Shown here: positions 1 to 64,000 of the stretch, in pieces
Position numbering within the stretch: position 1 is the stretch's first letter
How the letters are laid out: each line of letters begins with the position of its first letter
NCBI RefSeq assembly: GCF_024346355.1
Contig: NZ_JAGQCU010000001.1
Location: 1-64,000 of the forward strand
Length of the DNA: 64,000 nt
Origin: Cyanobium sp. ATX 6A2
GTDB taxonomy: Bacteria > Cyanobacteriota > Cyanobacteriia > PCC-6307 > Cyanobiaceae
Direction: 5' to 3'
Program-made: the position numbers and the translations under genes
Notes under the pieces: model-generated
Told to the model about the DNA's origin: nothing
Database searches by the model: none
What the model saw: only the letters and a program-made list of their open reading frames with translations

Positions 1-102
1 GAGCTGCTGCCGGCCTACCTGCGGATCTATAACGGCCGCAGGTGCCACATGGCCCTGGGTGGCCTCACCCCCCAGCAGCGTCTTGCTCAGCTGCAGGCAT
101 GA
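1..102 (+). mobile_element. IS481-type transposase, C-terminal fragment
   Basis: An open frame enters from the window edge and ends with TGA at 100-102 (33 residues seen). It contains a Y-N-x-R-R-x-H-x-A-L-G-G-L-T-P-Q-Q-R-L pattern, the typical end of the DDE integrase core in IS481/IS3-type transposases. The catalytic residues lie outside the window, so it is unclear whether the element is intact. The IS481 assignment rests on the short tail only. Confidence 0.7.
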
Positions 103-138
103 ACAACCTGGTGGGAAAGCACACCTAGCCACCTGGAA

Positions 139-330
139 GCCCAGGCCGAAAGCCTCCCCATCTTCATCGCTGCTCCCACCCTGGAGGATCTGCAGCACGA
201 GGCCCGCGAGGCCCTGATCGAGCACATCGGACCGGCCCATTGCACCTACCGCGTGCGGATCCGCCGCAACCAGAGCCAGCCCGTGAGCGCCATCCGGCCG
301 CTGCGGCGCCCGCCTGCGCTCTGCGGCTGA
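139..330 (+). pseudogene. Headless HicB/DUF1902-like fragment
   Basis: Directly behind the transposase tail, in the same frame, is an open stretch without a plausible start codon. Its peptide (AESLPIFIAAPTLEDLQHEA and onward, then a basic RVRIRR tail) resembles the second half of HicB/DUF1902-type antitoxin-like domains, where a W-V-A-E-x-x-x-L-P strand is followed by a helix. The N-terminal strand is missing, so this looks like a gene cut by the neighbouring insertion. The family assignment is by eye and weak; the open frame and missing start are plain. Confidence 0.35.
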
Positions 331-375
331 ACCACCCAGACTGTTCATCTGCCATGACCTGTGGACTGGGCAGCG

Positions 376-642
376 ATGCCGGATCCCCATTCCCCTGCTG
401 CCGGCCCCCAGCCGCTGGATCTGCCCGCCGGGGTGCATCAGCTGTGCAGCTGCGGCCGCAGCCGCCACGGCTGGTTCTGTGATGGCGCCCACCTGGGCAC
501 CGGCCGGGTGTCCTACGAACTGCGCCTGAGCGCACCCGCCACGGTGCTGCTGTGCGGTTGCGGCCACTCCCGCCGCTACCCCCTCTGCGACGGCAGCCAT
601 GACACGCCGGTGCGCCGGATCAGGTGGCAGTGGTGGGGATGA
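376..642 (+). CDS. CDGSH iron-sulfur domain protein
   Basis: The 88-residue product carries two CDGSH motifs, with ligands C24-x-C26...C35-D-G-A-H39 and C60-x-C62...C71-D-G-S-H75. Each matches the three-Cys, one-His ligand set that holds a [2Fe-2S] cluster in mitoNEET-type proteins. Tandem double-CDGSH proteins this short are common in bacteria and are taken to be soluble redox or cluster-transfer proteins; the partner is unknown. ATG at 376 is used; an in-frame GTG at 361 would add five residues. The gene ends four bases before the convergent J-domain gene. Confidence 0.85.
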   Translation: MPDPHSPAAGPQPLDLPAGVHQLCSCGRSRHGWFCDGAHLGTGRVSYELRLSAPATVLLCGCGHSRRYPLCDGSHDTPVRRIRWQWWG

Positions 643-646
643 CCCC

Positions 647-1081
647 TCAGCCCTCGCCCCGGCCCAGCAGCAGATCCCGGGCTGCGTTGATCGCCTGCAT
701 CGTGTCGTGGGCACCGCCACGGTCGGGATGATACTCTGCCGCCGCGTCCTTCCAGGCCCGGTTCACCTGATCTGCAGTGAGACGTCCTGAGAGGGGCAGG
801 TGCAGTCGCTGCCGGGCGAGGATTGCCTTCAGATCGGGATGCTTGCCCAGCGCTCCCCAGTCGGCACGGCTGAGACCTTTGCTGCGGCGCTTGCGCCGCC
901 GGCCGGCTGAATCTCGATTGCCACCGGGAGCGGCGAAACCCTTCACAGCCGGCTCCCGGCGCGGAGTCTTGTCGCCACCCGTATCGGCCCGACGCAGCGA
1001 GCCGGTAGAACTGGGAGCTTCGGCTGGGGGTGCCTCGGCTGGGGGTGCTTCGGATGGCGTCTCCATCACCGGCTGACGCAT
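647..1081 (-). CDS. J-domain-like protein
   Basis: The protein has 144 residues. The first ~70 are low-complexity: an E-A-P-P-A repeat, then a basic K/R-rich stretch. The C-terminal ~65 residues form a J-like domain with the hallmark H-P-D tripeptide in EYHPDRGG, followed by a helix (INAARDLLL). J-domains recruit and stimulate Hsp70 (DnaK). No Zn-finger or substrate-binding domain is present, so it is a class III-like J-protein with unknown client. The J-domain sits at the C-terminus, unlike DnaJ. An ATG at 1066 is an alternative start. Confidence 0.75.
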   Translation of the reverse strand: MRQPVMETPSEAPPAEAPPAEAPSSTGSLRRADTGGDKTPRREPAVKGFAAPGGNRDSAGRRRKRRSKGLSRADWGALGKHPDLKAILARQRLHLPLSGRLTADQVNRAWKDAAAEYHPDRGGAHDTMQAINAARDLLLGRGEG

Positions 1082-1250
1082 CGAGCCGCCAAGGTCAATC
1101 GACGTGTTGCACCATATCCCAATGCTGGCCCCGGAGGTGATGGGCTCTCGGACAGGCGATCAGCGGCTGCTGCAGGGCCCCAACGAGCTGGACGGCAGAG
1201 GGCAGAGCGGTGAGACTGGCGAGGAGTGGGTGGGGCGATGAGGGTGTGAT

Positions 1251-1493
1251 TCAGGTGAGATCCCAGCTGAGCTCTCCAGCGGTGATCTTCGAGAGCACCA
1301 ACTCCTGGTAGAGAGCCAGCTCCTGAGGAGTGATCTTTCCATCCGCCCAGGCTTGCATCTTGTAGGCCTCAATCTCAGAGCTTGAAATCACGCCGTCGGC
1401 GATCGCCCGCTCCAGAACAGCCCTCAGTTGTTCAAGATCCTTGAGCTCTTCGGGGTTGGGCTGCTGTTGCGCATTCGGACGTTCGATTTCCAT
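1251..1493 (-). CDS. Small acidic conserved hypothetical protein
   Basis: The product is an 80-residue, highly acidic, mostly helical protein with no membrane segment or signal peptide. It has an internal near-repeat of the type 'ADGxIssxEIxxY' and 'ADGKITPQELxLY', spaced about 24 residues apart, which looks like a pair of EF-hand-like or TerB-like helix-turn-helix units (D-G-x-I-(S/T)-x-x-E). No function can be assigned. Codon use fits the surrounding genome and the start is a normal ATG. Confidence 0.6.
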   Translation of the reverse strand: MEIERPNAQQQPNPEELKDLEQLRAVLERAIADGVISSSEIEAYKMQAWADGKITPQELALYQELVLSKITAGELSWDLT

Positions 1494-1858
1494 AGGGGAT
1501 CACCTGTCGGCGGAAGCTAGGGCCATCGAATCTAGAGATGTCCACAGGTTCATCCGCAGGTTTGTCTGCGGTTCCACGATCTTTCCGCTGGCCATGGCTT
1601 CCCTGGGGACGATCAGGATCTCCTCACCCCCATGGCGGCCTTGCCGGGGTTTCGGCTGCGACTGATCAGCACCCCTGAAGGGCCCATTGCTGCCCCGGCC
1701 GGCGGACCTTGTCCGCAGGGTTCCCCAAGCCCTCCAGGCAAGACTCACCTGACCACCACGGGGCCGCGCCGGCAGGGGGGACAACCGCAACCCCTTGACC
1801 GCCCGCAGAGACCCGTGGCGCTCGCCACCAGTCGCATGTGCTCCGTTACATCGCCATC
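1494..1858. other. Intergenic stretch, no supported gene
   Basis: About 365 bases between the small acidic protein and the abrB terminator. Frames are open on both strands, but their peptides are Arg/Pro-rich or lack family features, as expected from high GC. It probably holds the promoter of the 80-residue gene (minus strand). I see no RNA gene or repeat in it. Confidence 0.5.
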
Positions 1859-1887
1859 AAAAAAGGGCGCCCCTTCAAGGGCGCCCC
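1859..1887 (-). terminator. Intrinsic terminator of abrB
   Basis: On the minus strand, downstream of the abrB stop, GGGCGCCC pairs with a second GGGCGCCC across a short loop and is followed by six T residues (A-run at 1859-1864 on the plus strand). It lies about 30 bases beyond the stop codon, a classic rho-independent terminator. Confidence 0.85.
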
Positions 1888-1913
1888 CAGGTGGGTTGGC
1901 GGCCGCTGACGAC

Positions 1914-2279
1914 TCACTCGTCTTCGTCGGTGCCGCCGATGGGAAGGAGCTTGATCTGCTTGCGGCCCAGCTTGATCTCGAACTCATCGCCCGGCTCAAG
2001 ACCCAGCTGGGCGGTGTAGGCCTTGCCCACCAGCAGATTGCCGTTGAACTGCACCTTGGTAACGAAGCTGAGCTTGCGGCCACCCTTGCCGCGGCCCTGG
2101 CCGCTCTCTCCGAGGCTCACGCCCTTGGCTTCCAGCAGGGCCTCATAGAAGGCGGTGAAGTTCAGCCGTTCGCTGCCGTCCTTCTTGGTGCTCACATAGC
2201 CGCATTCGCGCACCAGTTCAGACTTGGTGGCGTCGCCGAGTTCCTTGACCTTGGCGAGCAGATCAGAGCCAGTGAGCAT
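1914..2279 (-). CDS. Cyanobacterial AbrB-type transcriptional regulator
   Basis: The 121-residue protein begins MLTGSDLLAKVKEL, the typical start of cyanobacterial AbrB proteins. It has a conserved N-terminal helical half (ECGY, NFTAFYEALLEAKG), then an AbrB-like C-terminal half (GNLLVGKAYTAQLGLEPGDE) and an acidic tail. In cyanobacteria these proteins bind DNA broadly and link carbon/nitrogen status to gene expression. The ATG at 2277-2279 is chosen because the frame stays open upstream only through a decayed nuclease gene, which would give a false N-terminal extension. It has its own strong terminator. Confidence 0.9.
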   Translation of the reverse strand: MLTGSDLLAKVKELGDATKSELVRECGYVSTKKDGSERLNFTAFYEALLEAKGVSLGESGQGRGKGGRKLSFVTKVQFNGNLLVGKAYTAQLGLEPGDEFEIKLGRKQIKLLPIGGTDEDE

Positions 2280-2329
2280 GGACTTTGGAAAAACTGTGCG
2301 TACCTTAACGCATAGCTGCTTGTGTGCAA

Positions 2330-2640
2330 TGGAGGCCCCCTGCTGTGGGCTCTCAGCGGCAGGTCTGCAACGCTGCATGCGCCACAGGTGGTGGAAGGAT
2401 GGCGCTGCACCGTTGTTGCGCCACGGCACCACCTGCCGGCGGCTGGGTCGATCCTCCGTCTGCGGATACGCCCAGTAGCCACAGCGATCCAGGTCACGGC
2501 GATAGGCAAACGCCTGGCCGTCCTCCACCATCGCCAGGCCGATGTTACCCTCCCGGAACACGGCCGCCACGCTGCAGCCATCAGACTTGTGTGAAGGCTC
2601 TGCCGTTGCAGTTGCAGGCCAGACGCACGGTGACCCGATG
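2330..2640 (-). pseudogene. Decayed staphylococcal-nuclease (thermonuclease) gene
   Basis: On the minus strand a fragment reads HRVTVRLACN, matching the 'V-R-L-(A/I)-x-I-D-A-P-E' strand of SNase domains, then runs into a stop. A second fragment in another frame (about 2570 to 2370) reads AAVFREGNIGLAMVEDGQAFAYRR and later R-C...A-Y...S-R-R-x-V-x-x-W, the SNase 'N-(L/I)-x-L-V-x-x-G-x-A-(W/F)-x-Y-R' core and C-terminal helix. The catalytic-site region between them is missing and the C-terminal end is garbled. It is a remnant, and runs in frame into abrB. Confidence 0.65.
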
Positions 2641-2721
2641 CAATCTGGGGCGCTTCACGGGCAGTGTCCTGAAGGGCTTGTGGATCGGTGCGGTACGTTC
2701 CCGCCAGACGGGGGCTGAAGA

Positions 2722-3714
2722 GTGCTGGAGCGGTTCACCGTGCTGTTCCCCCTCTGGACCGTGGTGGGGGTGGCTCTGGCGCTGCCATTTCCCTGGCTGT
2801 TCACCTGGATGCAGGGCCCGCTGATCGTGCTGGCCCTGGCGGTTGTCATGCTCGGCATGGGCCTGGAGCTGAAGACAGCCGATTTCCGGCGGGTGCTGGG
2901 CAATCCCCAGCCGGCCGCCCTGGGCGTGGTCGCTCAGTTCGCCGTGATGCCGGCCCTGGCCGCGGGTGTGGCCTGGGGGCTACGCCTCGAGCCGCCCCTG
3001 GCGGTGGGGCTGATCCTGGTGGGCTGCTGTCCTGGCGGAACCGCCAGCAACGTGGTGAGCCTGATCGCCCGGGCCGATGTGGCCCTCTCGGTGGTGATGA
3101 CCACCGTGAGCACCCTGGCGGCGGTACTGCTCACCCCGGCGCTCACCGGCCTGCTGGCCGGTCGCTACGTGCCCGTGGACGGCTGGAGGCTGTTGCTTGA
3201 CGTGTTGCAGGTGGTGCTGCTGCCGGTGGCCGCCGGCATTGCCCTCAAGCGGGGTGCGCCGCGCCTGGCCCGCTCGCTGGCACCCGTGATGCCAGCGCTG
3301 GCGGTGCTGGCGATCGTGCTGATCGTGGCCAGCATCGTCGGCAGCCAGCGGCAGGCCCTGCTGGACCAGGGCCCCCTGCTGCTGCTGGCGGCCCTGCTGC
3401 TGCACGGCTGCGGTTTCCTGCTCGGCTGGCTGATCCCGGCGGCGGCGGGCCAGCCGGCCGCGGTACGGCGCACGCTGAGCATCGAGGTGGGCATGCAGAA
3501 CTCTGGCCTGGCGGTGGTGCTGGCCCGCTCGGCGTTCGCCGCCTCTCCGCTCACGGCGCTGCCCGGCGCCATCTCTGCGGTGGTGCACGCCGTGCTCGGC
3601 AGCCTGCTGGCCAGTTGCTGGCGGCTGGAGGGCTCGCGACTCAGCAGGTCGTCGAAGCTCAGCGACTCTGATCGGCCACCAGCAGCAGACCGCCCACGAT
3701 CGCCAGGTTCTTGA
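2722..3714 (+). CDS. Bile acid:sodium symporter (BASS) family transporter
   Basis: The 330-residue integral membrane protein has about nine or ten hydrophobic helices. It carries BASS-family features: an early MLGMGLEL motif, the G-x-x-L-V-G-C-C-P-G-G-T-A-S-N-V-V cross-over region near residues 90-110, and a later E-V-G-M-Q-N-S-G-L-A segment with the conserved Glu, Gln and Asn of the sodium sites. Plant and cyanobacterial relatives carry organic acids (pyruvate and others) with Na+; the substrate here cannot be read. Start is GTG. The 3' end overlaps the convergent DoxX gene by 56 bases. Confidence 0.85.
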   Translation: MLERFTVLFPLWTVVGVALALPFPWLFTWMQGPLIVLALAVVMLGMGLELKTADFRRVLGNPQPAALGVVAQFAVMPALAAGVAWGLRLEPPLAVGLILVGCCPGGTASNVVSLIARADVALSVVMTTVSTLAAVLLTPALTGLLAGRYVPVDGWRLLLDVLQVVLLPVAAGIALKRGAPRLARSLAPVMPALAVLAIVLIVASIVGSQRQALLDQGPLLLLAALLLHGCGFLLGWLIPAAAGQPAAVRRTLSIEVGMQNSGLAVVLARSAFAASPLTALPGAISAVVHAVLGSLLASCWRLEGSRLSRSSKLSDSDRPPAADRPRSPGS

Positions 3715-4060
3715 GCAGCTGAATGCGCTCGGCCGGATCGCCCACATCTCCGTGGAAGAGGAAGCTCGTGGGCACCAGGAACAGCAGCAGCAACACCGCC
3801 CCGAGCCGTGCCTTCCAACCACTGATCACCAGCGCGGAACCAACGGCCATCAGCGCCATCGCCATCACCAGCAGCACCGGGGCCAGTGGCAGTCCCTTGG
3901 CGGCGATGGCGCGGGCAGGTCCGGCAAAGGCGGTGAGTTTGCCGATCAGCGACTGGATGAACACCAGACACAACAGCACCCGGGCGATGCGGTTCAGCAG
4001 CGACGGTGCAGCGGTGTGATCAGGGGTGTGATCAGCGGTGTGATCAGGCATCGGGGCCAT
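3659..4060 (-). CDS. DoxX family membrane protein
   Basis: The product is about 133 residues with four hydrophobic helices and the DoxX-type pattern: R-x-x-L-C-L-V-F-I-x-S-L-x-G-K near the first helix, a G-L-P-L-A segment, and a final N-L-A-(I/L)-x-G-G-L-L-L helix. DoxX proteins are small membrane proteins tied to redox or oxidative stress; the role here is unknown. The N-terminal tail is PDHTADHTPDHTA, encoded by three 12-base repeats. ATG at 4060 is chosen; ATGs at 4087 and 4051 are alternatives. The 3' end lies inside the end of the BASS gene. Confidence 0.75.
   Translation of the reverse strand: MAPMPDHTADHTPDHTAAPSLLNRIARVLLCLVFIQSLIGKLTAFAGPARAIAAKGLPLAPVLLVMAMALMAVGSALVISGWKARLGAVLLLLFLVPTSFLFHGDVGDPAERIQLLKNLAIVGGLLLVADQSR
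4012..4047. repeat. Three 12-bp tandem repeats in the DoxX N-terminus
   Basis: GGTGTGATCAGS occurs three times in a row on the plus strand and encodes the DHT(A/P) repeats of the DoxX leader. It is in-frame (12 bp) and can change copy number without frameshift. Confidence 0.8.
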
Positions 4061-4121
4061 GGTGCTCTCGGCCCACTCTGCTCCCATCGCCTCAGCGGTG
4101 CTCCGGTCAGTGGCGCACCGG

Positions 4122-4526
4122 TCAGCGGCGCACCGGCACCACCTTCAGGCCGATAGGAGCCAGGGCGATCAGGGCCAGCTTGATGTGCTGGATGCCGAAG
4201 GGAATTCCCACGATGGTCACGAAACAGGCCAGGGCAGAGCCGAGATGGCCGATCGCCAGCCACCAGCCCGCCAGTAGAAACCACACCACGTTGCCGATCA
4301 GGCCGAGGGGTCCGGTGCCGAAATCACCGTGGCCCGTGAGCTCACGCCGGCTCACCGCCTCATAGCCCACCGGCCAGAAGGAGAAGTTGCCGATCACAAA
4401 GCAGGCGCGCGCCCAGGGAAGGCCCACGATTGTGATCGCCGCCACCAGGCCGGCCAGCCACCAGCCCAGGCCCATCACAAAGCCACCCAGCACAAACCAC
4501 AGAACGTTGAGCAGAAATCCGATCAC
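4122..4526 (-). CDS. YccF domain membrane protein
   Basis: The 134-residue protein has two copies of the YccF domain: first FLLNVLWFVLGG...GLPWARACF, second LIGNVVWFLLAGWW...VGIPFGIQHIKLA. Both halves share the N-x-(L/V)-W-F-(V/L)-L-x-G start and the G-(L/I)-P-(W/F) end. YccF proteins are inner-membrane proteins of unknown activity. A GTG at 4524-4526 is the best start because the homology begins there. It is transcribed divergently from the antiporter, whose ATG is only 12 bases away, so the two promoters must overlap each other or the opposing coding sequences. Confidence 0.8.
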   Translation of the reverse strand: MIGFLLNVLWFVLGGFVMGLGWWLAGLVAAITIVGLPWARACFVIGNFSFWPVGYEAVSRRELTGHGDFGTGPLGLIGNVVWFLLAGWWLAIGHLGSALACFVTIVGIPFGIQHIKLALIALAPIGLKVVPVRR

Positions 4527-4538
4527 GGGCAGCCAGTG

Positions 4539-6206
4539 ATGTCCATCAACGCGCTGATCCTGGCGGCGGCGCTGCTGCTGCTGCTGGGGATCGCATCGAG
4601 CAAGTTTGCGGCCCGCCTGGGGATGCCCGTGCTGGTGCTGTTCCTCGGCGTTGGCATGCTGGCTGGATCGGAGGGGCTGGCCCGCATCCCGTTTGAGAAC
4701 TATGCCCTCGCCAACAGCCTGGGGAGCGTGGCGCTGGCGTTGATCCTGTTCGATGGCGGGTTGCGTACCCCGCTCGACGCCCTGGCGCTGGCCTGGCGGC
4801 CGGCCCTGGCGCTCTCCACCGTGGGGGTGCTGCTCACCTCGGCACTCACGGGCCTGGCGGCGTCCTGGGTGCTTGGGCTGCCGCTCCCCCAGGGACTGCT
4901 GCTCGGCAGCATCGTGGGCTCCACGGACGCCGCCGCCGTGTTCTCGGTGCTGCGCACCAGTGGCCTGAAACTGCCGGATCGGCTCACGGCCACGCTCGAG
5001 GTGGAGAGCGGATCGAATGATCCGATGGCGATCTTCCTCACCCTCGCCCTGGTGGGCATGATCGTGGGAGACACCGGCTCCCTGACGGACCTGGCGCTGC
5101 TCTTCCTGGTGCAGTTCGGGGTGGGAGGCCTGGTGGGGGTGGGCGTGGGCCGGCTGGCGGCCCGGGCCATCAACCGGATCAACCTCAACTATCCGGGGCT
5201 CTATCCCCTGCTGGCGCTCTCCTTCGCGCTGCTGGCCTTCGGGCTGGCGGCGGTGCTCCAGGGCAGCGGCTTTCTGGCGGTGTACCTGGCCGGAATCGTG
5301 CTGGGGAACAGCACGATCGTGTTCCGCGCCGGGATCTTTCTGTTTCACGACGCCGTCGCCTGGCTCAGCCAGATTGCGCTGTTCGTGATGCTCGGCCTGC
5401 TCAGCTTCCCCAGCCGTCTGCTGGCTGTGGCGGGGGAAGGGCTGCTGATCGCCCTGGTGCTGACCGTTCTGGGACGCCCCCTCGCCGTGGCCGTGTCGCT
5501 GCTGCCGTTTCGCTTCCGGCCCCGGGAACTCACCCTCCTCTCCTGGGTGGGGCTGAAGGGGGCCGTGCCGATCACCCTGGCCACCTTTCCGCTGATGGCG
5601 GGGGTACCCCAGAGCCAGATCATCTTCAACGCTGTGTTCTTCGTGGTGCTCATCTCCGCCATCACGCAGGGATGGTCACTTCCGGTGGTGGCCCGCTGGC
5701 TCCGGCTCGGGCGGCCGGCCGACCCCACGCCGGCGCTCTCGGTGGAGATCAACGCCCTGCGCCAGGTGGACGGCGACATCGTGGACTACACCGTGCAGCC
5801 CCAGGCGCGGGTGGCGGGCCAGCAGCTGTGCGACCTGCCGCTCCCCAACGGCGTGCTGGTGTCGCTGATCCTGCGCGGCAGGAGCCTGATCATGCCCCGC
5901 GGCTCCACCGCCCTGCTGCCTGGTGACCACGTGTTCATGGCCCTGCGCAGCCGGCTACAGCCGCTGATTGATCGCCTGTTTGAGCAGCAGGACAGCACAC
6001 CACCATCCCTGCCCGCCGGGGTGGCGATGGTGTTCAGGGGAGCCAGCACGGTGGGCGAGTTGGAGCGGTTCTTCGCCATCACGCTGCCGGCCGCCCCTGA
6101 GGACCGCCTCAGCACCTTGCTCCGGGATGGATCCCAGCGCCAACACGGGGACTTCCGTGTGGAGCGGGCCCAGGAGCCTGATGGGGTGAGGCTCACCTGC
6201 CCCTGA
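4539..6206 (+). CDS. CPA1-type potassium/sodium:proton antiporter with TrkA-C domain
   Basis: The 555-residue protein has a Na_H_Exchanger membrane domain of about 12 helices over residues 1-400. Signatures are LILFDGGLRT, GSIVGSTDAAAVFSVLR, ESGSNDPMAIFLT (paired N-D of the ion site) and WVGLKGAVPITLAT. A cytoplasmic TrkA-C-like domain follows (about 425-500: VDYTVQP, GVLVSLILRG, L-L-P-G-D-H-V), then a small CorC-like end. This layout matches NhaP2/CvrA K+/H+ antiporters. It probably exports K+ or Na+ against protons; ion specificity cannot be read. Convergent with the gene at 6219. Confidence 0.9.
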   Translation: MSINALILAAALLLLLGIASSKFAARLGMPVLVLFLGVGMLAGSEGLARIPFENYALANSLGSVALALILFDGGLRTPLDALALAWRPALALSTVGVLLTSALTGLAASWVLGLPLPQGLLLGSIVGSTDAAAVFSVLRTSGLKLPDRLTATLEVESGSNDPMAIFLTLALVGMIVGDTGSLTDLALLFLVQFGVGGLVGVGVGRLAARAINRINLNYPGLYPLLALSFALLAFGLAAVLQGSGFLAVYLAGIVLGNSTIVFRAGIFLFHDAVAWLSQIALFVMLGLLSFPSRLLAVAGEGLLIALVLTVLGRPLAVAVSLLPFRFRPRELTLLSWVGLKGAVPITLATFPLMAGVPQSQIIFNAVFFVVLISAITQGWSLPVVARWLRLGRPADPTPALSVEINALRQVDGDIVDYTVQPQARVAGQQLCDLPLPNGVLVSLILRGRSLIMPRGSTALLPGDHVFMALRSRLQPLIDRLFEQQDSTPPSLPAGVAMVFRGASTVGELERFFAITLPAAPEDRLSTLLRDGSQRQHGDFRVERAQEPDGVRLTCP

Positions 6207-6218
6207 AGAGGCGGGCGA

Positions 6219-6506
6219 TCAGGCCGCCATGGGCGGAATGGCGGTGTCAGCGGGCTCCAGCGCTTCCCAGAGCTTGCGGTAGGCCGCCGTGTGCAGGGCA
6301 CTCCAGGGACGGGAGGCCGGATGGCGTGCTGCGACCCTGCGCGCCAGGTCGTCACGGCTGACGGGCACCACCCCCAGGCCCAAAACCGCCAGGGCCGCCT
6401 TGACATCGGCTGAAGCACCCATCAGCTGGAACCCGGTGAAAACCGACCACTGTGCGTCACTCTCGCGGCTGGGCAGGGCCGGCGCAAGCGACTCCACCAG
6501 AAGCAT
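6219..6506 (-). CDS. Conserved hypothetical protein
   Basis: The product has 95 residues from the ATG at 6504-6506 (MLLVESLAP). It is soluble, with a helical middle (ADVKAALAVLGL, RDDLARRVAAR) and an aromatic-rich C-terminal helix (AYRKLWEALEP). It resembles small unknown proteins seen in picocyanobacteria, and I cannot assign a family. A longer frame upstream is rejected because its peptide looks random. Its 3' end is 12 bases from the antiporter's. Confidence 0.55.
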   Translation of the reverse strand: MLLVESLAPALPSRESDAQWSVFTGFQLMGASADVKAALAVLGLGVVPVSRDDLARRVAARHPASRPWSALHTAAYRKLWEALEPADTAIPPMAA

Positions 6507-6687
6507 CCCGGCCCCGCCGCCCCACCGGCACGGATCCAACAAATTTTTCTGTGCCGTAAAACCCGCCAGCCGCCGTAGCAACCGCTACAGATTAGCTAGA
6601 TTGGCTTCACGTTGATCCACCTTCAAGCGGGTGGACGCAGTCAGATCCACGTCAGGCAACGGGGACGCGGGCACTGTGGAGACCCTG
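6507..6687. promoter_or_regulatory. Divergent promoter region
   Basis: This 181-base gap separates two divergent small genes. It is locally AT-rich (6540-6610). It holds an inverted repeat GTAGC-AACC-GCTAC and, just after it, TTAGCTAGATT, a plausible -10 region (TAGATT) for the plus-strand gene, which would give a leader of about 80 bases. Confidence 0.35.
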
Positions 6688-6867
6688 ATGAACGTTCTCG
6701 ATCTGATCAGAACCAAGCTCATCAAGCAGAAGCGTCTCAATGACGCCCAATTCCTGATGGCCAAGTCGTACCGCGGCGTGCCCTACGTGGACGCCCACCA
6801 CGACGACCCCCCCCAGCAGGCCAAGACCAAACATCTCACCTACCGGGGCCAGAGCTACGACCACTGA
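6688..6867 (+). CDS. DUF4278 family small protein
   Basis: The product has 59 residues and starts at the ATG at 6688. The C-terminal HLTYRGQSYDH matches the DUF4278 signature 'L-T-Y-R-G-x-x-Y', and an earlier SYRGVPY is a second copy. DUF4278 proteins are short, mostly cyanobacterial and of unknown function, and are often in stress-induced sets. The N-terminal half is a basic amphipathic helix (DLIRTKLIKQKRL). A hairpin terminator follows 60 bases downstream. Confidence 0.7.
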   Translation: MNVLDLIRTKLIKQKRLNDAQFLMAKSYRGVPYVDAHHDDPPQQAKTKHLTYRGQSYDH

Positions 6868-6927
6868 GGCGGCCCACTGCCTCCCGCAGGCTCCGTAGCC
6901 AGCAGCCCTTGCGGGCAGGGTTCAACA

Positions 6928-6957
6928 GGCCAGCCGGGGCACCCTGGCTGGCCTTTG
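6928..6957 (+). terminator. Probable intrinsic terminator
   Basis: GGCCAGCCGGGG pairs with CCCTGGCTGGCC around a very short loop and is followed by TTTG. The stem is strong but the T-run is short, so termination may be incomplete. Confidence 0.55.
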
Positions 6958-7027
6958 TCCTGGCGGCGCCGCGAACCATGCCAATTCGGTGGGTCGGCCC
7001 GATGCTGGGCCCAGGAGCTGGCACGCC

Positions 7028-9127
7028 ATGAGCAACGCGCTGTACATCAGCACCACCGAGGCCGGCAGCGGCAAGGCCCTGGTGGCCCTCGGTCTGGGCC
7101 ATCAGCTGCTGCGCCGCACGGCCGGGGTGCGCTTCTTCCGGCCCGTGATCCAAACCACCCCGGACGAGGACATCGACCTGATCACGCGCCATTTCGCTCT
7201 GCCCCAGAGCGTGGAGGCCTCCTTTGGCCTCACCACGGGGGAGATGAACGACCTGATCGCCGCCAACCGCATCAATGAGGGGCTGGAGCGCATCATCAGC
7301 CGTTACCAGGCGCTGGCAGCAGCCAATCGCTTCATGCTCTGCGAGAGCTCCGACTACCTCGGCGAGGGTTCCGCCTTCGAGTTCAACCTCAACCAGGAGA
7401 TCGCCCGCAACCTGGGCTGTCCGATCCTGATTCTGGGCAACGCCCATCAGCGCCATGGCGATGAAGCCCTGCGGCCGGTGCGACTGGCGGTGGAAACCTA
7501 CCGGCGTCATGGCTGCCGGATCGTGGGCATCGTGCTGAACAAGGCGGATCCCGCCGGGGCCGATGCCCTGCGCGACGCCCTGGAGAAGGATTTCGGCGGC
7601 CGCGACTGGGTGCTGAGCGTGATCCCCTACGACCGCCGGCTGAGCAGCCCCCGGCTGCTTGACATCGCCCAGCATCTGCAGGCCGAGGTGCTCTACGGCC
7701 ACGAGGGGCTGGAGCGCCTGGCCCTGCATCAGATCGTGGCGGCGATGCAGATGCAGCATGCCCTGGAGTGGCTGCAGGAGGGCAGCCTGGTGATCACCCC
7801 CGGCGATCGGGGCGACGTGATCATGGGCATGTTGCAGGCCCACCAGTCGCACAACTACCCCAACCTCTCCGGGCTCCTGCTCACCGGCATGGCCCCGGAA
7901 CCGGCGATCGACCGGCTGATCCAGGGACTGCCGAACCCCCTGCCGATCCTGGCGGTGGCCAGCGACACCTTCACCACCGTCTCGCGCCTGCGGGACATTC
8001 ACATCAGCCTCAAGGGCGATGACCGGGAGAAGATCGCCCTCAGCATCGAGGCCTTCGAGCGCCACGGCCAGGTGGAGCGACTGCTGCGCACGGTGAACCT
8101 GGCCCCGCCGCCGGAGCCCACGCCGCGGATGTTCCATCACACCATCAGCCTGCGGGCCAGCCGCAGGCCGCAGCGCATCGTGCTGCCGGAGGCCCTCGTG
8201 CCCCGCATCCTCAGGGCCGCGGCCCAGGTGCAGGCCCAGGGGCTGGCCGCTCCGATCCTTCTGGGGGAGCCGGAGGAGATCGAACGGGTGCTCCGCCAGG
8301 AGGGGATCGACCTCGATCTTGAAACCGTGAGCGTGGTGTCCCCCCACACCAGCCGTCACCTGGAGCGCTACATCCAAACGTTTGTGGAGCTGCGGCGGCA
8401 CAAGGGCGGCACGGCCGCCATCGCCCGCGATCACCTGCTGGATGCCACCACCTTCGCCACGATGATGGTGCTCAGTGGCGACGCCGATGGCATGGTGTCG
8501 GGCGCCACCCACACCACCCAGCACACCATCCGGCCTGCCCTGCAGCTGATCCGCTCCCGGCCAGGGGTGTCGCTGATCTCCTCGGTGTTCGTGATGCTGC
8601 TCGAGGATCGGGTGGTGATCTACGGCGACTGCGCCGTGAACCCCCGCCCGGACGCCGCCCAGCTGGCCCAGATCGCCATCAGCTCCGCCGAAACGGCGCG
8701 GGCCCTGGGCCTGGAGCCGCGGGTGGCCATGCTCTCCTACTCCTCCGGCGCCTCCGGCAAGGGGGAGGAGGTGGAGAAGGTGCGGCAGGCCACCGCCCAG
8801 GTGCGGGAGCGCTGGCCGGAGCTGCCGATCGAGGGTCCGATTCAGTACGACGCCGCCGTGAGCCCGGAGGTGGCCCTGCAGAAACTGCCGGGATCGGCGG
8901 TGGGAGGCAGGGCCACGGTGCTGGTGTTCCCAGACCTCAACACCGGCAACAACACCTACAAGGCCGTTCAGCGGGAAACCGGGGCGATCGCCATCGGCCC
9001 GATCCTGCAGGGGCTGAACAAACCGGTGAACGACCTCAGCCGGGGCTGCAGCCTCGAGGACATCGTCAGCACCATCGCCATCACCGCCATCCAGGCCCAG
9101 TTGCTCAGCGGGGCTGAGCCTCGCTAA
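7028..9127 (+). CDS. pta: Phosphate acetyltransferase
   Basis: The 699-residue product interconverts acetyl-CoA and acetyl phosphate. It has the three-part layout of long Pta enzymes: an N-terminal P-loop/CobQ-like domain (ALYISTTEAGSGK, about 1-210), a DRTGG-type middle domain (about 215-340), and the C-terminal catalytic PTA_PTB domain (about 370-690) with LPEALVPRILRAA, SGDADGMVSGA, SYSSGASGKGEEVEKV and FPDLNTGNNTYKAVQR. ATG at 7028 is used. With the phosphoketolase at 57.7-60.1 kb it could convert acetyl phosphate to acetyl-CoA. Its last 23 bases overlap the convergent gene. Confidence 0.95.
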   Translation: MSNALYISTTEAGSGKALVALGLGHQLLRRTAGVRFFRPVIQTTPDEDIDLITRHFALPQSVEASFGLTTGEMNDLIAANRINEGLERIISRYQALAAANRFMLCESSDYLGEGSAFEFNLNQEIARNLGCPILILGNAHQRHGDEALRPVRLAVETYRRHGCRIVGIVLNKADPAGADALRDALEKDFGGRDWVLSVIPYDRRLSSPRLLDIAQHLQAEVLYGHEGLERLALHQIVAAMQMQHALEWLQEGSLVITPGDRGDVIMGMLQAHQSHNYPNLSGLLLTGMAPEPAIDRLIQGLPNPLPILAVASDTFTTVSRLRDIHISLKGDDREKIALSIEAFERHGQVERLLRTVNLAPPPEPTPRMFHHTISLRASRRPQRIVLPEALVPRILRAAAQVQAQGLAAPILLGEPEEIERVLRQEGIDLDLETVSVVSPHTSRHLERYIQTFVELRRHKGGTAAIARDHLLDATTFATMMVLSGDADGMVSGATHTTQHTIRPALQLIRSRPGVSLISSVFVMLLEDRVVIYGDCAVNPRPDAAQLAQIAISSAETARALGLEPRVAMLSYSSGASGKGEEVEKVRQATAQVRERWPELPIEGPIQYDAAVSPEVALQKLPGSAVGGRATVLVFPDLNTGNNTYKAVQRETGAIAIGPILQGLNKPVNDLSRGCSLEDIVSTIAITAIQAQLLSGAEPR

Positions 9128-9812
9128 CCCGCCGCCTCTCGATCTCCCGGTAGGGGCATTCGGCTGCGGAATTCACCGTGAACCAGGCCCAGTCGCAACT
9201 GGGCTGGGGGTCCTCCCGCTCCAGGGGCCAGTCAATCCGCCGGTTGTTGTAGGTGAGTCCCACACAGGTCATCTCGGCGTCGTCGGCCAGCAGCGACCAC
9301 AGCAGCCGCAGGTGACTGCGGTGGTAATCGAGGGGGTCGGTGGTGGGCGGGCGATCGGGCAGGTAGCCCGGCCGGAAGCGCACCGCCCGCGGGCCACGGG
9401 AACTCAGATAGGAACCATCCTCAGTGGGATAAAACCAACAGGCTTCGTTCTGCACGTCCCGCAGGGGCACCTGGTCGAGGCAGCGGATCGCCTCCACCTG
9501 CATCCCGGCCGTTGGATCCTCGCCTCCGGGGCCGGCAGGGGTACCCATCAGCTCATACACCCCGAGGCTGAGGGAGTCGACGGCCCAGCCCGGCACCAGG
9601 GCATCACAGAACGGCCGCATCATGGCCGCCCCGGGTTGGAGGAGGTCATCGAGCGACCCCGGCCAGCCATCGGCGAGCGTGAACAGTCGCACCCGCTCGG
9701 CCGCATCCACGCAGCGGCACTGGAGGTTGAGCAGGGCAGCCCAGCCGTCGGGCTCCAGCGGCAGTTCCCCAGCTGGGGCCAGGACAAAAACGGGGACATG
9801 GAGCGGGACCAT
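9105..9812 (-). CDS. Conserved hypothetical protein
   Basis: The product has 235 residues from ATG 9812 (MVPLHVPVFVLAPAGELPLEP). It is soluble, Trp/Cys/Asp-rich, with no signal peptide. Distinct segments are LFTLADGWPGSLDDLL, ACWFYPTEDGSYLSSRGPRA and TCVGLTYNNRRIDWPLE. I do not recognise a family. The frame continues upstream, but that part reads through repeats and is unlikely to be protein. Overlaps the end of pta by 23 bases. Confidence 0.55.
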   Translation of the reverse strand: MVPLHVPVFVLAPAGELPLEPDGWAALLNLQCRCVDAAERVRLFTLADGWPGSLDDLLQPGAAMMRPFCDALVPGWAVDSLSLGVYELMGTPAGPGGEDPTAGMQVEAIRCLDQVPLRDVQNEACWFYPTEDGSYLSSRGPRAVRFRPGYLPDRPPTTDPLDYHRSHLRLLWSLLADDAEMTCVGLTYNNRRIDWPLEREDPQPSCDWAWFTVNSAAECPYREIERRRVSEAQPR

Positions 9813-10056
9813 GGCCAGGTGCAGCGAGCGGAGTGGAGGGAGGGGCCTTGTGAGCCCGATCCACTTTGGCGAACAATCGCTGCTGTGGTGAAGCATCCCT
9901 TGCGGGAAAGCAGGGATCCCCTGTGCATTGGGTGTGCATTGGGATTGCTGATGCGTGCTTGCCGATCCGCCGGGATTCCTTCCGAGGCAGTAGATCCGCA
10001 GGATTCTGCACATCCAGACAGGAGATCTTTGACAAGATCAGTGCCTACGACGCGGC

Positions 10057-10091
10057 ATACATGTTGTATAGTAGTTCTAACGGACATCCGT
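10057..10091 (+). promoter_or_regulatory. Candidate promoter with two operator-like palindromes
   Basis: ATACA-TGT-TGTAT (10057-10069) is a perfect inverted repeat whose right arm overlaps a -10-like TATAGT (10067-10072). ACGGA-CA-TCCGT (10080-10091) is a second perfect palindrome at the expected transcription start. A TTGACA lies at 10029 but is too far (32 bases) to be the -35 of this -10. The arrangement suggests a regulated promoter; no regulator can be named. Confidence 0.45.
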
Positions 10092-10179
10092 CAGGCATCA
10101 CTCCCGCACCAGCCGTCCCATGCCCACACAGTGCCTGGGCCCAAGGCTGTGAGTGGTTGAGGCAGTTTTGGTTCGAGGC

Positions 10180-10289
10180 TCTCAAGCCAACTCTCAAGCC
10201 AAGGTTTTCAAGCCGACGTTCTCAAGCCAAGGCAGTGAAGCCATATGCAGGCCTGACCGATCTGACGACACCGACCTGACGACACCGAT
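10180..10289 (+). repeat. Short tandem and interspersed repeats
   Basis: TCAAGCC(A/G)A occurs four times between 10180 and 10230, 12-14 bases apart. Then CTGACGACACCGA(C/T) occurs twice in tandem (10262-10289). No coding signal follows the repeat period. Confidence 0.7.
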
Positions 10290-10400
10290 CCGGCAACACG
10301 TCAGCCGAGCGTACCTACAGCTTCCAGAGCTCAGAGCGCTGAGCAGGAGATCAGATCCTCACAGTTCTGATGTCCGTTGTTGACCCTAAGGAGAGATTCC

Positions 10401-10778
10401 ATGACCACCACCAATCAAGCGATGCCCACTGGAGACCAGACCACTGGAGCCCAGAGCCCCGGCGCCCACGACGACAGAGCCGCTGTGGACGAGCGCCTCA
10501 AGCAGGCGATTCTGGATAAGCGCCAGGCCGAGATCGACGCCTGGAACCACCAGATCGAGCAGCTCAAGGGCAGCCTCAACCAGCTCTCCGAGGAGGCCCG
10601 GCAGGAAGCCCAGAAGCGCCTGGATCAACTGGTGCAGGCCCGTGAGGAGGGGATGGAGCAACTGCAGCATCTTCGCCAGGCCACCCGGAGCAATTGGGAG
10701 ACCCTGCTCCAACAGAGCGACGCCACCTTCCAGAACCTGGCCGACCGCTTCCACAACCTGGTGGAGAACAACACCTGA
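10401..10778 (+). CDS. Coiled-coil protein, apolipoprotein-like
   Basis: The product has 125 residues. A Thr/Gly/Ala-rich tail (1-30) precedes an almost wholly helical stretch (about 33-120) of charged heptads (IDAWNHQIEQLKGSLNQL, QEAQKRLDQLVQAREEG, FQNLADRFHNLVE). There is no membrane segment. Proteins of this form often pair with themselves or a membrane partner; the role is unknown. AAGGAG lies 6-12 bases before the ATG, a strong ribosome site. The next gene begins 52 bases downstream and is probably cotranscribed. Confidence 0.7.
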   Translation: MTTTNQAMPTGDQTTGAQSPGAHDDRAAVDERLKQAILDKRQAEIDAWNHQIEQLKGSLNQLSEEARQEAQKRLDQLVQAREEGMEQLQHLRQATRSNWETLLQQSDATFQNLADRFHNLVENNT

Positions 10779-10829
10779 TCCAGGCATTGGCCCACGCCCA
10801 GATCTGCTCAACGTTGCGTATCCAACCCC

Positions 10830-11525
10830 ATGACCAGCACAACCGAAACCCCGGCCACCCCCTCCCAGGCCGGTTCCGTTCTCGATCTCACCACCGCCCT
10901 TAGCGCCGAGCTCAGACGCCACACGCCGGCAGGGGTCACCGAAATGGTGGCGTCTGCACTCGGCGAGGTGTCCTGGCTGCTGGTGGACAGCAACATCGTG
11001 GCCGGCGACGATGAAGCCATGAGCCTGCGCATGATCCAGGACCGGGCCAGCTCCCAGGGTGTATCGATCGCCCTGAACCTGAACTGGCAGCCCCAGCACT
11101 GGGGGCTCAGCCCCGGTTCTCCACCCACTGCCGAAGTGCTGCGGCGATTCCGCACCCTGGCGGAGGCCGCGGCCCTGATCAGCGCATGCGAAAAGGAGGC
11201 TGAGTGGTTCTTCGGGAACACCGATCCGATTGCCATCCACAACGCCTCCCCCCAGCGTCCCGCCGTGGTGATCCACGACGCCCAAGGAACGATGCATTGG
11301 TGCCTGGGGGGCCGCAGTGGCCACCTGGAGGCCATCGACGACGGTGGCGCGTTTCTGGGCCGGTTGATTGAGGGCCTCTGCCGCCATCCCGAGCTCCTGG
11401 GCCGCTCCGGTGGGGGGGTGGATGCCGTGGCCAAGCCCGACCCGCTGGCCGACCTGTTGCGCCATGCAGCCGGTAGCCGCACAGGGGCGACAGCGGCGCC
11501 GGGAGACATCCCTACAGCCGCCTGA
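10830..11525 (+). CDS. Conserved hypothetical protein
   Basis: The product is a 231-residue soluble protein starting MTSTTETPATPSQAG. Its central part is helical (LRRFRTLAEAAALISACEK) and leads into short strands (RPAVVIHDAQGTMHWCLGG). The last ~40 residues are low-complexity. I do not recognise a family. It follows the coiled-coil gene in the same direction, and the two may work together. Confidence 0.55.
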   Translation: MTSTTETPATPSQAGSVLDLTTALSAELRRHTPAGVTEMVASALGEVSWLLVDSNIVAGDDEAMSLRMIQDRASSQGVSIALNLNWQPQHWGLSPGSPPTAEVLRRFRTLAEAAALISACEKEAEWFFGNTDPIAIHNASPQRPAVVIHDAQGTMHWCLGGRSGHLEAIDDGGAFLGRLIEGLCRHPELLGRSGGGVDAVAKPDPLADLLRHAAGSRTGATAAPGDIPTAA

Positions 11526-11534
11526 GCAGGAAGC

Positions 11535-11663
11535 TCAGCGCTGCCGCTGGGCAGGGATGTCGCTGTCGCTGTGCTGGTGGCTGCCCTGTTGATCGCAGTG
11601 GGCGCGGGCGGCACCGGTGGAGAGCATCAGCCCCATCAGCAGGGCGGCGAACAGACGGGGCAT
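11535..11663 (-). CDS. Small secreted His-rich peptide
   Basis: A 42-residue frame begins MPRLFAALLMGLMLSTGAAR and continues AHCDQQGSHQHSDSDIP to a stop. The first ~21 residues are a textbook signal peptide (short basic n-region, Leu-rich core, A-A-R-A cleavage motif). The mature part is about 20 residues with three His and one Cys. It might bind metal. It is antisense to nothing known and lies just past the convergent gene ending at 11525. Short length limits confidence. Confidence 0.5.
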   Translation of the reverse strand: MPRLFAALLMGLMLSTGAARAHCDQQGSHQHSDSDIPAQRQR

Positions 11664-11768
11664 CGCAGGTGGTGGCACGCCACCCGATTGTGGACTGAGC
11701 CAGCCCGACTGGCCACAGAACCCGTCTTAGCCTGATGCAACCACCCCGAGACATCCGCCGGACAGGCC

Positions 11769-12281
11769 ATGACGCGCGAACGTGATCCCTTCCGTATCCC
11801 CCAGGCCGGCGTGGAGATGGCCCCTCTGGCCGGACTGGCGAGCCTGGATGTGAACGTCAACGGCGGCAGCCTCAGCTCCGTGGAATTCGTGGCCGAATCG
11901 GCCCTTGGCGGCGTGGTGGTGTACGCCGTGTATCAGGCCCTGCTCGCAGGCCTGCGCACCGAGGCCCTGCGCAAGCGGGGTGCCATCAACCGCAGCGTGC
12001 AGATCCAGATGGTGACCAGCACCGTATGGGAGTCCACCAAGCAGGGGGCGGCCGTGAGCCTGCTGCTGGGTGTGGTGCTGCTGGTGTTTCCCTGGATGGG
12101 CCTGCCGCTCTCGGTGCTGGGGGTGGTGGGAGCCGGCAAGGCCTCCCTGGATCTCTTCCATGCCTTCTGGGATGGCCTCGATGAAACCCAGCGCGCCGAG
12201 CTGCTCGCCGCCTCGATGGAAGCCGGCGTGAACCTGCGCCGCTTCCTCAGCGGCAACCAGGGCGGCACCGTGATTGCCTGA
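11769..12281 (+). CDS. Conserved membrane protein
   Basis: The product has 170 residues. A polar N-terminus (1-40) precedes a helix (ESALGGVVVYAVYQALLAGL, about 42-62), a basic loop, then two adjacent hydrophobic helices (AAVSLLLGVVLLVFPWMG and LPLSVLGVVGAG) and a helical C-terminus (LDETQRAELLAASMEAG). There is no known family or catalytic motif. The short phrase 'VWESTKQGA' may be a conserved core. Convergent with the glutaredoxin-like gene, 30 bases away. Confidence 0.6.
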   Translation: MTRERDPFRIPQAGVEMAPLAGLASLDVNVNGGSLSSVEFVAESALGGVVVYAVYQALLAGLRTEALRKRGAINRSVQIQMVTSTVWESTKQGAAVSLLLGVVLLVFPWMGLPLSVLGVVGAGKASLDLFHAFWDGLDETQRAELLAASMEAGVNLRRFLSGNQGGTVIA

Positions 12282-12311
12282 CGCCTGATCGCCTGCAGCC
12301 GGCCCCGGCGA

Positions 12312-13073
12312 TCACCAGCCGGGCAGGAGCATGGCAACGCCCATGGCCGCCATGGCCCCGTTCTCCAGCAGGCTCAGGGCCCCCAGAGGGGTGCGGTTGT
12401 TACCGCCGATGCAGGCGCAGTCCAGATCCCGCTTCTCGATCCACACCGCCCGCACCACCGACAGTCCGCCCTCCAGGCCGATGGCGATGGCGAGCACGCC
12501 CAGCGGAGGCAGGGCCCAGCGGCCCAGAATCGCCAGGCCCACCAGCAGTTCCAGCCACGGGTAGACGACCCCGTAGCCCTTCCAGCGGCCCATCAGCAGG
12601 TCGTAGAGGCGAAACCCCCCGCGGAAGGCCGGCGGATCCATGAGTTTCAGGGTGGCCAGAAAGGTCACAGCCAGCCCCATGAAGCCCACCACACCCGCGG
12701 CCAACACCCAGGCCGCCAGGGCCGCCACCCCGAACACCACCAGCACAGGCCGGTAGCTGCGGGAATCGGCGCCGGCAGCGGGTTCCTGGGGGGCGGAGGC
12801 AGCGCCCAGGCGGACAGCCAGGTCGCTGTAGCCACCGATGCGCTCGGTGCCGGCGAACACCTGGGGAGTGGAGGTCACCCCATGGGCGGCCTGAAACTGT
12901 TCGGCCTCCTCCTGGCTGGTGAGACGGTGGTCGTGGAAGGGAATGCCGCGATCCTCCAGCAAGTGCCGGGCTCGCTCGCCATAGGCGCAGTGGTGCTCCG
13001 GGGCATCGAGCCGGTAAAGATGCACCGGCTGGGGGAGGTGGTTGGGCTCGGAGACGGAAGCTGGGTTTGGCAT
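12312..13073 (-). CDS. Glutaredoxin-MauE fusion, membrane thiol protein
   Basis: The product has 253 residues from ATG 13073. Residues ~15-85 are a glutaredoxin fold: VHLYRLDAPEHHCAYG with a single active-site Cys (C-A-Y-G instead of C-P-Y-C), then GVTSTPQVFAGTERIGG with the cis-Pro T-P and G-G motifs. Residues ~100-250 form four to five helices of MauE/DoxX type, with a final loop DLDCACIGGNNRTPLGALSLLENG that holds a C-x-C pair. Such proteins move reducing equivalents across a membrane; here the C-A-C loop may receive them. The substrate is unknown. Confidence 0.75.
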   Translation of the reverse strand: MPNPASVSEPNHLPQPVHLYRLDAPEHHCAYGERARHLLEDRGIPFHDHRLTSQEEAEQFQAAHGVTSTPQVFAGTERIGGYSDLAVRLGAASAPQEPAAGADSRSYRPVLVVFGVAALAAWVLAAGVVGFMGLAVTFLATLKLMDPPAFRGGFRLYDLLMGRWKGYGVVYPWLELLVGLAILGRWALPPLGVLAIAIGLEGGLSVVRAVWIEKRDLDCACIGGNNRTPLGALSLLENGAMAAMGVAMLLPGW

Positions 13074-13181
13074 CGGCGGCGAGCAACGACCATCTGAAAT
13101 CATGCCCTCTCCCCCCGGCGTGGGGGGGGGGCCGCCGAACCATCAGCCGGGGGTCACCGGCGGCCGGTGCTCGGCGCCGGT

Positions 13182-13472
13182 TCACCCTGATGGGCGGGGT
13201 GCGGGCTCGAGTGCGGGGCGTTCGACACTGTCGCGGTTGAGTTCGCGCTCAAGCATGCGCACCCGCATCTGGCGCAGACAGAACTTGCAACCGCCGGTGG
13301 TCTGCAGATGCTTTTCAGGGGTGATCGAGATCTGCTTCACCGGATGCAACTGACATCGGATCTTGACCGGCGTTTTATAGCTCTTGTACACGATTTCCGC
13401 GTAATCATACTTATCACCAAAGCGCTCGTACGCACGGCGCAGGAACTCCTCCTTGCCAATCGGACTGCCCAT
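13182..13472 (-). CDS. DUF723-like zinc-ribbon protein
   Basis: The product has 96 residues. It matches the DUF723 pattern 'F-x-x-x-A-x-x-x-(F/H)-G-x-K-Y-D-Y-x-x-(I/V)-x-Y' (here FLRRAYERFGDKYDYAEIVY), then K-I-R-C-x-L-H-P...P-E-K-H-L-Q-T-T-G-G-C-K-F-C. The Cys/His set probably binds zinc. DUF723 modules often occur beside homing-endonuclease or restriction domains; here it stands alone. The C-terminal 30 residues are a basic helix and Pro-rich tail. It is intact. Confidence 0.65.
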   Translation of the reverse strand: MGSPIGKEEFLRRAYERFGDKYDYAEIVYKSYKTPVKIRCQLHPVKQISITPEKHLQTTGGCKFCLRQMRVRMLERELNRDSVERPALEPAPRPSG

Positions 13473-13599
13473 GGCCGGAGACTACGGCGAACCCAGCGCC
13501 GCACCGCCCCGTGTCAAGGAATGTCAAGCGGCCCGCCCACGGCCACCGGGGCGATGGTGCAGCCTGGTGTGGATCGGCACCTTCGCCCCGAAGACTCCC

Positions 13600-13713
13600 A
13601 TGGCTCCCGATGGTCCCCAGCGACCCGCCTGGCTGAACTGGCTGTTCCTGGCCATCTTCCTGTGGAGCAGCTGGCAGCTGACGGGCCTGTGGTTCGAGCG
13701 CCTGGGGAGCTGA
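13600..13713 (+). CDS. Small single-span membrane protein
   Basis: The 37-residue frame has a polar head (MAPDGPQRPAWLN) and one strong hydrophobic helix (WLFLAIFLWSSWQLTGLW) followed by FERLGS. Trp-rich ends suit a membrane interface. It sits in the gap between two minus-strand genes and has normal codon use. Unknown function; size resembles accessory subunits of photosynthetic complexes, but no match is recognised. Confidence 0.5.
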   Translation: MAPDGPQRPAWLNWLFLAIFLWSSWQLTGLWFERLGS

Positions 13714-13734
13714 AGCCCTCGGCGGCGCAGCCCC

Positions 13735-14826
13735 TCAGGAGGGGTAGCGGTTGGGCACGAAGAACTGCTCCCAGCGGGGGGGCCGCTCCAGCTCCGGGTG
13801 CTTGGGGCGAGCGGGGAGCTCGATCGCAGGCGGTGTCATGTCGGTGTAAGGCACCTTGCTGAGCAGGTGGGAGATGCAGTTCAGCCGGGCCCGGCGCTTG
13901 TCGTCGGCCTCCACCGTGAACCAGGGCGCCTCGGGGATGTTGGTGTGGGCGAACATGTCGTCCTTGGCCTTGGAGAATTCCGCCCACTTCTCCCGCGCCT
14001 GAAGATCCATCGGGCTGAGTTTCCAACGCCGGGTGGGATCTTCGGTGCGTGACTGGAAGCGGGCTTCCTGCTCCGAATCGCTCACCGAGAACCAGTACTT
14101 GAGCAGCACAATCCCGGAGCGCACGAGCATCCGCTCAAACTGCGGGCAGCTCTGCATGTACTCCTCCACCTGCTCCGGGGTGCAAAAACCCATCACCCGC
14201 TCCACACCGGCGCGGTTGTACCAGCTGCGATCAAAGATCACGATCTCCCCGGCGCTGGGGAAATGCTCCACATAGCGCTGGAAATACCACTGGGATTTCT
14301 GCTGGTCGCTGGGGGTGCCGAGGGCCACCACGCGGCAGCCGCGGGGGTTGAGCGGTTCTGTGACGCGCTTGATCGTGCCCCCCTTGCCGGCGGCATCCCG
14401 GCCCTCGAACAACACCATCAGGCGAAAGCCGGTGGCCTTGATCCAGTACTGCATCTTCACCAGTTCCACCTGGAGCCGGATGAGCTCCTTCTCGTAGAGC
14501 TTGCGGTCCAGCTTGCTGAGCGTGGTGTCATTCCCCGGGTAGCCGTCCCCATTGCCGTTGTCACCTTTCATGTCATCCATCAGAGCCGAGGGGTAGTAGC
14601 GATCGCTGAGGGGGCCATAGCGAGGCACCACCCGCACCAGCTGCTGCTCCTTGCCGGCCTTCTTGCCCTTGCCGGCCTTGGCCTGCTTGCTCTTGTCCTT
14701 GCTCTTCTCCTTCACGCCGAAGGCGGCGGCGATGGCACTGCCCACCGAGCCGTCAGCGGCCTCCGCTGCGGCATCGGGCCCGGCCTTGGCCTTCTTGCCC
14801 TTGTCCTTGGTGTCGCTCTTGCTCAT
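13735..14826 (-). CDS. ppk2: Polyphosphate kinase 2
   Basis: The 363-residue enzyme transfers phosphate between polyphosphate and nucleoside diphosphates. The N-terminal ~70 residues are a Lys/Ala-rich, probably disordered tail. The PPK2 domain (about 95-345) has Walker A FEGRDAAGKGGTI, a lid with NPRGCRVVALG, Walker B IVIFDRSWYNRAGVERVMGF, and RTEDPTRRWKLSPMDLQAREKW. A single PPK2 domain with this spacing fits the class I (ADP/GDP-using) group. The unusually long basic tail might tether it to polyphosphate or nucleic acid (inference). Confidence 0.9.
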   Translation of the reverse strand: MSKSDTKDKGKKAKAGPDAAAEAADGSVGSAIAAAFGVKEKSKDKSKQAKAGKGKKAGKEQQLVRVVPRYGPLSDRYYPSALMDDMKGDNGNGDGYPGNDTTLSKLDRKLYEKELIRLQVELVKMQYWIKATGFRLMVLFEGRDAAGKGGTIKRVTEPLNPRGCRVVALGTPSDQQKSQWYFQRYVEHFPSAGEIVIFDRSWYNRAGVERVMGFCTPEQVEEYMQSCPQFERMLVRSGIVLLKYWFSVSDSEQEARFQSRTEDPTRRWKLSPMDLQAREKWAEFSKAKDDMFAHTNIPEAPWFTVEADDKRRARLNCISHLLSKVPYTDMTPPAIELPARPKHPELERPPRWEQFFVPNRYPS

Positions 14827-14850
14827 GGCTGGAACCCGGGAACGGTGTGA

Positions 14851-15222
14851 TCAGGACACCCGGGGGCGCCTTGGGCGGGGGAGCAGGCAGCGCACCAGCC
14901 TCACGATGCCGCCCACGAGCAGCACCAAGGCCAGCAGTGCCACCAGAACCACCAGCGCAACGGCCAGCAGCTGCAGCAACCCCGCTACCACACCCTGCAG
15001 ACCGCCGATCAATTTGGCAATGGATGTGCTGAGAAGCAGAAATGCGTCCAGGCGTTCCGGCAACTGCATCAGCCCCACCAGCATCGCCGAGCCCAGGCTC
15101 AGATACAGCAGGCCAGTCCAGAACAGGCGCCAGCGGGTGAGGCGCCGCGGCCGCCTGCCACCGGGCCGATCAACGGATCCGGTGTGGGGCAGCTGCAGAG
15201 ATCGGCGCCGGGACTCGCTCAT
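14851..15222 (-). CDS. Conserved two-helix membrane protein
   Basis: The product has 123 residues from ATG 15222. A basic Arg/Pro-rich N-terminus precedes one helix (LFWTGLLYLSLGSAMLVGL), an amphipathic stretch, and a long Leu/Val helix (LLQLLAVALVVLVALLALVLLV). It ends in a basic tail. The start overlaps the stop of the upstream gene by four bases (ATGA), so the two are probably translated together. Unknown function. Confidence 0.55.
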   Translation of the reverse strand: MSESRRRSLQLPHTGSVDRPGGRRPRRLTRWRLFWTGLLYLSLGSAMLVGLMQLPERLDAFLLLSTSIAKLIGGLQGVVAGLLQLLAVALVVLVALLALVLLVGGIVRLVRCLLPRPRRPRVS

Positions 15223-15467
15223 GCCTCCAGCACATGGCCCTCGCCACGCATCCAGCGCTCGAACTCCATCAGCACCAGGTCGTTGGGGCAGTCGATCAGG
15301 CTGAGACGACCCACGGTGCAATCGCCCTGGCCGCCGTGGTGGAGGGAGAGGTGAAAGCCGGTGCCGCTGAGGCCACAGACCTCGGGGTCGCTGCGCACCA
15401 CCACGTCGAGGGCCGCTCCGAGGCGCGCCACACGGATGCGCAGTTCCGACCAGGTCGTCTGGGTCAT
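15219..15467 (-). CDS. Conserved hypothetical protein
   Basis: The product has 82 residues, is soluble and mixed alpha/beta (TTWSELRIRVARLGAALDVVV, then GFHLSLHHGG and RLSLIDCPNDLVLMEFERWM). The unusual phrase 'LSLIDCPNDLVLMEFERW' looks like a conserved core. It is translationally coupled (ATGA) to the membrane protein downstream. No family recognised. Confidence 0.55.
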   Translation of the reverse strand: MTQTTWSELRIRVARLGAALDVVVRSDPEVCGLSGTGFHLSLHHGGQGDCTVGRLSLIDCPNDLVLMEFERWMRGEGHVLEA

Positions 15468-15509
15468 GGGAGTCAGTCTGGGCCGCAGCTGGCGGGCGTC
15501 AAGCGGCGG

Positions 15510-16121
15510 TCAGGGTTCGCCGCGCAGCTCCACTGCCCCCGGAGGCGGCTGCTGCGGGCGCGGCTCCGGCAGCAGCAGACCGAAAGCGGCCGCCGCAGCC
15601 ACGGCCAGGGCACCGCCCAGCGGGGCCACCAGCCGTCGCCGCAACGGCACCCGCTCCAGCACCTCCCGCGGATGCAGGGGCTGGGGCTCCGGCAGCTCCA
15701 GCTTCAGCTGCAGGCGGGGATCGAGGCGCAGCTGGTCGAGCACCCGCACCAGATCGGCCAGCTCGGCGTCGTCGAGCTCCAGGGTCAGGGGCGCCGTGTC
15801 GGGCTGGCTGCTGCGCAGCTCGAGGCTGTGGCCGCCCTGCTCGCGCGGGGCGATGCTCACCGGGGAATCACCGCCGCCAAAGGGCCGGGCCACACCACTG
15901 ATCAGGTGGCGGGCGTAGGGGAGCACCACGGCCATCAGGGCCAGCAGATGGTCCTTCCGGCCCTCCAGTTCCGGTCGCCCAGACCAGCGCAGGTTCCAGC
16001 CGGTGATGATCCCCACGGCCTCGTTGCCCTGGCCGACGGACACATCGGGGAGGCCCTCCACCTGCAGCCGGCAGCTCACCTGGTCGTAGCGGAGCGTCTG
16101 TTTCACCGGGCTCAGATTCAT
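15510..16121 (-). CDS. DUF4335 family protein
   Basis: The product has 203 residues from ATG 16121. The N-terminal ~110 residues are beta-rich (TLRYDQVSCRLQVEGLP, GNEAVGIITGWNLRW), then an acidic region with LELDDAELADLVRVLDQLRL. A single hydrophobic helix (GGALAVAAAAAFGLLLP) sits near the C-terminus. DUF4335 genes are cyanobacterial and usually next to DUF3038, as here. A TTG at 16130 that touches the upstream stop is an alternative start. Function unknown; probably membrane-anchored. Confidence 0.75.
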   Translation of the reverse strand: MNLSPVKQTLRYDQVSCRLQVEGLPDVSVGQGNEAVGIITGWNLRWSGRPELEGRKDHLLALMAVVLPYARHLISGVARPFGGGDSPVSIAPREQGGHSLELRSSQPDTAPLTLELDDAELADLVRVLDQLRLDPRLQLKLELPEPQPLHPREVLERVPLRRRLVAPLGGALAVAAAAAFGLLLPEPRPQQPPPGAVELRGEP

Positions 16122-16126
16122 CGGGT

Positions 16127-16684
16127 TCAAACCACCGGATCGTGCAGGCTGGCGCGCAGCCGCCCGTAGCCACCGTTGCCGGCGCCGTAGGCCAGGGCAC
16201 GGATCAGCTGGTGCCGCTGGCGCTCACCCCGCTGGGGATCGAGCAGCGTCTGCACGCCCACCCGGCGGGGATTCATGCGTTCGCGCACCAGTTCGGCCAG
16301 CCGCCCCTCGAACAGTTGCCAGCGCTGGCGGCGCACCGGCTCGGGCTCGGCGTTGGAGAGCAGGGCCCGCAGCAGGGGGTAGAGGCGATCGGCCAGGGCG
16401 CAGAGGATGCGGATCAGGGCATCGGTTTCCGCCGGGCTGAGATCGCCGCGGCGGGTGGCGCGGCGCAGGGGGTTGTGGCAGCGACGCTTCCACAGCTCCA
16501 CCCGGTTGGCGAACAGACCGGTGAACCCCATCTCTTCGCTCATCCACACCATCGCCTCGCCCCCATTGAGGTCGAGCGCCTCGGCGCTGAGCAGCAACAG
16601 GTCGAGGCGCTCCAGGCCACGCCGCGAGAGCGGGGGGGCGTGCGACGCGGCTGGTGCTTCGGGCGCGGCAGGGACTTCGGGCAT
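16127..16684 (-). CDS. DUF3038 family protein
   Basis: The product has 185 residues. After a Pro/Ala-rich start, the DUF3038 core begins at about residue 22 with LERLDLLLLSAEALDLNGGEAM, then WMSEEMGF, LWKRRCHNP and a helical C-terminal half with RMNPRRVGVQTLL. It is soluble. DUF3038 and DUF4335 pair in many cyanobacteria, and the five-base spacing here supports one operon. Divergent from apt. Function unknown. Confidence 0.8.
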   Translation of the reverse strand: MPEVPAAPEAPAASHAPPLSRRGLERLDLLLLSAEALDLNGGEAMVWMSEEMGFTGLFANRVELWKRRCHNPLRRATRRGDLSPAETDALIRILCALADRLYPLLRALLSNAEPEPVRRQRWQLFEGRLAELVRERMNPRRVGVQTLLDPQRGERQRHQLIRALAYGAGNGGYGRLRASLHDPVV

Positions 16685-16725
16685 GGCTGCGATGATGCCA
16701 GCCAGCGCCTCCCACCGTCACCTCG

Positions 16726-17319
16726 ATGCCCCAACCTCCGGACCCGCAGGCCGTGAACAGCGCGGTGAATCCGGCCGGTGCGGTGGATCTGGCCAGCACA
16801 CTGGATCTTCGCGGGCTGGTGCGCGACGTGCCCGATTTCCCCAAGCCCGGCATCCTCTTCCGCGATCTCACCCCGCTGATGCGGGATCCGGCCGGCTGGC
16901 AGGAGGTGATCCGGCGCCTGGCCAGCCTGTGTGAGCAGCTGCAGCCCGACCTGATCGTGGGCATCGAATCCCGGGGCTTCATCGTGGGCACCGCCCTGGC
17001 CACCAGCGTGCAGCTGGGGTTTGTGCCGGTACGCAAACCCGGCAAGCTGCCCGGGGCCGTCACCGGCGTCGACTACGCCCTCGAGTACGGCAGCGACCGG
17101 CTGGAGATCCACAGCGATGCCCTGGCGGGCGGCGAGCGGGTGCTGGTGGTGGACGACCTGCTGGCCACCGGCGGCACCGCCGCGGCCTGCGCCCAGCTGG
17201 TGGCTGCCGCCGGCGGCAGCCTCTGCGGCTTCGGATTCGTGGCCGAACTGGCGGCTCTCGAAGGCCGCCGGCGCCTGCCCCCCGAGCAGCCCGTGGAGTC
17301 GCTGATCATCTACAGCTGA
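16726..17319 (+). CDS. apt: Adenine phosphoribosyltransferase
   Basis: The 197-residue enzyme salvages adenine to AMP using PRPP. It has the family's start [41 protein letters not shown], and the PRPP-binding loop [14 protein letters not shown] (about 141-154). It is about 25 residues longer than typical Apt because of a Pro/Ala-rich N-terminal tail, so the true start may be internal; no closer ATG fits. Monocistronic, divergent from the DUF3038 operon. Confidence 0.93.
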
Positions 17320-17375
17320 GAGGATCCACGGGTGGCGTCCAGGCCCTAGGGGGCCGTCCATCGCAATGCGGCGTT

Positions 17376-17588
17376 TCAGCCATCGCTGTCCTGCCACTGC
17401 AGCACCTGCTCCAGCTGCTCCAGGCTGAGCAGGCCATAGCGCCACAGCACCACCGGCAGCGGTGCCCGCTCCTGCGCAGCCTGGCGCAGCCCCAGGGCCA
17501 GGGCGTTCTCGCTCAGCCCCAGATCCTGGCGCAGGAAGCGCAGCAGGGCCTGGGGAGGGAGCGGCAGGGGGCTGGAGCTGTGCACCAT
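17376..17588 (-). CDS. DUF2949 family protein
   Basis: The product has 70 residues and matches DUF2949 closely: LLRFLRQDLGLSENALALGL, then PLPVVLWRYGLLSLEQLEQVL. The family is small, cyanobacterial, helical and of unknown function. The C-terminal 'ILWxYGLIxLxQLxxIxxW' pattern recalls modules at the ends of sigma-like or T2SS-E N-terminal proteins. It follows the monooxygenase gene with a nine-base gap and is probably its operon partner. Confidence 0.75.
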   Translation of the reverse strand: MVHSSSPLPLPPQALLRFLRQDLGLSENALALGLRQAAQERAPLPVVLWRYGLLSLEQLEQVLQWQDSDG

Positions 17589-17597
17589 GGCCAGGGT

Positions 17598-18737
17598 CTA
17601 GAGGGGACGGCAGGGGCCCTGGGTCATGGCCCCGAGGCTGAGGCGGCGCAGGGGGGCCAGGGCCGCCAGAAGGGCCAGGCCCAGGCGGCGCAGGGGCAGA
17701 AGCGCCAGGGCACGGTTGGAGAACAGCCGCATCAGCAAATCGGTGGCCAGCAGGGTGAGCAGCAGATCGGGCCAGCGACGCCAGGCGTAGGCGGCCGGCA
17801 GGCGCTCGGCCGGCAGCCGGCCCGCCACCACCCGGCGCGCCTGGCGGTGCAGTTCGGCCACATCGCGCCAGCAGAGGTTGAGACCCTGGCCACCCACCGG
17901 ATGGCAGCGGTGGGCACTTTCGCCCACCAGCAGCGTGCGCCCCCGGGCCAGCCGCCTGGCCAGCTGCACGGCCAGCGGGAAGGCGCGGGGCTCATCGAGC
18001 AGGGCGTCGGGCTGGAAGCGATCGGGCAGGGCGCCGGCCAGACCATCGAGGAAGGCCCCGGGGGGCAGGCTCTCCAGCTGTCGGCAGCGGCTGGAGGGAG
18101 CGCTCCACACCAGCTGGAAGCGCCCCTGGCCGAGGGGCAGCACCGCGAACGGGCCCTCCGCCCGGAACAGCTCCCAGGCCTGGTCGTCATCACTGCCGCG
18201 CAGCTCCACCTGGGCCGTGAGGCAGCTCTGCCGGTAGGCCAGCTGCCAGAGGCCGATGCCCAGGGCCTCGCGGCGGCTGGAGTGGGGACCGTCGGCCGCG
18301 ACCAGCAGATCCGGCTCGCCGGCATCATCGCCCGGCTGGGCTGTGCCCAGGCAGAGGTGAATGGCGGGATGGGCCCGCAGTCGACGCAGCAGCACCGCCA
18401 TCAGCGGAGCGTGCAGGGCGATCCAGCCCACGGCCGGGCCGCTGGAACGGCGGCAGCGCCCCGGCAGGTCGTCGATGCCGAAGGGCACGGCGGCACCAAC
18501 GACGAGATCGCACAGCTCCAGACGACGGAAGGGCACCATCACCTCAACGAGCTCAGCCCACAGCCCCAGGCGCTCGAGCAGCTGACGGCTGGAATGGTTG
18601 AAGGCGTAGGCGCGGCTGCGCCCACTGAGCTGGGCAGCACTGAGGGGGTCGCAGAGCGTCACTGTCCAGCCGGCATCGGCGAGAGCCAGAGCGCTGAGGG
18701 CCCCCGTGGGCCCGGCCCCCAGGACGCCGGCCCGCAA
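17598..18737 (-). CDS. UbiH/COQ6-type FAD-dependent monooxygenase
   Basis: About 379 residues. The FAD-binding GVLGAGPTGALSALALADAG lies at the very start. Further motifs are LLVAADGPHSS (the D-G motif) and LLVGESAHRCHPVGGQGLNLCWRDV (the G-D/E-(A/S)-A-H...P-x-x-G-Q-G-x-N motif). This matches the family that hydroxylates the quinone ring in ubiquinone or plastoquinone-like pathways; the substrate is inferred. A TTG at 18737 is proposed because the longest frame would start at 18836, inside the hli terminator hairpin. The product lacks a membrane anchor. Confidence 0.8.
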   Translation of the reverse strand: MRAGVLGAGPTGALSALALADAGWTVTLCDPLSAAQLSGRSRAYAFNHSSRQLLERLGLWAELVEVMVPFRRLELCDLVVGAAVPFGIDDLPGRCRRSSGPAVGWIALHAPLMAVLLRRLRAHPAIHLCLGTAQPGDDAGEPDLLVAADGPHSSRREALGIGLWQLAYRQSCLTAQVELRGSDDDQAWELFRAEGPFAVLPLGQGRFQLVWSAPSSRCRQLESLPPGAFLDGLAGALPDRFQPDALLDEPRAFPLAVQLARRLARGRTLLVGESAHRCHPVGGQGLNLCWRDVAELHRQARRVVAGRLPAERLPAAYAWRRWPDLLLTLLATDLLMRLFSNRALALLPLRRLGLALLAALAPLRRLSLGAMTQGPCRPL

Positions 18738-18819
18738 CGCGGTGGCCGGCGGCTGGGCTGCGGGCGTTGGGGCTGGCGGCCTGGGGGCGGTGCGGGGAGG
18801 AGCGGTGGTCAGCTGACTA

Positions 18820-18850
18820 CAACAAAGCCGCAGCAAGTCTGCTGCGGCTG
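18820..18850 (-). terminator. Intrinsic terminator of hli
   Basis: AGCCGCAGCA pairs perfectly with TGCTGCGGCT over a four-base loop (18826-18849), followed on the minus strand by TTTGTTG. It lies about 50 bases past the hli stop and before the monooxygenase. Confidence 0.75.
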
Positions 18851-18898
18851 GAGCGGGCAGGGAGAGTGCCCTGGGGTGCGGATGGCCGCGGGATGGGG

Positions 18899-19144
18899 TC
18901 AGCCGATGCCGAGCAGACCGCGGGTGAAGGCCTCACCGCCGAGGGCGAATTCGGTGGCCAGCAGGGCGATGAAGCCGAGCATGGCCATGCGGCCGTTGAG
19001 CTTCTCGGCGCGCTCGTGGAACCCCCAGCCACTCTCGGGGCTCACCACTTCCATGCGGGGCTCGGCGGCGAAGGCGTTGAGGCGACCGCCGTCTTCGGTG
19101 GTCACGGTGGCGCCGCGGATCACAGCGGGATTGGCTTGGGTCAT
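18899..19144 (-). CDS. hli: High-light-inducible (Hlip/SCP) chlorophyll-binding protein
   Basis: The product has 81 residues. A polar N-terminus leads into one transmembrane helix bearing the chlorophyll-binding motif E-x-x-N-G-R-x-A-M-x-G (ERAEKLNGRMAMLGFIALL), typical of Hlips. These thylakoid proteins bind chlorophyll and carotenoid and quench energy near photosystem II or chlorophyll synthase under high light. The Trp before the motif (GWGF) is also typical. An HLR1-like site overlaps its promoter (19171-19200). A stem-loop terminator follows. Monocistronic. Confidence 0.93.
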   Translation of the reverse strand: MTQANPAVIRGATVTTEDGGRLNAFAAEPRMEVVSPESGWGFHERAEKLNGRMAMLGFIALLATEFALGGEAFTRGLLGIG

Positions 19145-19170
19145 GGGGTTCCTGTGTCTGGTGTGAGCGA

Positions 19171-19200
19171 ATTGTAACGCATTGTTGCGGTCTATGACAA
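19171..19200 (-). promoter_or_regulatory. hli promoter with HLR1 (RpaB) site
   Basis: Read on the minus strand, TTGTCA (19200-19195) and TACAAT (19176-19171) are a -35/-10 pair with an 18-base spacer. Overlapping the -10 is GCAACAAT-GC-GTTACAAT (19188-19171), which fits the HLR1 consensus (two KTTACAWW halves, two bases apart): the near half is perfect and the far half has two mismatches. The RpaB regulator is known to bind HLR1. Overlap with the -10 predicts repression in low light. Confidence 0.7.
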
Positions 19201-19263
19201 GCCCTTCAACATTTTCGCCGGGTTGCCCCCGCCAGTGACCCATCCCCCCACCCCCGAGCGGCG

Positions 19264-19911
19264 TCAGCGCAGGCGGCGCAGGCAGAGCTCCTCGAAGGCC
19301 GGCCGCAGCAGATAGGGATAGTCGCCCACCCACAGCTTCAGCTGCGGCAGCCAGGCGTCGGTGAGGGCGGCGACGCGGGAGAAGTCCTTGCGGTCGCTGA
19401 GCACCAGGGTGCGCACCACCATCCCGCGGCGGATCTGCTGGTGCTTCTTGTCCATCGGAAAGCGCACCCGACCCAGATAGCCGTCCTCGTCCTCCAGCTC
19501 CAGGGTGAGCCAGGTGCGGCGGTTCTCCACCGTCTGCAGGCGACCGCTGCGGTCAGCCTGCTCGCGCGTGTCCTCCACCACCTCGCGGGTGAACAGATCG
19601 GCCACCTGCCCTTCAAAGATGGCGGCGGCCGGATACCGGCGCAGGGTGGCGTTGCGCCGTCCGGCCTCGATGATCGGCCCCCAGAGCACGTAGAGCAGCG
19701 CCACCACACCCACCACCAGCAGGATCGGCGCGAACTGGCTGCGGAAGGCCAGGGTCTGGCTCACCAGCAGGCTGATCACCCCCACGATCACTGAGATCAG
19801 CACCCGTTGCAGCAGCGTGCGGGGGGTGCCGTTGCAGGCATTGAACTGGGGCCCGGTGGCCACCGCCGGAATCAGGCGCGGCAGTTCTCCGGGGCGCAGG
19901 GGGATGAGCAT
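19264..19911 (-). CDS. Conserved cyanobacterial membrane protein
   Basis: The product has 215 residues. Two adjacent helices (VLISVIVGVISLLVSQTLAF and FAPILLVVGVVALLYVLWGP, about 35-80) are followed by a soluble domain of about 130 residues (RNATLRRYPAAAIFEGQVAD, NRRTWLTLELEDEDGYLGRVRF, MVVRTLVLSDRKDFSRV). Similar proteins in cyanobacteria are sometimes labelled as phosphate permease subunits, but I see no permease motif. It follows dapB in the same direction with a 32-base gap. Function unknown. Confidence 0.6.
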   Translation of the reverse strand: MLIPLRPGELPRLIPAVATGPQFNACNGTPRTLLQRVLISVIVGVISLLVSQTLAFRSQFAPILLVVGVVALLYVLWGPIIEAGRRNATLRRYPAAAIFEGQVADLFTREVVEDTREQADRSGRLQTVENRRTWLTLELEDEDGYLGRVRFPMDKKHQQIRRGMVVRTLVLSDRKDFSRVAALTDAWLPQLKLWVGDYPYLLRPAFEELCLRRLR

Positions 19912-19943
19912 CAGGTGGGTTCCATTCAGAGCAGCCTCTGCGG

Positions 19944-20825
19944 TCAGAGCAGCCTCTCCAGCCCATACACCAGGCCAGGCAGCTGGCGCACCCGGCGCAC
20001 GGTGAGCAGCACTCCCGGCATGTAGGCCGAGCGATCAATCGTGTCGTGGCGGAGGGTATAGGTTTCGCCCGCCGCGCCGAACATCACCTCCTGGTGGGCT
20101 ACCAGGCCGGGCAGACGCACCGAGTGCAGGCGCAGGCCGCTCTCGCGCAGCCCGCCGCGGCAGCCGGCCAGGGTTTCCTGCTCCTCCACCTCGGCTGGAT
20201 TGAAGGCCTTGCCCAGGTCCTCCATCAGCTCGGCGGTCTTGATGCAGGTGCCGCTGGGGGCGTCGGCCTTGCGGTTGTGATGCAGTTCGGTGAGCTCGGC
20301 ACAGTCGTAGAAGCGGGCGGCGGCGGCGGCGGCCTGCTGCAACAGCACCATGCCGACTGAAAAGTTGGGAATCACAGCCCCTCCCACCGACGCCTTGTCG
20401 GCGAAGGTGGCCAGATCGGCCAGCTGCTCAGGACGCAGGCCCGTGGTGCCGATCACCGGATGCACGCCGTAGGCGATGGCGCCACGGGTGTGCTCGAACA
20501 CCACCTTGGGATGGGTGAAATCCACCAGCACGGCGCCCTGGCCCGGGCCGGCGCTGCGCACCGCCTGGCTGGCCTGGCAGAGACAGCCCTCGAAGTCGGC
20601 CGTGACCGCCACCTCCAGTTCACCCAGCCCCAGCTCGAGGCCCACATCAGCCCCCTCCTTGCCGGGGGTGGAGTCGATGGCGCCCACCAGCCGGCAGTCG
20701 GGCGCCGCCGTCACCGCCTTCACCACCTCGGCGCCCATGCGGCCGAGGGCACCGGCCACCACCACCGCGATCGGGGGGACGGCGGTGGGTGCAGCGGGCG
20801 GGGCGGCAGCGGTGGAGCTGGTCAT
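19944..20825 (-). CDS. dapB: 4-hydroxy-tetrahydrodipicolinate reductase
   Basis: The 293-residue enzyme reduces HTPA with NAD(P)H in the lysine/diaminopimelate pathway. The N-terminal Rossmann motif is [18 protein letters not shown] (about 22-39). The substrate site is [19 protein letters not shown], with the H-H, K and D-A-P-S-G-T residues of the family. IGTTGL, PNFSVG and the C-terminal [14 protein letters not shown] also match. It is divergent from chlH, with 92 bases between starts. A low-complexity Ala/Pro stretch follows the start. Confidence 0.95.
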
Positions 20826-20917
20826 GGCGCGCGGAGCATTGCTGCAGAGCCTATGCAGCCCGCTCGAGCCGGGCTTCAAGGTTCGTAAGCTCAGGCCCTC
20901 ACCGCCCGTTCGAGCGC

Positions 20918-23900
20918 ATGTTCACGCAGGTCCGCTCCGCCAACCGTCGTGTCAGCCCTGCCGGCGACCACAACGGAGCGGTGATGAAGGCCGTGTACGT
21001 GGTGCTCGAGCCCCAGTACCAGAACGCCCTCACCCTGGCGGCCACCTCCCTCAACGACCAGAACGGCCCCCTGGCGATCGAGCTGAGCGGCTATCTGATC
21101 GAGGAGCTGCGCGATCCGGAGAACTACGCCCAGTTCTGCGCCGACGTGGCGGCGGCCGATGTGTTCATCGCCTCGCTGATCTTCATCGAGGACCTGGCCC
21201 AGAAGGTGGTGGAGGCTGTGGCCCCCCACCGCGATCATCTCAGGGCGGTGGTGGTGTTCCCCTCCATGCCGGAGGTGATGCGCCTGAACAAGCTCGGCAG
21301 CTTCTCGATGGCCCAGCTGGGCCAGAGCAAGAGCGCGATCGCCAGCTTCATGAAAAAGCGCAAGGAGGCCGGTGGCGCCGGGTTCCAGGACGCCATGCTC
21401 AAGCTGCTCAACACCCTGCCCACGGTGTTGAAGTATCTGCCGGTGGAGAAGGCTCAGGATGCCCGCTCCTTCATGCTCAGCTTCCAGTACTGGCTGGGCG
21501 GCACGCCGGACAACCTCAGGAATTTCCTGTTGATGCTGGCCGATAAATACGTGTTCCCCCGCGGCGGCGACAACGAGGGTTCCGACCGGCCCGAGCTGCA
21601 GGTAGCCGAGCCGGTGGTGTTCCCCGACCTGGGCATCTGGCATCCCATGGCCCCGGGGATGTTCGAAGACCTCAAGGAATATCTGAACTGGAGCTCCAGC
21701 CGCACCGACCTCAGCGACAAGGCCCGCAAGGGGCCGGTGATCGGCCTGGTGCTGCAGCGCAGCCACATCGTCACCGGCGATGAGGCCCACTACGTGGCCG
21801 TGATCCAGGAGATGGAATATCGCGGCGCCACCGTGATCCCGGTGTTCTGCGGTGGGCTCGACTTCACCAAGCCGGTGAACGCCTTCTTCTACGACCCCCT
21901 CAACCCCGAAACCCCGCTGGTGGACGGGGTGGTGAGCCTCACCGGCTTCGCCCTGGTGGGCGGACCGGCCCGCCAGGACCATCCCCGGGCGATCGAGGTG
22001 CTCAAGAAGCTCAACCGTCCTTACATGGTGGCCCTGCCGCTGGTGTTCCAGACCACCCAGGAATGGGAGGAGAGCGACCTGGGGCTGCACCCGGTGCAGG
22101 TGGCCCTGCAGATCGCCATCCCCGAACTCGACGGCGCCATCGAGCCGATCGTGCTCTCCGGCCGCGACGACGCCACCGGCAAGGCCCACACCCTGCAGGA
22201 CCGCGTCGAGGCGATCGCCGAGCGCTCGATCCGCTGGGCTTCGCTGCGCATCAAGCCGCGCACCCACAAGAAGCTGGCGATCACCGTGTTCAGCTTCCCG
22301 CCCGACAAGGGCAACGTGGGCACCGCCGCCTATCTGGATGTGTTCGGCTCGATCTTCCGGGTGCTGGAGGAGATGATGGCCAAGGGCTACGACGTGCAGA
22401 ACATGCCGCGCACGCCCAAGGCGCTGATGGAGGCGGTGCTGAAGGATCCCGAGGTGATTGAGGGGTCTCCGGAGCTGGCGATCGCCCACCGCATGAGCGT
22501 GGCGGAGTATGAGCGGCTCACCCCCTATTCCGAGCGGCTGGAAGAGAACTGGGGCAAGCCTCCCGGCAATCTCAACAGCGACGGCACCAACCTGCTGATC
22601 TACGGGTGCCACTTCGGCAATGTGTTTGTGGGCGTGCAGCCCACCTTTGGCTATGAGGGCGACCCGATGCGGCTGCTCTATTCCCGCAGTGCCAGCCCCC
22701 ACCACGGCTTCGCCGCTTACTACACCTACCTGGAAAAGGTATGGGGCGCTGATGCGGTGCTGCACTTCGGCACCCACGGCTCGCTGGAGTTCATGCCCGG
22801 CAAGCAGATGGGCATGAGCGACACCTGCTACCCCGATTCCCTGATCGGCGCCCTGCCCAACCTCTACTACTACGCCGCCAACAACCCCAGCGAGGCCACG
22901 ATCGCCAAGCGCCGCGGTTACGCCGAAACGATCTCCTACCTCACGCCGCCTGCTGAAAATGCCGGCCTCTACAAGGGCCTCAAGGAGCTGGGCGAGCTGG
23001 TGGGCAGCTATCAGCAGCTGCGCGAGAGCAGCCGGGGCGTGCAGATCGTGAACGCCGTGGTGGAGACGGCCCGCCAGTGCAACCTCGACAAGGACGTGGC
23101 CCTGCCGGAGCTGGATGCCTCGGAACTCGATCTCGACGCCCGCGATGGGGTGATCGGCGCGGTGTACCGGCAGCTGATGGAGATCGAAAGCCGGCTGCTG
23201 CCCTGTGGCCTGCACACGATCGGCAAGCCCCCCACCGCCGAGGAGGCGATCGCCACCCTGGTGAACATCGCCGCTCTCGAGCGTGAGGAGGAGGGCATCC
23301 GCTCGTTGCCAGGCCTGCTGGCCGAGAGCCTGGGCCGCTCGATTGCCGAGGTGTACAGGGGCAACGACGAGGGCGTGCTCGCCGATGTGGAGCTCAACCG
23401 CCGCATCACCGAAACCAGCCGTGCGGCGGTGGGGGCGATGGTGCGCTCGGTGACCGGCAGCGACGGCCGGGTGACCCTGCGCCGCAACTTCGGCTGGCTG
23501 TTTGATCTGCTCACACGCTTCGGCTTCAAGCTGCCCAGCCCCTGGCTGCGGGCCTGCTGCGGCGCCGGCTTTGTGAGCGTGGATTCCAGCGAGCTCGACA
23601 AGCTGTTCGCCTACCTGCAATTCTGCCTCGAGCAGATCTGCGCCGATCAGGAGATGGAGAGCCTGCTCAAGGCACTCGACGGCGAATATGTGCTGCCGGG
23701 CCCCGGCGGCGACCCGATCCGCAACCCGGGTGTGCTGCCCAGCGGCAAGAACATCCACGCCCTCGATCCCCAGGCCATCCCCACCCGCGCCGCCATTGCC
23801 GCAGCCAAGGGCGTGGTGGACAAACTGATCGAGCGCCAGAAGGCGGAGCAGGGCACCTGGCCGGAAACGATCGCCTGTGTGCTCTGGGGCACCGACAACA

Positions 23901-24928
23901 TCAAAACCTACGGCGAATCCCTGGCCCAGATCCTCTGGTTCATCGGCGTCAAGCCCGTGCCCGATTCCCTCGGCCGGGTGAACAAGCTGGAGTTGCTCTC
24001 CCTGGAGGAGCTGGGCCGGCCGCGCATCGATGTGGTGGTGAACTGCAGCGGCGTGTTCCGCGACCTGTTCATCAACCAGATGGGCCTGATCGACCAGGGC
24101 GTGAAGATGGCCGCCGAGGCCGATGAGCCTCTGGAGATGAATTTTGTGCGCAAACATGCCCAGGAGCAGGCCGCCAAGGAGGGTATCTCCCTGCGCGATG
24201 CCGCCACCCGGGTGTTCTCCAATGCCAGCGGCAGCTATTCTTCGAATGTGAACCTGGCGGTTGAGAACAGCACCTGGGAGGAGGAGGGCGAACTGCAGGA
24301 GATGTATCTCTCCCGCAAAACCTTCGCCTTCAACGCCGACAACCCCGGTGAGATGAACCAGAACCGCGAAGTATTCGAGGCGGCCATGAAAACTGCCGAT
24401 GTCACCTTCCAGAATCTGGATTCAGCAGAAATCTCGCTTACCGATGTAAGCCACTACTTCGACTCCGACCCCACAAAGCTCATCAAAGGCTTGCGTGACG
24501 ATGGCAAGGCGCCCACCAGTTACATCGCCGATACCACTACCGCCAATGCTCAGGTGCGATCGTTGAGCGAAACCATCCGCCTCGACTCACGCACCAAGCT
24601 GCTCAACCCCAAGTGGTATGAGGGCATGCTCGATTCCGGCTACGAGGGGGTGCGGGAGGTGGCCAAGCGGCTCAACTTCACCCTGGGCTGGAGTGCCACC
24701 AGCGGCGCCGTGGACAACTTCGTGTATGAGGAAGCCAACGACACCTTCATCAACGATCCCGAGATGCGCCAGCGGCTGATGGACCTCAACCCCCACAGCT
24801 TCCGCCGCATCGTGGGCACCCTGCTGGAGGTGAACGGCCGCGGCTACTGGGACACCAGCGATGAGAACATCGCCCAGCTCCAGGAGCTGTATCAGGAGAT
24901 CGAAGACAAGATCGAGGGGGTCGGTTAA
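20918..24928 (+). CDS. chlH: Magnesium chelatase large subunit H
   Basis: The 1336-residue subunit binds protoporphyrin IX and inserts Mg2+ with the ChlI-ChlD motor, the first step committed to chlorophyll. Length is typical. The N-terminal DUF3479-type domain (about 25-185: [16 protein letters not shown]) is followed by the CobN/Mg-chelatase domain (about 190-1320). Conserved blocks include [58 protein letters not shown] (His/Glu near the porphyrin/metal site), and [17 protein letters not shown] 20918 is used; a further ATG lies 22 codons downstream ([10 protein letters not shown]). The next feature is the IS element. Confidence 0.97.
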
Positions 24929-25019
24929 CGCTGCAGGGCTGCAACAGGATTGCGGACCTGCCCATCGACCTCAACCTGGCCCTCGCCGCTGTTCGTTCAG
25001 CGATGTCCAGGAGTGGTGG

Positions 25020-26822
25020 CTAGGAGCCTGTCGCGCATAGATCAGCACCCCGTCTCTCCACAGACGCCCTGAGATCTGCCAAGATCCCAGTGACAGCAAT
25101 GGATCTTGGCGATAAACTGGGGCATGCAGAAGCCCAAGTCCTTCCGCCCCTGGCAGCCGGAGCAGACCACCCTGCTGCCGCCGTCACCTCGTGAGTGGCT
25201 CTCAGAAGACCACCAGGTGTATTTCCTGCTGGATCTGGTGGATGAGCTGGATCTCTCCGAGATCCTGATCCCCGCTCAAGCCAAGGATCCCCGCGGCGAG
25301 AAGGGCTTTGACCCGCGGATGATGACGATGCTCTTGCTCTACGCCTACTGCGTGGGCACGGTGTCATCCCGCAAGATCGAGCGGGCCTGCTACGAGGACC
25401 TGGCCTTCCGGGTGCTGACCGGGAATCAGCAGCCCGACCACAGCCGCATCAGTGAATTCCGGCGCCGCAATCTCGATGCCCTCAAAGATCTGTTTGTTCA
25501 GATCCTGCGGCTGTGCCAGAAGGCGGGCATGGTGAGCCTGGGTCATGTCGCCCTGGATGGCACCAAGGTGCAGGCCAACGCCTCCAAGCGCAAAGCCATG
25601 AGCCACGAGCGGATGCTCAGGGCCGAGAAGGAGCTGGCGAAGGAGATCAACGCCTTGATGCGCAAGGCCGAGATCCTCGATGCCCAGGAGGATCGCCGCT
25701 ATGGCAAAGGCAAGCTGGGCAGCGAGTTGCCGGATGAGCTGAGGAGACGGCAGGACCGCCTGGCCAGGATTCGTCAGGCCCGCAAGGAGATGGAAGCGGA
25801 GACCGCAGCAGCAGCTGCACGTCAGCGGCAGGAGCACGCTGAGGAAGCCCAGGCCGAGGCGGCTTCCGCGCGTGGTGCCGATGCACCGGCTGATGAGCAG
25901 ACCGAGCTGACCAGAAAGGCGGAGGCGGCAGCAGCCAAAGCCAAGGCGACACGGGAGAAGGCGAACGAAGCTGCCGAGGATGCAGGCCTGCAACCACCGG
26001 ATCTGGAGCCCCTGGCCTGTGACGCGATGCCCAGGCGTGGACTGGCCAGGAAGGCTGATGGCACCCCGACGGCCAAGACCCAGCGCAATTTCACGGATCC
26101 CGACAGCCACCTCATGCAGTCAGGTGGGTCGTACCTGCAGGGCTACAACTGCCAGCTGGCGGTGGACAGCGACCATCAGGTGATCGTGGCGGTGGGCGTG
26201 AGCAACCAACCGCCGGATGTCGAGCACCTCGAACCCATGCTGGAGCGCATCGTTGCAAGCGCCGGAGCACTGCCGGATGTGATGACGATGGATGCGGGCT
26301 ACTGGAGCGATGACCACTCAGGACACTGCGAGGGGCTCGGCATTGACGCCTACATCGCCACCGGGCGGCTACAGCACGGGCAGCCGCCACCAGCGAAACG
26401 CGGACCGCTGCCCAGAGATGCCGATACCAAGACCCGCATGGCCCGCAAACTCAGAAGCAAGAAAGGATCAAGGATCTACGCCCAACGCAAGGCGATCGTG
26501 GAGCCGGTGAATGGCCAGATCAAGGAAGGCCGGGGTCTGCGGCGCTTCCTGCTGCGGGGCCTGGAGAAGGTGAACGGCGAGTGGCACCTGATCGCCGCCA
26601 CCCACAACCTGCTGAAGCTATTCAGACACAGGCGATCACAGCAGCAGGCGCTGCTGGCGGCGTCGGGATGAGGGCAGTAGCCCTGGCCGGAGGTGCCAGG
26701 GCTGACTGAACTCCACACCGACTGGGCCCACAAGGCAGAAGAACAGAGCTGCGGTTGTTCAGCTCGGGTGAAAATTCGCCGAGATCCAGTGGGCTGGTGC
26801 CCTATCGGCAACAAACTCCTAG
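25020..26822 (+). mobile_element. IS1182-type insertion sequence with CTAG target duplication
   Basis: CTAG at 25020-25023 and 26819-26822 flanks a 1795-bp body. The body ends are imperfect inverted repeats: left GAGCCTGTCGCGCATAG, right (reverse complement) GAGTTTGTTGCCGATAG. One transposase gene fills it. A hairpin (AGCCCTGGC / GCCAGGGCT, 26679-26703) follows the transposase stop. The right CTAG supplies the folP stop codon, so the insertion left folP intact. Matched ends and an open transposase suggest a recent, possibly active copy. Confidence 0.8.
25124..26671 (+). CDS. IS1182 family transposase
   Basis: The product has 515 residues from ATG 25124. The N-terminal DUF772-type domain (about 1-110: FDPRMMTMLLLYAYCVGT, DHSRISEFRR) leads to DDE residues in ALDGTKVQANASK (first Asp), VMTMDAGYWSD (second Asp) and RKAIVEPVNGQIKEGRGLRRFLLRG (Glu). 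Between the first two is a long, charged, Ala/Glu/Arg coiled-coil insertion (about 165-295), typical of IS1182 transposases. The frame is intact with no internal stop. Confidence 0.92.
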   Translation: MQKPKSFRPWQPEQTTLLPPSPREWLSEDHQVYFLLDLVDELDLSEILIPAQAKDPRGEKGFDPRMMTMLLLYAYCVGTVSSRKIERACYEDLAFRVLTGNQQPDHSRISEFRRRNLDALKDLFVQILRLCQKAGMVSLGHVALDGTKVQANASKRKAMSHERMLRAEKELAKEINALMRKAEILDAQEDRRYGKGKLGSELPDELRRRQDRLARIRQARKEMEAETAAAAARQRQEHAEEAQAEAASARGADAPADEQTELTRKAEAAAAKAKATREKANEAAEDAGLQPPDLEPLACDAMPRRGLARKADGTPTAKTQRNFTDPDSHLMQSGGSYLQGYNCQLAVDSDHQVIVAVGVSNQPPDVEHLEPMLERIVASAGALPDVMTMDAGYWSDDHSGHCEGLGIDAYIATGRLQHGQPPPAKRGPLPRDADTKTRMARKLRSKKGSRIYAQRKAIVEPVNGQIKEGRGLRRFLLRGLEKVNGEWHLIAATHNLLKLFRHRRSQQQALLAASG

Positions 26823-27679
26823 CCCACCGCCGCCGCCATCCGTGCCACCTGAGCGATCGGGCCCACGTCGTGCACCCGCAGCACCGCGGCGCCGCGGGCC
26901 ACCGCCAGGGCGCACACGGCGGCGGTGCCCCACAGGCGCGCCCTCGGGCGGGGCTCCTGGAGCACCGCGCCGATGAAGCGCTTGCGCGAGGGGCCCACCA
27001 GCAGCGGATAGGCCACCGGAGTCCGGCCTGGACCGTGGCCGCTCAGTTCCGGCAACCGCCGCAGCAGCTCCAGGTTCTGCTCGGTGGTCTTGGCGAAGCC
27101 CAGGCCCGGATCCCACACGATCTGCCCGGGCGCCACCCCGGCCGCCAGGGCTTGGGCAGTGGCCGCCTGCAGCTCCCGCCGCACCTCGACCACCACATCG
27201 CCATACACCGCCAGATCGTCCATGGAATGGCTGTCGCCGCGGCTGTGCATGAGCACATAGGGGCAACCGCGGGCCGCGATCAGGGGCAGCATCGCCGGAT
27301 CACGCAAGCTGCAGCCGCGCACATCGTTGATCCAGTCGGCACCGGCTGCCAGAGCCGCCTCGGCCACCGCGCCATGGAAGGTGTCCACCGAGAGGGTGAT
27401 CGCCGGCTGGGCGGCGCGGATCGCCTCCAGGGGCGGCAACAGCCGCTCCAGCTCCCGCTGGGGTCCCACCACCTCGGCACCGGGCCGGGTGCTCTGGCCG
27501 CCGAGATCGAGCACCTCCGCCCCCTGGCTCACCATCCGGGCCGCCACCCGCACGGCCTGCTCCATGCCGGCGATGCGGCCCCCATCGCTGAAGGAATCGG
27601 GGGTGAGGTTGATCACCCCCATCACCAGCGGACGGTGACCCCAGCGAAAGCCGGGATCACTCCGCAGCGGCCCGTTCAC
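26819..27679 (-). CDS. folP: Dihydropteroate synthase
   Basis: The 286-residue enzyme joins pABA to hydroxymethyl-dihydropterin diphosphate in folate synthesis. Signatures are [16 protein letters not shown] (first pterin motif), [40 protein letters not shown] and [13 protein letters not shown]. Start is GTG 27679, which overlaps the tpiA stop by four bases (GTGA), so translation is coupled to tpiA. The last codon before TAG is within the native gene; the TAG itself belongs to the duplicated CTAG target of the neighbouring IS. Confidence 0.95.
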
Positions 27680-28419
27680 ACCCGCGCCGGCACCTGGTAG
27701 TTGGCGATGCGGGCAAAGCCCTCGGCATCCAGCGAAGCGCCGCCCACCAGCACGCCGTCGATGTCGCTCTGGGCCATCAGGTCGTCGATCGTGGCCGGAT
27801 TCACCGAGCCGCCGTACTGCACGATCACATCCCCATGGCCCACCCAGCCCCGGATCAGCGCGCAGACGCGGTTGGCCTCCTGGGCCGGACAGGTCTTGCC
27901 GGTGCCGATGGCCCAGATCGGCTCGTAGGCCACGATCAGCTGGCCGGGATCCACATCCTCCAGCCCCTGCTCGATCTGGCGGTGAATCACCCGCTCGGTT
28001 TCTCCCGCCTCGCGCTGATCGAGGCTCTCGCCCACGCACAGGATCGGGATCAGGCCATGGCGCTGGGCGGTGCGGGCGCGCAGGTTGATCTGTTCGTCGC
28101 TCTCACAGAAATACTTGCGCGGCTCGCTGTGGCCCACGATGGTGTGGCTGACGCCGTGCTCCGCCAGCATCGTCGCTGAGATCATGCCGGTGTAGGCGCC
28201 CTTCTCATCCCAGTGCACGTTCTGGGCGGCAATGGCCACACCGGTGCCGGCCAGGTGGCGACTGAGGGTGGGAATGGCGGTGAACGGCGGCGCGATCACC
28301 ACCTCGCGATCATCTGGAAGCTCGGCGATCAGCGGCCGGAAGGTGGCGGCAAAGGCCCGCGTCTCGGCGCAGGTCATGTGCATCTTCCAGTTGCCTGCAA
28401 TGACGGACTTACGCACCAT
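27676..28419 (-). CDS. tpiA: Triosephosphate isomerase
   Basis: The 247-residue enzyme interconverts glyceraldehyde-3-phosphate and dihydroxyacetone phosphate in glycolysis and the Calvin cycle. It shows NWKMH (catalytic Lys), [11 protein letters not shown] (catalytic His), the active-site motif [13 protein letters not shown] (catalytic Glu) and VQYGGSVNP (phosphate loop). ATG 28419 is used; a frame eight codons longer exists. It precedes folP by a four-base overlap. Confidence 0.97.
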
Positions 28420-28446
28420 GAGCTTGCTGATCTCCAGGGCCAAACG

Positions 28447-28653
28447 CTAATGGGCCGCCGGCCAGCCGCCCGCCAGGCCGCCAAACACCAGTTCGCGGCC
28501 ATCGAGGAGCACCGCATCGCCCCGGACCAGCTGACGACCGCGACGCAGCTCAATGGTTCCGTTCACCCGCACATCGCCACGCTGGATGCGCAGCTTGGCT
28601 TCACCGCCGGTGGCCACAAGGCCGTGGAACTTGAGGAACTGATCGAGCTTCAC
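28447..28653 (-). CDS. S4-domain RNA-binding protein
   Basis: About 68 residues from a GTG at 28651-28653. Nearly the whole protein is one S4 domain: VKLDQFLKFHGLVATGGEAKLRIQRGDVRVNG, followed by E-L-R-R-G-R-Q-L...G-D-A-V. This resembles YbcJ/RlbA-type small S4 proteins, which bind structured RNA, often ribosomal. A longer frame begins at 28704 but would overlap the divergent ABC gene. It is upstream of tpiA by 27 bases and probably in its operon. Confidence 0.8.
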   Translation of the reverse strand: MKLDQFLKFHGLVATGGEAKLRIQRGDVRVNGTIELRRGRQLVRGDAVLLDGRELVFGGLAGGWPAAH

Positions 28654-28688
28654 CGGGAGTTGAACCCCACGACCCTTAGCGTGCCGCG

Positions 28689-30452
28689 ATGCTCGCACCC
28701 TCACAGGCGGCAGGCCGCGACAGCCTGCGGGACAGCGTGCGCAGGCTGTGGCCCCTGATGCGGCCCCACCGGCGCCGGCTCACCGCCGGTGGGGTGTGCA
28801 TCGTGATCTACGTGCTCTGCTGGCCCCTGCTGGCGGCCCTCGCCGGCCGGCTGATCCCTGCCATCGGCGCCGGCGATCTGGCCACCACCCTGCAGGCGGT
28901 GCTGCTGGCCCTGCTGGTGTTCCTGGTGCAGAAAGCGGCTCAGTTCGGCCAGGACACCCTGCTGGCCGGGCCGGCACTGGGCGTGAGCCGAACCCTCCGC
29001 CAGCAGCTGTTCGCCCGCCTGCAACGGCTGGAGTTCGCCTCCCTCGACAAGCTCTCGGCCGGCGATCTCACCTACCGCCTCACCGAGGATGCCGACCGGG
29101 TGGGTGAGGTGATCTACAAGACGATCCAGGACACCACCCCCAGCGCCCTGCAGCTGCTGGCGGTGCTGGGCTACATGCTCTGGCTCGACTGGCCCCTGGC
29201 CCTGGCCACCCTGCTGCTGGCGCCGCTGGTGGCGCTGCTGGTGAGCGCCTTCGGGGCGCGGGTGATGACAGCGGCCGAGCAGAGCCAACGCCAGGTGAGC
29301 GAGCTGGCCGGACTGCTGGCCGAGGCCATCGCCGGCCTTCCCCTGGTGCGGGCCTATGCCGCCGAGGCCTGGCTGCAGCGGCGCTTCGACGCCGAGGTGG
29401 AACAGCACCGCCGGGCCCGCTACCGAACCCTGCGGCTGCTGGCGCTGCAGCATCCGGTGGTGGGCTTTCTGGAGGCCGGCGGCATCCTCACCGTGCTGCT
29501 GATCGGCGCCTGGCGGATTCAGACCGGCCAGCTCGATGCCCAGGGCTTCAGCAGCTATGTGGCGGCGTTGCTGATGCTGATCGATCCCATCGCCCACCTC
29601 ACCACGAACTTCAACGAACTGCAGCAGGGCCAGGCCTCTCTGCAGCGCCTGCGGGCGATCGAGCGCGAGCCGGTGGAACCGCCCGACCATCCAGGCGCCA
29701 GCGACCTCGGTGCGGTGCGTGGCGAGCTGGTGCTGGAGGCGATCGCCTTCGGCTACGACCCTGGCCAGCCGGTGCTGAACGGGCTCGATCTGCGGGTGGA
29801 GCCAGGCCAGGTGGTGGCCCTGGTGGGGCCATCGGGGGCGGGCAAGAGCACGCTGTTCTCCCTGCTGCTGCGCTTCAACGTGGCCCAGCGCGGCCGCGTG
29901 CTGCTCGATGGCCGCGACCTGGCCGACCTGCGCGCCGCCGAGCTGCGCCGCGCCGTGGCCCTGGTGCCCCAGCAGAGCCAGGTGTTCTCGGGCACGGTGG
30001 CCGAGGCGATCGCCTTCGGCCGGCCCGCCACGCCCGAACAGATCCAGCGGGCGGCGCGGCTGGCCAACGCCGACGGTTTCATCGAGGCCCTGCCGAGCGG
30101 CTATGGCAGCCGGGTGGAGGAGCGGGGCCGCAACTTCTCCGGCGGCCAGCTGCAGCGTCTGGCCATCGCCCGGGCGGTGCTGGGCGATCCGGCCCTGCTG
30201 CTGCTCGATGAAGCCACCAGCGCCCTCGATGCCGAGGCCGAGGATGCGGTGCAGCGGGGCCTGAGCCAGGCCATGGCCGGCCGCACCGTGCTGGTGATCG
30301 CCCACCGCCTGGCCACGGTGCAGCAGGCCGAGCGCATCGTGGTGCTCGCCGGCGGTCGCATTGTGGAGCAGGGCAGCCACAATCAGCTGATGGCCCACGG
30401 CGGGCGCTACCGCGACCTCTGCCGGCGCCAGTTCATTCAGCTTGAGTCTTGA
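28689..30452 (+). CDS. ABC exporter (MsbA-like half transporter)
   Basis: The 587-residue product fuses an N-terminal six-helix membrane domain (about 25-320) to a C-terminal ATPase (about 345-585). ATPase motifs are Walker A GPSGAGKST, Q-loop VPQQSQVFSGT, signature FSGGQLQRLAIARA, Walker B LLLLDEATSALD and switch IAHRLATV. It works as a dimer and exports a lipid, peptide or drug-like compound; the substrate is not readable. No substrate-binding partner is adjacent. It starts divergently from the S4 gene. Confidence 0.92.
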   Translation: MLAPSQAAGRDSLRDSVRRLWPLMRPHRRRLTAGGVCIVIYVLCWPLLAALAGRLIPAIGAGDLATTLQAVLLALLVFLVQKAAQFGQDTLLAGPALGVSRTLRQQLFARLQRLEFASLDKLSAGDLTYRLTEDADRVGEVIYKTIQDTTPSALQLLAVLGYMLWLDWPLALATLLLAPLVALLVSAFGARVMTAAEQSQRQVSELAGLLAEAIAGLPLVRAYAAEAWLQRRFDAEVEQHRRARYRTLRLLALQHPVVGFLEAGGILTVLLIGAWRIQTGQLDAQGFSSYVAALLMLIDPIAHLTTNFNELQQGQASLQRLRAIEREPVEPPDHPGASDLGAVRGELVLEAIAFGYDPGQPVLNGLDLRVEPGQVVALVGPSGAGKSTLFSLLLRFNVAQRGRVLLDGRDLADLRAAELRRAVALVPQQSQVFSGTVAEAIAFGRPATPEQIQRAARLANADGFIEALPSGYGSRVEERGRNFSGGQLQRLAIARAVLGDPALLLLDEATSALDAEAEDAVQRGLSQAMAGRTVLVIAHRLATVQQAERIVVLAGGRIVEQGSHNQLMAHGGRYRDLCRRQFIQLES

Positions 30453-30475
30453 TCCCGCAGGGGGACACCGCAGCC

Positions 30476-30808
30476 ATGGCCTGGGAATACCGGGTGATCC
30501 ACATCGATGTGAGCAGCGGCTCACCGCCGGAGCCACCGTCGCCGGAGGCCGACAGCCGGCGCCTGGACGGCGCCCTCAGCCCGGAATTCCTGGAGCGGGA
30601 ATTTCCCCAGCAGTACCGCGGCGCCAACGCGCGACCCCGCCACCCGGCCGAGCAGCTGCAGTTCTTCCTCAACGCCCTCGGGCGGGAAAACTGGGAGCTG
30701 GTAGAGGCCCCCCAGCTGGGGCGGCTCTTGATGTTCGTGTTCAAGCGGCCCGCCCTCGATCTGCCCCAGCTGCCGCCCGGAGGTGGTGAGCGGGGATCCG
30801 TATCCTGA
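30476..30808 (+). CDS. DUF4177-like small protein
   Basis: The product has 110 residues from ATG 30476. The start MAWEYRVIHIDV and the end FFLNALGRENWELVEAPQLGRLLMFVFKRP give the strand-helix-strand order of DUF4177-like proteins ('W-E-Y-(K/R)-V...L-N-x-x-G-x-x-G-W-E-L-V...F-K-R'). A Pro/Ser-rich loop and an Arg-rich segment sit between. It lies 24 bases behind the ABC gene and is likely cotranscribed. Function unknown. Confidence 0.6.
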   Translation: MAWEYRVIHIDVSSGSPPEPPSPEADSRRLDGALSPEFLEREFPQQYRGANARPRHPAEQLQFFLNALGRENWELVEAPQLGRLLMFVFKRPALDLPQLPPGGGERGSVS

Positions 30809-30830
30809 GCGGGCCCTGCCGATTCCCGCC

Positions 30831-31052
30831 ATGGACGTCAACGCCCAGCAGCCACCCGTGCTCACCTTCGAGGGCAAGCGCTACGACCTCAACTCCCTGC
30901 CCGATGAGGTGAAGGAGCTGGTGCGGGGCATGCAGGTGGCCGACGCCCAGCTGCGCATGCACGAGGACACCCTCAAGGTGCTGGCGGTGGGCCGGCAGTC
31001 GATGGCGATGCAGCTCAACGAGAAGCTCCAGCAGATTGCTTCCCTGCCCTGA
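30831..31052 (+). CDS. DUF6447 family small protein
   Basis: The product has 73 residues. The core LTFEGKRYDLNSLPDEVKELVRGMQVADAQLRMHEDTLKVLAVGRQ is characteristic of the cyanobacterial DUF6447 family: a short hairpin ('F-x-G-K-x-Y') and a long amphipathic helix. It is probably a helical, oligomeric protein. Its last 38 bases overlap the end of the convergent symporter gene. Function unknown. Confidence 0.75.
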   Translation: MDVNAQQPPVLTFEGKRYDLNSLPDEVKELVRGMQVADAQLRMHEDTLKVLAVGRQSMAMQLNEKLQQIASLP

Positions 31053-32355
31053 AGTTGTACTGGCGGGTCAGCCGGAACACGGTGCCCGAGAGCAGCAGCA
31101 CGCCCACCAGGTTGGGGATCGCCATCAGGCCGTTGAGGATGTCGGCAATGGTCCAGATCACGCCGCCGCTCACCACGGCACCGATCACCACCACCACCAC
31201 CCACAGCAGGCGGAAGGGGGTGATGGCCGCGGTGCCCGCCAGGAACTCCAGGCAGCGCTCGCTGTAGTAGCCCCAGCCCAGGATCGTGGTGGCGGTGAAG
31301 GTCACGGTGGCGAAGGTCACCAGCCAGCCGGAACCGGGCAGTTCGGCGTTGAAGGCGCTGATCGTCAGGTCCACGCCGGTGCTCTCGCCGCCGTAGAGGC
31401 CGCTGAGCACGATCACCAACGCGGTCATCGTGCAGATCACGATCGTGTCGATGAAGGTGCCGATCATGGCCACACTGCCCTGAAGCACGGGGTCACCGGG
31501 GCGGGCCGCCGCCTGGGCGATCGGAGCCGTGCCCAGGCCCGACTCATTGGAGAACACCCCGCGGGCGATGCCCTGGCGGATCACCATCCCCAGGGTGCCG
31601 CCCACGGCGGCCTGGCCACTGAAGGCATTGCCGAAGATCACGCCGAAGGCGGCGGGGATTTCCGGCAGGTGAAGCGCCAGGATGATCAGGGCCCCGCCCA
31701 CGTAGATCGCCGCCATCACCGGCACCACCACCTCAGACACCTTGCCAATGCGCTCGATGCCACCGATCAGCACGGCGAAGGCGATCGCCCCCATCACCAG
31801 GCCCGTGAGCAGTTCGGGCACCCCCAGGGAGGTGCGCAGCGCCAGGGCCAGCTGGTTGGCCTGCACGCCGTTGCCGATGCCGAAGCCGGCCAGGGTGCCG
31901 AAGATGGCGAACAGGGTGCCCAGCCAGGCCCAGCGCGGACCAAGGCCATTGCGGATGAAGTACATCGGACCGCCCACATGCTCACCAAGGGAATCCACCT
32001 CCCGGTAGTGCACCGCCAGCAGCGATTCGGCGTACTTGGTGGCCAGCCCCACAATGGCGATCAGCCACATCCAGAACACAGCCCCCGGACCGCCCACGGC
32101 GATGGCGCTGGCCACCCCGGCCACGTTGCCGGTGCCGATGGTGGCGGCCAGGGCGGTGGCCAGGCTCTCGAAGGCGGTCACATCGCCCTCGCCCTTGCTG
32201 GAGCGAATCGAAGCGATGGCCTGGCGCATCCCGTAGCCCAGCTTGCGCAGGGGCATGAAGCGCAGCCCCACCATCAGGTAGAGGCCCGTGAGGCTGATCA
32301 ACCAGAGGGTGAGCGGACCCCACACCACACCATTGATCCGGTCGAGGAGCTCCAA
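31015..32355 (-). CDS. Alanine/glycine:cation symporter (AGCS) family protein
   Basis: The 446-residue membrane protein has about 11 helices. AGCS signatures include ATALAATIGTGNVAGVASAIAVGGPGAVFWMW near residues 66-97, GGPMYFIRNGLG, RGVFSNESGLGTAPIAQAAA (the ligand-site block) and GWGYYSERCLEFL. Members take up alanine or glycine with Na+ or H+. It stands alone on this strand, ending inside the DUF6447 gene. Confidence 0.92.
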   Translation of the reverse strand: MELLDRINGVVWGPLTLWLISLTGLYLMVGLRFMPLRKLGYGMRQAIASIRSSKGEGDVTAFESLATALAATIGTGNVAGVASAIAVGGPGAVFWMWLIAIVGLATKYAESLLAVHYREVDSLGEHVGGPMYFIRNGLGPRWAWLGTLFAIFGTLAGFGIGNGVQANQLALALRTSLGVPELLTGLVMGAIAFAVLIGGIERIGKVSEVVVPVMAAIYVGGALIILALHLPEIPAAFGVIFGNAFSGQAAVGGTLGMVIRQGIARGVFSNESGLGTAPIAQAAARPGDPVLQGSVAMIGTFIDTIVICTMTALVIVLSGLYGGESTGVDLTISAFNAELPGSGWLVTFATVTFTATTILGWGYYSERCLEFLAGTAAITPFRLLWVVVVVIGAVVSGGVIWTIADILNGLMAIPNLVGVLLLSGTVFRLTRQYNFRAGKQSAGASR

Positions 32356-32411
32356 GGCAGGCCGTCGTGATTGGCGCCGATGGTGCCATGGCAGCGGCGC
32401 CCCAGCCAGTC

Positions 32412-33194
32412 TCAGCCCAGGGGCTCGAGCGCCTCGAAGCGGAACAGCTGGCGGCTGGCGGGGGTATCGCCACAGGCCTCGGTGTCCACCACCCGCTCGG
32501 CCAGCACCCAGGGGCCACCGCCCACCAGGGGCACGAAGGTGTCGGTGAAGCGGCTCATCCCGCCCCGCGGTGCGCCGCTGGCGGGGTCGGTGTAGCGGCT
32601 GGTGTAGCTGTGGCTGAGATAACCAGCGCCGGTGTGGGTGACGCTCTCGGTGAAGATCGTCACCACCGTGCCGTGGATGTGTCGGTGCACCATCGTCACC
32701 ACGTCGTCCTTGATGCGATAGCGGTCACCGGCGTTTTTCCCACCCACGATCACCTCGCTGCCCACGGCGTCGGTGTCACCGGCGGCGAAGGTGTTCTCAC
32801 CGTGGGTCTGCTCGAAGCCACGGCGCACGCGGTGGATCGCCACCTCCCAGAGCTGGGAAGCAAGCGCCTTGTGCACCTCGGCATCGTCGATCCCCTCCAC
32901 CTGGGCCTTGAGATCGGCACCCACCTGGAAGCGACCCTCCAGGCGGCGGACCGGCTGGCCGGCGTCAGCGGCCTGCTCCCACACGCAGCGGCCGCGGTAG
33001 CCGCCGAAGCCGGGGTCCCAGGTGTAGCGGTTCTCGTAGGCGGAGCGAAAGGCATCGCGGCAGTCGCTGCCGGGGGCCAGAGGTGCCTGGGATGCGGTGG
33101 TGGAAGCCGCTCCGGTGGGGGTTGAGCTGAGGGCGGTGGTGCTGGTTGCAGCGGTGCTGGTGGCGGTCAAGGGCGGTCGGGGAAAGGGATCCAA
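32412..33194 (-). CDS. DUF3386 family protein
   Basis: About 260 residues. After a Thr/Ser/Ala-rich tail of ~40, the conserved core begins with C-R-D-A-F-R-S-A-Y-E-N-R-Y-T-W-D-P-x-F-x-G-Y-R-G (DUF3386). It continues LEGRFQVGADLKAQVEGID and RYRIKDDVVTMVHRHIHGTVVTIFTESV. The fold is probably beta-rich and soluble. DUF3386 is cyanobacterial and of unknown role. The start is TTG, either at 33194 or 33170. It follows carB after three bases, so it is likely in its operon. Confidence 0.75.
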   Translation of the reverse strand: MDPFPRPPLTATSTAATSTTALSSTPTGAASTTASQAPLAPGSDCRDAFRSAYENRYTWDPGFGGYRGRCVWEQAADAGQPVRRLEGRFQVGADLKAQVEGIDDAEVHKALASQLWEVAIHRVRRGFEQTHGENTFAAGDTDAVGSEVIVGGKNAGDRYRIKDDVVTMVHRHIHGTVVTIFTESVTHTGAGYLSHSYTSRYTDPASGAPRGGMSRFTDTFVPLVGGGPWVLAERVVDTEACGDTPASRQLFRFEALEPLG

Positions 33195-33197
33195 ACC

Positions 33198-36521
<3,324 letters not shown>

Positions 36522-36638
36522 GGGTTGAACCGGCCAAACGCGGCCAGCCTTGCACGATCCACCGCCCGCGGCGGTGACGATCGACCCGGGGACCCCGATC
36601 CGTATCGCTAACCTGGGTCCCATTGTTCCCACGCGTCC

Positions 36639-37274
36639 ATGAGCGAACTCCAGCGCCTCAAGGGGCTGCTGCCGCCGGAAATGCAGAGCTGGGTGTTCGT
36701 GGAAGCCGCGGCCTCGATCGATCCACCCCTGGTTGCGATCGAAGAGATCGGGCGGGATGAGATCGAGATCCAGGTGGACCTGGAGAAATGGGATGCCCTG
36801 GCACTCGACCACCGCAACCTGCTGTTCTGGCATGAGGTGGGCCGCATCCAGAACGACGCCGTGCCCCGCGATGGCTGGGAGATGGCTGCCCTGGCCATCG
36901 GCCTGGGCGGTGCCATCGGCGAGCTCTGGGTTCAGGACGGCCTGCTGCTGCTGATGGCCCTGGGGCTTTCGGGCTTCGCCGGTTACCGCCTCTACCTCAA
37001 GAACAACACCGAGAAGCGCCTGGCCGATGCCATCGCTGCCGACGAGCGGGCGATCGATCTGGCCTGTCGTTTCGGCTACACCCTCCCCAACGCCTACAAG
37101 AGCCTGGGCGGTGCCCTCAAGGAACTGGCCGAGCAGACCCGCAAAAAAAAGAAGCGCACCTTCTACGACGACCGCCTCGAAGCCCTGCGCAAGAGTGCCA
37201 GCCGGGCCCGGGCCGAAATGGCCCAGCAGCAGGGATCACGCGAGTCGGTCACCAGCGAGAACGTGTATGGCTGA
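36639..37274 (+). CDS. DUF3318 family membrane protein
   Basis: The product has 211 residues. The N-terminal half reads [50 protein letters not shown], a typical DUF3318 start. Two hydrophobic helices follow ([33 protein letters not shown], about 85-120), then a charged helical tail rich in K/R/E. It is probably thylakoid or plasma-membrane bound. Its stop overlaps the rsfS start by eight bases. Confidence 0.8.
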
Positions 37275-37677
37275 CCTCATCCCAGCAAGCCCAGCCAGCC
37301 AGGGCGATCCGGCCAGCGAAGCCCTGGCCCGGCTGGCGGCCGAGGCCTGCGACGACCGCAAGGCCGTGGACATCCGCCTGATCCGGGTGGATGAGGTGAC
37401 CACCCTGGCCGACTGGTTCCTGATCTGCAGCGGCCTCTCCGATGTGCAGGTGCGGGCCATCGCCCGCTCGGTGGAGGACAGGCTGGAGGCCGAGATCGGC
37501 AGGCTGCCGCTGCGCCGCGAGGGCCAGGCGGAAGGCCGCTGGGTGCTGCTCGACTACGGCGAGCTGATCGTGCATGTGCTCATGCCAAAGGAGCGCGAGT
37601 ACTACGACCTGGAGTCGTTCTGGGGCCACGGCCAGCAGGTGCGCTACCTGGGCTCCGCCCCGGCCCCCAGCAGCTGA
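37267..37677 (+). CDS. rsfS: Ribosomal silencing factor RsfS
   Basis: The 136-residue protein binds ribosomal protein uL14 and blocks subunit joining during nutrient stress. Family motifs: ALARLAAEACDDRKAVDIRLIRVDEVTTLADWFLICSG (domain start), VQVRAIARSVED, WVLLDYGELIVHVLMPKEREYYDLESFWG. The start ATG at 37267 overlaps the end of the DUF3318 gene, and CGLD27 follows three bases after the stop, so the three form one operon. Confidence 0.95.
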   Translation: MADLIPASPASQGDPASEALARLAAEACDDRKAVDIRLIRVDEVTTLADWFLICSGLSDVQVRAIARSVEDRLEAEIGRLPLRREGQAEGRWVLLDYGELIVHVLMPKEREYYDLESFWGHGQQVRYLGSAPAPSS

Positions 37678-37680
37678 GCC

Positions 37681-38229
37681 ATGGGCGACGCCCCAGGCGC
37701 CACCGGCGATTTTCCCGGTCCTCCCACCGTGTCCTGTCCCGTGCCGCCCGCCCAGCGCCCCCTGGAGCAGTATCAGGAGCTGCGCGATTCCTGGTTCTTC
37801 GCCTGGCCCCGCGAGTGCCTCGGTGGCCTGCTCCGGCCCCTGGCCCTGAGCTGGCTGTTGATCCTGCCCATCACGATGCTGGTGAGCAGCGGCAGCTGGG
37901 TACTGCGCCACCATCCGCTGCAGTTGCTGCTGGCCGGAGCGATGGCAGCCATCGCCCTGCCCATGCTGCTGCTGCTGCGCCAGTGGCTGGGATGGCGCAG
38001 CATCCACCAGCGCCTGATGAGCGAGCGGGTGGAATACGAGGAATCCGGCTGGTACGACGGCCAGGTGTGGGAAAAACCCCTGAGCTGGCGCCAGCAGGAT
38101 CTGCTGGTGGCCCGCCACCAGGTGCGGCCGGTGCTCAACCGTCTGCGCCAGGCGGTGAGCGGTTGCATCGCCCTGGTGCTGCTGGCCAGCATCGCTCTGC
38201 TGGCGGCGGGGCTCTGGCAGGCTCAGTGA
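37681..38229 (+). CDS. CGLD27 (DUF1230) family membrane protein
   Basis: The product has 182 residues. The conserved start CPVPPAQRPLEQYQELRDSWFFAWP (about 22-46) is the DUF1230 signature. Two hydrophobic helices follow (LALSWLLILPITMLVSSG; LLLAGAMAAIALPMLLLL), then YEESGWYDGQVWEKP, and a final helix (CIALVLLASIALLAAGLW). CGLD27 homologues in algae and plants are plastid proteins linked to photosynthesis or iron nutrition. Same operon as rsfS. Confidence 0.85.
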   Translation: MGDAPGATGDFPGPPTVSCPVPPAQRPLEQYQELRDSWFFAWPRECLGGLLRPLALSWLLILPITMLVSSGSWVLRHHPLQLLLAGAMAAIALPMLLLLRQWLGWRSIHQRLMSERVEYEESGWYDGQVWEKPLSWRQQDLLVARHQVRPVLNRLRQAVSGCIALVLLASIALLAAGLWQAQ

Positions 38230-38251
38230 ACGTCGGACCCAGGCCCTGCCC

Positions 38252-39223
38252 ATGAGCCTCTCCTCCAGCTTCGGTGCCGCCACCCGCACCGACATCCCGC
38301 CCCTGGAGGTACGGCTGCTGCGCGAGGGCATCGCCGAATCGCACCATCGCGTGCACGCGGCGGTGAGCGACGCCCGCGGTCGGGTGCTGATGCGGGCCGG
38401 CGACCCGCAACGGCTGACCTTCGTGCGCTCGGCCCTCAAACCCTTCCAGGCCTCGGTGTTCGTGGCCAGTGGCAGTGCCGATCAGGGGCAGGTGGGCGAG
38501 CGCGGGCTGGCGATCGCCTGTGCTTCCCACGCCGGCACGCCGGAGCACGCGCGCGAGGCCTTCAAGCTGCTCTGGAGCGCTGAACTGGACGCCGCCCAGC
38601 TCCTGTGTCCGGTGCCCGAGGGCCGCAGCAGCCCGCTGGAGCACAACTGCTCGGGCAAGCACGCGGCCTTCCTGGCCACCTGTCGGCGGATGGGCTGGAG
38701 CACCGAGAGCTACATGCACGCCGATCACCCCCTGCAGCAGGAGGTGCTCAAGCGGGTGGCCGAACTCCTGGCCCTGCCGGCAGCTGAGCTGGTGACAGCC
38801 CGTGACGACTGCGGCGTTCCCACCCTGCGCCTGCGCCTGGCGCAGATGGCCCTGCTGTTCGCCCACCTGGGCGCCGGCGAGCAGGCCCACCTGGAGCGCC
38901 TGAACCGCGCCATGCTTGCCCACCCCCACCTGGTGGCCGGCGAAGGACGCTTCGACACCGAACTGATGCGCCGCGGCCACGGCCAGGTGATCAGCAAGGG
39001 CGGCGCCGAGGGCATCCAGTGCCTCACCCGGGTGGGTGAGGGGCTGGGGCTGGCGATCAAGGTGGAGGACGGATCCGCCCGGGCCAAGCACGCGGTGGCC
39101 CTGCAGCTGCTGGAGCAGCTCGACTGGCTCACCCCGATGACCATTGAGGAGCTGCGCCAGCGCTTTCTCAACCCGGCCCCCCACCTGCGCCTGGAGGTGC
39201 TCGGCGAGCTGCGCTTCGACTGA
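38252..39223 (+). CDS. Asparaginase, AnsA (Rhizobium-type, PF06089)
   Basis: The 323-residue protein starts like the family (LEVRLLREGIAESHHRVHAAVSD), then FVRSALKPFQA (with the S-x-x-K motif), LAIACASHAGTPEH, LEHNCSGKHAAFLA and ARDDCGVPTLRL. This fold differs from E. coli-type asparaginases and uses the S-x-x-K pair with a Zn2+ near Cys/His. It probably hydrolyses L-asparagine to aspartate and ammonia. Its position ahead of the amide/carbamoyl genes at 41-47 kb may be meaningful. Confidence 0.88.
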   Translation: MSLSSSFGAATRTDIPPLEVRLLREGIAESHHRVHAAVSDARGRVLMRAGDPQRLTFVRSALKPFQASVFVASGSADQGQVGERGLAIACASHAGTPEHAREAFKLLWSAELDAAQLLCPVPEGRSSPLEHNCSGKHAAFLATCRRMGWSTESYMHADHPLQQEVLKRVAELLALPAAELVTARDDCGVPTLRLRLAQMALLFAHLGAGEQAHLERLNRAMLAHPHLVAGEGRFDTELMRRGHGQVISKGGAEGIQCLTRVGEGLGLAIKVEDGSARAKHAVALQLLEQLDWLTPMTIEELRQRFLNPAPHLRLEVLGELRFD

Positions 39224-39263
39224 CCCGCCGGGGGGCGATCGGTAGCGGGGGACACCGCGCTGG

Positions 39264-39269
39264 TATGAT
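39264..39269 (+). promoter_or_regulatory. -10 element of tRNA-fMet
   Basis: TATGAT lies 11 bases before the mature tRNA 5' end, the right place for a -10 hexamer. No clear -35 hexamer is visible, which is common for cyanobacterial promoters. Confidence 0.6.
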
Positions 39270-39280
39270 TACCCCACCAG

Positions 39281-39357
<77 letters not shown>

Positions 39358-39366
39358 ATTGCGTCC

Positions 39367-39397
39367 AACCCCGGCAGTCACCTTGCCGGGGTTTTTT
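39367..39397 (+). terminator. Intrinsic terminator of tRNA-fMet
   Basis: AACCCCGGCA pairs perfectly with TGCCGGGGTT around a seven-base loop, followed by four more T. It begins ten bases after the CCA end. Confidence 0.93.
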
Positions 39398-39494
39398 GCT
39401 GCCAGCGTTTTGCTGGGGTTTTTGCTGCAATCTGCGGAGCGATCGCTGAACGGGCCCGGGTCCGCTGCTAAGCGTCGTGCAGATCGAGTGCTGC

Positions 39495-39641
39495 ATGACC
39501 GAGCTGCAACAGGCCCTGTTGATCTTCGCGATCGGTGCCTTGGTCACCCTGGCCACGGTGATCATGATCGCCCGGGGCCATGCCCGCTGGCACGGCCGCG
39601 ATCCCTACGACGACCCCAACCGAGCCGCTGGCCATGACTGA
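39495..39641 (+). CDS. Small accessory membrane protein of the SSS symporter
   Basis: A 48-residue frame, MTELQQALLIFAIGALVTLA and onward, has one membrane helix (about 6-27) and a short basic/acidic tail (RWHGRDPYDDPNRAAGHD). Its stop overlaps the start of the symporter gene by eight bases, so the two are translationally coupled. Some sodium:solute symporters have such single-span partners encoded just upstream. The coupling and composition support a real gene; direct homology cannot be tested here. Confidence 0.7.
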   Translation: MTELQQALLIFAIGALVTLATVIMIARGHARWHGRDPYDDPNRAAGHD

Positions 39642-41055
39642 CGCTCCGCTGCTCGACGCCGGCATCGCCTGGTTCCTGCTGGTGGCCTTCTCGGTGCTCT
39701 GGATCGCCCTGGGGGTGTGGTGGGGCAAGCGCGGCAAGGGCGATGCCGACGACTACCTGCTGGCCGGCCGCAACATCGGCCTGGCCCTGAGCACGGCCAC
39801 CCTGATGGCCAGCTGGGTCACCGGCAACACCACCCTGGCGGCACCGGAGGTGGGTTACACCCTGGGCCTCTGGGGCATGCTCGGCTACGCCCTGGCGGGC
39901 CTGGGGCTGTTCCTGTTCGCGCCGCTGGCGATCCGCATCAAGCGGCTGATGCCCACGGCCCGCACCAGCGGCGACTTCGTGCGCCTCCGCTATGGCCGGG
40001 TGTGCTGGGCGGTGTTTCTGCTGATCACCATGGCCTACACCCTCGGCTTCCTGATCACCCAGGGGATGGGGGCAGGCCTGCTGCTGCAGGCCCTCTCCGG
40101 TTTCGACTACCGGCTGGGCATGGTCAGCGTGATCGGTGTCTCCACCACCTACACCCTGTTCGGCGGCATGCGCGGCGTGGTGGGCACCGACTTCATCCAG
40201 TCGCTGCTGATCATGGCCCTGCTGGTGCTGGTGGCGGTGCTGGGCTACGGGCGCATCAGCGTGGATGAGGTCTACGGGGCCCTGGCGGCCGAGCACCCGT
40301 CGCGGCTCAACATGCTGTTGCCGGCTGGCCTGCTGTTCGCCTGGAACACCGGCCTGTTCAGCATGGGTGAGGTGTTCCACAACAACATCTGGTGGAGCCG
40401 GGTGTTCGCCAGCCGGCCCTCGGTGGTGTTCCGCTCCTTCATTCTCGGTGGCCTGGCCTGGACCACCGTGCCGATCGTGACCGGCGCCATCGCCCTGATG
40501 GCCCTGGCCACGAACCTGGAGGTGCCCCAGGTGAACATGGTGTTTCCGCTGATCACCGCCCAGCTGCTGGGCAGCGGCGGCGCGATCGTGGTGTTCATCA
40601 TCATCTTCGCTTCGCTCACCTCCACCCTCGATTCGCTGCTCGCCGCCAGCGCCGACCTGATCGCCGAGGACGTGGTGGCCCACTGGCTGCGGCCCGGCAT
40701 CAGCGATGCCCAGATCCGACAGGCGGCGCGGCTGGTGGTGGTGGGCCTGGGGCTGCTCACGATGCTGCTCTCCTGGCAGTACTTCACCTCGATGTACCAG
40801 CTGCTGCTGTTCACCGGCGCCCTGGTGGCCTCCACGATCTGGCCGATCGCCATGGGGCTCTACTGGCCCCAGGCCAACCGCCAGGCGGCCACCGCCGCCA
40901 TGGTGCTGGGCTCGATCACCGGTCTGCTGGCCTATGGGCTGGTGGCTCCCTACTGCGCCGCCCTGGTGTCAGCGGCGGTGTCGGCCGGGGTGATGGGGCT
41001 CGGCAGCCACTGGAACCCGGAGCGGTTCGAGTGGCGCCTGCTGGCCGATCGCTGA
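39634..41055 (+). CDS. Sodium:solute symporter (SSS) family protein
   Basis: The 473-residue membrane protein has about 13 helices. SSS motifs: DDYLLAGRNIG (the G-R-N-x-G loop), WVTGNTTLAAPEVGYTLG, TLGFLITQGMGAG, TTYTLFGGMRGVVGTDFIQSLLI and SLTSTLDSLLAASADLIAEDV (Na+ site). It resembles the urea/DUR3-like or proline-like branch; the substrate is unknown. Downstream genes act on carbamoyl and amide groups, so a nitrogen-rich solute is possible (inference). Confidence 0.88.
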   Translation: MTDAPLLDAGIAWFLLVAFSVLWIALGVWWGKRGKGDADDYLLAGRNIGLALSTATLMASWVTGNTTLAAPEVGYTLGLWGMLGYALAGLGLFLFAPLAIRIKRLMPTARTSGDFVRLRYGRVCWAVFLLITMAYTLGFLITQGMGAGLLLQALSGFDYRLGMVSVIGVSTTYTLFGGMRGVVGTDFIQSLLIMALLVLVAVLGYGRISVDEVYGALAAEHPSRLNMLLPAGLLFAWNTGLFSMGEVFHNNIWWSRVFASRPSVVFRSFILGGLAWTTVPIVTGAIALMALATNLEVPQVNMVFPLITAQLLGSGGAIVVFIIIFASLTSTLDSLLAASADLIAEDVVAHWLRPGISDAQIRQAARLVVVGLGLLTMLLSWQYFTSMYQLLLFTGALVASTIWPIAMGLYWPQANRQAATAAMVLGSITGLLAYGLVAPYCAALVSAAVSAGVMGLGSHWNPERFEWRLLADR

Positions 41056-41119
41056 CCCCCAGCCCGGCACTGCCCCCCGGCCCGGCTCCATCTGCCCGCT
41101 CTCCCTGCGCACCCCCGCC

Positions 41120-41314
41120 ATGCCCCTGCTGATCACCGCGCTGATCACCGCCAACCGACCAGCCTTCGCCACAACTGCCCCAACCACCCAGTGGCTGCTG
41201 CCCGCCAGCCTGTTTCGGCTGCTGGTGGTGGGCAGCATCATCGGGCTGGTGGTGGCCACCCTGGTGATCGTGCTGATCTGGCTGAAGGAATTGCGGCAGG
41301 GGCAGGTGTGGTGA
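41120..41314 (+). CDS. Small single-span membrane protein
   Basis: The product has 64 residues. A hydrophobic start (MPLLITALITA) and Thr-rich linker precede one clear membrane helix (LFRLLVVGSIIGLVVATLVIVLIWL, about 32-56) and a basic end (KELRQGQVW). It lies 64 bases past the symporter in the same direction. No family recognised. A perfect 12-bp hairpin follows 30 bases downstream. Confidence 0.55.
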   Translation: MPLLITALITANRPAFATTAPTTQWLLPASLFRLLVVGSIIGLVVATLVIVLIWLKELRQGQVW

Positions 41315-41343
41315 CGCCGGCCAGCCAATTCGGTAGCGATTGC

Positions 41344-41378
41344 CACCGAGTCAGCCGGCTACAGCTGCTGACTCGGTG
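41344..41378 (+). promoter_or_regulatory. Perfect 12-bp inverted repeat
   Basis: CACCGAGTCAGC (41344-41355) and GCTGACTCGGTG (41367-41378) are exact complements around an 11-base loop. The downstream bases are AATAAAAGC, not a T-run, so it is not a standard terminator. It may be an mRNA 3'-end stabiliser for the symporter transcript or an operator/attenuator for the gene at 41528. Confidence 0.6.
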
Positions 41379-41527
41379 AATAAAAGCAAGATCTTTCCGG
41401 CGGCTTGATGGCTGGCACCTACAGAGGGTTGTGGTGGAGGCGCCCACACCCTGAGCTGCCCACGAGCTGCCCACCATGCGCCGCCGTCAGCCGCCGCCAG
41501 CCGCCGCCAGAGGCCACGTCACTGCCC

Positions 41528-42631
41528 ATGCCGTTCAGCCCGCAAACCTGTCAGCCCAGAATCCGCTTCACCCGCCTGGGGCCGGATGTCTACGGCAATG
41601 CCCATCCCCAGGCCCTGCTGCGCTCCATCCGGGAGGACAGCGACGCCCTGCGGGAGCTCACCGAGCAGCACGTGCTCTCCACCAGCCAGTACAGCGCCGT
41701 GACGCTGCTGCAGCTGTTTCGCCTGGCGGCCAAGTTCGAGAGCAACCCGAAGCGCTACACCCGCCACAACAGCCCCCTGCGGGGCAAGATCCTGATCAAC
41801 GCCTTCTACGAGCCCAGCACCCGCACGCGCCTGTCCTTCGACAGCGCCTGGCACCGCCTCGGGGGCGACACGATCACGATCACCGACCGCAGCACCACCG
41901 GCATCGCCAAGGGGGAAACCCTGCGTGACGTGGCCGAGATGTTCAACAACTACGGCGACTGTGTGGTGCTGCGCGACACCCACGCCGAGGCCATCTACGA
42001 GATGACCCAGTCGCTGCGGATCCCGATCATCAATGCCGGCAACGGGATCGATGAGCATCCCACCCAGGCGATGGCGGATCTCTACACGATCTTCAAGTGG
42101 CGCCCCCAGCTCGTGGAGCGGGAGGTGCCCGCCGACCAGCGCATCCGCATCGGTGTGGTGGGCATTCCCAGCCGCATGCGCACGGTGCGCTCGCTGCTGC
42201 GCATCCTGGCCCAGTTCCCCACCATGGTGGAGGAGCTGGTGCTGTTCCACGATCCCGGCAGCGATCCGGGCGATGGCTACTTCGACCCGGGCCAGCGTGA
42301 GGAGCTGGAGGCGGCCGGACTGCGGGTGAGCACCAGCGACGACCTGCACGGCGCCGTGCCCGATCTCGATGTGATCTACATCAACGCCATCGCCTGGGTG
42401 GGCGACAGCTATGAGGTGCACGGCCGCAGCTTCCGGCTCACGGCCGATCTGCCCTACCGCAACGACGCCATCGTGCTCCACCCCCTGGCCCGTGGCCCCG
42501 AACTGGGCACCTGCCTGGATGAGACGGCCCACAACTGGTATTTCTCCCAGGCCCGGGGCGCGGTGTTCATCCGCATGGCCCTGCTCACCTGCATGGTGGA
42601 GCGCATTGACCAGGTGATGGACATCATCTGA
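41528..42631 (+). CDS. Divergent aspartate/ornithine transcarbamoylase-family enzyme
   Basis: The 367-residue protein keeps the carbamoyl-phosphate half of ATCase: EPSTRTRLSF (S97-T-R-T-R101), AKGETLRD (K128), EHPTQAMADLYTI (H177, Q180) and RMRTVRSL (R218/R221). The C-terminal part aligns (TAHNWYFSQARGAVFIRMALL), but the aspartate-binding R-x-Q-x-E-R segment of E. coli PyrB is replaced by NAIAWVGDSYEV (286-297), and H-P-L-P-R has become HPLAR. It also has a long N-terminal extension. I infer carbamoyl transfer to something other than aspartate. It is 28 bases ahead of an asnB-like gene. Confidence 0.8.
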   Translation: MPFSPQTCQPRIRFTRLGPDVYGNAHPQALLRSIREDSDALRELTEQHVLSTSQYSAVTLLQLFRLAAKFESNPKRYTRHNSPLRGKILINAFYEPSTRTRLSFDSAWHRLGGDTITITDRSTTGIAKGETLRDVAEMFNNYGDCVVLRDTHAEAIYEMTQSLRIPIINAGNGIDEHPTQAMADLYTIFKWRPQLVEREVPADQRIRIGVVGIPSRMRTVRSLLRILAQFPTMVEELVLFHDPGSDPGDGYFDPGQREELEAAGLRVSTSDDLHGAVPDLDVIYINAIAWVGDSYEVHGRSFRLTADLPYRNDAIVLHPLARGPELGTCLDETAHNWYFSQARGAVFIRMALLTCMVERIDQVMDII

Positions 42632-42659
42632 CCAGCAAACCCGACACGAATCCAGGCCT

Positions 42660-44729
42660 ATGTGCGGCATCGGCGGAATCTTCCAACGCAACGGTGATCA
42701 GCCCATCGACGAGCAGTTGCTCGTGAACATGGCGGCGATCCAGGTGCATCGCGGCCCCGATGGCTTCGGCGTGCGCAGCCTCCCGGGGCAGGGGGTGGGC
42801 TTCTGCCATGCCCGGCTGTCGATCATCGACCTCGACGCCAACCGGGCCCGCCAGCCGTTCGTGTCGGAGGACGGGCAGGTGCTGATGGCCCACAACGGCG
42901 AGTTCTACGACTTCCAGCGCATCCGCGCCGACCTCAGCGCCCGCGGCGTGCGCTTCACCAGCAAGAGCGATTCGGAGATCCTGCTGCGCCTGTATCAGGA
43001 GCGGGGCCTGGAGGCCACCCTGCCACTGCTGCGCGGTGAATTCGCCTTCGCCCTGTTCGATCGAGCGCGGGACGAGCTGCTGCTGGTGCGCGACCGCTTC
43101 GGGGTCAAACCCCAGTACTGGACCCTCACCGATGAGGGCCTGGTGTTCGGCTCAGAGCTCAAGGTGCTGTTCGCCCACCCCGGCGTGAAGCGGCAGTTCA
43201 GCTCCGAGGGCCTGTTCCACCAACTGATGCAGGCGGTGGTGCCCGGCAGCACGGCGTTCGAGGAGGTGCACCAGCTGCTGCCGGGCCACGTGCTCACGGT
43301 GCGGCGCCGTGGTGGCGACTTCGAGATCAGCGACCGCCCCTACTGGGACGTGAACTTCCCCCGCCAGGGGGAACGGGACGGGGCCCTGAGCGAAACCCAC
43401 CACATCGAGGCGGTGCGCGCCGCCCTGCTGGAGGCGGTGGAGGTGCGCATGGTGGCCGATGTACCGGTGGGCTGTTACCTCTCCGGCGGCATCGACTCCT
43501 GCTCAATCCTGGGATTGGCGGCGGCCGTGAGCCAGAACCCGGTGCGGGCCTTCACGATCGGCTTCGACGACGCCCGCTACGACGAGACCCCGATCGCCAC
43601 GGAGATGGCCGAGGCCACCGGCGCCGAGCAGCTGGTGATGCGGCTCTCGGGCAACGAGCTCTACGGCCACCTGGAGGACACCATCTGGCACGCCGAGCGC
43701 AGCATCTACAACACCCTGGCGGTGGCCAAGTTTCTGATGAGCCGGGAGGTCAACCGCTCCCACTACAAGGTGGTGATGACGGGTGAGGGCTCCGACGAGC
43801 TGTTCGGCGGCTACCCGGCCTTCCGCCGCGACATGTTCCTGCACGGCCTCGATGATCTGCCGGCAGCCGAGCGCCAGGAGTGGGAGCAGCTGCTGCAGCA
43901 GGCCAACGCCCTGGTGCAGGGGGCGATGCTGGCCGAGGAGCAGGTGCACGATCCCGCCCTGGAGCAGGTGGTGGGCTTCACCCCCAGCTGCCTGCAGCCC
44001 TGGCTGGCCTGCGCACCGCTGGTGCCCGAGCTGTTGGCCCCCGAGCACCGAGAGGCCTGCGCTGGTTACGACCCCGGCGCCGCCATCGCCGCCACCCTCG
44101 ATCCGGCCCAGCTGGAGGGACGCCACGCCCTCGACCGCGCCCAGTACGTGTGGATCAAGACGATGCTCGAAGGCCAGATCCTCACCTGGGGCGGCGACCG
44201 GGTCGACATGGCCCACGCCATGGAGGCCCGCCCGGCCTTCCTCGACCACCACCTGGCCGCCGTGGCCGTGCAGGTGCCGCCGGAGCTGCGCATCAAGGGC
44301 AAAACCGAGAAATACGTGCTGCGCGAAGCCATGCGCGGCCTGCTGCCGGAGGTGCTCTACAAGCGCGAGAAATTCGCCTTCATGGCCCCCCCGGCCCATG
44401 CCGACGCCCAGAAGCGGGCGGCGATGCAGACCCTGGCCGATCGCTATCTCAACACCGAGGCAATCGAGCGGGCCGGCCTGCTCGATGCGGCCGGTGTGCA
44501 GGCCCTGTTCGAGCGCCACGACCACCCCGACACAAGCGCCGCCCAGCGGGTGCAGCTCGATGCGGTGATCAACCACCTGATCTGCGTGCAGATCATGCAC
44601 CGGCTGTTCGTGGCCGCCGACCTGCCGGCCCAGGCCCGGCAGCGGGCCGATGCCCTGGGCTGGCGCCTGCACCAGGAGGAGCAGGCCGAGCCCGCCTACG
44701 CCCGCATCGGCATGTCGCCTGCAGGTTGA
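42660..44729 (+). CDS. AsnB-type glutamine-dependent amidotransferase (asparagine synthase family)
   Basis: The 689-residue enzyme begins MCGIGG with the nucleophilic Cys2 of the class II glutaminase, followed by HRGPDGFG and HNGEFYDF. The synthetase domain has the ATP-pyrophosphatase loop YLSGGIDSCS (274-282) and VVMTGEGSDELFGGYPAFRRDM. It is somewhat longer than classical AsnB, with an extended C-terminal region. It may make asparagine or amidate another carboxylate. It is 28 bases behind the transcarbamoylase-like gene, so a shared operon is likely. Its end overlaps the DUF1028 gene by 34 bases. Confidence 0.9.
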   Translation: MCGIGGIFQRNGDQPIDEQLLVNMAAIQVHRGPDGFGVRSLPGQGVGFCHARLSIIDLDANRARQPFVSEDGQVLMAHNGEFYDFQRIRADLSARGVRFTSKSDSEILLRLYQERGLEATLPLLRGEFAFALFDRARDELLLVRDRFGVKPQYWTLTDEGLVFGSELKVLFAHPGVKRQFSSEGLFHQLMQAVVPGSTAFEEVHQLLPGHVLTVRRRGGDFEISDRPYWDVNFPRQGERDGALSETHHIEAVRAALLEAVEVRMVADVPVGCYLSGGIDSCSILGLAAAVSQNPVRAFTIGFDDARYDETPIATEMAEATGAEQLVMRLSGNELYGHLEDTIWHAERSIYNTLAVAKFLMSREVNRSHYKVVMTGEGSDELFGGYPAFRRDMFLHGLDDLPAAERQEWEQLLQQANALVQGAMLAEEQVHDPALEQVVGFTPSCLQPWLACAPLVPELLAPEHREACAGYDPGAAIAATLDPAQLEGRHALDRAQYVWIKTMLEGQILTWGGDRVDMAHAMEARPAFLDHHLAAVAVQVPPELRIKGKTEKYVLREAMRGLLPEVLYKREKFAFMAPPAHADAQKRAAMQTLADRYLNTEAIERAGLLDAAGVQALFERHDHPDTSAAQRVQLDAVINHLICVQIMHRLFVAADLPAQARQRADALGWRLHQEEQAEPAYARIGMSPAG

Positions 44730-45421
44730 GGAGCGCACGGCTGAGCCAGGCCCAGGGTGGTGGGCAGGCCGGCCCGGAAGCCGGTGTAGTAGTCGTGCTC
44801 GGTGTGGTCGAGGATCTCGCGGAGGGCCACCAGGGGCTCGGGGTGGTGATCCACCCGGAAGTCGCAGTGGGGGTAGCTCTCCCGGTGCATCACCAACAGC
44901 GCTGCCGACTGGCGGCCACGATGGTCACCACCGTGGGACTCGCCAGCCTCCAGGGCCAGCAGCAGCCGCTCCTCCAGGCTCAGCCCCTGGCGCTCGGCGG
45001 CCATGTAGGCCTCGGCCATCGCCAGCAGCACCAGGTCGGAGGCCAGGAAGTTGCCGGCCACGGCGAAACCGGGATAGCAGCGGTGGGCGGCGATGCCAGC
45101 GCAGTCAGGCCCGGTCCAGGCGGCGCTGCGGCCCTCGGCATCCACCAGCATGACCTGGCGGCCATCGCGGCCCGGATCGTCGTGCAGCAGCGAGGCAAGC
45201 ACCTCCTCAGCCCCCTGCTCCCCCTCGCTCTGGCGCTGCAGTTGCTCGAGGCGATCGAGCCCCCAGGGCCCGAAATAAGGGTTGGTGTTGGCCTGGGTGG
45301 CCACAGCCCCCACCCCGGGGCGGGCATGGGGCACCAGGGAGCCCACGGCCAGATGCTTGGTGGCCACCCCAACGCCCGTCATGCCGCTCGCCGCATCCCA
45401 GGCCACGATCGAGAAGGTCAT
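44696..45421 (-). CDS. DUF1028 family Ntn-hydrolase-like protein
   Basis: The product has 241 residues. The start MTFSIVAWDAASGMTGVGVATKHLAVGS is the DUF1028 signature, continuing VPHARPGVGAVATQANTNP, GRSAAWTGPDC and GFAVAGNFLAS. The family has an Ntn-hydrolase-like fold; proposed roles include amide or peptide hydrolysis but activity is unproven. It points toward the asnB-like gene and is divergent from the carbamoylase, so it could take part in the same nitrogen chemistry. Confidence 0.88.
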   Translation of the reverse strand: MTFSIVAWDAASGMTGVGVATKHLAVGSLVPHARPGVGAVATQANTNPYFGPWGLDRLEQLQRQSEGEQGAEEVLASLLHDDPGRDGRQVMLVDAEGRSAAWTGPDCAGIAAHRCYPGFAVAGNFLASDLVLLAMAEAYMAAERQGLSLEERLLLALEAGESHGGDHRGRQSAALLVMHRESYPHCDFRVDHHPEPLVALREILDHTEHDYYTGFRAGLPTTLGLAQPCAPQPAGDMPMRA

Positions 45422-45623
45422 CGCGGTGTGCTCAGCGGGGCCTTCCGCCGTTCAAAGTTAATAGGGCCGATGATTGTCTAACGCCTGGACAGCTTCTGTC
45501 ACCAAGCACACCATTGCTGGAACGGGCGGAAAACCGGCCACACCGCTGCGGCCATCGCTCCGCCTCCTCCACCCACCGCTCTTCGCTCTCCGCCCCCAAC
45601 CCCGCACAGCCGCTCCAACGCCC

Positions 45624-46883
45624 ATGAGCCAGCTCCTCACCGCCACACCCACCGACCTGGCCGCTGACGGTGCCCGCCTGGCCCGCAGCCTCGAGGAGCT
45701 CGGACAGATCGGCCGCCTGCCCTCCGGAGCCGTGCGGCGGCTGGCCTTCAGCGAGGAGGACCGGGCTGCCCGTGCCCTGGTGCATGGCTGGATGGAGGAG
45801 GCGGGCATGGCGGTGCGCGTCGACGCCGCCGGCAACCTGATCGGTCGCTACGACGGGCTCCGCCCCGGGGCCCCGGTGATGGCCACCGGATCGCACATCG
45901 ACACGGTGCCGGAGGGGGGGCTCTATGACGGTGCCCTTGGCGTGCTGGGCGGTATCGAGGTGGTGCGGGTGCTGGCCGAACACCAGCTGCGCCTGCAGCA
46001 CCCCATTGAGGTGATCGCCTTCGCCGACGAGGAGAGCACCATGGTGGGCTGCAAGTCGATGGTGGGGCACGCCTCCGAGGATCCCGACAGCTACGCCACA
46101 GCCCTGGGGGTGCCGATCCAGGAGGGGCTGGCCAGCATCGGCGGCGACTGGCAGCAGCGCCCCGGCGCCCGCCGCAGCCGCCAGGAGATTGCCGCCTTCC
46201 TGGAGCTGCATGTGGAGCAGGGCGGCGTGCTGGAGGCGGTGGGCAAGCAGATCGGCGTGGTGGAGGGGGTGGTGGGTCAGCAGCGCTACATCATCCGCGT
46301 CAGCGGCCAGGCCAACCACGCCGGCACCACGCCGATGGAGATGCGCCGCGACGCCCTCACCACCGCCGCCCAGATCATCCTGGCGATCGAGGACATGGCC
46401 CTGCACTACCCCGGCGATCCGGTGGCCACGGTGGGCAAGCTCACGGTGTGGCCCAACGCGGCCAACATCGTGCCCGGCCAGGTGGAGTTCAGCCTCGACA
46501 TGCGCGATCTCTCCCATGACGTGATCGACCACATGAAGGCCCAGCTGGAGCGCCGCATCGAGACGATCGCCGTGGCCCGACGCACGCGCATCGCCATGAC
46601 GCCCCAGTTCGTGGTGGATCCCAGCCCAGCCGATCCGATGGTGCAGGAGGTGATCAGTGAGACCTGCGCCGACCTCGGCCTCAGCTACACCCACCTGCCC
46701 AGCCGCGCCAGCCACGACGCCCAGGAACTGGGGCGGCTCACGGCCATGGGCATGATCTTCGTGCCCAGCCGCGACGGCGTGTCGCACTCCGCCGATGAGT
46801 TCACCTCGCCCCAGCAGTGCGAGCAGGGTGTGAACGTACTGCTGCACAGCCTGATCCGCCTCGATGCCAGCCTCTCGGGCTGA
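45624..46883 (+). CDS. Zn-dependent N-carbamoyl-amino-acid / allantoate amidohydrolase
   Basis: The 419-residue protein is an M20-like hydantoinase/carbamoylase. Metal ligands are visible in GSHIDTVPEGGLYDGALG (H91, D102), FADEESTMVGCKSMVG (E136/E137), LELHVEQGGVLE (His) and HSADEF (C-terminal His). A dimerisation domain (GQANHAGTTPMEMRRDAL) interrupts the catalytic one. Members cleave N-carbamoyl-L-amino acids, allantoate or ureidoglycine-type compounds, releasing CO2 and ammonia. A longer upstream frame exists but homology begins after ATG 45624. It precedes the GMC gene by 13 bases. Confidence 0.9.
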   Translation: MSQLLTATPTDLAADGARLARSLEELGQIGRLPSGAVRRLAFSEEDRAARALVHGWMEEAGMAVRVDAAGNLIGRYDGLRPGAPVMATGSHIDTVPEGGLYDGALGVLGGIEVVRVLAEHQLRLQHPIEVIAFADEESTMVGCKSMVGHASEDPDSYATALGVPIQEGLASIGGDWQQRPGARRSRQEIAAFLELHVEQGGVLEAVGKQIGVVEGVVGQQRYIIRVSGQANHAGTTPMEMRRDALTTAAQIILAIEDMALHYPGDPVATVGKLTVWPNAANIVPGQVEFSLDMRDLSHDVIDHMKAQLERRIETIAVARRTRIAMTPQFVVDPSPADPMVQEVISETCADLGLSYTHLPSRASHDAQELGRLTAMGMIFVPSRDGVSHSADEFTSPQQCEQGVNVLLHSLIRLDASLSG

Positions 46884-46896
46884 TCCCTCGCCAGCC

Positions 46897-48612
46897 ATGG
46901 CCCCAGATTCAGCCGCGGCACAGGGCCCCGCTCCCGACGCCATCGTGGTGGGTTCCGGCGCCACCGGCGGAGTGGCGGCGATGGTGCTGGCCGAAGCCGG
47001 GCTGCGGGTGCTGGTGCTGGAGGCTGGTCCGCAGCTCCAGCCGGCCCAGGCCTATGGCGGCGAACCTCTGAACAGCCTGCGCCGCGTCGCCAACCTCGCC
47101 AGCGGCAAACAGCGCCTGCAACGCCACCATCCCGGCTTCTGGAAGCAGAACCCCGATCTGTTCGTCGATGAGCGCCGCAACCCCTACAGCACGCCGGCGG
47201 ATCAGCCCTTCCTGTGGACCCGGGGCCGCCAGGTGGGCGGCCGCAGCCTCACCTGGGGCGGCATCACCCTGCGGCTGAGCGACTACGAATTCAAGGCCGG
47301 CGAGCGCGATGGTCGCAGCCCCAGCTGGCCGATCAACAGCGCCGATCTGGCCCCCTTCTACGACCGGCTGGAGCCGTTGCTGGGGGTGCACGGCCAGGCC
47401 GATGGCCTGCCCCAGCTCCCGGATGGCCGCTACGCCCCGCCGCTGCCCTTCACCCCCGCGGAGCTCCAGCTGGCCCAAGCGGTGCGCGAGCGCCTGGGCC
47501 TGCCCTTCATCCACTCCCGCGGCGTGCGTCTGCACGACGGCCTGCCCAAGCCCCACGGGCGGCGGTGGCCACGCTCCGCCAGCCCCGGCAGCACCCTGAC
47601 CCGGGCTCTGGCCACGGGCCGCACCCAGCTGCGCAGTGAGGTGGTGGTGAGCCACGTGCTGCTCCACCCCGATCAGCGCCGGGTGCGTGGAGTGGAGGTG
47701 GTGGACGCGCGCAGCGGTGCGCGGGAGGTGCTGGAGGCCCCGCTGGTGGTGCTCTGCGCCTCCACGATCGAAAGCCTGCGCATCCTGCTGCACTCGGCCG
47801 AGAGCGAGCGCCGGGGGGGGCTGGTGGATCCCTCGGGATGCCTGGGCCGCTACCTGATGGATCACATCTCCACCAGCCGCTTCTTCTCCCTGAGCGATGT
47901 GCGGCCCCCGGACCAGCCCGCGGAGCTCTCGGGCGCCGGCAGCTGCTTCATCCCCAACACCTGCAATCTGGATGAGCCCGGCGGCGCCGGATTCCAGCGT
48001 GGCTACGGAATCTGGAGCGCGGTGCAGCGCTTCGATCCGCCCCGGCTGCTGCGCCGCCGGCCCGGCGAGGCCTGCGGCTTCCTGATCGGCCATGGCGAGG
48101 TGCTGCCCCACCCCGACAACCGGGTGACCCTCGAGCGTGAGCGCCGGGATGCCTGGGGGTTGCCCATCCCCCACATCGCCATGGCCTGGGGCGAGAACGA
48201 GCGCGCCATGGTGCGGCACATGCAGGAGCGCATGGCGGTGGTGGTGGCGGCGGCGGGAGGCACGATCCGGCCGATCGAGGACCTGTTTGTGCTGCCGTTG
48301 CTGGAGCCCTGGATCCGCTCCAGCCACGCGATGAGTGCCGCAGCGCCACCACCGGGGTATTACATCCACGAACTGGGGGGAGCCCGCATGGCCACCACCC
48401 CCGAGCAGGGGGTGCTGAACCCCTGGAATCAGTGCTGGCAGGCTCCCAACCTGCTGGTGGTGGACGGGGCCTGCTGGCCCAGTGCCGGCTGGCAGAGCCC
48501 CACGCTCACGTCAATGGCGATCACCTGGCGGGCCTGCGCGGGGGCGGCCGAGCGGCTGCGGCGTGGCAATGGCCTCAGCACGGCGCAGCCGGCGGGCGTC
48601 AGCGCTCCCTGA
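46897..48612 (+). CDS. GMC-family FAD-dependent oxidoreductase
   Basis: The product has 571 residues. N-terminal FAD fold AIVVGSGATGGVAAMVLAEAG, then E-A-G-P, FLWTRGRQVGGRSLTWGGITLR (the GMC 'G-G-x-S-x-x-W-G' motif), and a C-terminal GMC block HELGGARMATTPEQGVLNPW...LLVVDGACWPSAGWQSPTLTSMAI with an H-E-x-G-G-x-R catalytic start. GMC enzymes oxidise alcohols or sugars. The substrate is unknown. The 13-base spacing to the carbamoylase suggests one transcript, and a terminator follows at 48712. Confidence 0.88.
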   Translation: MAPDSAAAQGPAPDAIVVGSGATGGVAAMVLAEAGLRVLVLEAGPQLQPAQAYGGEPLNSLRRVANLASGKQRLQRHHPGFWKQNPDLFVDERRNPYSTPADQPFLWTRGRQVGGRSLTWGGITLRLSDYEFKAGERDGRSPSWPINSADLAPFYDRLEPLLGVHGQADGLPQLPDGRYAPPLPFTPAELQLAQAVRERLGLPFIHSRGVRLHDGLPKPHGRRWPRSASPGSTLTRALATGRTQLRSEVVVSHVLLHPDQRRVRGVEVVDARSGAREVLEAPLVVLCASTIESLRILLHSAESERRGGLVDPSGCLGRYLMDHISTSRFFSLSDVRPPDQPAELSGAGSCFIPNTCNLDEPGGAGFQRGYGIWSAVQRFDPPRLLRRRPGEACGFLIGHGEVLPHPDNRVTLERERRDAWGLPIPHIAMAWGENERAMVRHMQERMAVVVAAAGGTIRPIEDLFVLPLLEPWIRSSHAMSAAAPPPGYYIHELGGARMATTPEQGVLNPWNQCWQAPNLLVVDGACWPSAGWQSPTLTSMAITWRACAGAAERLRRGNGLSTAQPAGVSAP

Positions 48613-48711
48613 CGCCAGCACCGATCCGGTGTCGGAGGCCACAAACCCACCCGGAGGTGCTGCGCACAATGGCGAGGCGACCTGTAACCGGGTCGGGCAA
48701 GGGAGAACACG

Positions 48712-48739
48712 AGCGGGGGATGGCTCCCCCGCTTTTTTC
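48712..48739 (+). terminator. Intrinsic terminator
   Basis: AGCGGGGGA pairs with TCCCCCGCT over a four-base loop and is followed by a run of T. It lies about 100 bases past the GMC stop and ends the 45.6-48.6 kb transcript. Confidence 0.9.
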
Positions 48740-48761
48740 TTGCTCAGCGCAGGCCATCTCC

Positions 48762-48971
48762 TTAACGCAGGAAGAGGCCATTGAGGTAGTGCTGCTGCAC
48801 GCAGGCGTCCTTGCAGCCGTGCTGGAACAGAAAACCGGCCAACGCTGAGGTGATCAGGCGGTACTGATCCCACTGGGGATGCTGCTCGATGAACTGGCGC
48901 ATGCCGTCAAACAGCACCTCCGGCACCTCGGCCTCAAGGCTGATGGCCGCATCGCTGGGGTCCTGTGGCAT
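48762..48971 (-). CDS. DUF2811 family small protein
   Basis: The product has 69 residues from ATG 48971. The core ISLEAEVPEVLFDGMRQFIEQHPQWDQYRLITSALAGFLFQHG matches DUF2811, a short helical cyanobacterial family with a ribbon-helix-helix-like look ('LEAEIPExLxxxMxxFLxxHPxWDQxR'). The end ACVQQHYLNGLFLR is also conserved. It may bind DNA, but that is not shown. A longer frame to 49028 is less likely. Confidence 0.8.
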   Translation of the reverse strand: MPQDPSDAAISLEAEVPEVLFDGMRQFIEQHPQWDQYRLITSALAGFLFQHGCKDACVQQHYLNGLFLR

Positions 48972-49434
48972 GGCACTCCGTACTGCTCGGTAGCCCCCAC
49001 TACGCCACAGCGTTGGGGGTGGCGTCAAAGCGACCCGCCGCCGGCGGAATCACCCCGGCCATCGCTGAGACTGCTTCCAGCCACTGGGTTCCGGGGAAGG
49101 GCGGCAGCGAGCCGATGGGCGCCAAAGGCGAGGCGTGGGGCTGTCAAGACGACGAGGGCCAGCTGAACACTTTCCCCAGACAGCACGGCGGCGCCAGCTG
49201 GAGCTGACGCCAGGCTGTGGAAAACCATGGACAGATCCGGGGAAAACCTCGGCCCCATGGGGAATCGGCGCAGCGATCAGCAAACCTGATCACAGCCAAA
49301 TCCGCAGCGTCGCAGTCGCCACAAGACAGGAGGCGAGACCCCGGCGCCGTGTCCCGGCCCAGCGGCCAGGTCGCCCCTGGAAGCAGCGTTCGCTGGGCGC
49401 TGCAAAAGCACAACGCCCAGGCGAGGATGGGGGG
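48972..49434. other. Intergenic region with DnaA-box-like motifs
   Basis: About 460 bases between divergent genes. No convincing reading frame. It holds TGTGGAAAA (49216-49224; TTTTCCACA on the other strand, the cyanobacterial DnaA-box form), plus near matches GGGGAAAA (49239-49246) and TTTCCCCA (49171-49178). Otherwise unremarkable. Confidence 0.4.
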
Positions 49435-50097
49435 ATGGCCCTACGCCTTCCCCCCTTCCAGCCCCTGCCACCGCCGCCGCCACCGGAAGGCCAGCCCCTG
49501 CTGGAGGTGTCGATCGCCCAGCTGCAGCCCACCCAACTGTGCGTGGGCCTGGCGGAAGTGCGCAGCCGGCAGGCGGATTTCCGCATCGAAAACAACCGGG
49601 AACGGCGCGACTATCTGGGCAGCAAACCCGTGCCCCTGGTGCGCAGCGCCGACGGCGCCCTGTGGATGGTGGACCGCCATCACCGGCTGCGGGCCCTGAT
49701 GGAGCTGATGCCCCAGGCCACGGCCTTCGGCTACATCGCCCTCCAGCTCGACAGCGACGACCGCAGCACCGTGCTGGCTGAGCTGCAGCGTCGCGGCTGG
49801 CTGTACCTCTACGACGGCCGCGGCCTGGGGCCCCTCCATCCCCATGTGCTGCCCGCCACTCTGCTCGGGCTGCAGGACGACCCCTACCGCAGCCTGGTGT
49901 GGAAGCTCAAGCGGGAGGGGGTGGTGCAGCCGGCACCGCTGATTCCCTTCCACGAATTCCGCTGGGGCGCCTGGCTGCGGCGGCGCCCCCTGCCGCCCTT
50001 CAGCTCCGCCCGTCTGGAGCCGGCGCTGCCCTCGGCCCGGGCCCTGGCGCGATCCACCGCGGCCTCCCACCTGGCCGGCTGGACCGGCCTGCGCTGA
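49435..50097 (+). CDS. ParB-like nuclease-fold protein (ParBc_2)
   Basis: The product has 220 residues from ATG 49435. The core VSIAQLQPTQLCVGLAEVRSR, KPVPLVRSADGALWMVDRHHRLRAL matches the ParBc_2 type ('P-x-x-x-L-x-P-T-Q-x-x-V-G...(I/V)-D-(R/H)-H-H-x-x-R-A-L'). This family shares the ParB/sulfiredoxin fold but lacks the HTH DNA-binding domain of real ParB. Role unknown. Upstream frame extension has no homology and is excluded. Confidence 0.75.
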   Translation: MALRLPPFQPLPPPPPPEGQPLLEVSIAQLQPTQLCVGLAEVRSRQADFRIENNRERRDYLGSKPVPLVRSADGALWMVDRHHRLRALMELMPQATAFGYIALQLDSDDRSTVLAELQRRGWLYLYDGRGLGPLHPHVLPATLLGLQDDPYRSLVWKLKREGVVQPAPLIPFHEFRWGAWLRRRPLPPFSSARLEPALPSARALARSTAASHLAGWTGLR

Positions 50098-50172
50098 ACC
50101 GGCTGGCCCTGAACCGCGCAGACAGCCGGCGGCGCTGCAGCCAAGCTGGGCCGACCTGAACGCCACCAGCGC

Positions 50173-52230
50173 TTGACCGCCTTCCTCGCCACCAACCCCC
50201 TGGCGCTGTTCGCCCTGCTGCTGGGGCTGAGCGTGGTGGTGCCGCCGCTGATCCGGCGGCTGGGGCTGCCCGATCTGGTGGGTCTGCTGGCGGCGGGCGT
50301 GCTCATCGGTCCGCATGGGCTGGGCTGGCTCAGCGCCGAGGGCGAGGTGGTGCGCCTGTTCTCCGACCTGGGCGTGGTGTACCTGCTGTTCATCGCCGGC
50401 CTGGAGATCGATCTGGCCGAATTCGCCCGCATCCGCCAGCGCTCGTTCCGCTTCGGGCTGCTCACCTTCCTGTTGCCCCTGCTCACCGGACTGCTGCTGG
50501 GACTGGGATTCGGCTATTCCCTGCTCAGCAGCGTGTTGCTGGGCTCGATCCTCTCCTCCCACACCCCGCTCGGCTACCCGATCGTGCGCAGTTACGGGGA
50601 GGTGCGCGATGAGTCGGTGGTGGTGGCCATCGGCGGCACGATCTTCACCGACCTCGCGGCTCTGGTGCTGCTGGCCCTGTGCATGGGGCTGCATCGGGGC
50701 GAGGCCTCGGCTCTGGAACTGGTGGCCCTGCCCCTGCGGGTGGGGCTGTTCGGAGCCCTGGTGCTGGTGCTGATCCGTCGCCTGGGCCGACCCCTGGTGC
50801 GGCGCAGCGTCAACAACGACACCCAGCTGTTCGTGGTGGTGCTGATGGCCCTGTTCCTGGCCTCCCTGGGCGCCGAGCTGGCCGGGGTGGAGAAGATCGT
50901 GGGCGCCTTTCTGGCGGGCCTGGCGGTGAACGGCGTGCTGCCCGAAGGCCGGGTCAAGGAGCAGGTGATCTTCGTGGGCGCGGCCCTGTTCATCCCGATC
51001 TTCTTCATCAGCCTCGGCCTGCTCCTGAATCTGCCCGCCTTCGCCAGCACCCTGTTCAGTTCGCCGTTCGCCCTGCTGCTGATCACCGGACTGGTGGGTG
51101 CCAAAGGCCTGGCCTCCTGGTGGGCGGGACGGCTCTACGGCTACAGCGCCCCCCAGGTGCTCACCCTCTGGTCGCTGTCGATTCCCCAGGTGGCGGCCAC
51201 CCTGGCGGCCACGTTCGTGGGCTATCGAGCCGGCCTGCTGGATGAAATGGTGCTCAACAGCGTGCTGGCGCTGATGGTGGTCACCGCCACCCTGGGGCCC
51301 TACCTCACCGCCGTGGCGATGCCGCGGCTGGGGCGGGCCAAGGCCGCCGGCCTCAACGCGTCGGCCAGCGGCCAGCGGGCCCTGGCCCGCCGGGCCCTGC
51401 GGGTGCTGGTGCCGGTGTCCAATCCCGACACCGAAGCCCCCCTGCTGCAGCTGGCCCATCTGCTGATGGGCGGTGAGGCCGACCAACCCGGCGAGCTTCT
51501 GCCCCTGGCGGTGGTCTCCACCCGCCAGGGCCAGGGCGGGGGCCCGAGCCTGCCCGCCCTGGCCAGCGCCATGGTCCAGGCCCGGAGCCTGTTGCAACGG
51601 GCCGAAGCGATTTCCAAGCCCTGGCAGGTGCCCTGCCGCAGCCTGCTGCGGGTGGATCAAGACCTGGCCGGCGGCATCGCCCTGGTGGCCGTGGAGCAGG
51701 CCAGCGACCTGGTGCTGATGGGACTCACCCCGCCCAGCCCCCTGGGGCGGTGGCTGTTCGGCGATCTCGTGGATGCCACCTGCCGCCAGGCCCCCTGTCC
51801 GGTGGTGGTGGCCCACCTGCCCCGCCCGCCCGAGGAGCTGCGTCGCCTGCTGGTGCCGATCAAGGACCTCACGGCCGGCGCCATGGAGCAGTTCCAGCTG
51901 GCCCAGCGCCTGGCCCTGGCCCTCGGGGGCGAGATCACCCTGCTCCACCTGCACGATCCGCGGCTGAGCCGGGTGGAGCGCCAGGCGCTGGTGGCGGAGC
52001 TGCAGCAGTGGCAGCCCAGTGCCACGGCCGTGCCCCTGCAGGTGGTGCTGCAGAGCCACCAGGGGGTGGAGAGCGCGATCCTGGCCGCCAGCCACAACCA
52101 CGACCTGGTGATCCTGCGCTCCCAGCGGCGGCTGGTGGCGGGCCTGCCGATTCCCGCCAGTGATCTCACCAGCCAGCTGCTGCGCAGGCTGACGGGGTCG
52201 GTGCTGGTGATCAGCGATCCCCTGCACTGA
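50173..52230 (+). CDS. CPA2-type cation:proton antiporter with USP-like C-terminus
   Basis: The 685-residue protein has a 12-helix exchanger domain (about 5-390) with LPDLVGLLAAGVLIGPHGLGWL, LLFIAGLEIDLAEF and GSILSSHTPLGYPIV in place of the usual C-D-P helix region. The C-terminal ~270 residues hold two universal-stress-like halves (ALRVLVPVSNP; RRLLVPIKDL...HDLVILRSQRRL). This layout resembles cyanobacterial NhaS3-type Na+/H+ antiporters. The start is TTG at 50173. The stop codon lies in a 13-bp tandem duplication. Confidence 0.85.
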   Translation: MTAFLATNPLALFALLLGLSVVVPPLIRRLGLPDLVGLLAAGVLIGPHGLGWLSAEGEVVRLFSDLGVVYLLFIAGLEIDLAEFARIRQRSFRFGLLTFLLPLLTGLLLGLGFGYSLLSSVLLGSILSSHTPLGYPIVRSYGEVRDESVVVAIGGTIFTDLAALVLLALCMGLHRGEASALELVALPLRVGLFGALVLVLIRRLGRPLVRRSVNNDTQLFVVVLMALFLASLGAELAGVEKIVGAFLAGLAVNGVLPEGRVKEQVIFVGAALFIPIFFISLGLLLNLPAFASTLFSSPFALLLITGLVGAKGLASWWAGRLYGYSAPQVLTLWSLSIPQVAATLAATFVGYRAGLLDEMVLNSVLALMVVTATLGPYLTAVAMPRLGRAKAAGLNASASGQRALARRALRVLVPVSNPDTEAPLLQLAHLLMGGEADQPGELLPLAVVSTRQGQGGGPSLPALASAMVQARSLLQRAEAISKPWQVPCRSLLRVDQDLAGGIALVAVEQASDLVLMGLTPPSPLGRWLFGDLVDATCRQAPCPVVVAHLPRPPEELRRLLVPIKDLTAGAMEQFQLAQRLALALGGEITLLHLHDPRLSRVERQALVAELQQWQPSATAVPLQVVLQSHQGVESAILAASHNHDLVILRSQRRLVAGLPIPASDLTSQLLRRLTGSVLVISDPLH

Positions 52231-52241
52231 TCCCCTGCACT
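52216..52241 (+). repeat. Perfect 13-bp tandem duplication at the antiporter stop
   Basis: GATCCCCTGCACT occurs twice in direct tandem (52216-52228, 52229-52241). The TGA stop of the antiporter spans the junction. Removing one copy would keep the frame open to a TGA at 52301-52303, overlapping the next gene's GTG by four bases. Confidence 0.9.
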
Positions 52242-52299
52242 GGGCGTGGCTGTCAAGCGTGGCCGGGTGGATTAAACCGGGTGTGTGGATGGAGCCGCG

Positions 52300-52746
52300 G
52301 TGACCTTTCAACTTCTGCTGGTGCCCACCGATGGCTCGGAGATCTCCGCCCGGGCGGTGCACCAGGCCGTGGATCTGGCCGCTGCCCTGGGGGCTCGGGT
52401 GCGCTTCCTCCACGTACAGAACAACTACCCGATCAGCCTGGTGGGGGTGGGAGAACTGGTGGAGGCCAGCACCATCGAGGCCCTGGTGGAGGCGGCCGGC
52501 AAGCGGGCCGAGGCGATCCTTCAGGAGGCCGTGGCCGTGGCCGACAAGGCCGGTGTGCTGGCCGAGCGGGCAGTGCTGATGAACCCGCTGCCGCACAAGG
52601 CGATTCTGGAAGAGGCCAGCGCCACCGGTGCCGACCTGATCGTGATGGGATCCCATGGCCGCCGTGGGTTGGAGGGCCTGCTGCTCGGCAGCGAAACCCA
52701 GCGGGTGCTGCTCGGCAGCAGCACTCCGGTGCTGGTGGTGCGCTGA
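52300..52746 (+). CDS. Universal stress protein (UspA family)
   Basis: About 148 residues from GTG 52300. The start FQLLLVPTDGSEISARAV and end GADLIVMGSHGRRGLEGLLLGSETQRVL match USP domains. The ATP-binding motif G-2x-G-9x-G-(S/T) appears in the end block as GRRGLEGLLLGSET in near-canonical form, so it probably binds ATP. GTG 52285 is an alternative start. It lies directly behind the antiporter and may modulate it. Confidence 0.88.
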   Translation: MTFQLLLVPTDGSEISARAVHQAVDLAAALGARVRFLHVQNNYPISLVGVGELVEASTIEALVEAAGKRAEAILQEAVAVADKAGVLAERAVLMNPLPHKAILEEASATGADLIVMGSHGRRGLEGLLLGSETQRVLLGSSTPVLVVR

Positions 52747-52764
52747 GGGAGCGGGGCAACTCCG

Positions 52765-53403
52765 GTGAGTGATCCAGCCCTCACGGCCTTCGGGTCCAGC
52801 TTCGGGGCCATCACCCTGGCGGAACTGGGCGACAAGACCTTCTTCATGGCGTTGATCCTGGCGGCACGCCACCAGCGGCGCTGGGTGTTCCTGGGCAGCT
52901 TCGCCGCCCTGGCCCTGGTCACCCTGCTGTCCCTGGGGGTGGGTTTCGGGCTGCGTGAACTGCTGCCCGAGCGCCTGCTGCCCTGGCTGGCTGCGCTGCT
53001 GTTCCTGGGCTTCGGCATCAAGCTGCTGCTGGAAGCCCGGGGCCTGTCACGCGATGCAGCTCAGGACGAAGCCGAGGAGGCCGAACAGGCCGTGAACGCG
53101 GCCGAGGGGCAGCGGCTGATCAGCCGTCCCCTGCCGGTGACGTGGGAAGCCTTCAGCCTGGTGTTTGTGGCCGAGATGGGCGATCGCACCCAGTTCGCCA
53201 CGATCGTGCTGGCGGCGGCCCCCACCTTCACCTTTTCCGGCCTGGTGGCCGGAGCCCTGGCCGGCCATGCCCTGGTCACCGCCCTGGCGGTGGGGTCGGG
53301 CCGCTGGATCGGCCAGCGGGTCGACGAACGCCTGCTGTACCGGCTCAGCGGCGGGCTGTTCCTGCTGTTCGGCCTGGCGGCCCTGGGGCAGGCCCTGGGC
53401 TGA
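52765..53403 (+). CDS. GDT1/TMEM165 (Mnx-type) cation exporter
   Basis: The 212-residue protein has six to seven helices and two copies of the family motif E-x-G-D-(K/R)-T: AELGDKTFFMALILA (about 19) and AEMGDRTQFATIVLA (about 138). The central loop is acidic. In cyanobacteria, Mnx exports Mn2+ from cytoplasm to thylakoid lumen, and relatives move Ca2+ or Mn2+ for H+. It may supply the water-splitting site. It starts 18 bases after usp. Confidence 0.92.
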   Translation: MSDPALTAFGSSFGAITLAELGDKTFFMALILAARHQRRWVFLGSFAALALVTLLSLGVGFGLRELLPERLLPWLAALLFLGFGIKLLLEARGLSRDAAQDEAEEAEQAVNAAEGQRLISRPLPVTWEAFSLVFVAEMGDRTQFATIVLAAAPTFTFSGLVAGALAGHALVTALAVGSGRWIGQRVDERLLYRLSGGLFLLFGLAALGQALG

Positions 53404-53436
53404 CCCCTACGCTGCCTGCGAGCTGCACAAGCGCCA

Positions 53437-54081
53437 GTGGTGGCCAAGGACGAAATCAGCAGAGCCGACGAGCTGCAGACCCTGGGCTGGGTACCGGAGG
53501 ACGTGCGTCGTTACGCCGAACTCTGGGACTACCGCCACCGCTGGGGGGCCATCAACCTCGAACCGGAGGACAGGGCCTTCCTGCGTAGAGCCGAGGCCGT
53601 TCTCCCCAAGCGCACCACTGGCAAGGGGTCGGTGAAGAAGACCCTGCCGGATAAATCCCACTACCGCTGGCTGGCCTTCCACCTCGAGGCGATGAACAGC
53701 AGCCCCCAGGAGCAGGGGCTGGCAGAGGGTGAGCGGGGAGCCTGGCCGATCCTGCTGGAGGAGGAGCTGCGGTTGCTCGAGGAGCTGAAGCCGGTGCTGG
53801 GCCTGCCCGACACCCTCAAGGCCCGGGACCTGCTGCCCCTGCGCGAGCAGTTGATCGCCGAAGCCGGGGCCGCTGCCCACCAGCTCGCCTTCGACTTCAA
53901 TGCAGCGCTGGAGGAGCTCAAGCAGCGTGAGCGCAGCAGCTGGAAACCGCTGCGCGGCGAGGGCAACAGCGACAGCACCTATCCCGTGCTCGACTCCGAG
54001 GCGGCAGCCCGCTTCCGCACCCGCGCGGGCGAAGTGCTGGGCGAGCGCATCCGCGCCACCTTCCCCTCCCTGCAGGGCTAA
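53437..54081 (+). CDS. Conserved hypothetical protein
   Basis: The product has 214 residues, starting GTG. It is soluble and largely helical: LGWVPEDVRRYAELWDYRHRWGAINLEPEDRAFLRRAEAVLP, then SHYRWLAFHLEAMNSS and a long acidic helical region (LLEEELRLLEELKPVLG). The Trp/Tyr-rich N-terminal 50 residues look like a distinct fold. Unknown family. It ends four bases inside the convergent transporter. Probably cotranscribed with the antiporter-usp-GDT1 run. Confidence 0.6.
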   Translation: MVAKDEISRADELQTLGWVPEDVRRYAELWDYRHRWGAINLEPEDRAFLRRAEAVLPKRTTGKGSVKKTLPDKSHYRWLAFHLEAMNSSPQEQGLAEGERGAWPILLEEELRLLEELKPVLGLPDTLKARDLLPLREQLIAEAGAAAHQLAFDFNAALEELKQRERSSWKPLRGEGNSDSTYPVLDSEAAARFRTRAGEVLGERIRATFPSLQG

Positions 54082-55394
54082 CGGCCGGGCCGCAACAGCA
54101 CGTGGGCCAGCACGATGCCGACGCTGGCCACGGCCGCCATGGGCAGGAAGGCCCCGCTGTAGCTGCCCAGCCAGTCGCGCAGCTGGCCGGTGATCAGGGT
54201 GCCGAGCAGGGCCCCGGCCCCGTAGGCCGTGAACACCAGCCCGTAGGTCTGGGCGTAGCGCTCCGGATCGAAGCAGCGCAGGGTGGCGGCCGGAGCGATC
54301 GCCAGCCAGGCGCCCAGACTGGCCCAGAACAGGGAGAAGGCCACCAGGTAGGTGAGCAGGTCACCCTCGCCGGCTCTCGCCATCATCAGGCTGCCCACCA
54401 GCACCAGCAGGTAGGCGAGGGTGGCCACCCGGGAGGGGCGCAGGCGATCGGAGAGCCAGCCGAACAGCGGCCGGCTGGCGCCGTTGAACACGGCGAACAG
54501 GGAGATGCTGCTGGCGGCCAGAGCCGGATCGATGGCGATCACCTCCAGGCCCACCTGGCTGGAGATACCGATGGCACTGAGGCCCAGCAGGGCACCGAGG
54601 CTGTAGCAGAGCCACAGCCCCCAGAAACTACGGCTGCGCAGCAACGCTGCAGTGGGCGAAGCCTGGGGCGGGGAGCCCGCTGCCACCGCTGATGCTGGGG
54701 CTTGGCCTGCTGCATGGGCAGCGGAGTTGGGGCGATGGGGGCTGATCGGGGGGCGCCAGCCCGGCGGTGGCAGGGCCATGGCCAGGGCCACCACCACCAT
54801 AAATACCAGAAAGGCCACCCCCAGCAGCTGCAGGGTGACGCCCAGCCCCTGGCTGACGATCAGCCGGTGGGCCAGCGGGGCGGTGATCAGGGGCGACAGG
54901 CCGAAGCCAACCACCACCAACCCGATCGCCAGACCCTGGCGCTCGGGAAACCATCGTGCCGCCACCGCCAGCGGCACGCCATAAGCCAGGCCCACGCCGC
55001 TGCCCACGATCACGCCATAGGTGAGCACCAGCTGGCCGATGGTCTGGCTGCGGCTGGCCAGCAGGTAGCCCAGGGCGATCACGACAGCGCCGAGCAGCAT
55101 CAGGCGACGCGGACCCAGCCGCGGCAGCAGCTGGCCGCCAACCGGCATCACCAGGGCGTAGCAGAGCAGGGCCACCGTGTAGGGCAGCAGGCTCTGGGTG
55201 GCCCCCAGGCCCAGAGCCTGCTCGAGGGGCTGGCGGAAGACGCTCCAGGCATACACGGTGCCCATGCACAGATGGGCCACAGCACCGAGCGGCAGCAGCA
55301 GCCAGCGGCCCCGGGCCGCCGGCAGGCCGAACAGCCGCAGGGGGTGAGGCTGGAACCCATCCAGGGAACCTGCCGGAGAGAGGAGTGGCCCCAT
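54078..55394 (-). CDS. OFA-type major facilitator transporter
   Basis: The product has 438 residues and 12 helices. GAVAHLCMGTVYAWSVFRQPLEQALG is the OFA (oxalate:formate antiporter) signature, and YGVIVGSGVGLAYGVPLAVAARWFPERQGLA fits MFS helices 4-5. A long Pro/Ala-rich central loop (about 195-245) separates the two halves. Substrates are probably small carboxylates. It is convergent with the 53437 gene and divergent from nothing. Start ATG 55394; 31 codons of open frame upstream lack homology. Confidence 0.85.
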   Translation of the reverse strand: MGPLLSPAGSLDGFQPHPLRLFGLPAARGRWLLLPLGAVAHLCMGTVYAWSVFRQPLEQALGLGATQSLLPYTVALLCYALVMPVGGQLLPRLGPRRLMLLGAVVIALGYLLASRSQTIGQLVLTYGVIVGSGVGLAYGVPLAVAARWFPERQGLAIGLVVVGFGLSPLITAPLAHRLIVSQGLGVTLQLLGVAFLVFMVVVALAMALPPPGWRPPISPHRPNSAAHAAGQAPASAVAAGSPPQASPTAALLRSRSFWGLWLCYSLGALLGLSAIGISSQVGLEVIAIDPALAASSISLFAVFNGASRPLFGWLSDRLRPSRVATLAYLLVLVGSLMMARAGEGDLLTYLVAFSLFWASLGAWLAIAPAATLRCFDPERYAQTYGLVFTAYGAGALLGTLITGQLRDWLGSYSGAFLPMAAVASVGIVLAHVLLRPGR

Positions 55395-55444
55395 GGCCGC
55401 GGATCCGACGGAGCGAACCCTAAGCAGGATCGGCGGAGCTGGGC

Positions 55445-56200
55445 TCAGCCCTGGCCGCCGGTGCTGAGCATGGCGGCGGCTGTCCACAGCAGGATGCCGG
55501 TGACGACGAAGCCGCCGGTGGCCACGATGGCCTGCCAGATCTGGCGCACCTGAGGCGTGGGCTGACCCGCCAGCCAGGCCGGCCGGGGCGCACCCACCCC
55601 CCAGGGGGAGCCGCCGGCCGGAGCGCGGCGGGCCATCACGTCGCGCCAGTAGCCGTCGTAGCGGGGAGCCTGCTGGTTGAAGGGGCGCTCGCCAACGGCG
55701 CGTCCGGCCAGCACCCGCGAGCGCTGGAAGGGCACCTGATCCTGACCGAACTGCTCCAGATACTCGGGAGACTCGAGCAGGGCATCCACGAAAGCCGGCA
55801 GTCCCTGCTCGGCAATCACAATCGACCAGCGAATCCGCTCCTCCTCGCCGTACACGGGGCGACCCAGAACCCGGCCCACCAGCTGTTCCACCACCCGGTA
55901 GTTGCTGTTGCAGCGGTAGAAGTCGTTGCGGAACTTGTCGGAGAGCAGCAGCCCCCGGATGAAGCCGCGCGTGGAGATCTGACCACTGCGCAGACGCATC
56001 TCCAGCACCGGATCACGGTCCACGCTGAAGGCGTGGAAGAAGATCTGGCGGTAGGCCTGCTCGATCAGCACATCGGTGGCAGCGCTGTCAGCGGCCAGGT
56101 TCACCGGTGCCTGGCGGGAGGTCTCATCACCGGCGAGCAGGAAGTTGGCGACTCGGGCATTGATCGCCGACGGGCGGCTGTCGAGCAGAGGCAGGGCCAT
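55445..56200 (-). CDS. cpcL: Phycobilisome rod-core linker, membrane-anchored CpcL (CpcG2) type
   Basis: The product has 251 residues from ATG 56200 (MALPLLDSRPS, similar to the CpcG start). The PBS linker domain (about 35-155) shows AATDVLIEQAYRQIFFHAF, RDPVLEMRLRSGQISTRGFIRGLLLSDKFR, and NYRVVEQLVGRVLGRPVYGEEE. Unlike CpcG1, the C-terminus ends in one hydrophobic helix (IWQAIVATGGFVVTGILLWTAAAML, about 220-245). That is the CpcL mark: it ties core-less phycocyanin rods to the membrane near photosystem I. Monocistronic here, away from a cpc operon. Confidence 0.9.
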   Translation of the reverse strand: MALPLLDSRPSAINARVANFLLAGDETSRQAPVNLAADSAATDVLIEQAYRQIFFHAFSVDRDPVLEMRLRSGQISTRGFIRGLLLSDKFRNDFYRCNSNYRVVEQLVGRVLGRPVYGEEERIRWSIVIAEQGLPAFVDALLESPEYLEQFGQDQVPFQRSRVLAGRAVGERPFNQQAPRYDGYWRDVMARRAPAGGSPWGVGAPRPAWLAGQPTPQVRQIWQAIVATGGFVVTGILLWTAAAMLSTGGQG

Positions 56201-56339
56201 GAAGGAAGAGCGATCACCATCTCGGCGGACCGTATTCACCAACCCTGCCCATCCCAGCAGCCTTCCCCGCAACCCTCACACAAATTCACCAGCGCCCGCG
56301 GGTCCTGCAGACTCGAGCCGTTCAGCGTCCAGCCCACCG

Positions 56340-57665
56340 GTGAGCGCCCCACGGCACCCCCCTCCGCAGCCCCCTCAGCAGCCCCCTCGGCAGCCACCAG
56401 CCGGCTGGCATCCCCACCTCTGGCATCCCACCACCCAGGTGCGCACGGCGCCGGTGCCCCTGCTGGTGCGCCGCGCCACCGGTGCCCTGCTCGAGCTCGA
56501 CGACGGCCGCCGCCTGATCGATGCCATCAGCAGCTGGTGGGTGACCCTCCATGGCCACAGCGAGCCGAGCATCGCCGCGGCGATCGCCCGCCAGGCCAGG
56601 GAGCTGGAGCAGGTGATCTTCGCCAATTTCAGCCATGCCCCGGCCGAGCGACTGGCCGAGCGGCTCAGCGCCCTGAGCGGCCTGGAGCGTCTGTTCTTCT
56701 CCGACAACGGCTCCACCGCCGTGGAGGTGGCTCTCAAGATCGCCTGGCAGTGGTGGCGCAACCGCGGCGAAGCGCGCGGCCAGCTGATCGCCTTCAGCGG
56801 CGCTTATCACGGCGACACGGTGGGAGCGATGGCGGTGGGAGCCCGCTCCCTGTTCAGCGAACCGTTTGAGCCGCTGCTGTTTGGCGTGGCCCGGGTGGAC
56901 TGGCCGGCCAGCTGCTGGCACGACCCCGAGCCCGACAGCCGGGAGCAGGCCGCCCTGGCCCAGCTGGAGGCGGCCCTGCAGACCCCCACCGCGGCGGTGA
57001 TCCTGGAGCCGCTGATCCAGGGGGCCTCCGGGATGGCGATGGTGAGGCCGGCCTTCGTGCAGGCGGTGGCCGAGCGGGTGCGGGCCGCCGGCTCTCTGTT
57101 GATCGCCGATGAGGTGATGACCGGCTTCGGGCGCACCGGGGCCCTGTTCGCCTGCCGGCGGGCCGGGATACAACCCGATCTGATGGCCCTCTCCAAGGGC
57201 CTCACCGGCGGCTTTCTGCCCATGGGCGTGACCCTGGCCAGTGAGCGGCTCCACCAGGGGTTCATCAGCGACGACCCCACGGCCACCTTCTTTCACGGCC
57301 ACAGCTTCACCGCCAATCCATTGGGATGCGCCGCCGCCCTGGCCAGCCTCGACCTGTTGGAGGCCGATCCCGGGCGCTACACGGGCTTCGAGGCCCGCCA
57401 CCGGCCCCTGCTCGAAGCCCTGGCCCGGCACCGGCTGGTGCGGCGGCCCCGCTGCCTGGGCACGGTGGCCGCCTTCGACGTGGCGGTGGACAACCCGGGC
57501 TACCTCAGCGCCGTGGGGCGCCGGATCCAGGGCCACTGCCTGGAGGCCGGCGTGTACCTCCGGCCCCTGGGCAACGTGGTGTACCTGCTGCCGCCCCTCT
57601 GCCTCAGCGACGCGCAGCTGGAGCGCTGCTACGCCGCCATCGGCTCGGCCCTGGATCAGGTCTGA
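56340..57665 (+). CDS. bioA: Adenosylmethionine-8-amino-7-oxononanoate aminotransferase
   Basis: The 441-residue PLP enzyme converts KAPA to DAPA in biotin synthesis with SAM as donor. Family features: LIDAISSWWVTLHGH (BioA-type W-W), FFSDNGSTAVEVALKIAWQW, FSGAYHGDTVGAMAVG, LIADEVMTGFGRTG (PLP Asp) and LMALSKGLTGGFLPMG (PLP Lys). A Pro-rich stretch follows the GTG start at 56340. No other bio genes are in the window. Convergent with xfp. Confidence 0.93.
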   Translation: MSAPRHPPPQPPQQPPRQPPAGWHPHLWHPTTQVRTAPVPLLVRRATGALLELDDGRRLIDAISSWWVTLHGHSEPSIAAAIARQARELEQVIFANFSHAPAERLAERLSALSGLERLFFSDNGSTAVEVALKIAWQWWRNRGEARGQLIAFSGAYHGDTVGAMAVGARSLFSEPFEPLLFGVARVDWPASCWHDPEPDSREQAALAQLEAALQTPTAAVILEPLIQGASGMAMVRPAFVQAVAERVRAAGSLLIADEVMTGFGRTGALFACRRAGIQPDLMALSKGLTGGFLPMGVTLASERLHQGFISDDPTATFFHGHSFTANPLGCAAALASLDLLEADPGRYTGFEARHRPLLEALARHRLVRRPRCLGTVAAFDVAVDNPGYLSAVGRRIQGHCLEAGVYLRPLGNVVYLLPPLCLSDAQLERCYAAIGSALDQV

Positions 57666-57671
57666 CTGAAA

Positions 57672-60122
57672 TCAGGCCTGAAGCCCCCAGCGCCAGTGGG
57701 TGATGGCCGGGTCATCCATGCCGTGCTCGTGGGCATAGGCGCGGTGCCCGAGGATCGCCTCCTTCATGCGCTCCTTGATGTGGGCAGCGCGTGACCCGAG
57801 GCCCGGTACACGGTCGATCACATCGATCACCAGGTTGTAGCGATCGATCTGGTTGTTCATCGCCAGCTCCAGGGGCGTGTTGATGTTGCCCTTCTCCTTG
57901 TAGCCGCGCACGTGGATGTTGCTGTGGTTGGTGCGGTGGTAGGTGAGGCGGTGGATCAGCCACGGATAGCCGTGGAAGTTGAAGATCACGGGCCTGCTGG
58001 TGGTGAACAGGGTGTCGAAGTCGCGGTCGCTCAGGCCGTGGGGGTGCTCATCGGGGCTGGTGAGGGCAAACAGCTTCACCACATTGAGGACCCGGATCTT
58101 GAGGGTGGGGATCTCGTGCCGCAGAATCTCCACCGCCGCCAGGGTCTCCTTGGTGGGGATGTCACCGGCGCAGGCCATCACCACATCCGGCTCGTCGGGC
58201 TCGGTGCCGCAGTCGTCGTTGCTGGCCCAGCTCCAGAGGCCGATACCTTTGGCCACGTGGGCGCGGGCCTGCTCGAGGGTGAGGTACTGCAGATGCTTCT
58301 GCTTGTCGCTCACGATGATGTTGCAGACGTTGCTCTCAACCAAAGCCTGTTCAGCCACCGCCAGCAGACAGTTGGCATCGGCCGGTAAATACACCCGCAC
58401 CACCTCACCACTCTTGTTGCCGGCCAGATCGATGAAGCCGGGATCCTGGTGGGTGAAGCCGTTGTGGTCCTGGCGCCATACGGTGCTGGAGATCAGGCAG
58501 TTCCAGGGGCCGATCGGCGCCCGCCAGGGGGCGTGGTGGATGCAGCTCTCCAGCCACTTGGCGTGCTGGTTGAACATCGAGGCGATCACGTGAGCGAAGG
58601 CCTCGTAGGTGTGGAAGAAGCCGTAGCGACCGGTGAGCAGATAGCCCTCCATCATTCCCACCAGGGTGTGCTCGCTGAGCATCTCCACCACCCGACCGGA
58701 ACGGGCCAGTTCGCTGCCGTTGAGGTCCTCGGGGAGGAACTGCTCCATCCACACTTTCTTGCTGCGCTCATAGATCGCCTGGAGCCGGTTGGAGGCCGTT
58801 TCATCCGGCCCGAACACCCGCAGGGAATCGGGGTTGAGGCCGATGGCATCGCGCAGCAGCTCGCCGAGCGGGTAGGTGTTCTCGGCCTCGAGCTGTCCGG
58901 GGGCCTCCAGGGCCACCTCATAGCGCTCGATTGGCGGCAGGTGCAGCTTGTGGCGCAGCAGGCCGCCATTGGCGTGGGGATTGGAGCCCATGCGCCGGTG
59001 GCCCTGGGGGGAGAGCTCCTGGAGCTCGGGGATGAGGGTGCCGTTGGCGTCGAAGAGTTCCTCGGGCCGGTAGCTCTCCATCCACTCCACCAGCATCTGC
59101 AGCTGGGCCGGATCGCTCTGGGGCGCGCTCAGGGGCACCTGGTGGGCGCGCCAGAAGTCCTCGATTTTCTTCTCGCCCAGCGCCTTGGGGCCCGTCCAGC
59201 CCTTGGGGGAGCGCAGCACGATCATCGGCCAGGCGGGCCGCGACACGTTGTTGGGGTCGTTGCTGGCTCTGGCCTCGGCCCGGATGGCCAGGATGCGGCC
59301 GACGGCGGTGTCCATCGCTGCTGCCATGGCGGCGTGCATGGCCATCGGCTCGCTGCCCTCCACGAACAGCGGCTCCCAGCCGTAGCCGCGCATCAGGCAG
59401 GCCAGCTCCTCGCGGGGGATGCGGGCCAGCAGGGTGGGGTTGGCGATCTTGTAGCCATTGAGGTGCAGCACCGGCAGCACGGCGCCGTCGCTGATCGGGT
59501 TGAGAAACTTGTTGATGTGCCAGCTGGTGGCCAGGGGGCCGGTTTCGGCCTCGCCGTCACCCACGCAGGCGATGGCGATCAGGTCAGGGCTGTCGAACAC
59601 CGCCCCGCAGGCGTGGGAGAGCACATAGCCCAGCTCGCCACCCTCATGGATCGAACCGGGGGTTTCCGGGGTGCAGTGGCTGCCGATGTGGCCCGGGAAG
59701 GAGAACTGCTTCATGAACCGCTTCATGCCCTCAACGTCCTGCGACTTATCGGGATAGATCTCGCTGTAGGAGCCATCCAGATAGGTGGGAGCAAGCACGC
59801 CGGGGGCGCCGTGGCCCGGGCCGGACAGGTAGATCATGTCCAGGTCGTGCCGGCGGATCAGCCGGTTGGCATGGGCCCAGATGAACGACTGGCCGGGGCT
59901 GGAACCCCAGTGACCCAGCAGCCTGCTCTTGATGTGCTCAGGACGCAGCGGTTCCCGCAGCAGCGGGTTGCTACGCAGGTAGATCATCCCCACCGCCAGG
60001 TAGTTGGCTGCCCGCCACCAGGCATCGATCTTCTGCAGCTCGTCGCTGGTGGCCGGGGTGGTGGTGAGGCTGGTGGCCGGGCTGGGCACCGCTGCGCCAG
60101 TGGGCTGGAGGGTGGTGGTCAT
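57672..60122 (-). CDS. xfp: Phosphoketolase
   Basis: The 816-residue ThDP enzyme splits xylulose-5-P or fructose-6-P to acetyl phosphate plus an aldose phosphate. Signatures are [82 protein letters not shown] (ThDP G-D-G...N-type motif) and [18 protein letters not shown]. The length matches the cyanobacterial group. With pta in this window it could give acetyl-CoA without pyruvate decarboxylation. Confidence 0.96.
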
Positions 60123-60361
60123 GACGGGGGGAGCTTCGTCAAAAGCACTATGGACTCATCCGGTTAAGAGTGGCCAAAGAAAGGAATGCGGGTTAGGGAC
60201 GCATGACAGATGTCCGCCTTGAGCGCCGACATCAGCCCTCTCCCCAGTCGGGAGGAAGACTCGGGCCCGCACGCAGCTGATGTGCTGCAGGTGGTCTGGA
60301 TGAGGAGATCACGCGAGACTCACTGAGCCAGAGAGAAACAAAGGTGGGTGCTAGATAAAAG
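60123..60361. other. Intergenic region before the AT-rich island
   Basis: About 240 bases holding the xfp promoter side (minus strand) and the 3' end of the Na/Pi gene. No gene or clear RNA seen. Base composition drops toward 60350. Confidence 0.5.
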
Positions 60362-61657
60362 TCATTCAATCCTCATCCGCTTGTCCTCAACTTCTTTTTG
60401 CAGAGGCTCATACACTTCTTTGTTCGCTTCCGCTTCAACAACCTGAGGATTCTTATAGTCCAAGACGGCCTGTGCTCCAAACACAACCCCAGGGATCACA
60501 AAGAAAACCCCGAGAATGTATCCCGGGACGATCCAAGGAGAGCGCCTTGCACCATTCGCCAAGGCCTGAGCCGAGCGCATGGGAAGCCTGTAGAGAGGCG
60601 GTATTGCGGCAAACAACGCAACGCTCAAACCATTATAGAGAATATGAACAATTGCAATCTGCAGAGCCACAACCTGATAGTCACCCGTGATTGCGGTGGC
60701 AGACATGAGGGCTGTTATCGGGGTGCCGATATTGGCCCCCAGAGTAAAGGGATAAACCTGGGCGAGGGTGAAGATTCCGGCGCCAGCCATGGGCACAATC
60801 AGAACGGTCGTGAGGGTCGAGGACTGGACTATCAAGGTTGTCACCAACCCAGATAAAACGGCAAGAGCGCCGGTCTTGCCAATAGCAGCATTAAAGAGAC
60901 GGTAAGCCCTGCCTGTGACAACCTTGGACAACATGATATTCAGTCCATAGATAACCGCTAGCACAGAGATGATCCCACTAATAATCATCACAACGCCATC
61001 GATACCTCCTGGAAGCAGTCGAATGAGATCGCGAATCTCGCTGATCAAGGGGCGGGTAATGGTGCGGATAAAGTCGAATTGTGACACTGAAATGTCGTCC
61101 GAACCCTGAAACCAGTTGGCTAAGTATCCCGAAAGCTGCTCCAGCGGGTGAAACAACAGTTCGAGGGGCAAAAAGATCAGGATCGTGAATAGATTGAAAA
61201 AGTCGTGAACTGTCGCCGCTGAAAATGACCGGTTGAAGGCTTCGCTATCTTTGACATTGCCAAGTGCCGCCAACGTGTTGGTGACCGTGGTTCCCATATT
61301 GGAGCCCATGATCATGGGGATCGCGATGGCGATGGGCAAACCGCCTCCCACCAGGCCCACAATCACGGAGGTCACCGCACTCGAAGACTGAACCAATGCC
61401 GTGGCCAGAACACCCAGGATGACGCCGACAAGTGGATTATTCGCGAACTCGAAGATTGCCGCAGCTCCATCTGAGCCACCGGATACAGATCGAAAGCCTT
61501 GACTGAGAACACCCACTGAAACCATCAGCAGGTAAACGAGAAGGATAACGGTGAGCCACTGCAGCCACCGTTGGGCACTGCCTGTGTGCTTTGAAGAATC
61601 TCCAGGCCCATCTCCAGGCGTGGGAGTGCCATTGTGGGCTTTCAGGCCAGTGGTCAT
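60362..61657 (-). CDS. Na/Pi cotransporter family protein
   Basis: The product has 431 residues from ATG 61657 and about nine helices. Two inverted repeats carry the diagnostic Q-S-S motifs: ATALVQSSSAVTSVIVGLVGGG (about 95) and VTTLIVQSSTLTTVLIVP (about 280). GSNMGTTVTNTLAALG and GANIGTPITALMSATA are the paired G-x-N-(M/I)-G-T blocks. It probably takes up phosphate with Na+ (NptA/type II). Codons are far more AT-rich than in neighbours, suggesting transfer. No PhoU domain follows. Confidence 0.9.
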   Translation of the reverse strand: MTTGLKAHNGTPTPGDGPGDSSKHTGSAQRWLQWLTVILLVYLLMVSVGVLSQGFRSVSGGSDGAAAIFEFANNPLVGVILGVLATALVQSSSAVTSVIVGLVGGGLPIAIAIPMIMGSNMGTTVTNTLAALGNVKDSEAFNRSFSAATVHDFFNLFTILIFLPLELLFHPLEQLSGYLANWFQGSDDISVSQFDFIRTITRPLISEIRDLIRLLPGGIDGVVMIISGIISVLAVIYGLNIMLSKVVTGRAYRLFNAAIGKTGALAVLSGLVTTLIVQSSTLTTVLIVPMAGAGIFTLAQVYPFTLGANIGTPITALMSATAITGDYQVVALQIAIVHILYNGLSVALFAAIPPLYRLPMRSAQALANGARRSPWIVPGYILGVFFVIPGVVFGAQAVLDYKNPQVVEAEANKEVYEPLQKEVEDKRMRIE

Positions 61658-61985
61658 CGACCAAGCCAAGAAACTGCCTCACAAGCGTGACCGATATCTG
61701 AGGAGTCATGGTTAAGAGCGTCATAAGGAATGCCGACTCAGCCAATTCCCTTAACTGTGTTCTTAGCAACTTAACTATCCTTACATCATTCCGAAAGCAT
61801 GCCCGTAGCCAATGAATTCGCCATCATCAGTCTGCATGCGATCATCGTGAAGACCGTTTACCGCTTGGGCTCGGTTTCAGGGGAGCACCACTTCCTGGAG
61901 GGAGGGGGGCTTGCTGGGTGGGCACGATGCGTGATCCAACCAGCGCTTGCTCTCTTCATCCTGATAGACGTTTTATTGAGCACTG
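61658..61985. promoter_or_regulatory. Divergent intergenic region of the AT-rich island
   Basis: This gap of about 330 bases lies between two divergent transporter-like genes. TTAAG/CTTAA repeats around 61705-61785 (GGTTAAGAG, CCCTTAACTG, AACTTAACTATCC) could be regulator sites. GACGTTTTATTGAG just before 61986 may be a promoter. No coding sequence is convincing. Confidence 0.4.
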
Positions 61986-63281
61986 ATGAGGCAAACACCG
62001 ATCACCTGCCACCCAGCAGCCACCAACCCCAGCCAAGACACGCTGATTCTGGCCATTGTCGCCGCCTATGCGGCAACATTCATCGTCTTCGGTTTGGCCG
62101 TTGATGGGCCAGGCAAGGTGGTTCGCGGTATCGCCGCGATCCTCGCCTCTCGCGACACCCTGCTCACCGATTATTTCGGCATCGCCGGTATCGGTGGAAG
62201 TCTGGTGCATACCGGGATCCTCACGCTGCTGGCCTGTGCCCTCTATCACCAGGTGCGGGCGCCCATCGGTGGGGCGTCGTTGGCCTGCCTGTTTCTAGTG
62301 CTGGGCTTCGGCCTGTTTGGCAAAAACCTGCTGAACGTGTGGTTCATTGTTGCCGGTGTGTGGATGTATGCCCGTTATCGTGGCGAACCCTTTGCGAAGC
62401 ATATCAACACGGCGTTCTTCGGAGCCGCGCTGGCACCTGTCGTCACCGAGATTCTATTCAGCACGATCCTACCTACCGCCATCAGTCTGCCCTTGGCCGT
62501 GGTCACCGGCCTGCTGATCAGCTTCATTCTCCCTCCGGCAGCAGCTCAGCTCTCCAAGGCACACATGGGCTTTGCGCTTTATAACGTCGGCTTCACTGCT
62601 GGCCTCATTGGTGTGTTGGTCGTCGCGCTGTTAACGTCCTATGACCTTGTACCGGAGCCGGTATTCATCTGGACAACAGGTCACAACCTTCAGCTCGGGA
62701 TCTTCATGGGTGTGATCTTCTTGTCCTTGATGATGCTCGGCCTGGCGATCGACAAGCGTGCACCAGCCAGGCTCAAAGATGTGCTGCGCTCATCCGGGCA
62801 GGCACCCAGCGACTTCATTGACCTGGCTGGACTGGGTGCGACACTGCTCAACATCGGCCTCACTGGATTGCTGGCGATGGCCTACATCCTGGCCATCGGT
62901 GGCGATATCAATGGTCCGGTGATTGCTGGCTTGCTGTCCGTTGCAGGCTTCGGCGCCTTCGGCAAGCATCCGTTCAACATCACGCCGGTCATGGTGGGAG
63001 TGGTGCTCGGCTCTCTGGCGAAACCATGGGGGATTGCCGATCCAGCCATCCAGCTCGCTGCTCTCTTTTCCACCAACCTGGCGCCGGTTTCAGGACACTT
63101 CGGTTGGCGCTGGGGAACCGTGGCCGGTTACATTCACTCCTCTGCGGCGCTCAGTGTTGGCTCTGTGCACGGTGGGCTCAATCTCTACAACAATGGTTTT
63201 GCTTCGGGCATCGTCGCATCCGTGCTGGTGCCCGTGATCATCTCCATCAATGAGGTTCAGAAACGCCGTAGACAACCGTGA
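61986..63281 (+). CDS. DUF1576 family membrane protein
   Basis: The product has 431 residues and about 11-12 helices. The DUF1576 pattern shows: ILASRDTLLTDYFGIAGIGGSLVHTGILTLLA, LACLFLVLGFGLFGKNLLN, then a second similar half DFIDLAGLGATLLNIGLTGLLAMAYI, GFGAFGKHPFNITPVMVGV. The two halves are inverted-repeat-like, as in transporters. NLAPVSGHFGWRWGTVAGYIH and HGGLNLYNNGF are also typical. Substrate unknown. GC content is intermediate, with the island. Confidence 0.82.
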   Translation: MRQTPITCHPAATNPSQDTLILAIVAAYAATFIVFGLAVDGPGKVVRGIAAILASRDTLLTDYFGIAGIGGSLVHTGILTLLACALYHQVRAPIGGASLACLFLVLGFGLFGKNLLNVWFIVAGVWMYARYRGEPFAKHINTAFFGAALAPVVTEILFSTILPTAISLPLAVVTGLLISFILPPAAAQLSKAHMGFALYNVGFTAGLIGVLVVALLTSYDLVPEPVFIWTTGHNLQLGIFMGVIFLSLMMLGLAIDKRAPARLKDVLRSSGQAPSDFIDLAGLGATLLNIGLTGLLAMAYILAIGGDINGPVIAGLLSVAGFGAFGKHPFNITPVMVGVVLGSLAKPWGIADPAIQLAALFSTNLAPVSGHFGWRWGTVAGYIHSSAALSVGSVHGGLNLYNNGFASGIVASVLVPVIISINEVQKRRRQP

Positions 63282-63332
63282 ACAGAGCATCCCAGGATCT
63301 GCTGGAGCAAGCACATACTCAACGCAGGATCA

Positions 63333-63372
63333 ATCAGCGTAAGATCGATCAGCACAGGATCAAAGGGATCGA
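63333..63372 (+). repeat. Degenerate GATC-rich repeats
   Basis: AGGATCAATCAGC, AGATCGATCAGC and AGGATCAAAGG follow each other about 16 bases apart downstream of the DUF1576 stop. Short and imperfect. Confidence 0.5.
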
Positions 63373-63385
63373 CTCCTGAATCCCA

Positions 63386-63610
63386 TCAGGCGGCTTGCGG
63401 TTGATCACATGCCCTCATCCCCACTGCCGCAGAGGGCGAACGCCCGCTGCGGCGACGGGGCTGAGCCGCCAGCAGCCGCCGTTCGGAATACGGGTCGAGC
63501 ACAACATGCACCGGCCGCTTCCGGCGATCCTGGTAGGTCCCGAACTCCACTCCCTCGGGAACAACGGTGAGCTGACGGATCGAACCGTCACGGAACAGGA
63601 ACAGGGGCAT
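63386..63610 (-). CDS. Small conserved hypothetical protein
   Basis: The product has 74 residues from ATG 63610 (MPLFLFRDGSIRQLTVVPEG), or 102 from 63694. The N-terminal half is beta-rich (IRQLTVVPEGVEFGTYQDRRKRPVHVVLDPYSERRLL), the C-terminal third Arg/Pro-rich. No membrane segment. It reads like small regulatory proteins of cyanobacteria, but I cannot name a family. Confidence 0.45.
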   Translation of the reverse strand: MPLFLFRDGSIRQLTVVPEGVEFGTYQDRRKRPVHVVLDPYSERRLLAAQPRRRSGRSPSAAVGMRACDQPQAA

Positions 63611-63713
63611 GGAACGGCAGAGATCTATGGCTGCATTCCGCCATACCGAGGGGTGCTTGTCGAGGTCAGGGGCGTCTGCAATAAGACTTCGCAATCTGTG
63701 TCACAGACAACCC

Positions 63714-64000
63714 TCAGTCCCGCAGCCCGCGCACGTGGCTGACGATCCCGGCAGCATCGATGCCCTGGTGGGGGAACTGCTCCCAGAGGCCACCACAGCC
63801 CTCCCGCCAGGTGCCCAGGTGGCCGTAGCGGGGGGTGAAGCCGCGCTCCAGCAGCCAGGTGCCGAAACGGCTGCCCAGGCCGGTGCGGCGGTTGAAGCTC
63901 TCCACCACCAGCACGAAGGGCTGACGGCCCAGCTCCGCCAGCATCGCCTCATCCACCACGTTGAGCGTGGCCTTGTTCACCAGGCCCACCTCCAGACCCT
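63714..64000 (-). CDS. Transketolase-like protein, C-terminal part (partial)
   Basis: The frame runs off the window edge; its last 95 residues are visible. GLEVGLVNKATLNVVDEAML, then RQPFVLVVESFNRRTGLGSRFGTWLLERGF is the transketolase C-terminal domain (strand, V-E-x-x-x-x-x-G-x-G-x-x, helix). It ends GIDAAGIVSHVRGLRD. It could be transketolase, a split transketolase-like subunit or a related ThDP enzyme; the N-terminal domains are outside. Confidence 0.7.
   Translation of the reverse strand, partial: GLEVGLVNKATLNVVDEAMLAELGRQPFVLVVESFNRRTGLGSRFGTWLLERGFTPRYGHLGTWREGCGGLWEQFPHQGIDAAGIVSHVRGLRD

Follow-up and report, generated by a model that had tools for sequence, protein, structure and literature searches.

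A conserved transcarbamoylase-amidotransferase gene cassette of picocyanobacteria and gammaproteobacteria with a probable role in carbamoyl-glutamine amide metabolism

The window (the whole 64,000-nucleotide stretch of Cyanobium DNA that was analysed) encodes a transcarbamoylase that resembles PyrB, and the question raised by this locus is which amine the enzyme carbamoylates. The predicted protein has 367 amino acids and both transcarbamoylase domains (PF02729, 142.9 bits; PF00185, 39.9 bits). An earlier note on this DNA had claimed that the protein keeps the site for carbamoyl phosphate, has lost the segment that binds aspartate, and should accept a different amine. Each motif named in that note lies at its given place in the frame, including STRTR (residues 97 to 101), K128, HPTQ (177 to 180), RMRTVRSL (216 to 223), and HPLAR (318 to 322). 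The segment at residues 286 to 297 reads NAIAWVGDSYEV. The genes discussed below are collected in Table 1.

Table 1. Transcarbamoylase gene of the window and the neighbouring cassette genes
Feature	Coordinates	Strand	Evidence and proposed role
SSF sodium/solute symporter	39580..41055	+	PF00474, 74.5 bits; start at 39580 or 39634; possible solute import or recovery
Transcarbamoylase of a separate family	41528..42631	+	PF02729 and PF00185, residues, tree, and model; proposed glutamine N-alpha-carbamoyltransferase
AsnB-like glutamine-dependent amidotransferase	42660..44729	+	PF00733, 312.1 bits; proposed amidation of the alpha-carboxyl of N-carbamoyl-glutamine
DUF1028 protein	44696..45421	-	PF06267, 224.5 bits; solved relative 2imh; proposed 1-amide amidase
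HyuC, M20-family carbamoylase	45621..46883	+	TIGR01879; start at TTG 45474 or ATG 45621; proposed carbamoyl removal

To compare residues, 44 family members were aligned by MAFFT with 25 PyrBs and 12 ArgFs, leaving out YgeW. Two proteins whose top match is the window protein (L017 and L018) fall among the cyanobacterial PyrBs and were counted as PyrB. The equivalents of E. coli ATCase S52, T53, R54, T55, K84, R105, H134, Q137, and R167 are kept in all 44 members, so that the carbamoyl-phosphate site, judged by its invariant residues, is predicted to be intact as the note had proposed. The replacement of the aspartate-binding segment was also borne out, since R229, Q231, and R234 occur in none of the 44 members and E233 in 3, whereas all four are present in 25/25 PyrBs. 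At these positions the family has A287 (41/44), A289 (40/44), V291 (35/44), and a gap (44/44), respectively. In addition, the equivalent of S80 is G125 in 44/44 members, a point absent from the earlier note. N286 is invariant in the family, and ArgF mostly has D there. Column identity averages 70% across 33 diverse family members, which indicates that the replaced loop is a conserved family trait and not a product of chance. In ATCase, R229 and Q231 hold aspartate, and R167 holds a carboxylate. The residue pattern would fit an alpha-amino acid that lacks a carboxylate in its side chain. Acceptance of a different amine is inferred from the lost aspartate residues together with the gene context, without an enzyme assay or complementation.

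An AlphaFold2 model of the window transcarbamoylase had a pLDDT of 84.2 and a pTM of 0.87, with residues 1 to 24 and 96 to 101 below 50. Its best structural matches are ATCases (Z 33.9; rmsd 2.3 over 312 residues). The expectation of a transcarbamoylase fold with a carbamoyl-phosphate site was met, with loop 96-101 modelled at a pLDDT of <50.

Of the NCBIfam models, 17 transcarbamoylase models match the window protein, and in all 17 cases the score is below the model's own cut-off. The top model is TIGR00670, aspartate carbamoyltransferase (183.3 bits versus a cut-off of 236.95), and the ornithine transcarbamoylase model TIGR00658 gave 94.7 bits versus 280.85. The NCBIfam models for putrescine transcarbamoylase (70 versus 500), N-acetylornithine transcarbamoylase (35.8 versus 288), and YgeW (33.6 to 36.8 versus 453 to 500) were not passed either. 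In the phylogenetic analysis, the 37 family rows group in a single clade (100/100, with a stem of 3.07 changes per column) apart from the sampled PyrBs and ArgFs. Its join to the E. coli-type PyrBs is weak (85/32), and the deep root of the family is thus left open. In the drawn tree, the cyanobacterial family rows lie among gammaproteobacterial rows, which suggests horizontal transfer, within the limits set by a root placed only at the midpoint.

A second, canonical pyrB, which the earlier note had said should be sought, was found in the genome as a PyrB-like gene (G000:C5), along with an ArgF-like gene (G000:C9). Six other family-bearing genomes have three OTCace-domain genes apiece. Plasmid relatives were considered and rejected: the DNA matches were two, both short and chance-like, and the protein matches were all below 60% identity. 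Among the 40 listed of 150 plasmid protein matches, identities were about 28 to 33%, and the annotated ones are mostly called PyrB.

The family resembles PyrB in its fold, its carbamoyl-phosphate residues, and its K84, R167, and R269, but it lacks R229, Q231, and R234, has G in place of S80, scores below the cut-offs, forms its own clade, and is encoded next to an AsnB-like gene. With ArgF and ArgI it shares the carbamoyl-phosphate residues and the length of the 286-292 loop (YINAIAWVGD in the window protein and YTDVWVSMGE in E. coli ArgI), but S-M-G is missing, the R167 equivalent is R and not N, and the family lies on the opposite side of the tree. If the protein were a PyrB isozyme with carbamoyl-aspartate as its product, this would account for the ATCase fold and for TIGR00670 as the top NCBIfam match. 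However, this reading is disfavoured by the loss of R229 and Q231 in 44/44 members, the separate clade, the score below the TIGR00670 cut-off, and the separate PyrB paralogue, and it retains hardly any credibility.

The start of the AsnB-like gene is 28 bases past the transcarbamoylase stop. The AsnB-like protein passed the asparagine synthase model TIGR01536 (419.1 bits; cut-off, 267.1) and failed the models of osmolyte and exopolysaccharide amidotransferases, TIGR03104 (308.9 versus 570.1) and TIGR03108 (396 versus 816.9). HyuC passed both TIGR01879 for hydantoinase/carbamoylase (414.4 bits; cut-off, 204) and PRK09290.1-5, named allantoate amidohydrolase (428.1 bits; cut-off, 399), and did not pass the ErtE model; its nearest solved relative is 3n5f, an N-carbamoyl-L-amino acid hydrolase. 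The NCBIfam names of these two proteins neither show nor exclude the steps proposed below. DUF1028 belongs to the N-terminal-nucleophile hydrolases, and DUF1028 proteins were not named anywhere in the literature searched. Two further genes of the window were observed near the cassette. A CarB-like carbamoyl-phosphate synthase large subunit, named from sequence and homology, is encoded at 33198-36833 on the minus strand, about 5 kb from the transcarbamoylase, and stays nearby in 8 of 12 cyanobacterial relatives. An L-asparaginase II gene (38252-39223, plus strand; PF06089, 364 bits) lies 5' of the symporter gene and is near in 8/12 cyanobacterial relatives.

The conservation of the cassette was examined in several sets of loci. 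A genome_contigs scan found 195 relatives, of which 80 were kept, and 18 further gammaproteobacterial loci are near copies from the 25 class genomes described below, the others being already included, partial, or distant. Adjacency of AsnB was counted in loci with at least 700 nt downstream, and the locus sets overlap (L034 and L052, for example, represent the same contig). In 119/121 such loci, the gene following the transcarbamoylase gene is AsnB-like. On the same strand, it is next in 12/12 cyanobacterial relatives, 76/77 genome_contigs loci, 15/16 loci of the family of genome G426, and 16/16 further gammaproteobacterial loci. Of the two loci with no AsnB counted, L096 is on the same contig as L044, where tblastn picked up the first part of AsnB, in two pieces, about 90 bases downstream; the other is L181. 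The SSF symporter gene is upstream in 12/12 cyanobacterial relatives, 55/78 genome_contigs loci, 3/16 loci of G426's family, and 16/18 further gammaproteobacterial loci; the 23 genome_contigs loci without it are all of the Prochlorococcus type. Among loci that reach 6 kb or more to each side (long-flank loci), HyuC and a second hydrolase are both nearby in 57 of 95. This hydrolase is DUF1028 in 11/11 cyanobacterial relatives and 19/56 genome_contigs loci, and an isochorismatase-like protein (Iso) in 15/16 loci of G426's family and 12/12 further gammaproteobacterial loci. Since AsnB is nearly universal while SSF, HyuC, and the second hydrolase vary, the transcarbamoylase and AsnB genes are the constant core of the cassette. 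The complete order HyuC-Iso-SSF-TCase-AsnB was found in 14 of the 18 further gammaproteobacterial loci, with two lacking SSF and two running off the contig.

The Iso protein belongs to PF00857, and its top NCBIfam matches, biuret amidohydrolase and RutB, are far below cut-off. Six of 32 Iso frames are incomplete; the K and C motifs of cysteine hydrolases are present in all 26 whole frames and the D motif in 23 of them. A single combined pattern matched none of the 32 frames. The DUF1028 N-terminus reads [MV]TFSI in 39/44 loci. One family member (62%; L181 8423-9427, minus strand, genome G516) lies in an 18-kb locus in which genes for AsnB, HyuC, Iso, and a symporter all went undetected.

The hosts of the kept relatives include the cyanobacteria Cyanobium, Synechococcus, and Prochlorococcus and the gammaproteobacteria Idiomarina, Aliidiomarina, Pseudidiomarina, Kangiella, Pleionea, Aliikangiella, Pseudoalteromonas, and Ketobacter. 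The gene was found in 66 of 400 genomes sampled from the window's family (10/59 genera), in 25 of 369 sampled from the gammaproteobacterial class of genome G102, and in 41 of 47 genomes of G426's family, one of them partial. Two of the 25 class genomes, G267 and G377 (270 and 264 bits), have a distant form alone, and a near copy accompanies a distant one in G351. The distant form is 38 to 39% identical (L232 7212-8363, minus strand, G351:C2:413238-414251; L233 3860-4873, minus strand, G267); its STRTR motif is changed, reading DNSRSHTR in L232, and no cassette gene was detected nearby. Two family copies were seen in the cyanobacterial genome G641 (G641:C1:1682796-1683860 and 2535827-2536894).

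G099, G100, and G104 have no strong PF00733 match other than the cassette AsnB. Other asparagine routes were found in six genomes, with GatB in G000, G104, and G426 and AsnA in G099, G100, and G101; AsnA was not found in G102 or G103. The idea that the cassette AsnB is the cell's sole source of asparagine is weakened and remains undecided for G102 and G103.

The purple sulfur bacterium Ectothiorhodospira marismortui accumulates carbamoyl-glutamine amide (CGA), an osmolyte described in 1991 (PMC1224877, available in part). CGA carries two masks, which a transcarbamoylase and a glutamine-dependent amidotransferase would make. The cassette encodes such a pair together, and which carboxyl is amidated is not shown. 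The substrate of the transcarbamoylase is inferred to be an alpha-amino acid whose side chain is uncharged, most likely L-glutamine, to which the gene cassette, absent from the earlier note, points. The choice of glutamine over asparagine or another amino acid cannot be read from the protein itself and is inferred from the known molecule CGA. In the proposed pathway, the transcarbamoylase would convert carbamoyl phosphate and glutamine to N-alpha-carbamoyl-glutamine, and the AsnB-like enzyme would then amidate its alpha-carboxyl to give CGA. For recycling, an amidase (DUF1028 in cyanobacteria and the isochorismatase-like cysteine hydrolase in many gammaproteobacteria) may strip the amide and HyuC the carbamoyl mask, which together would return glutamine, CO2, and ammonia, and the SSF symporter may import or recover the solute. 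The family, its conserved cassette, and its changed active site were observed, as was its presence in genomes that fit Ectothiorhodospira. On these grounds, the cassette probably makes and recycles CGA; the substrate, reaction order, product, direction of transport, role, and species names are all inferred and unassayed.

Six of the 369 class genomes have reaction-centre genes, and two of these six, G426 and G210, have the family. Both G426 (2.6 Mb; cassette locus with 68.8% and reaction-centre locus with 64.8% G+C) and G477 (2.8 Mb; cassette locus with 68.5% G+C) carry the cassette, and these two loci share 93.5% identity across 17.4 kb. E. marismortui DSM 4180 (2.62 Mb, 68.2%) and E. mobilis DSM 237 (2.80 Mb, 68.3%) have an ANI of 92.6, according to the accessible part of PMC8877833. 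By size, locus G+C, and mutual identity, G426 and G477 are inferred to fit these two species, and G210, with 55.3% G+C in its cassette locus, is inferred to fit Ectothiorhodosinus mongolicus (55.6%). The genome inferred to fit the species known to produce CGA carries a cassette that would make the same compound, while the cassette extends beyond this producer to cyanobacteria and many other gammaproteobacteria. No gene for CGA was named in the literature searched, including PMC7824335 and PMC1224877; since these sources were partial and mostly excluded subscription journals, a published pathway cannot be excluded.

The surroundings of the cassette in G426's family include a sucrose synthase gene within 9 kb in 12/16 loci, a PfkB sugar kinase gene in 10/16, and a MarR gene in 14/16. 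Sucrose synthase and PfkB genes were near the cassette in 0/12 further gammaproteobacterial and 0/11 cyanobacterial long-flank loci, and the MarR genes passed the cut-off of no NCBIfam model. EctC was not found in G426 in a search without a working positive control, so this carries little weight. Thioalkalivibrio presumably falls within G426's family. Betaine and sucrose are the only Thioalkalivibrio osmolytes named in the available parts of PMC9062515 and PMC3368412. Table 2 of the PMC9062515 salt transcriptome has induced nitrogen genes, including GlnA, and none of the cassette genes; a search of the accessible text for carbamoyl and asparagine also gave no cassette gene, and the full gene list was not covered. 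A MarR repressor, an AsnB-like amidotransferase, and an N-acylating enzyme are likewise combined in the operon of Pseudomonas for the osmolyte N-acetylglutaminylglutamine amide (NAGGN), as far as PMC8070244 was accessible. Like asnO-ngg of that operon, the cassette has an N-masking enzyme and an AsnB-like amidotransferase acting, by proposal, on a glutamine carboxyl, with MarR nearby. Unlike in the NAGGN operon, the mask would be carbamoyl added by a transcarbamoylase and not acetyl added by a GNAT enzyme, and the score of the AsnB-like protein falls short of the TIGR03104 cut-off.

CGA as the product is further favoured by the frequency of the gene in G426's family relative to the class, by the sucrose synthase and MarR genes near the cassette there, by the likeness to the NAGGN operon, and by the other asparagine routes in six genomes. 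Several points stand against it, among them the Thioalkalivibrio data and the lack of nearby sucrose synthase genes outside G426's family. The cassette occurs far more broadly than CGA has been reported, and NCBIfam calls the AsnB-like protein an asparagine synthase and gives allantoate amidohydrolase as the top passing model of HyuC. In addition, 37 of the 56 long-flank genome_contigs loci have no second hydrolase, 19 have no HyuC, and 18 have HyuC alone. The same logic might act on another amino acid, giving an N-carbamoyl amide of asparagine, alanine, or another amino acid and not, or not only, CGA. This is unlikely but deserves weight, because the sequence fixes the loss of the aspartate residues and not the new side chain and the hosts span a much greater diversity than the one known producer of CGA; on the other side, the presumed producer has a single family copy with AsnB beside it.

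The role of the product and the direction of the pathway allow two further readings. A product serving chiefly as a soluble nitrogen reserve, stored at nitrogen plenty and later hydrolysed, perhaps with the same chemistry, appears improbable given the known osmolyte role of CGA in E. marismortui (in the part of PMC1224877 available) and the sucrose synthase and MarR genes near the cassette in G426's family. However, by calculation CGA would contain four nitrogens for every six carbons, hydrolases accompany the synthetic genes in many loci, and picocyanobacteria of the low-salt range, such as Cyanobium, have the cassette. In Prochlorococcus a solute so rich in nitrogen would not be expected, and the nitrogen-reserve role therefore stays open. 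A catabolic cassette, in which HyuC, the second hydrolase, and a reversed transcarbamoylase break down an imported ureido compound whose nitrogen is re-used by AsnB, is very doubtful. Transcarbamoylases can in principle run in either direction, and the allantoate amidohydrolase name of the HyuC model and the presence of an SSF importer would suit such a cassette, but the transcarbamoylase-AsnB pair is constant while the hydrolases and symporter vary, and AsnB consumes ATP.

If synthesis and recycling of CGA is the correct reading, the cassette would be the gene set for an osmolyte known since 1991 whose genes were not found in the literature searched. It would represent a known osmolyte logic in which a transcarbamoylase replaces the acyltransferase, and two predictions would follow, namely, that glutamine N-alpha-carbamoyltransferase exists as a new activity and that DUF1028 proteins have a role. 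A four-nitrogen solute that metabolomics could seek would then be present in some Synechococcus, Prochlorococcus, and marine gammaproteobacteria (calculated C6H12N4O3; [M+H]+ 189.098). Whether CGA is a nitrogen-rich solute that is common in the sea, present in Synechococcus, Prochlorococcus, and marine and haloalkaliphilic gammaproteobacteria, is an evenly balanced question. The labels "pyrB" and "asparagine synthase" can mislead in genomes with the cassette.

A small protein of about 170 amino acids, with a likely signal and membrane segment, is encoded 5' of the symporter gene in 32 gammaproteobacterial loci; one example was tested and had no NCBIfam match. Its gene lies about 2.0 to 2.2 kb upstream of the transcarbamoylase start in loci L086 to L125 (for example, L086).
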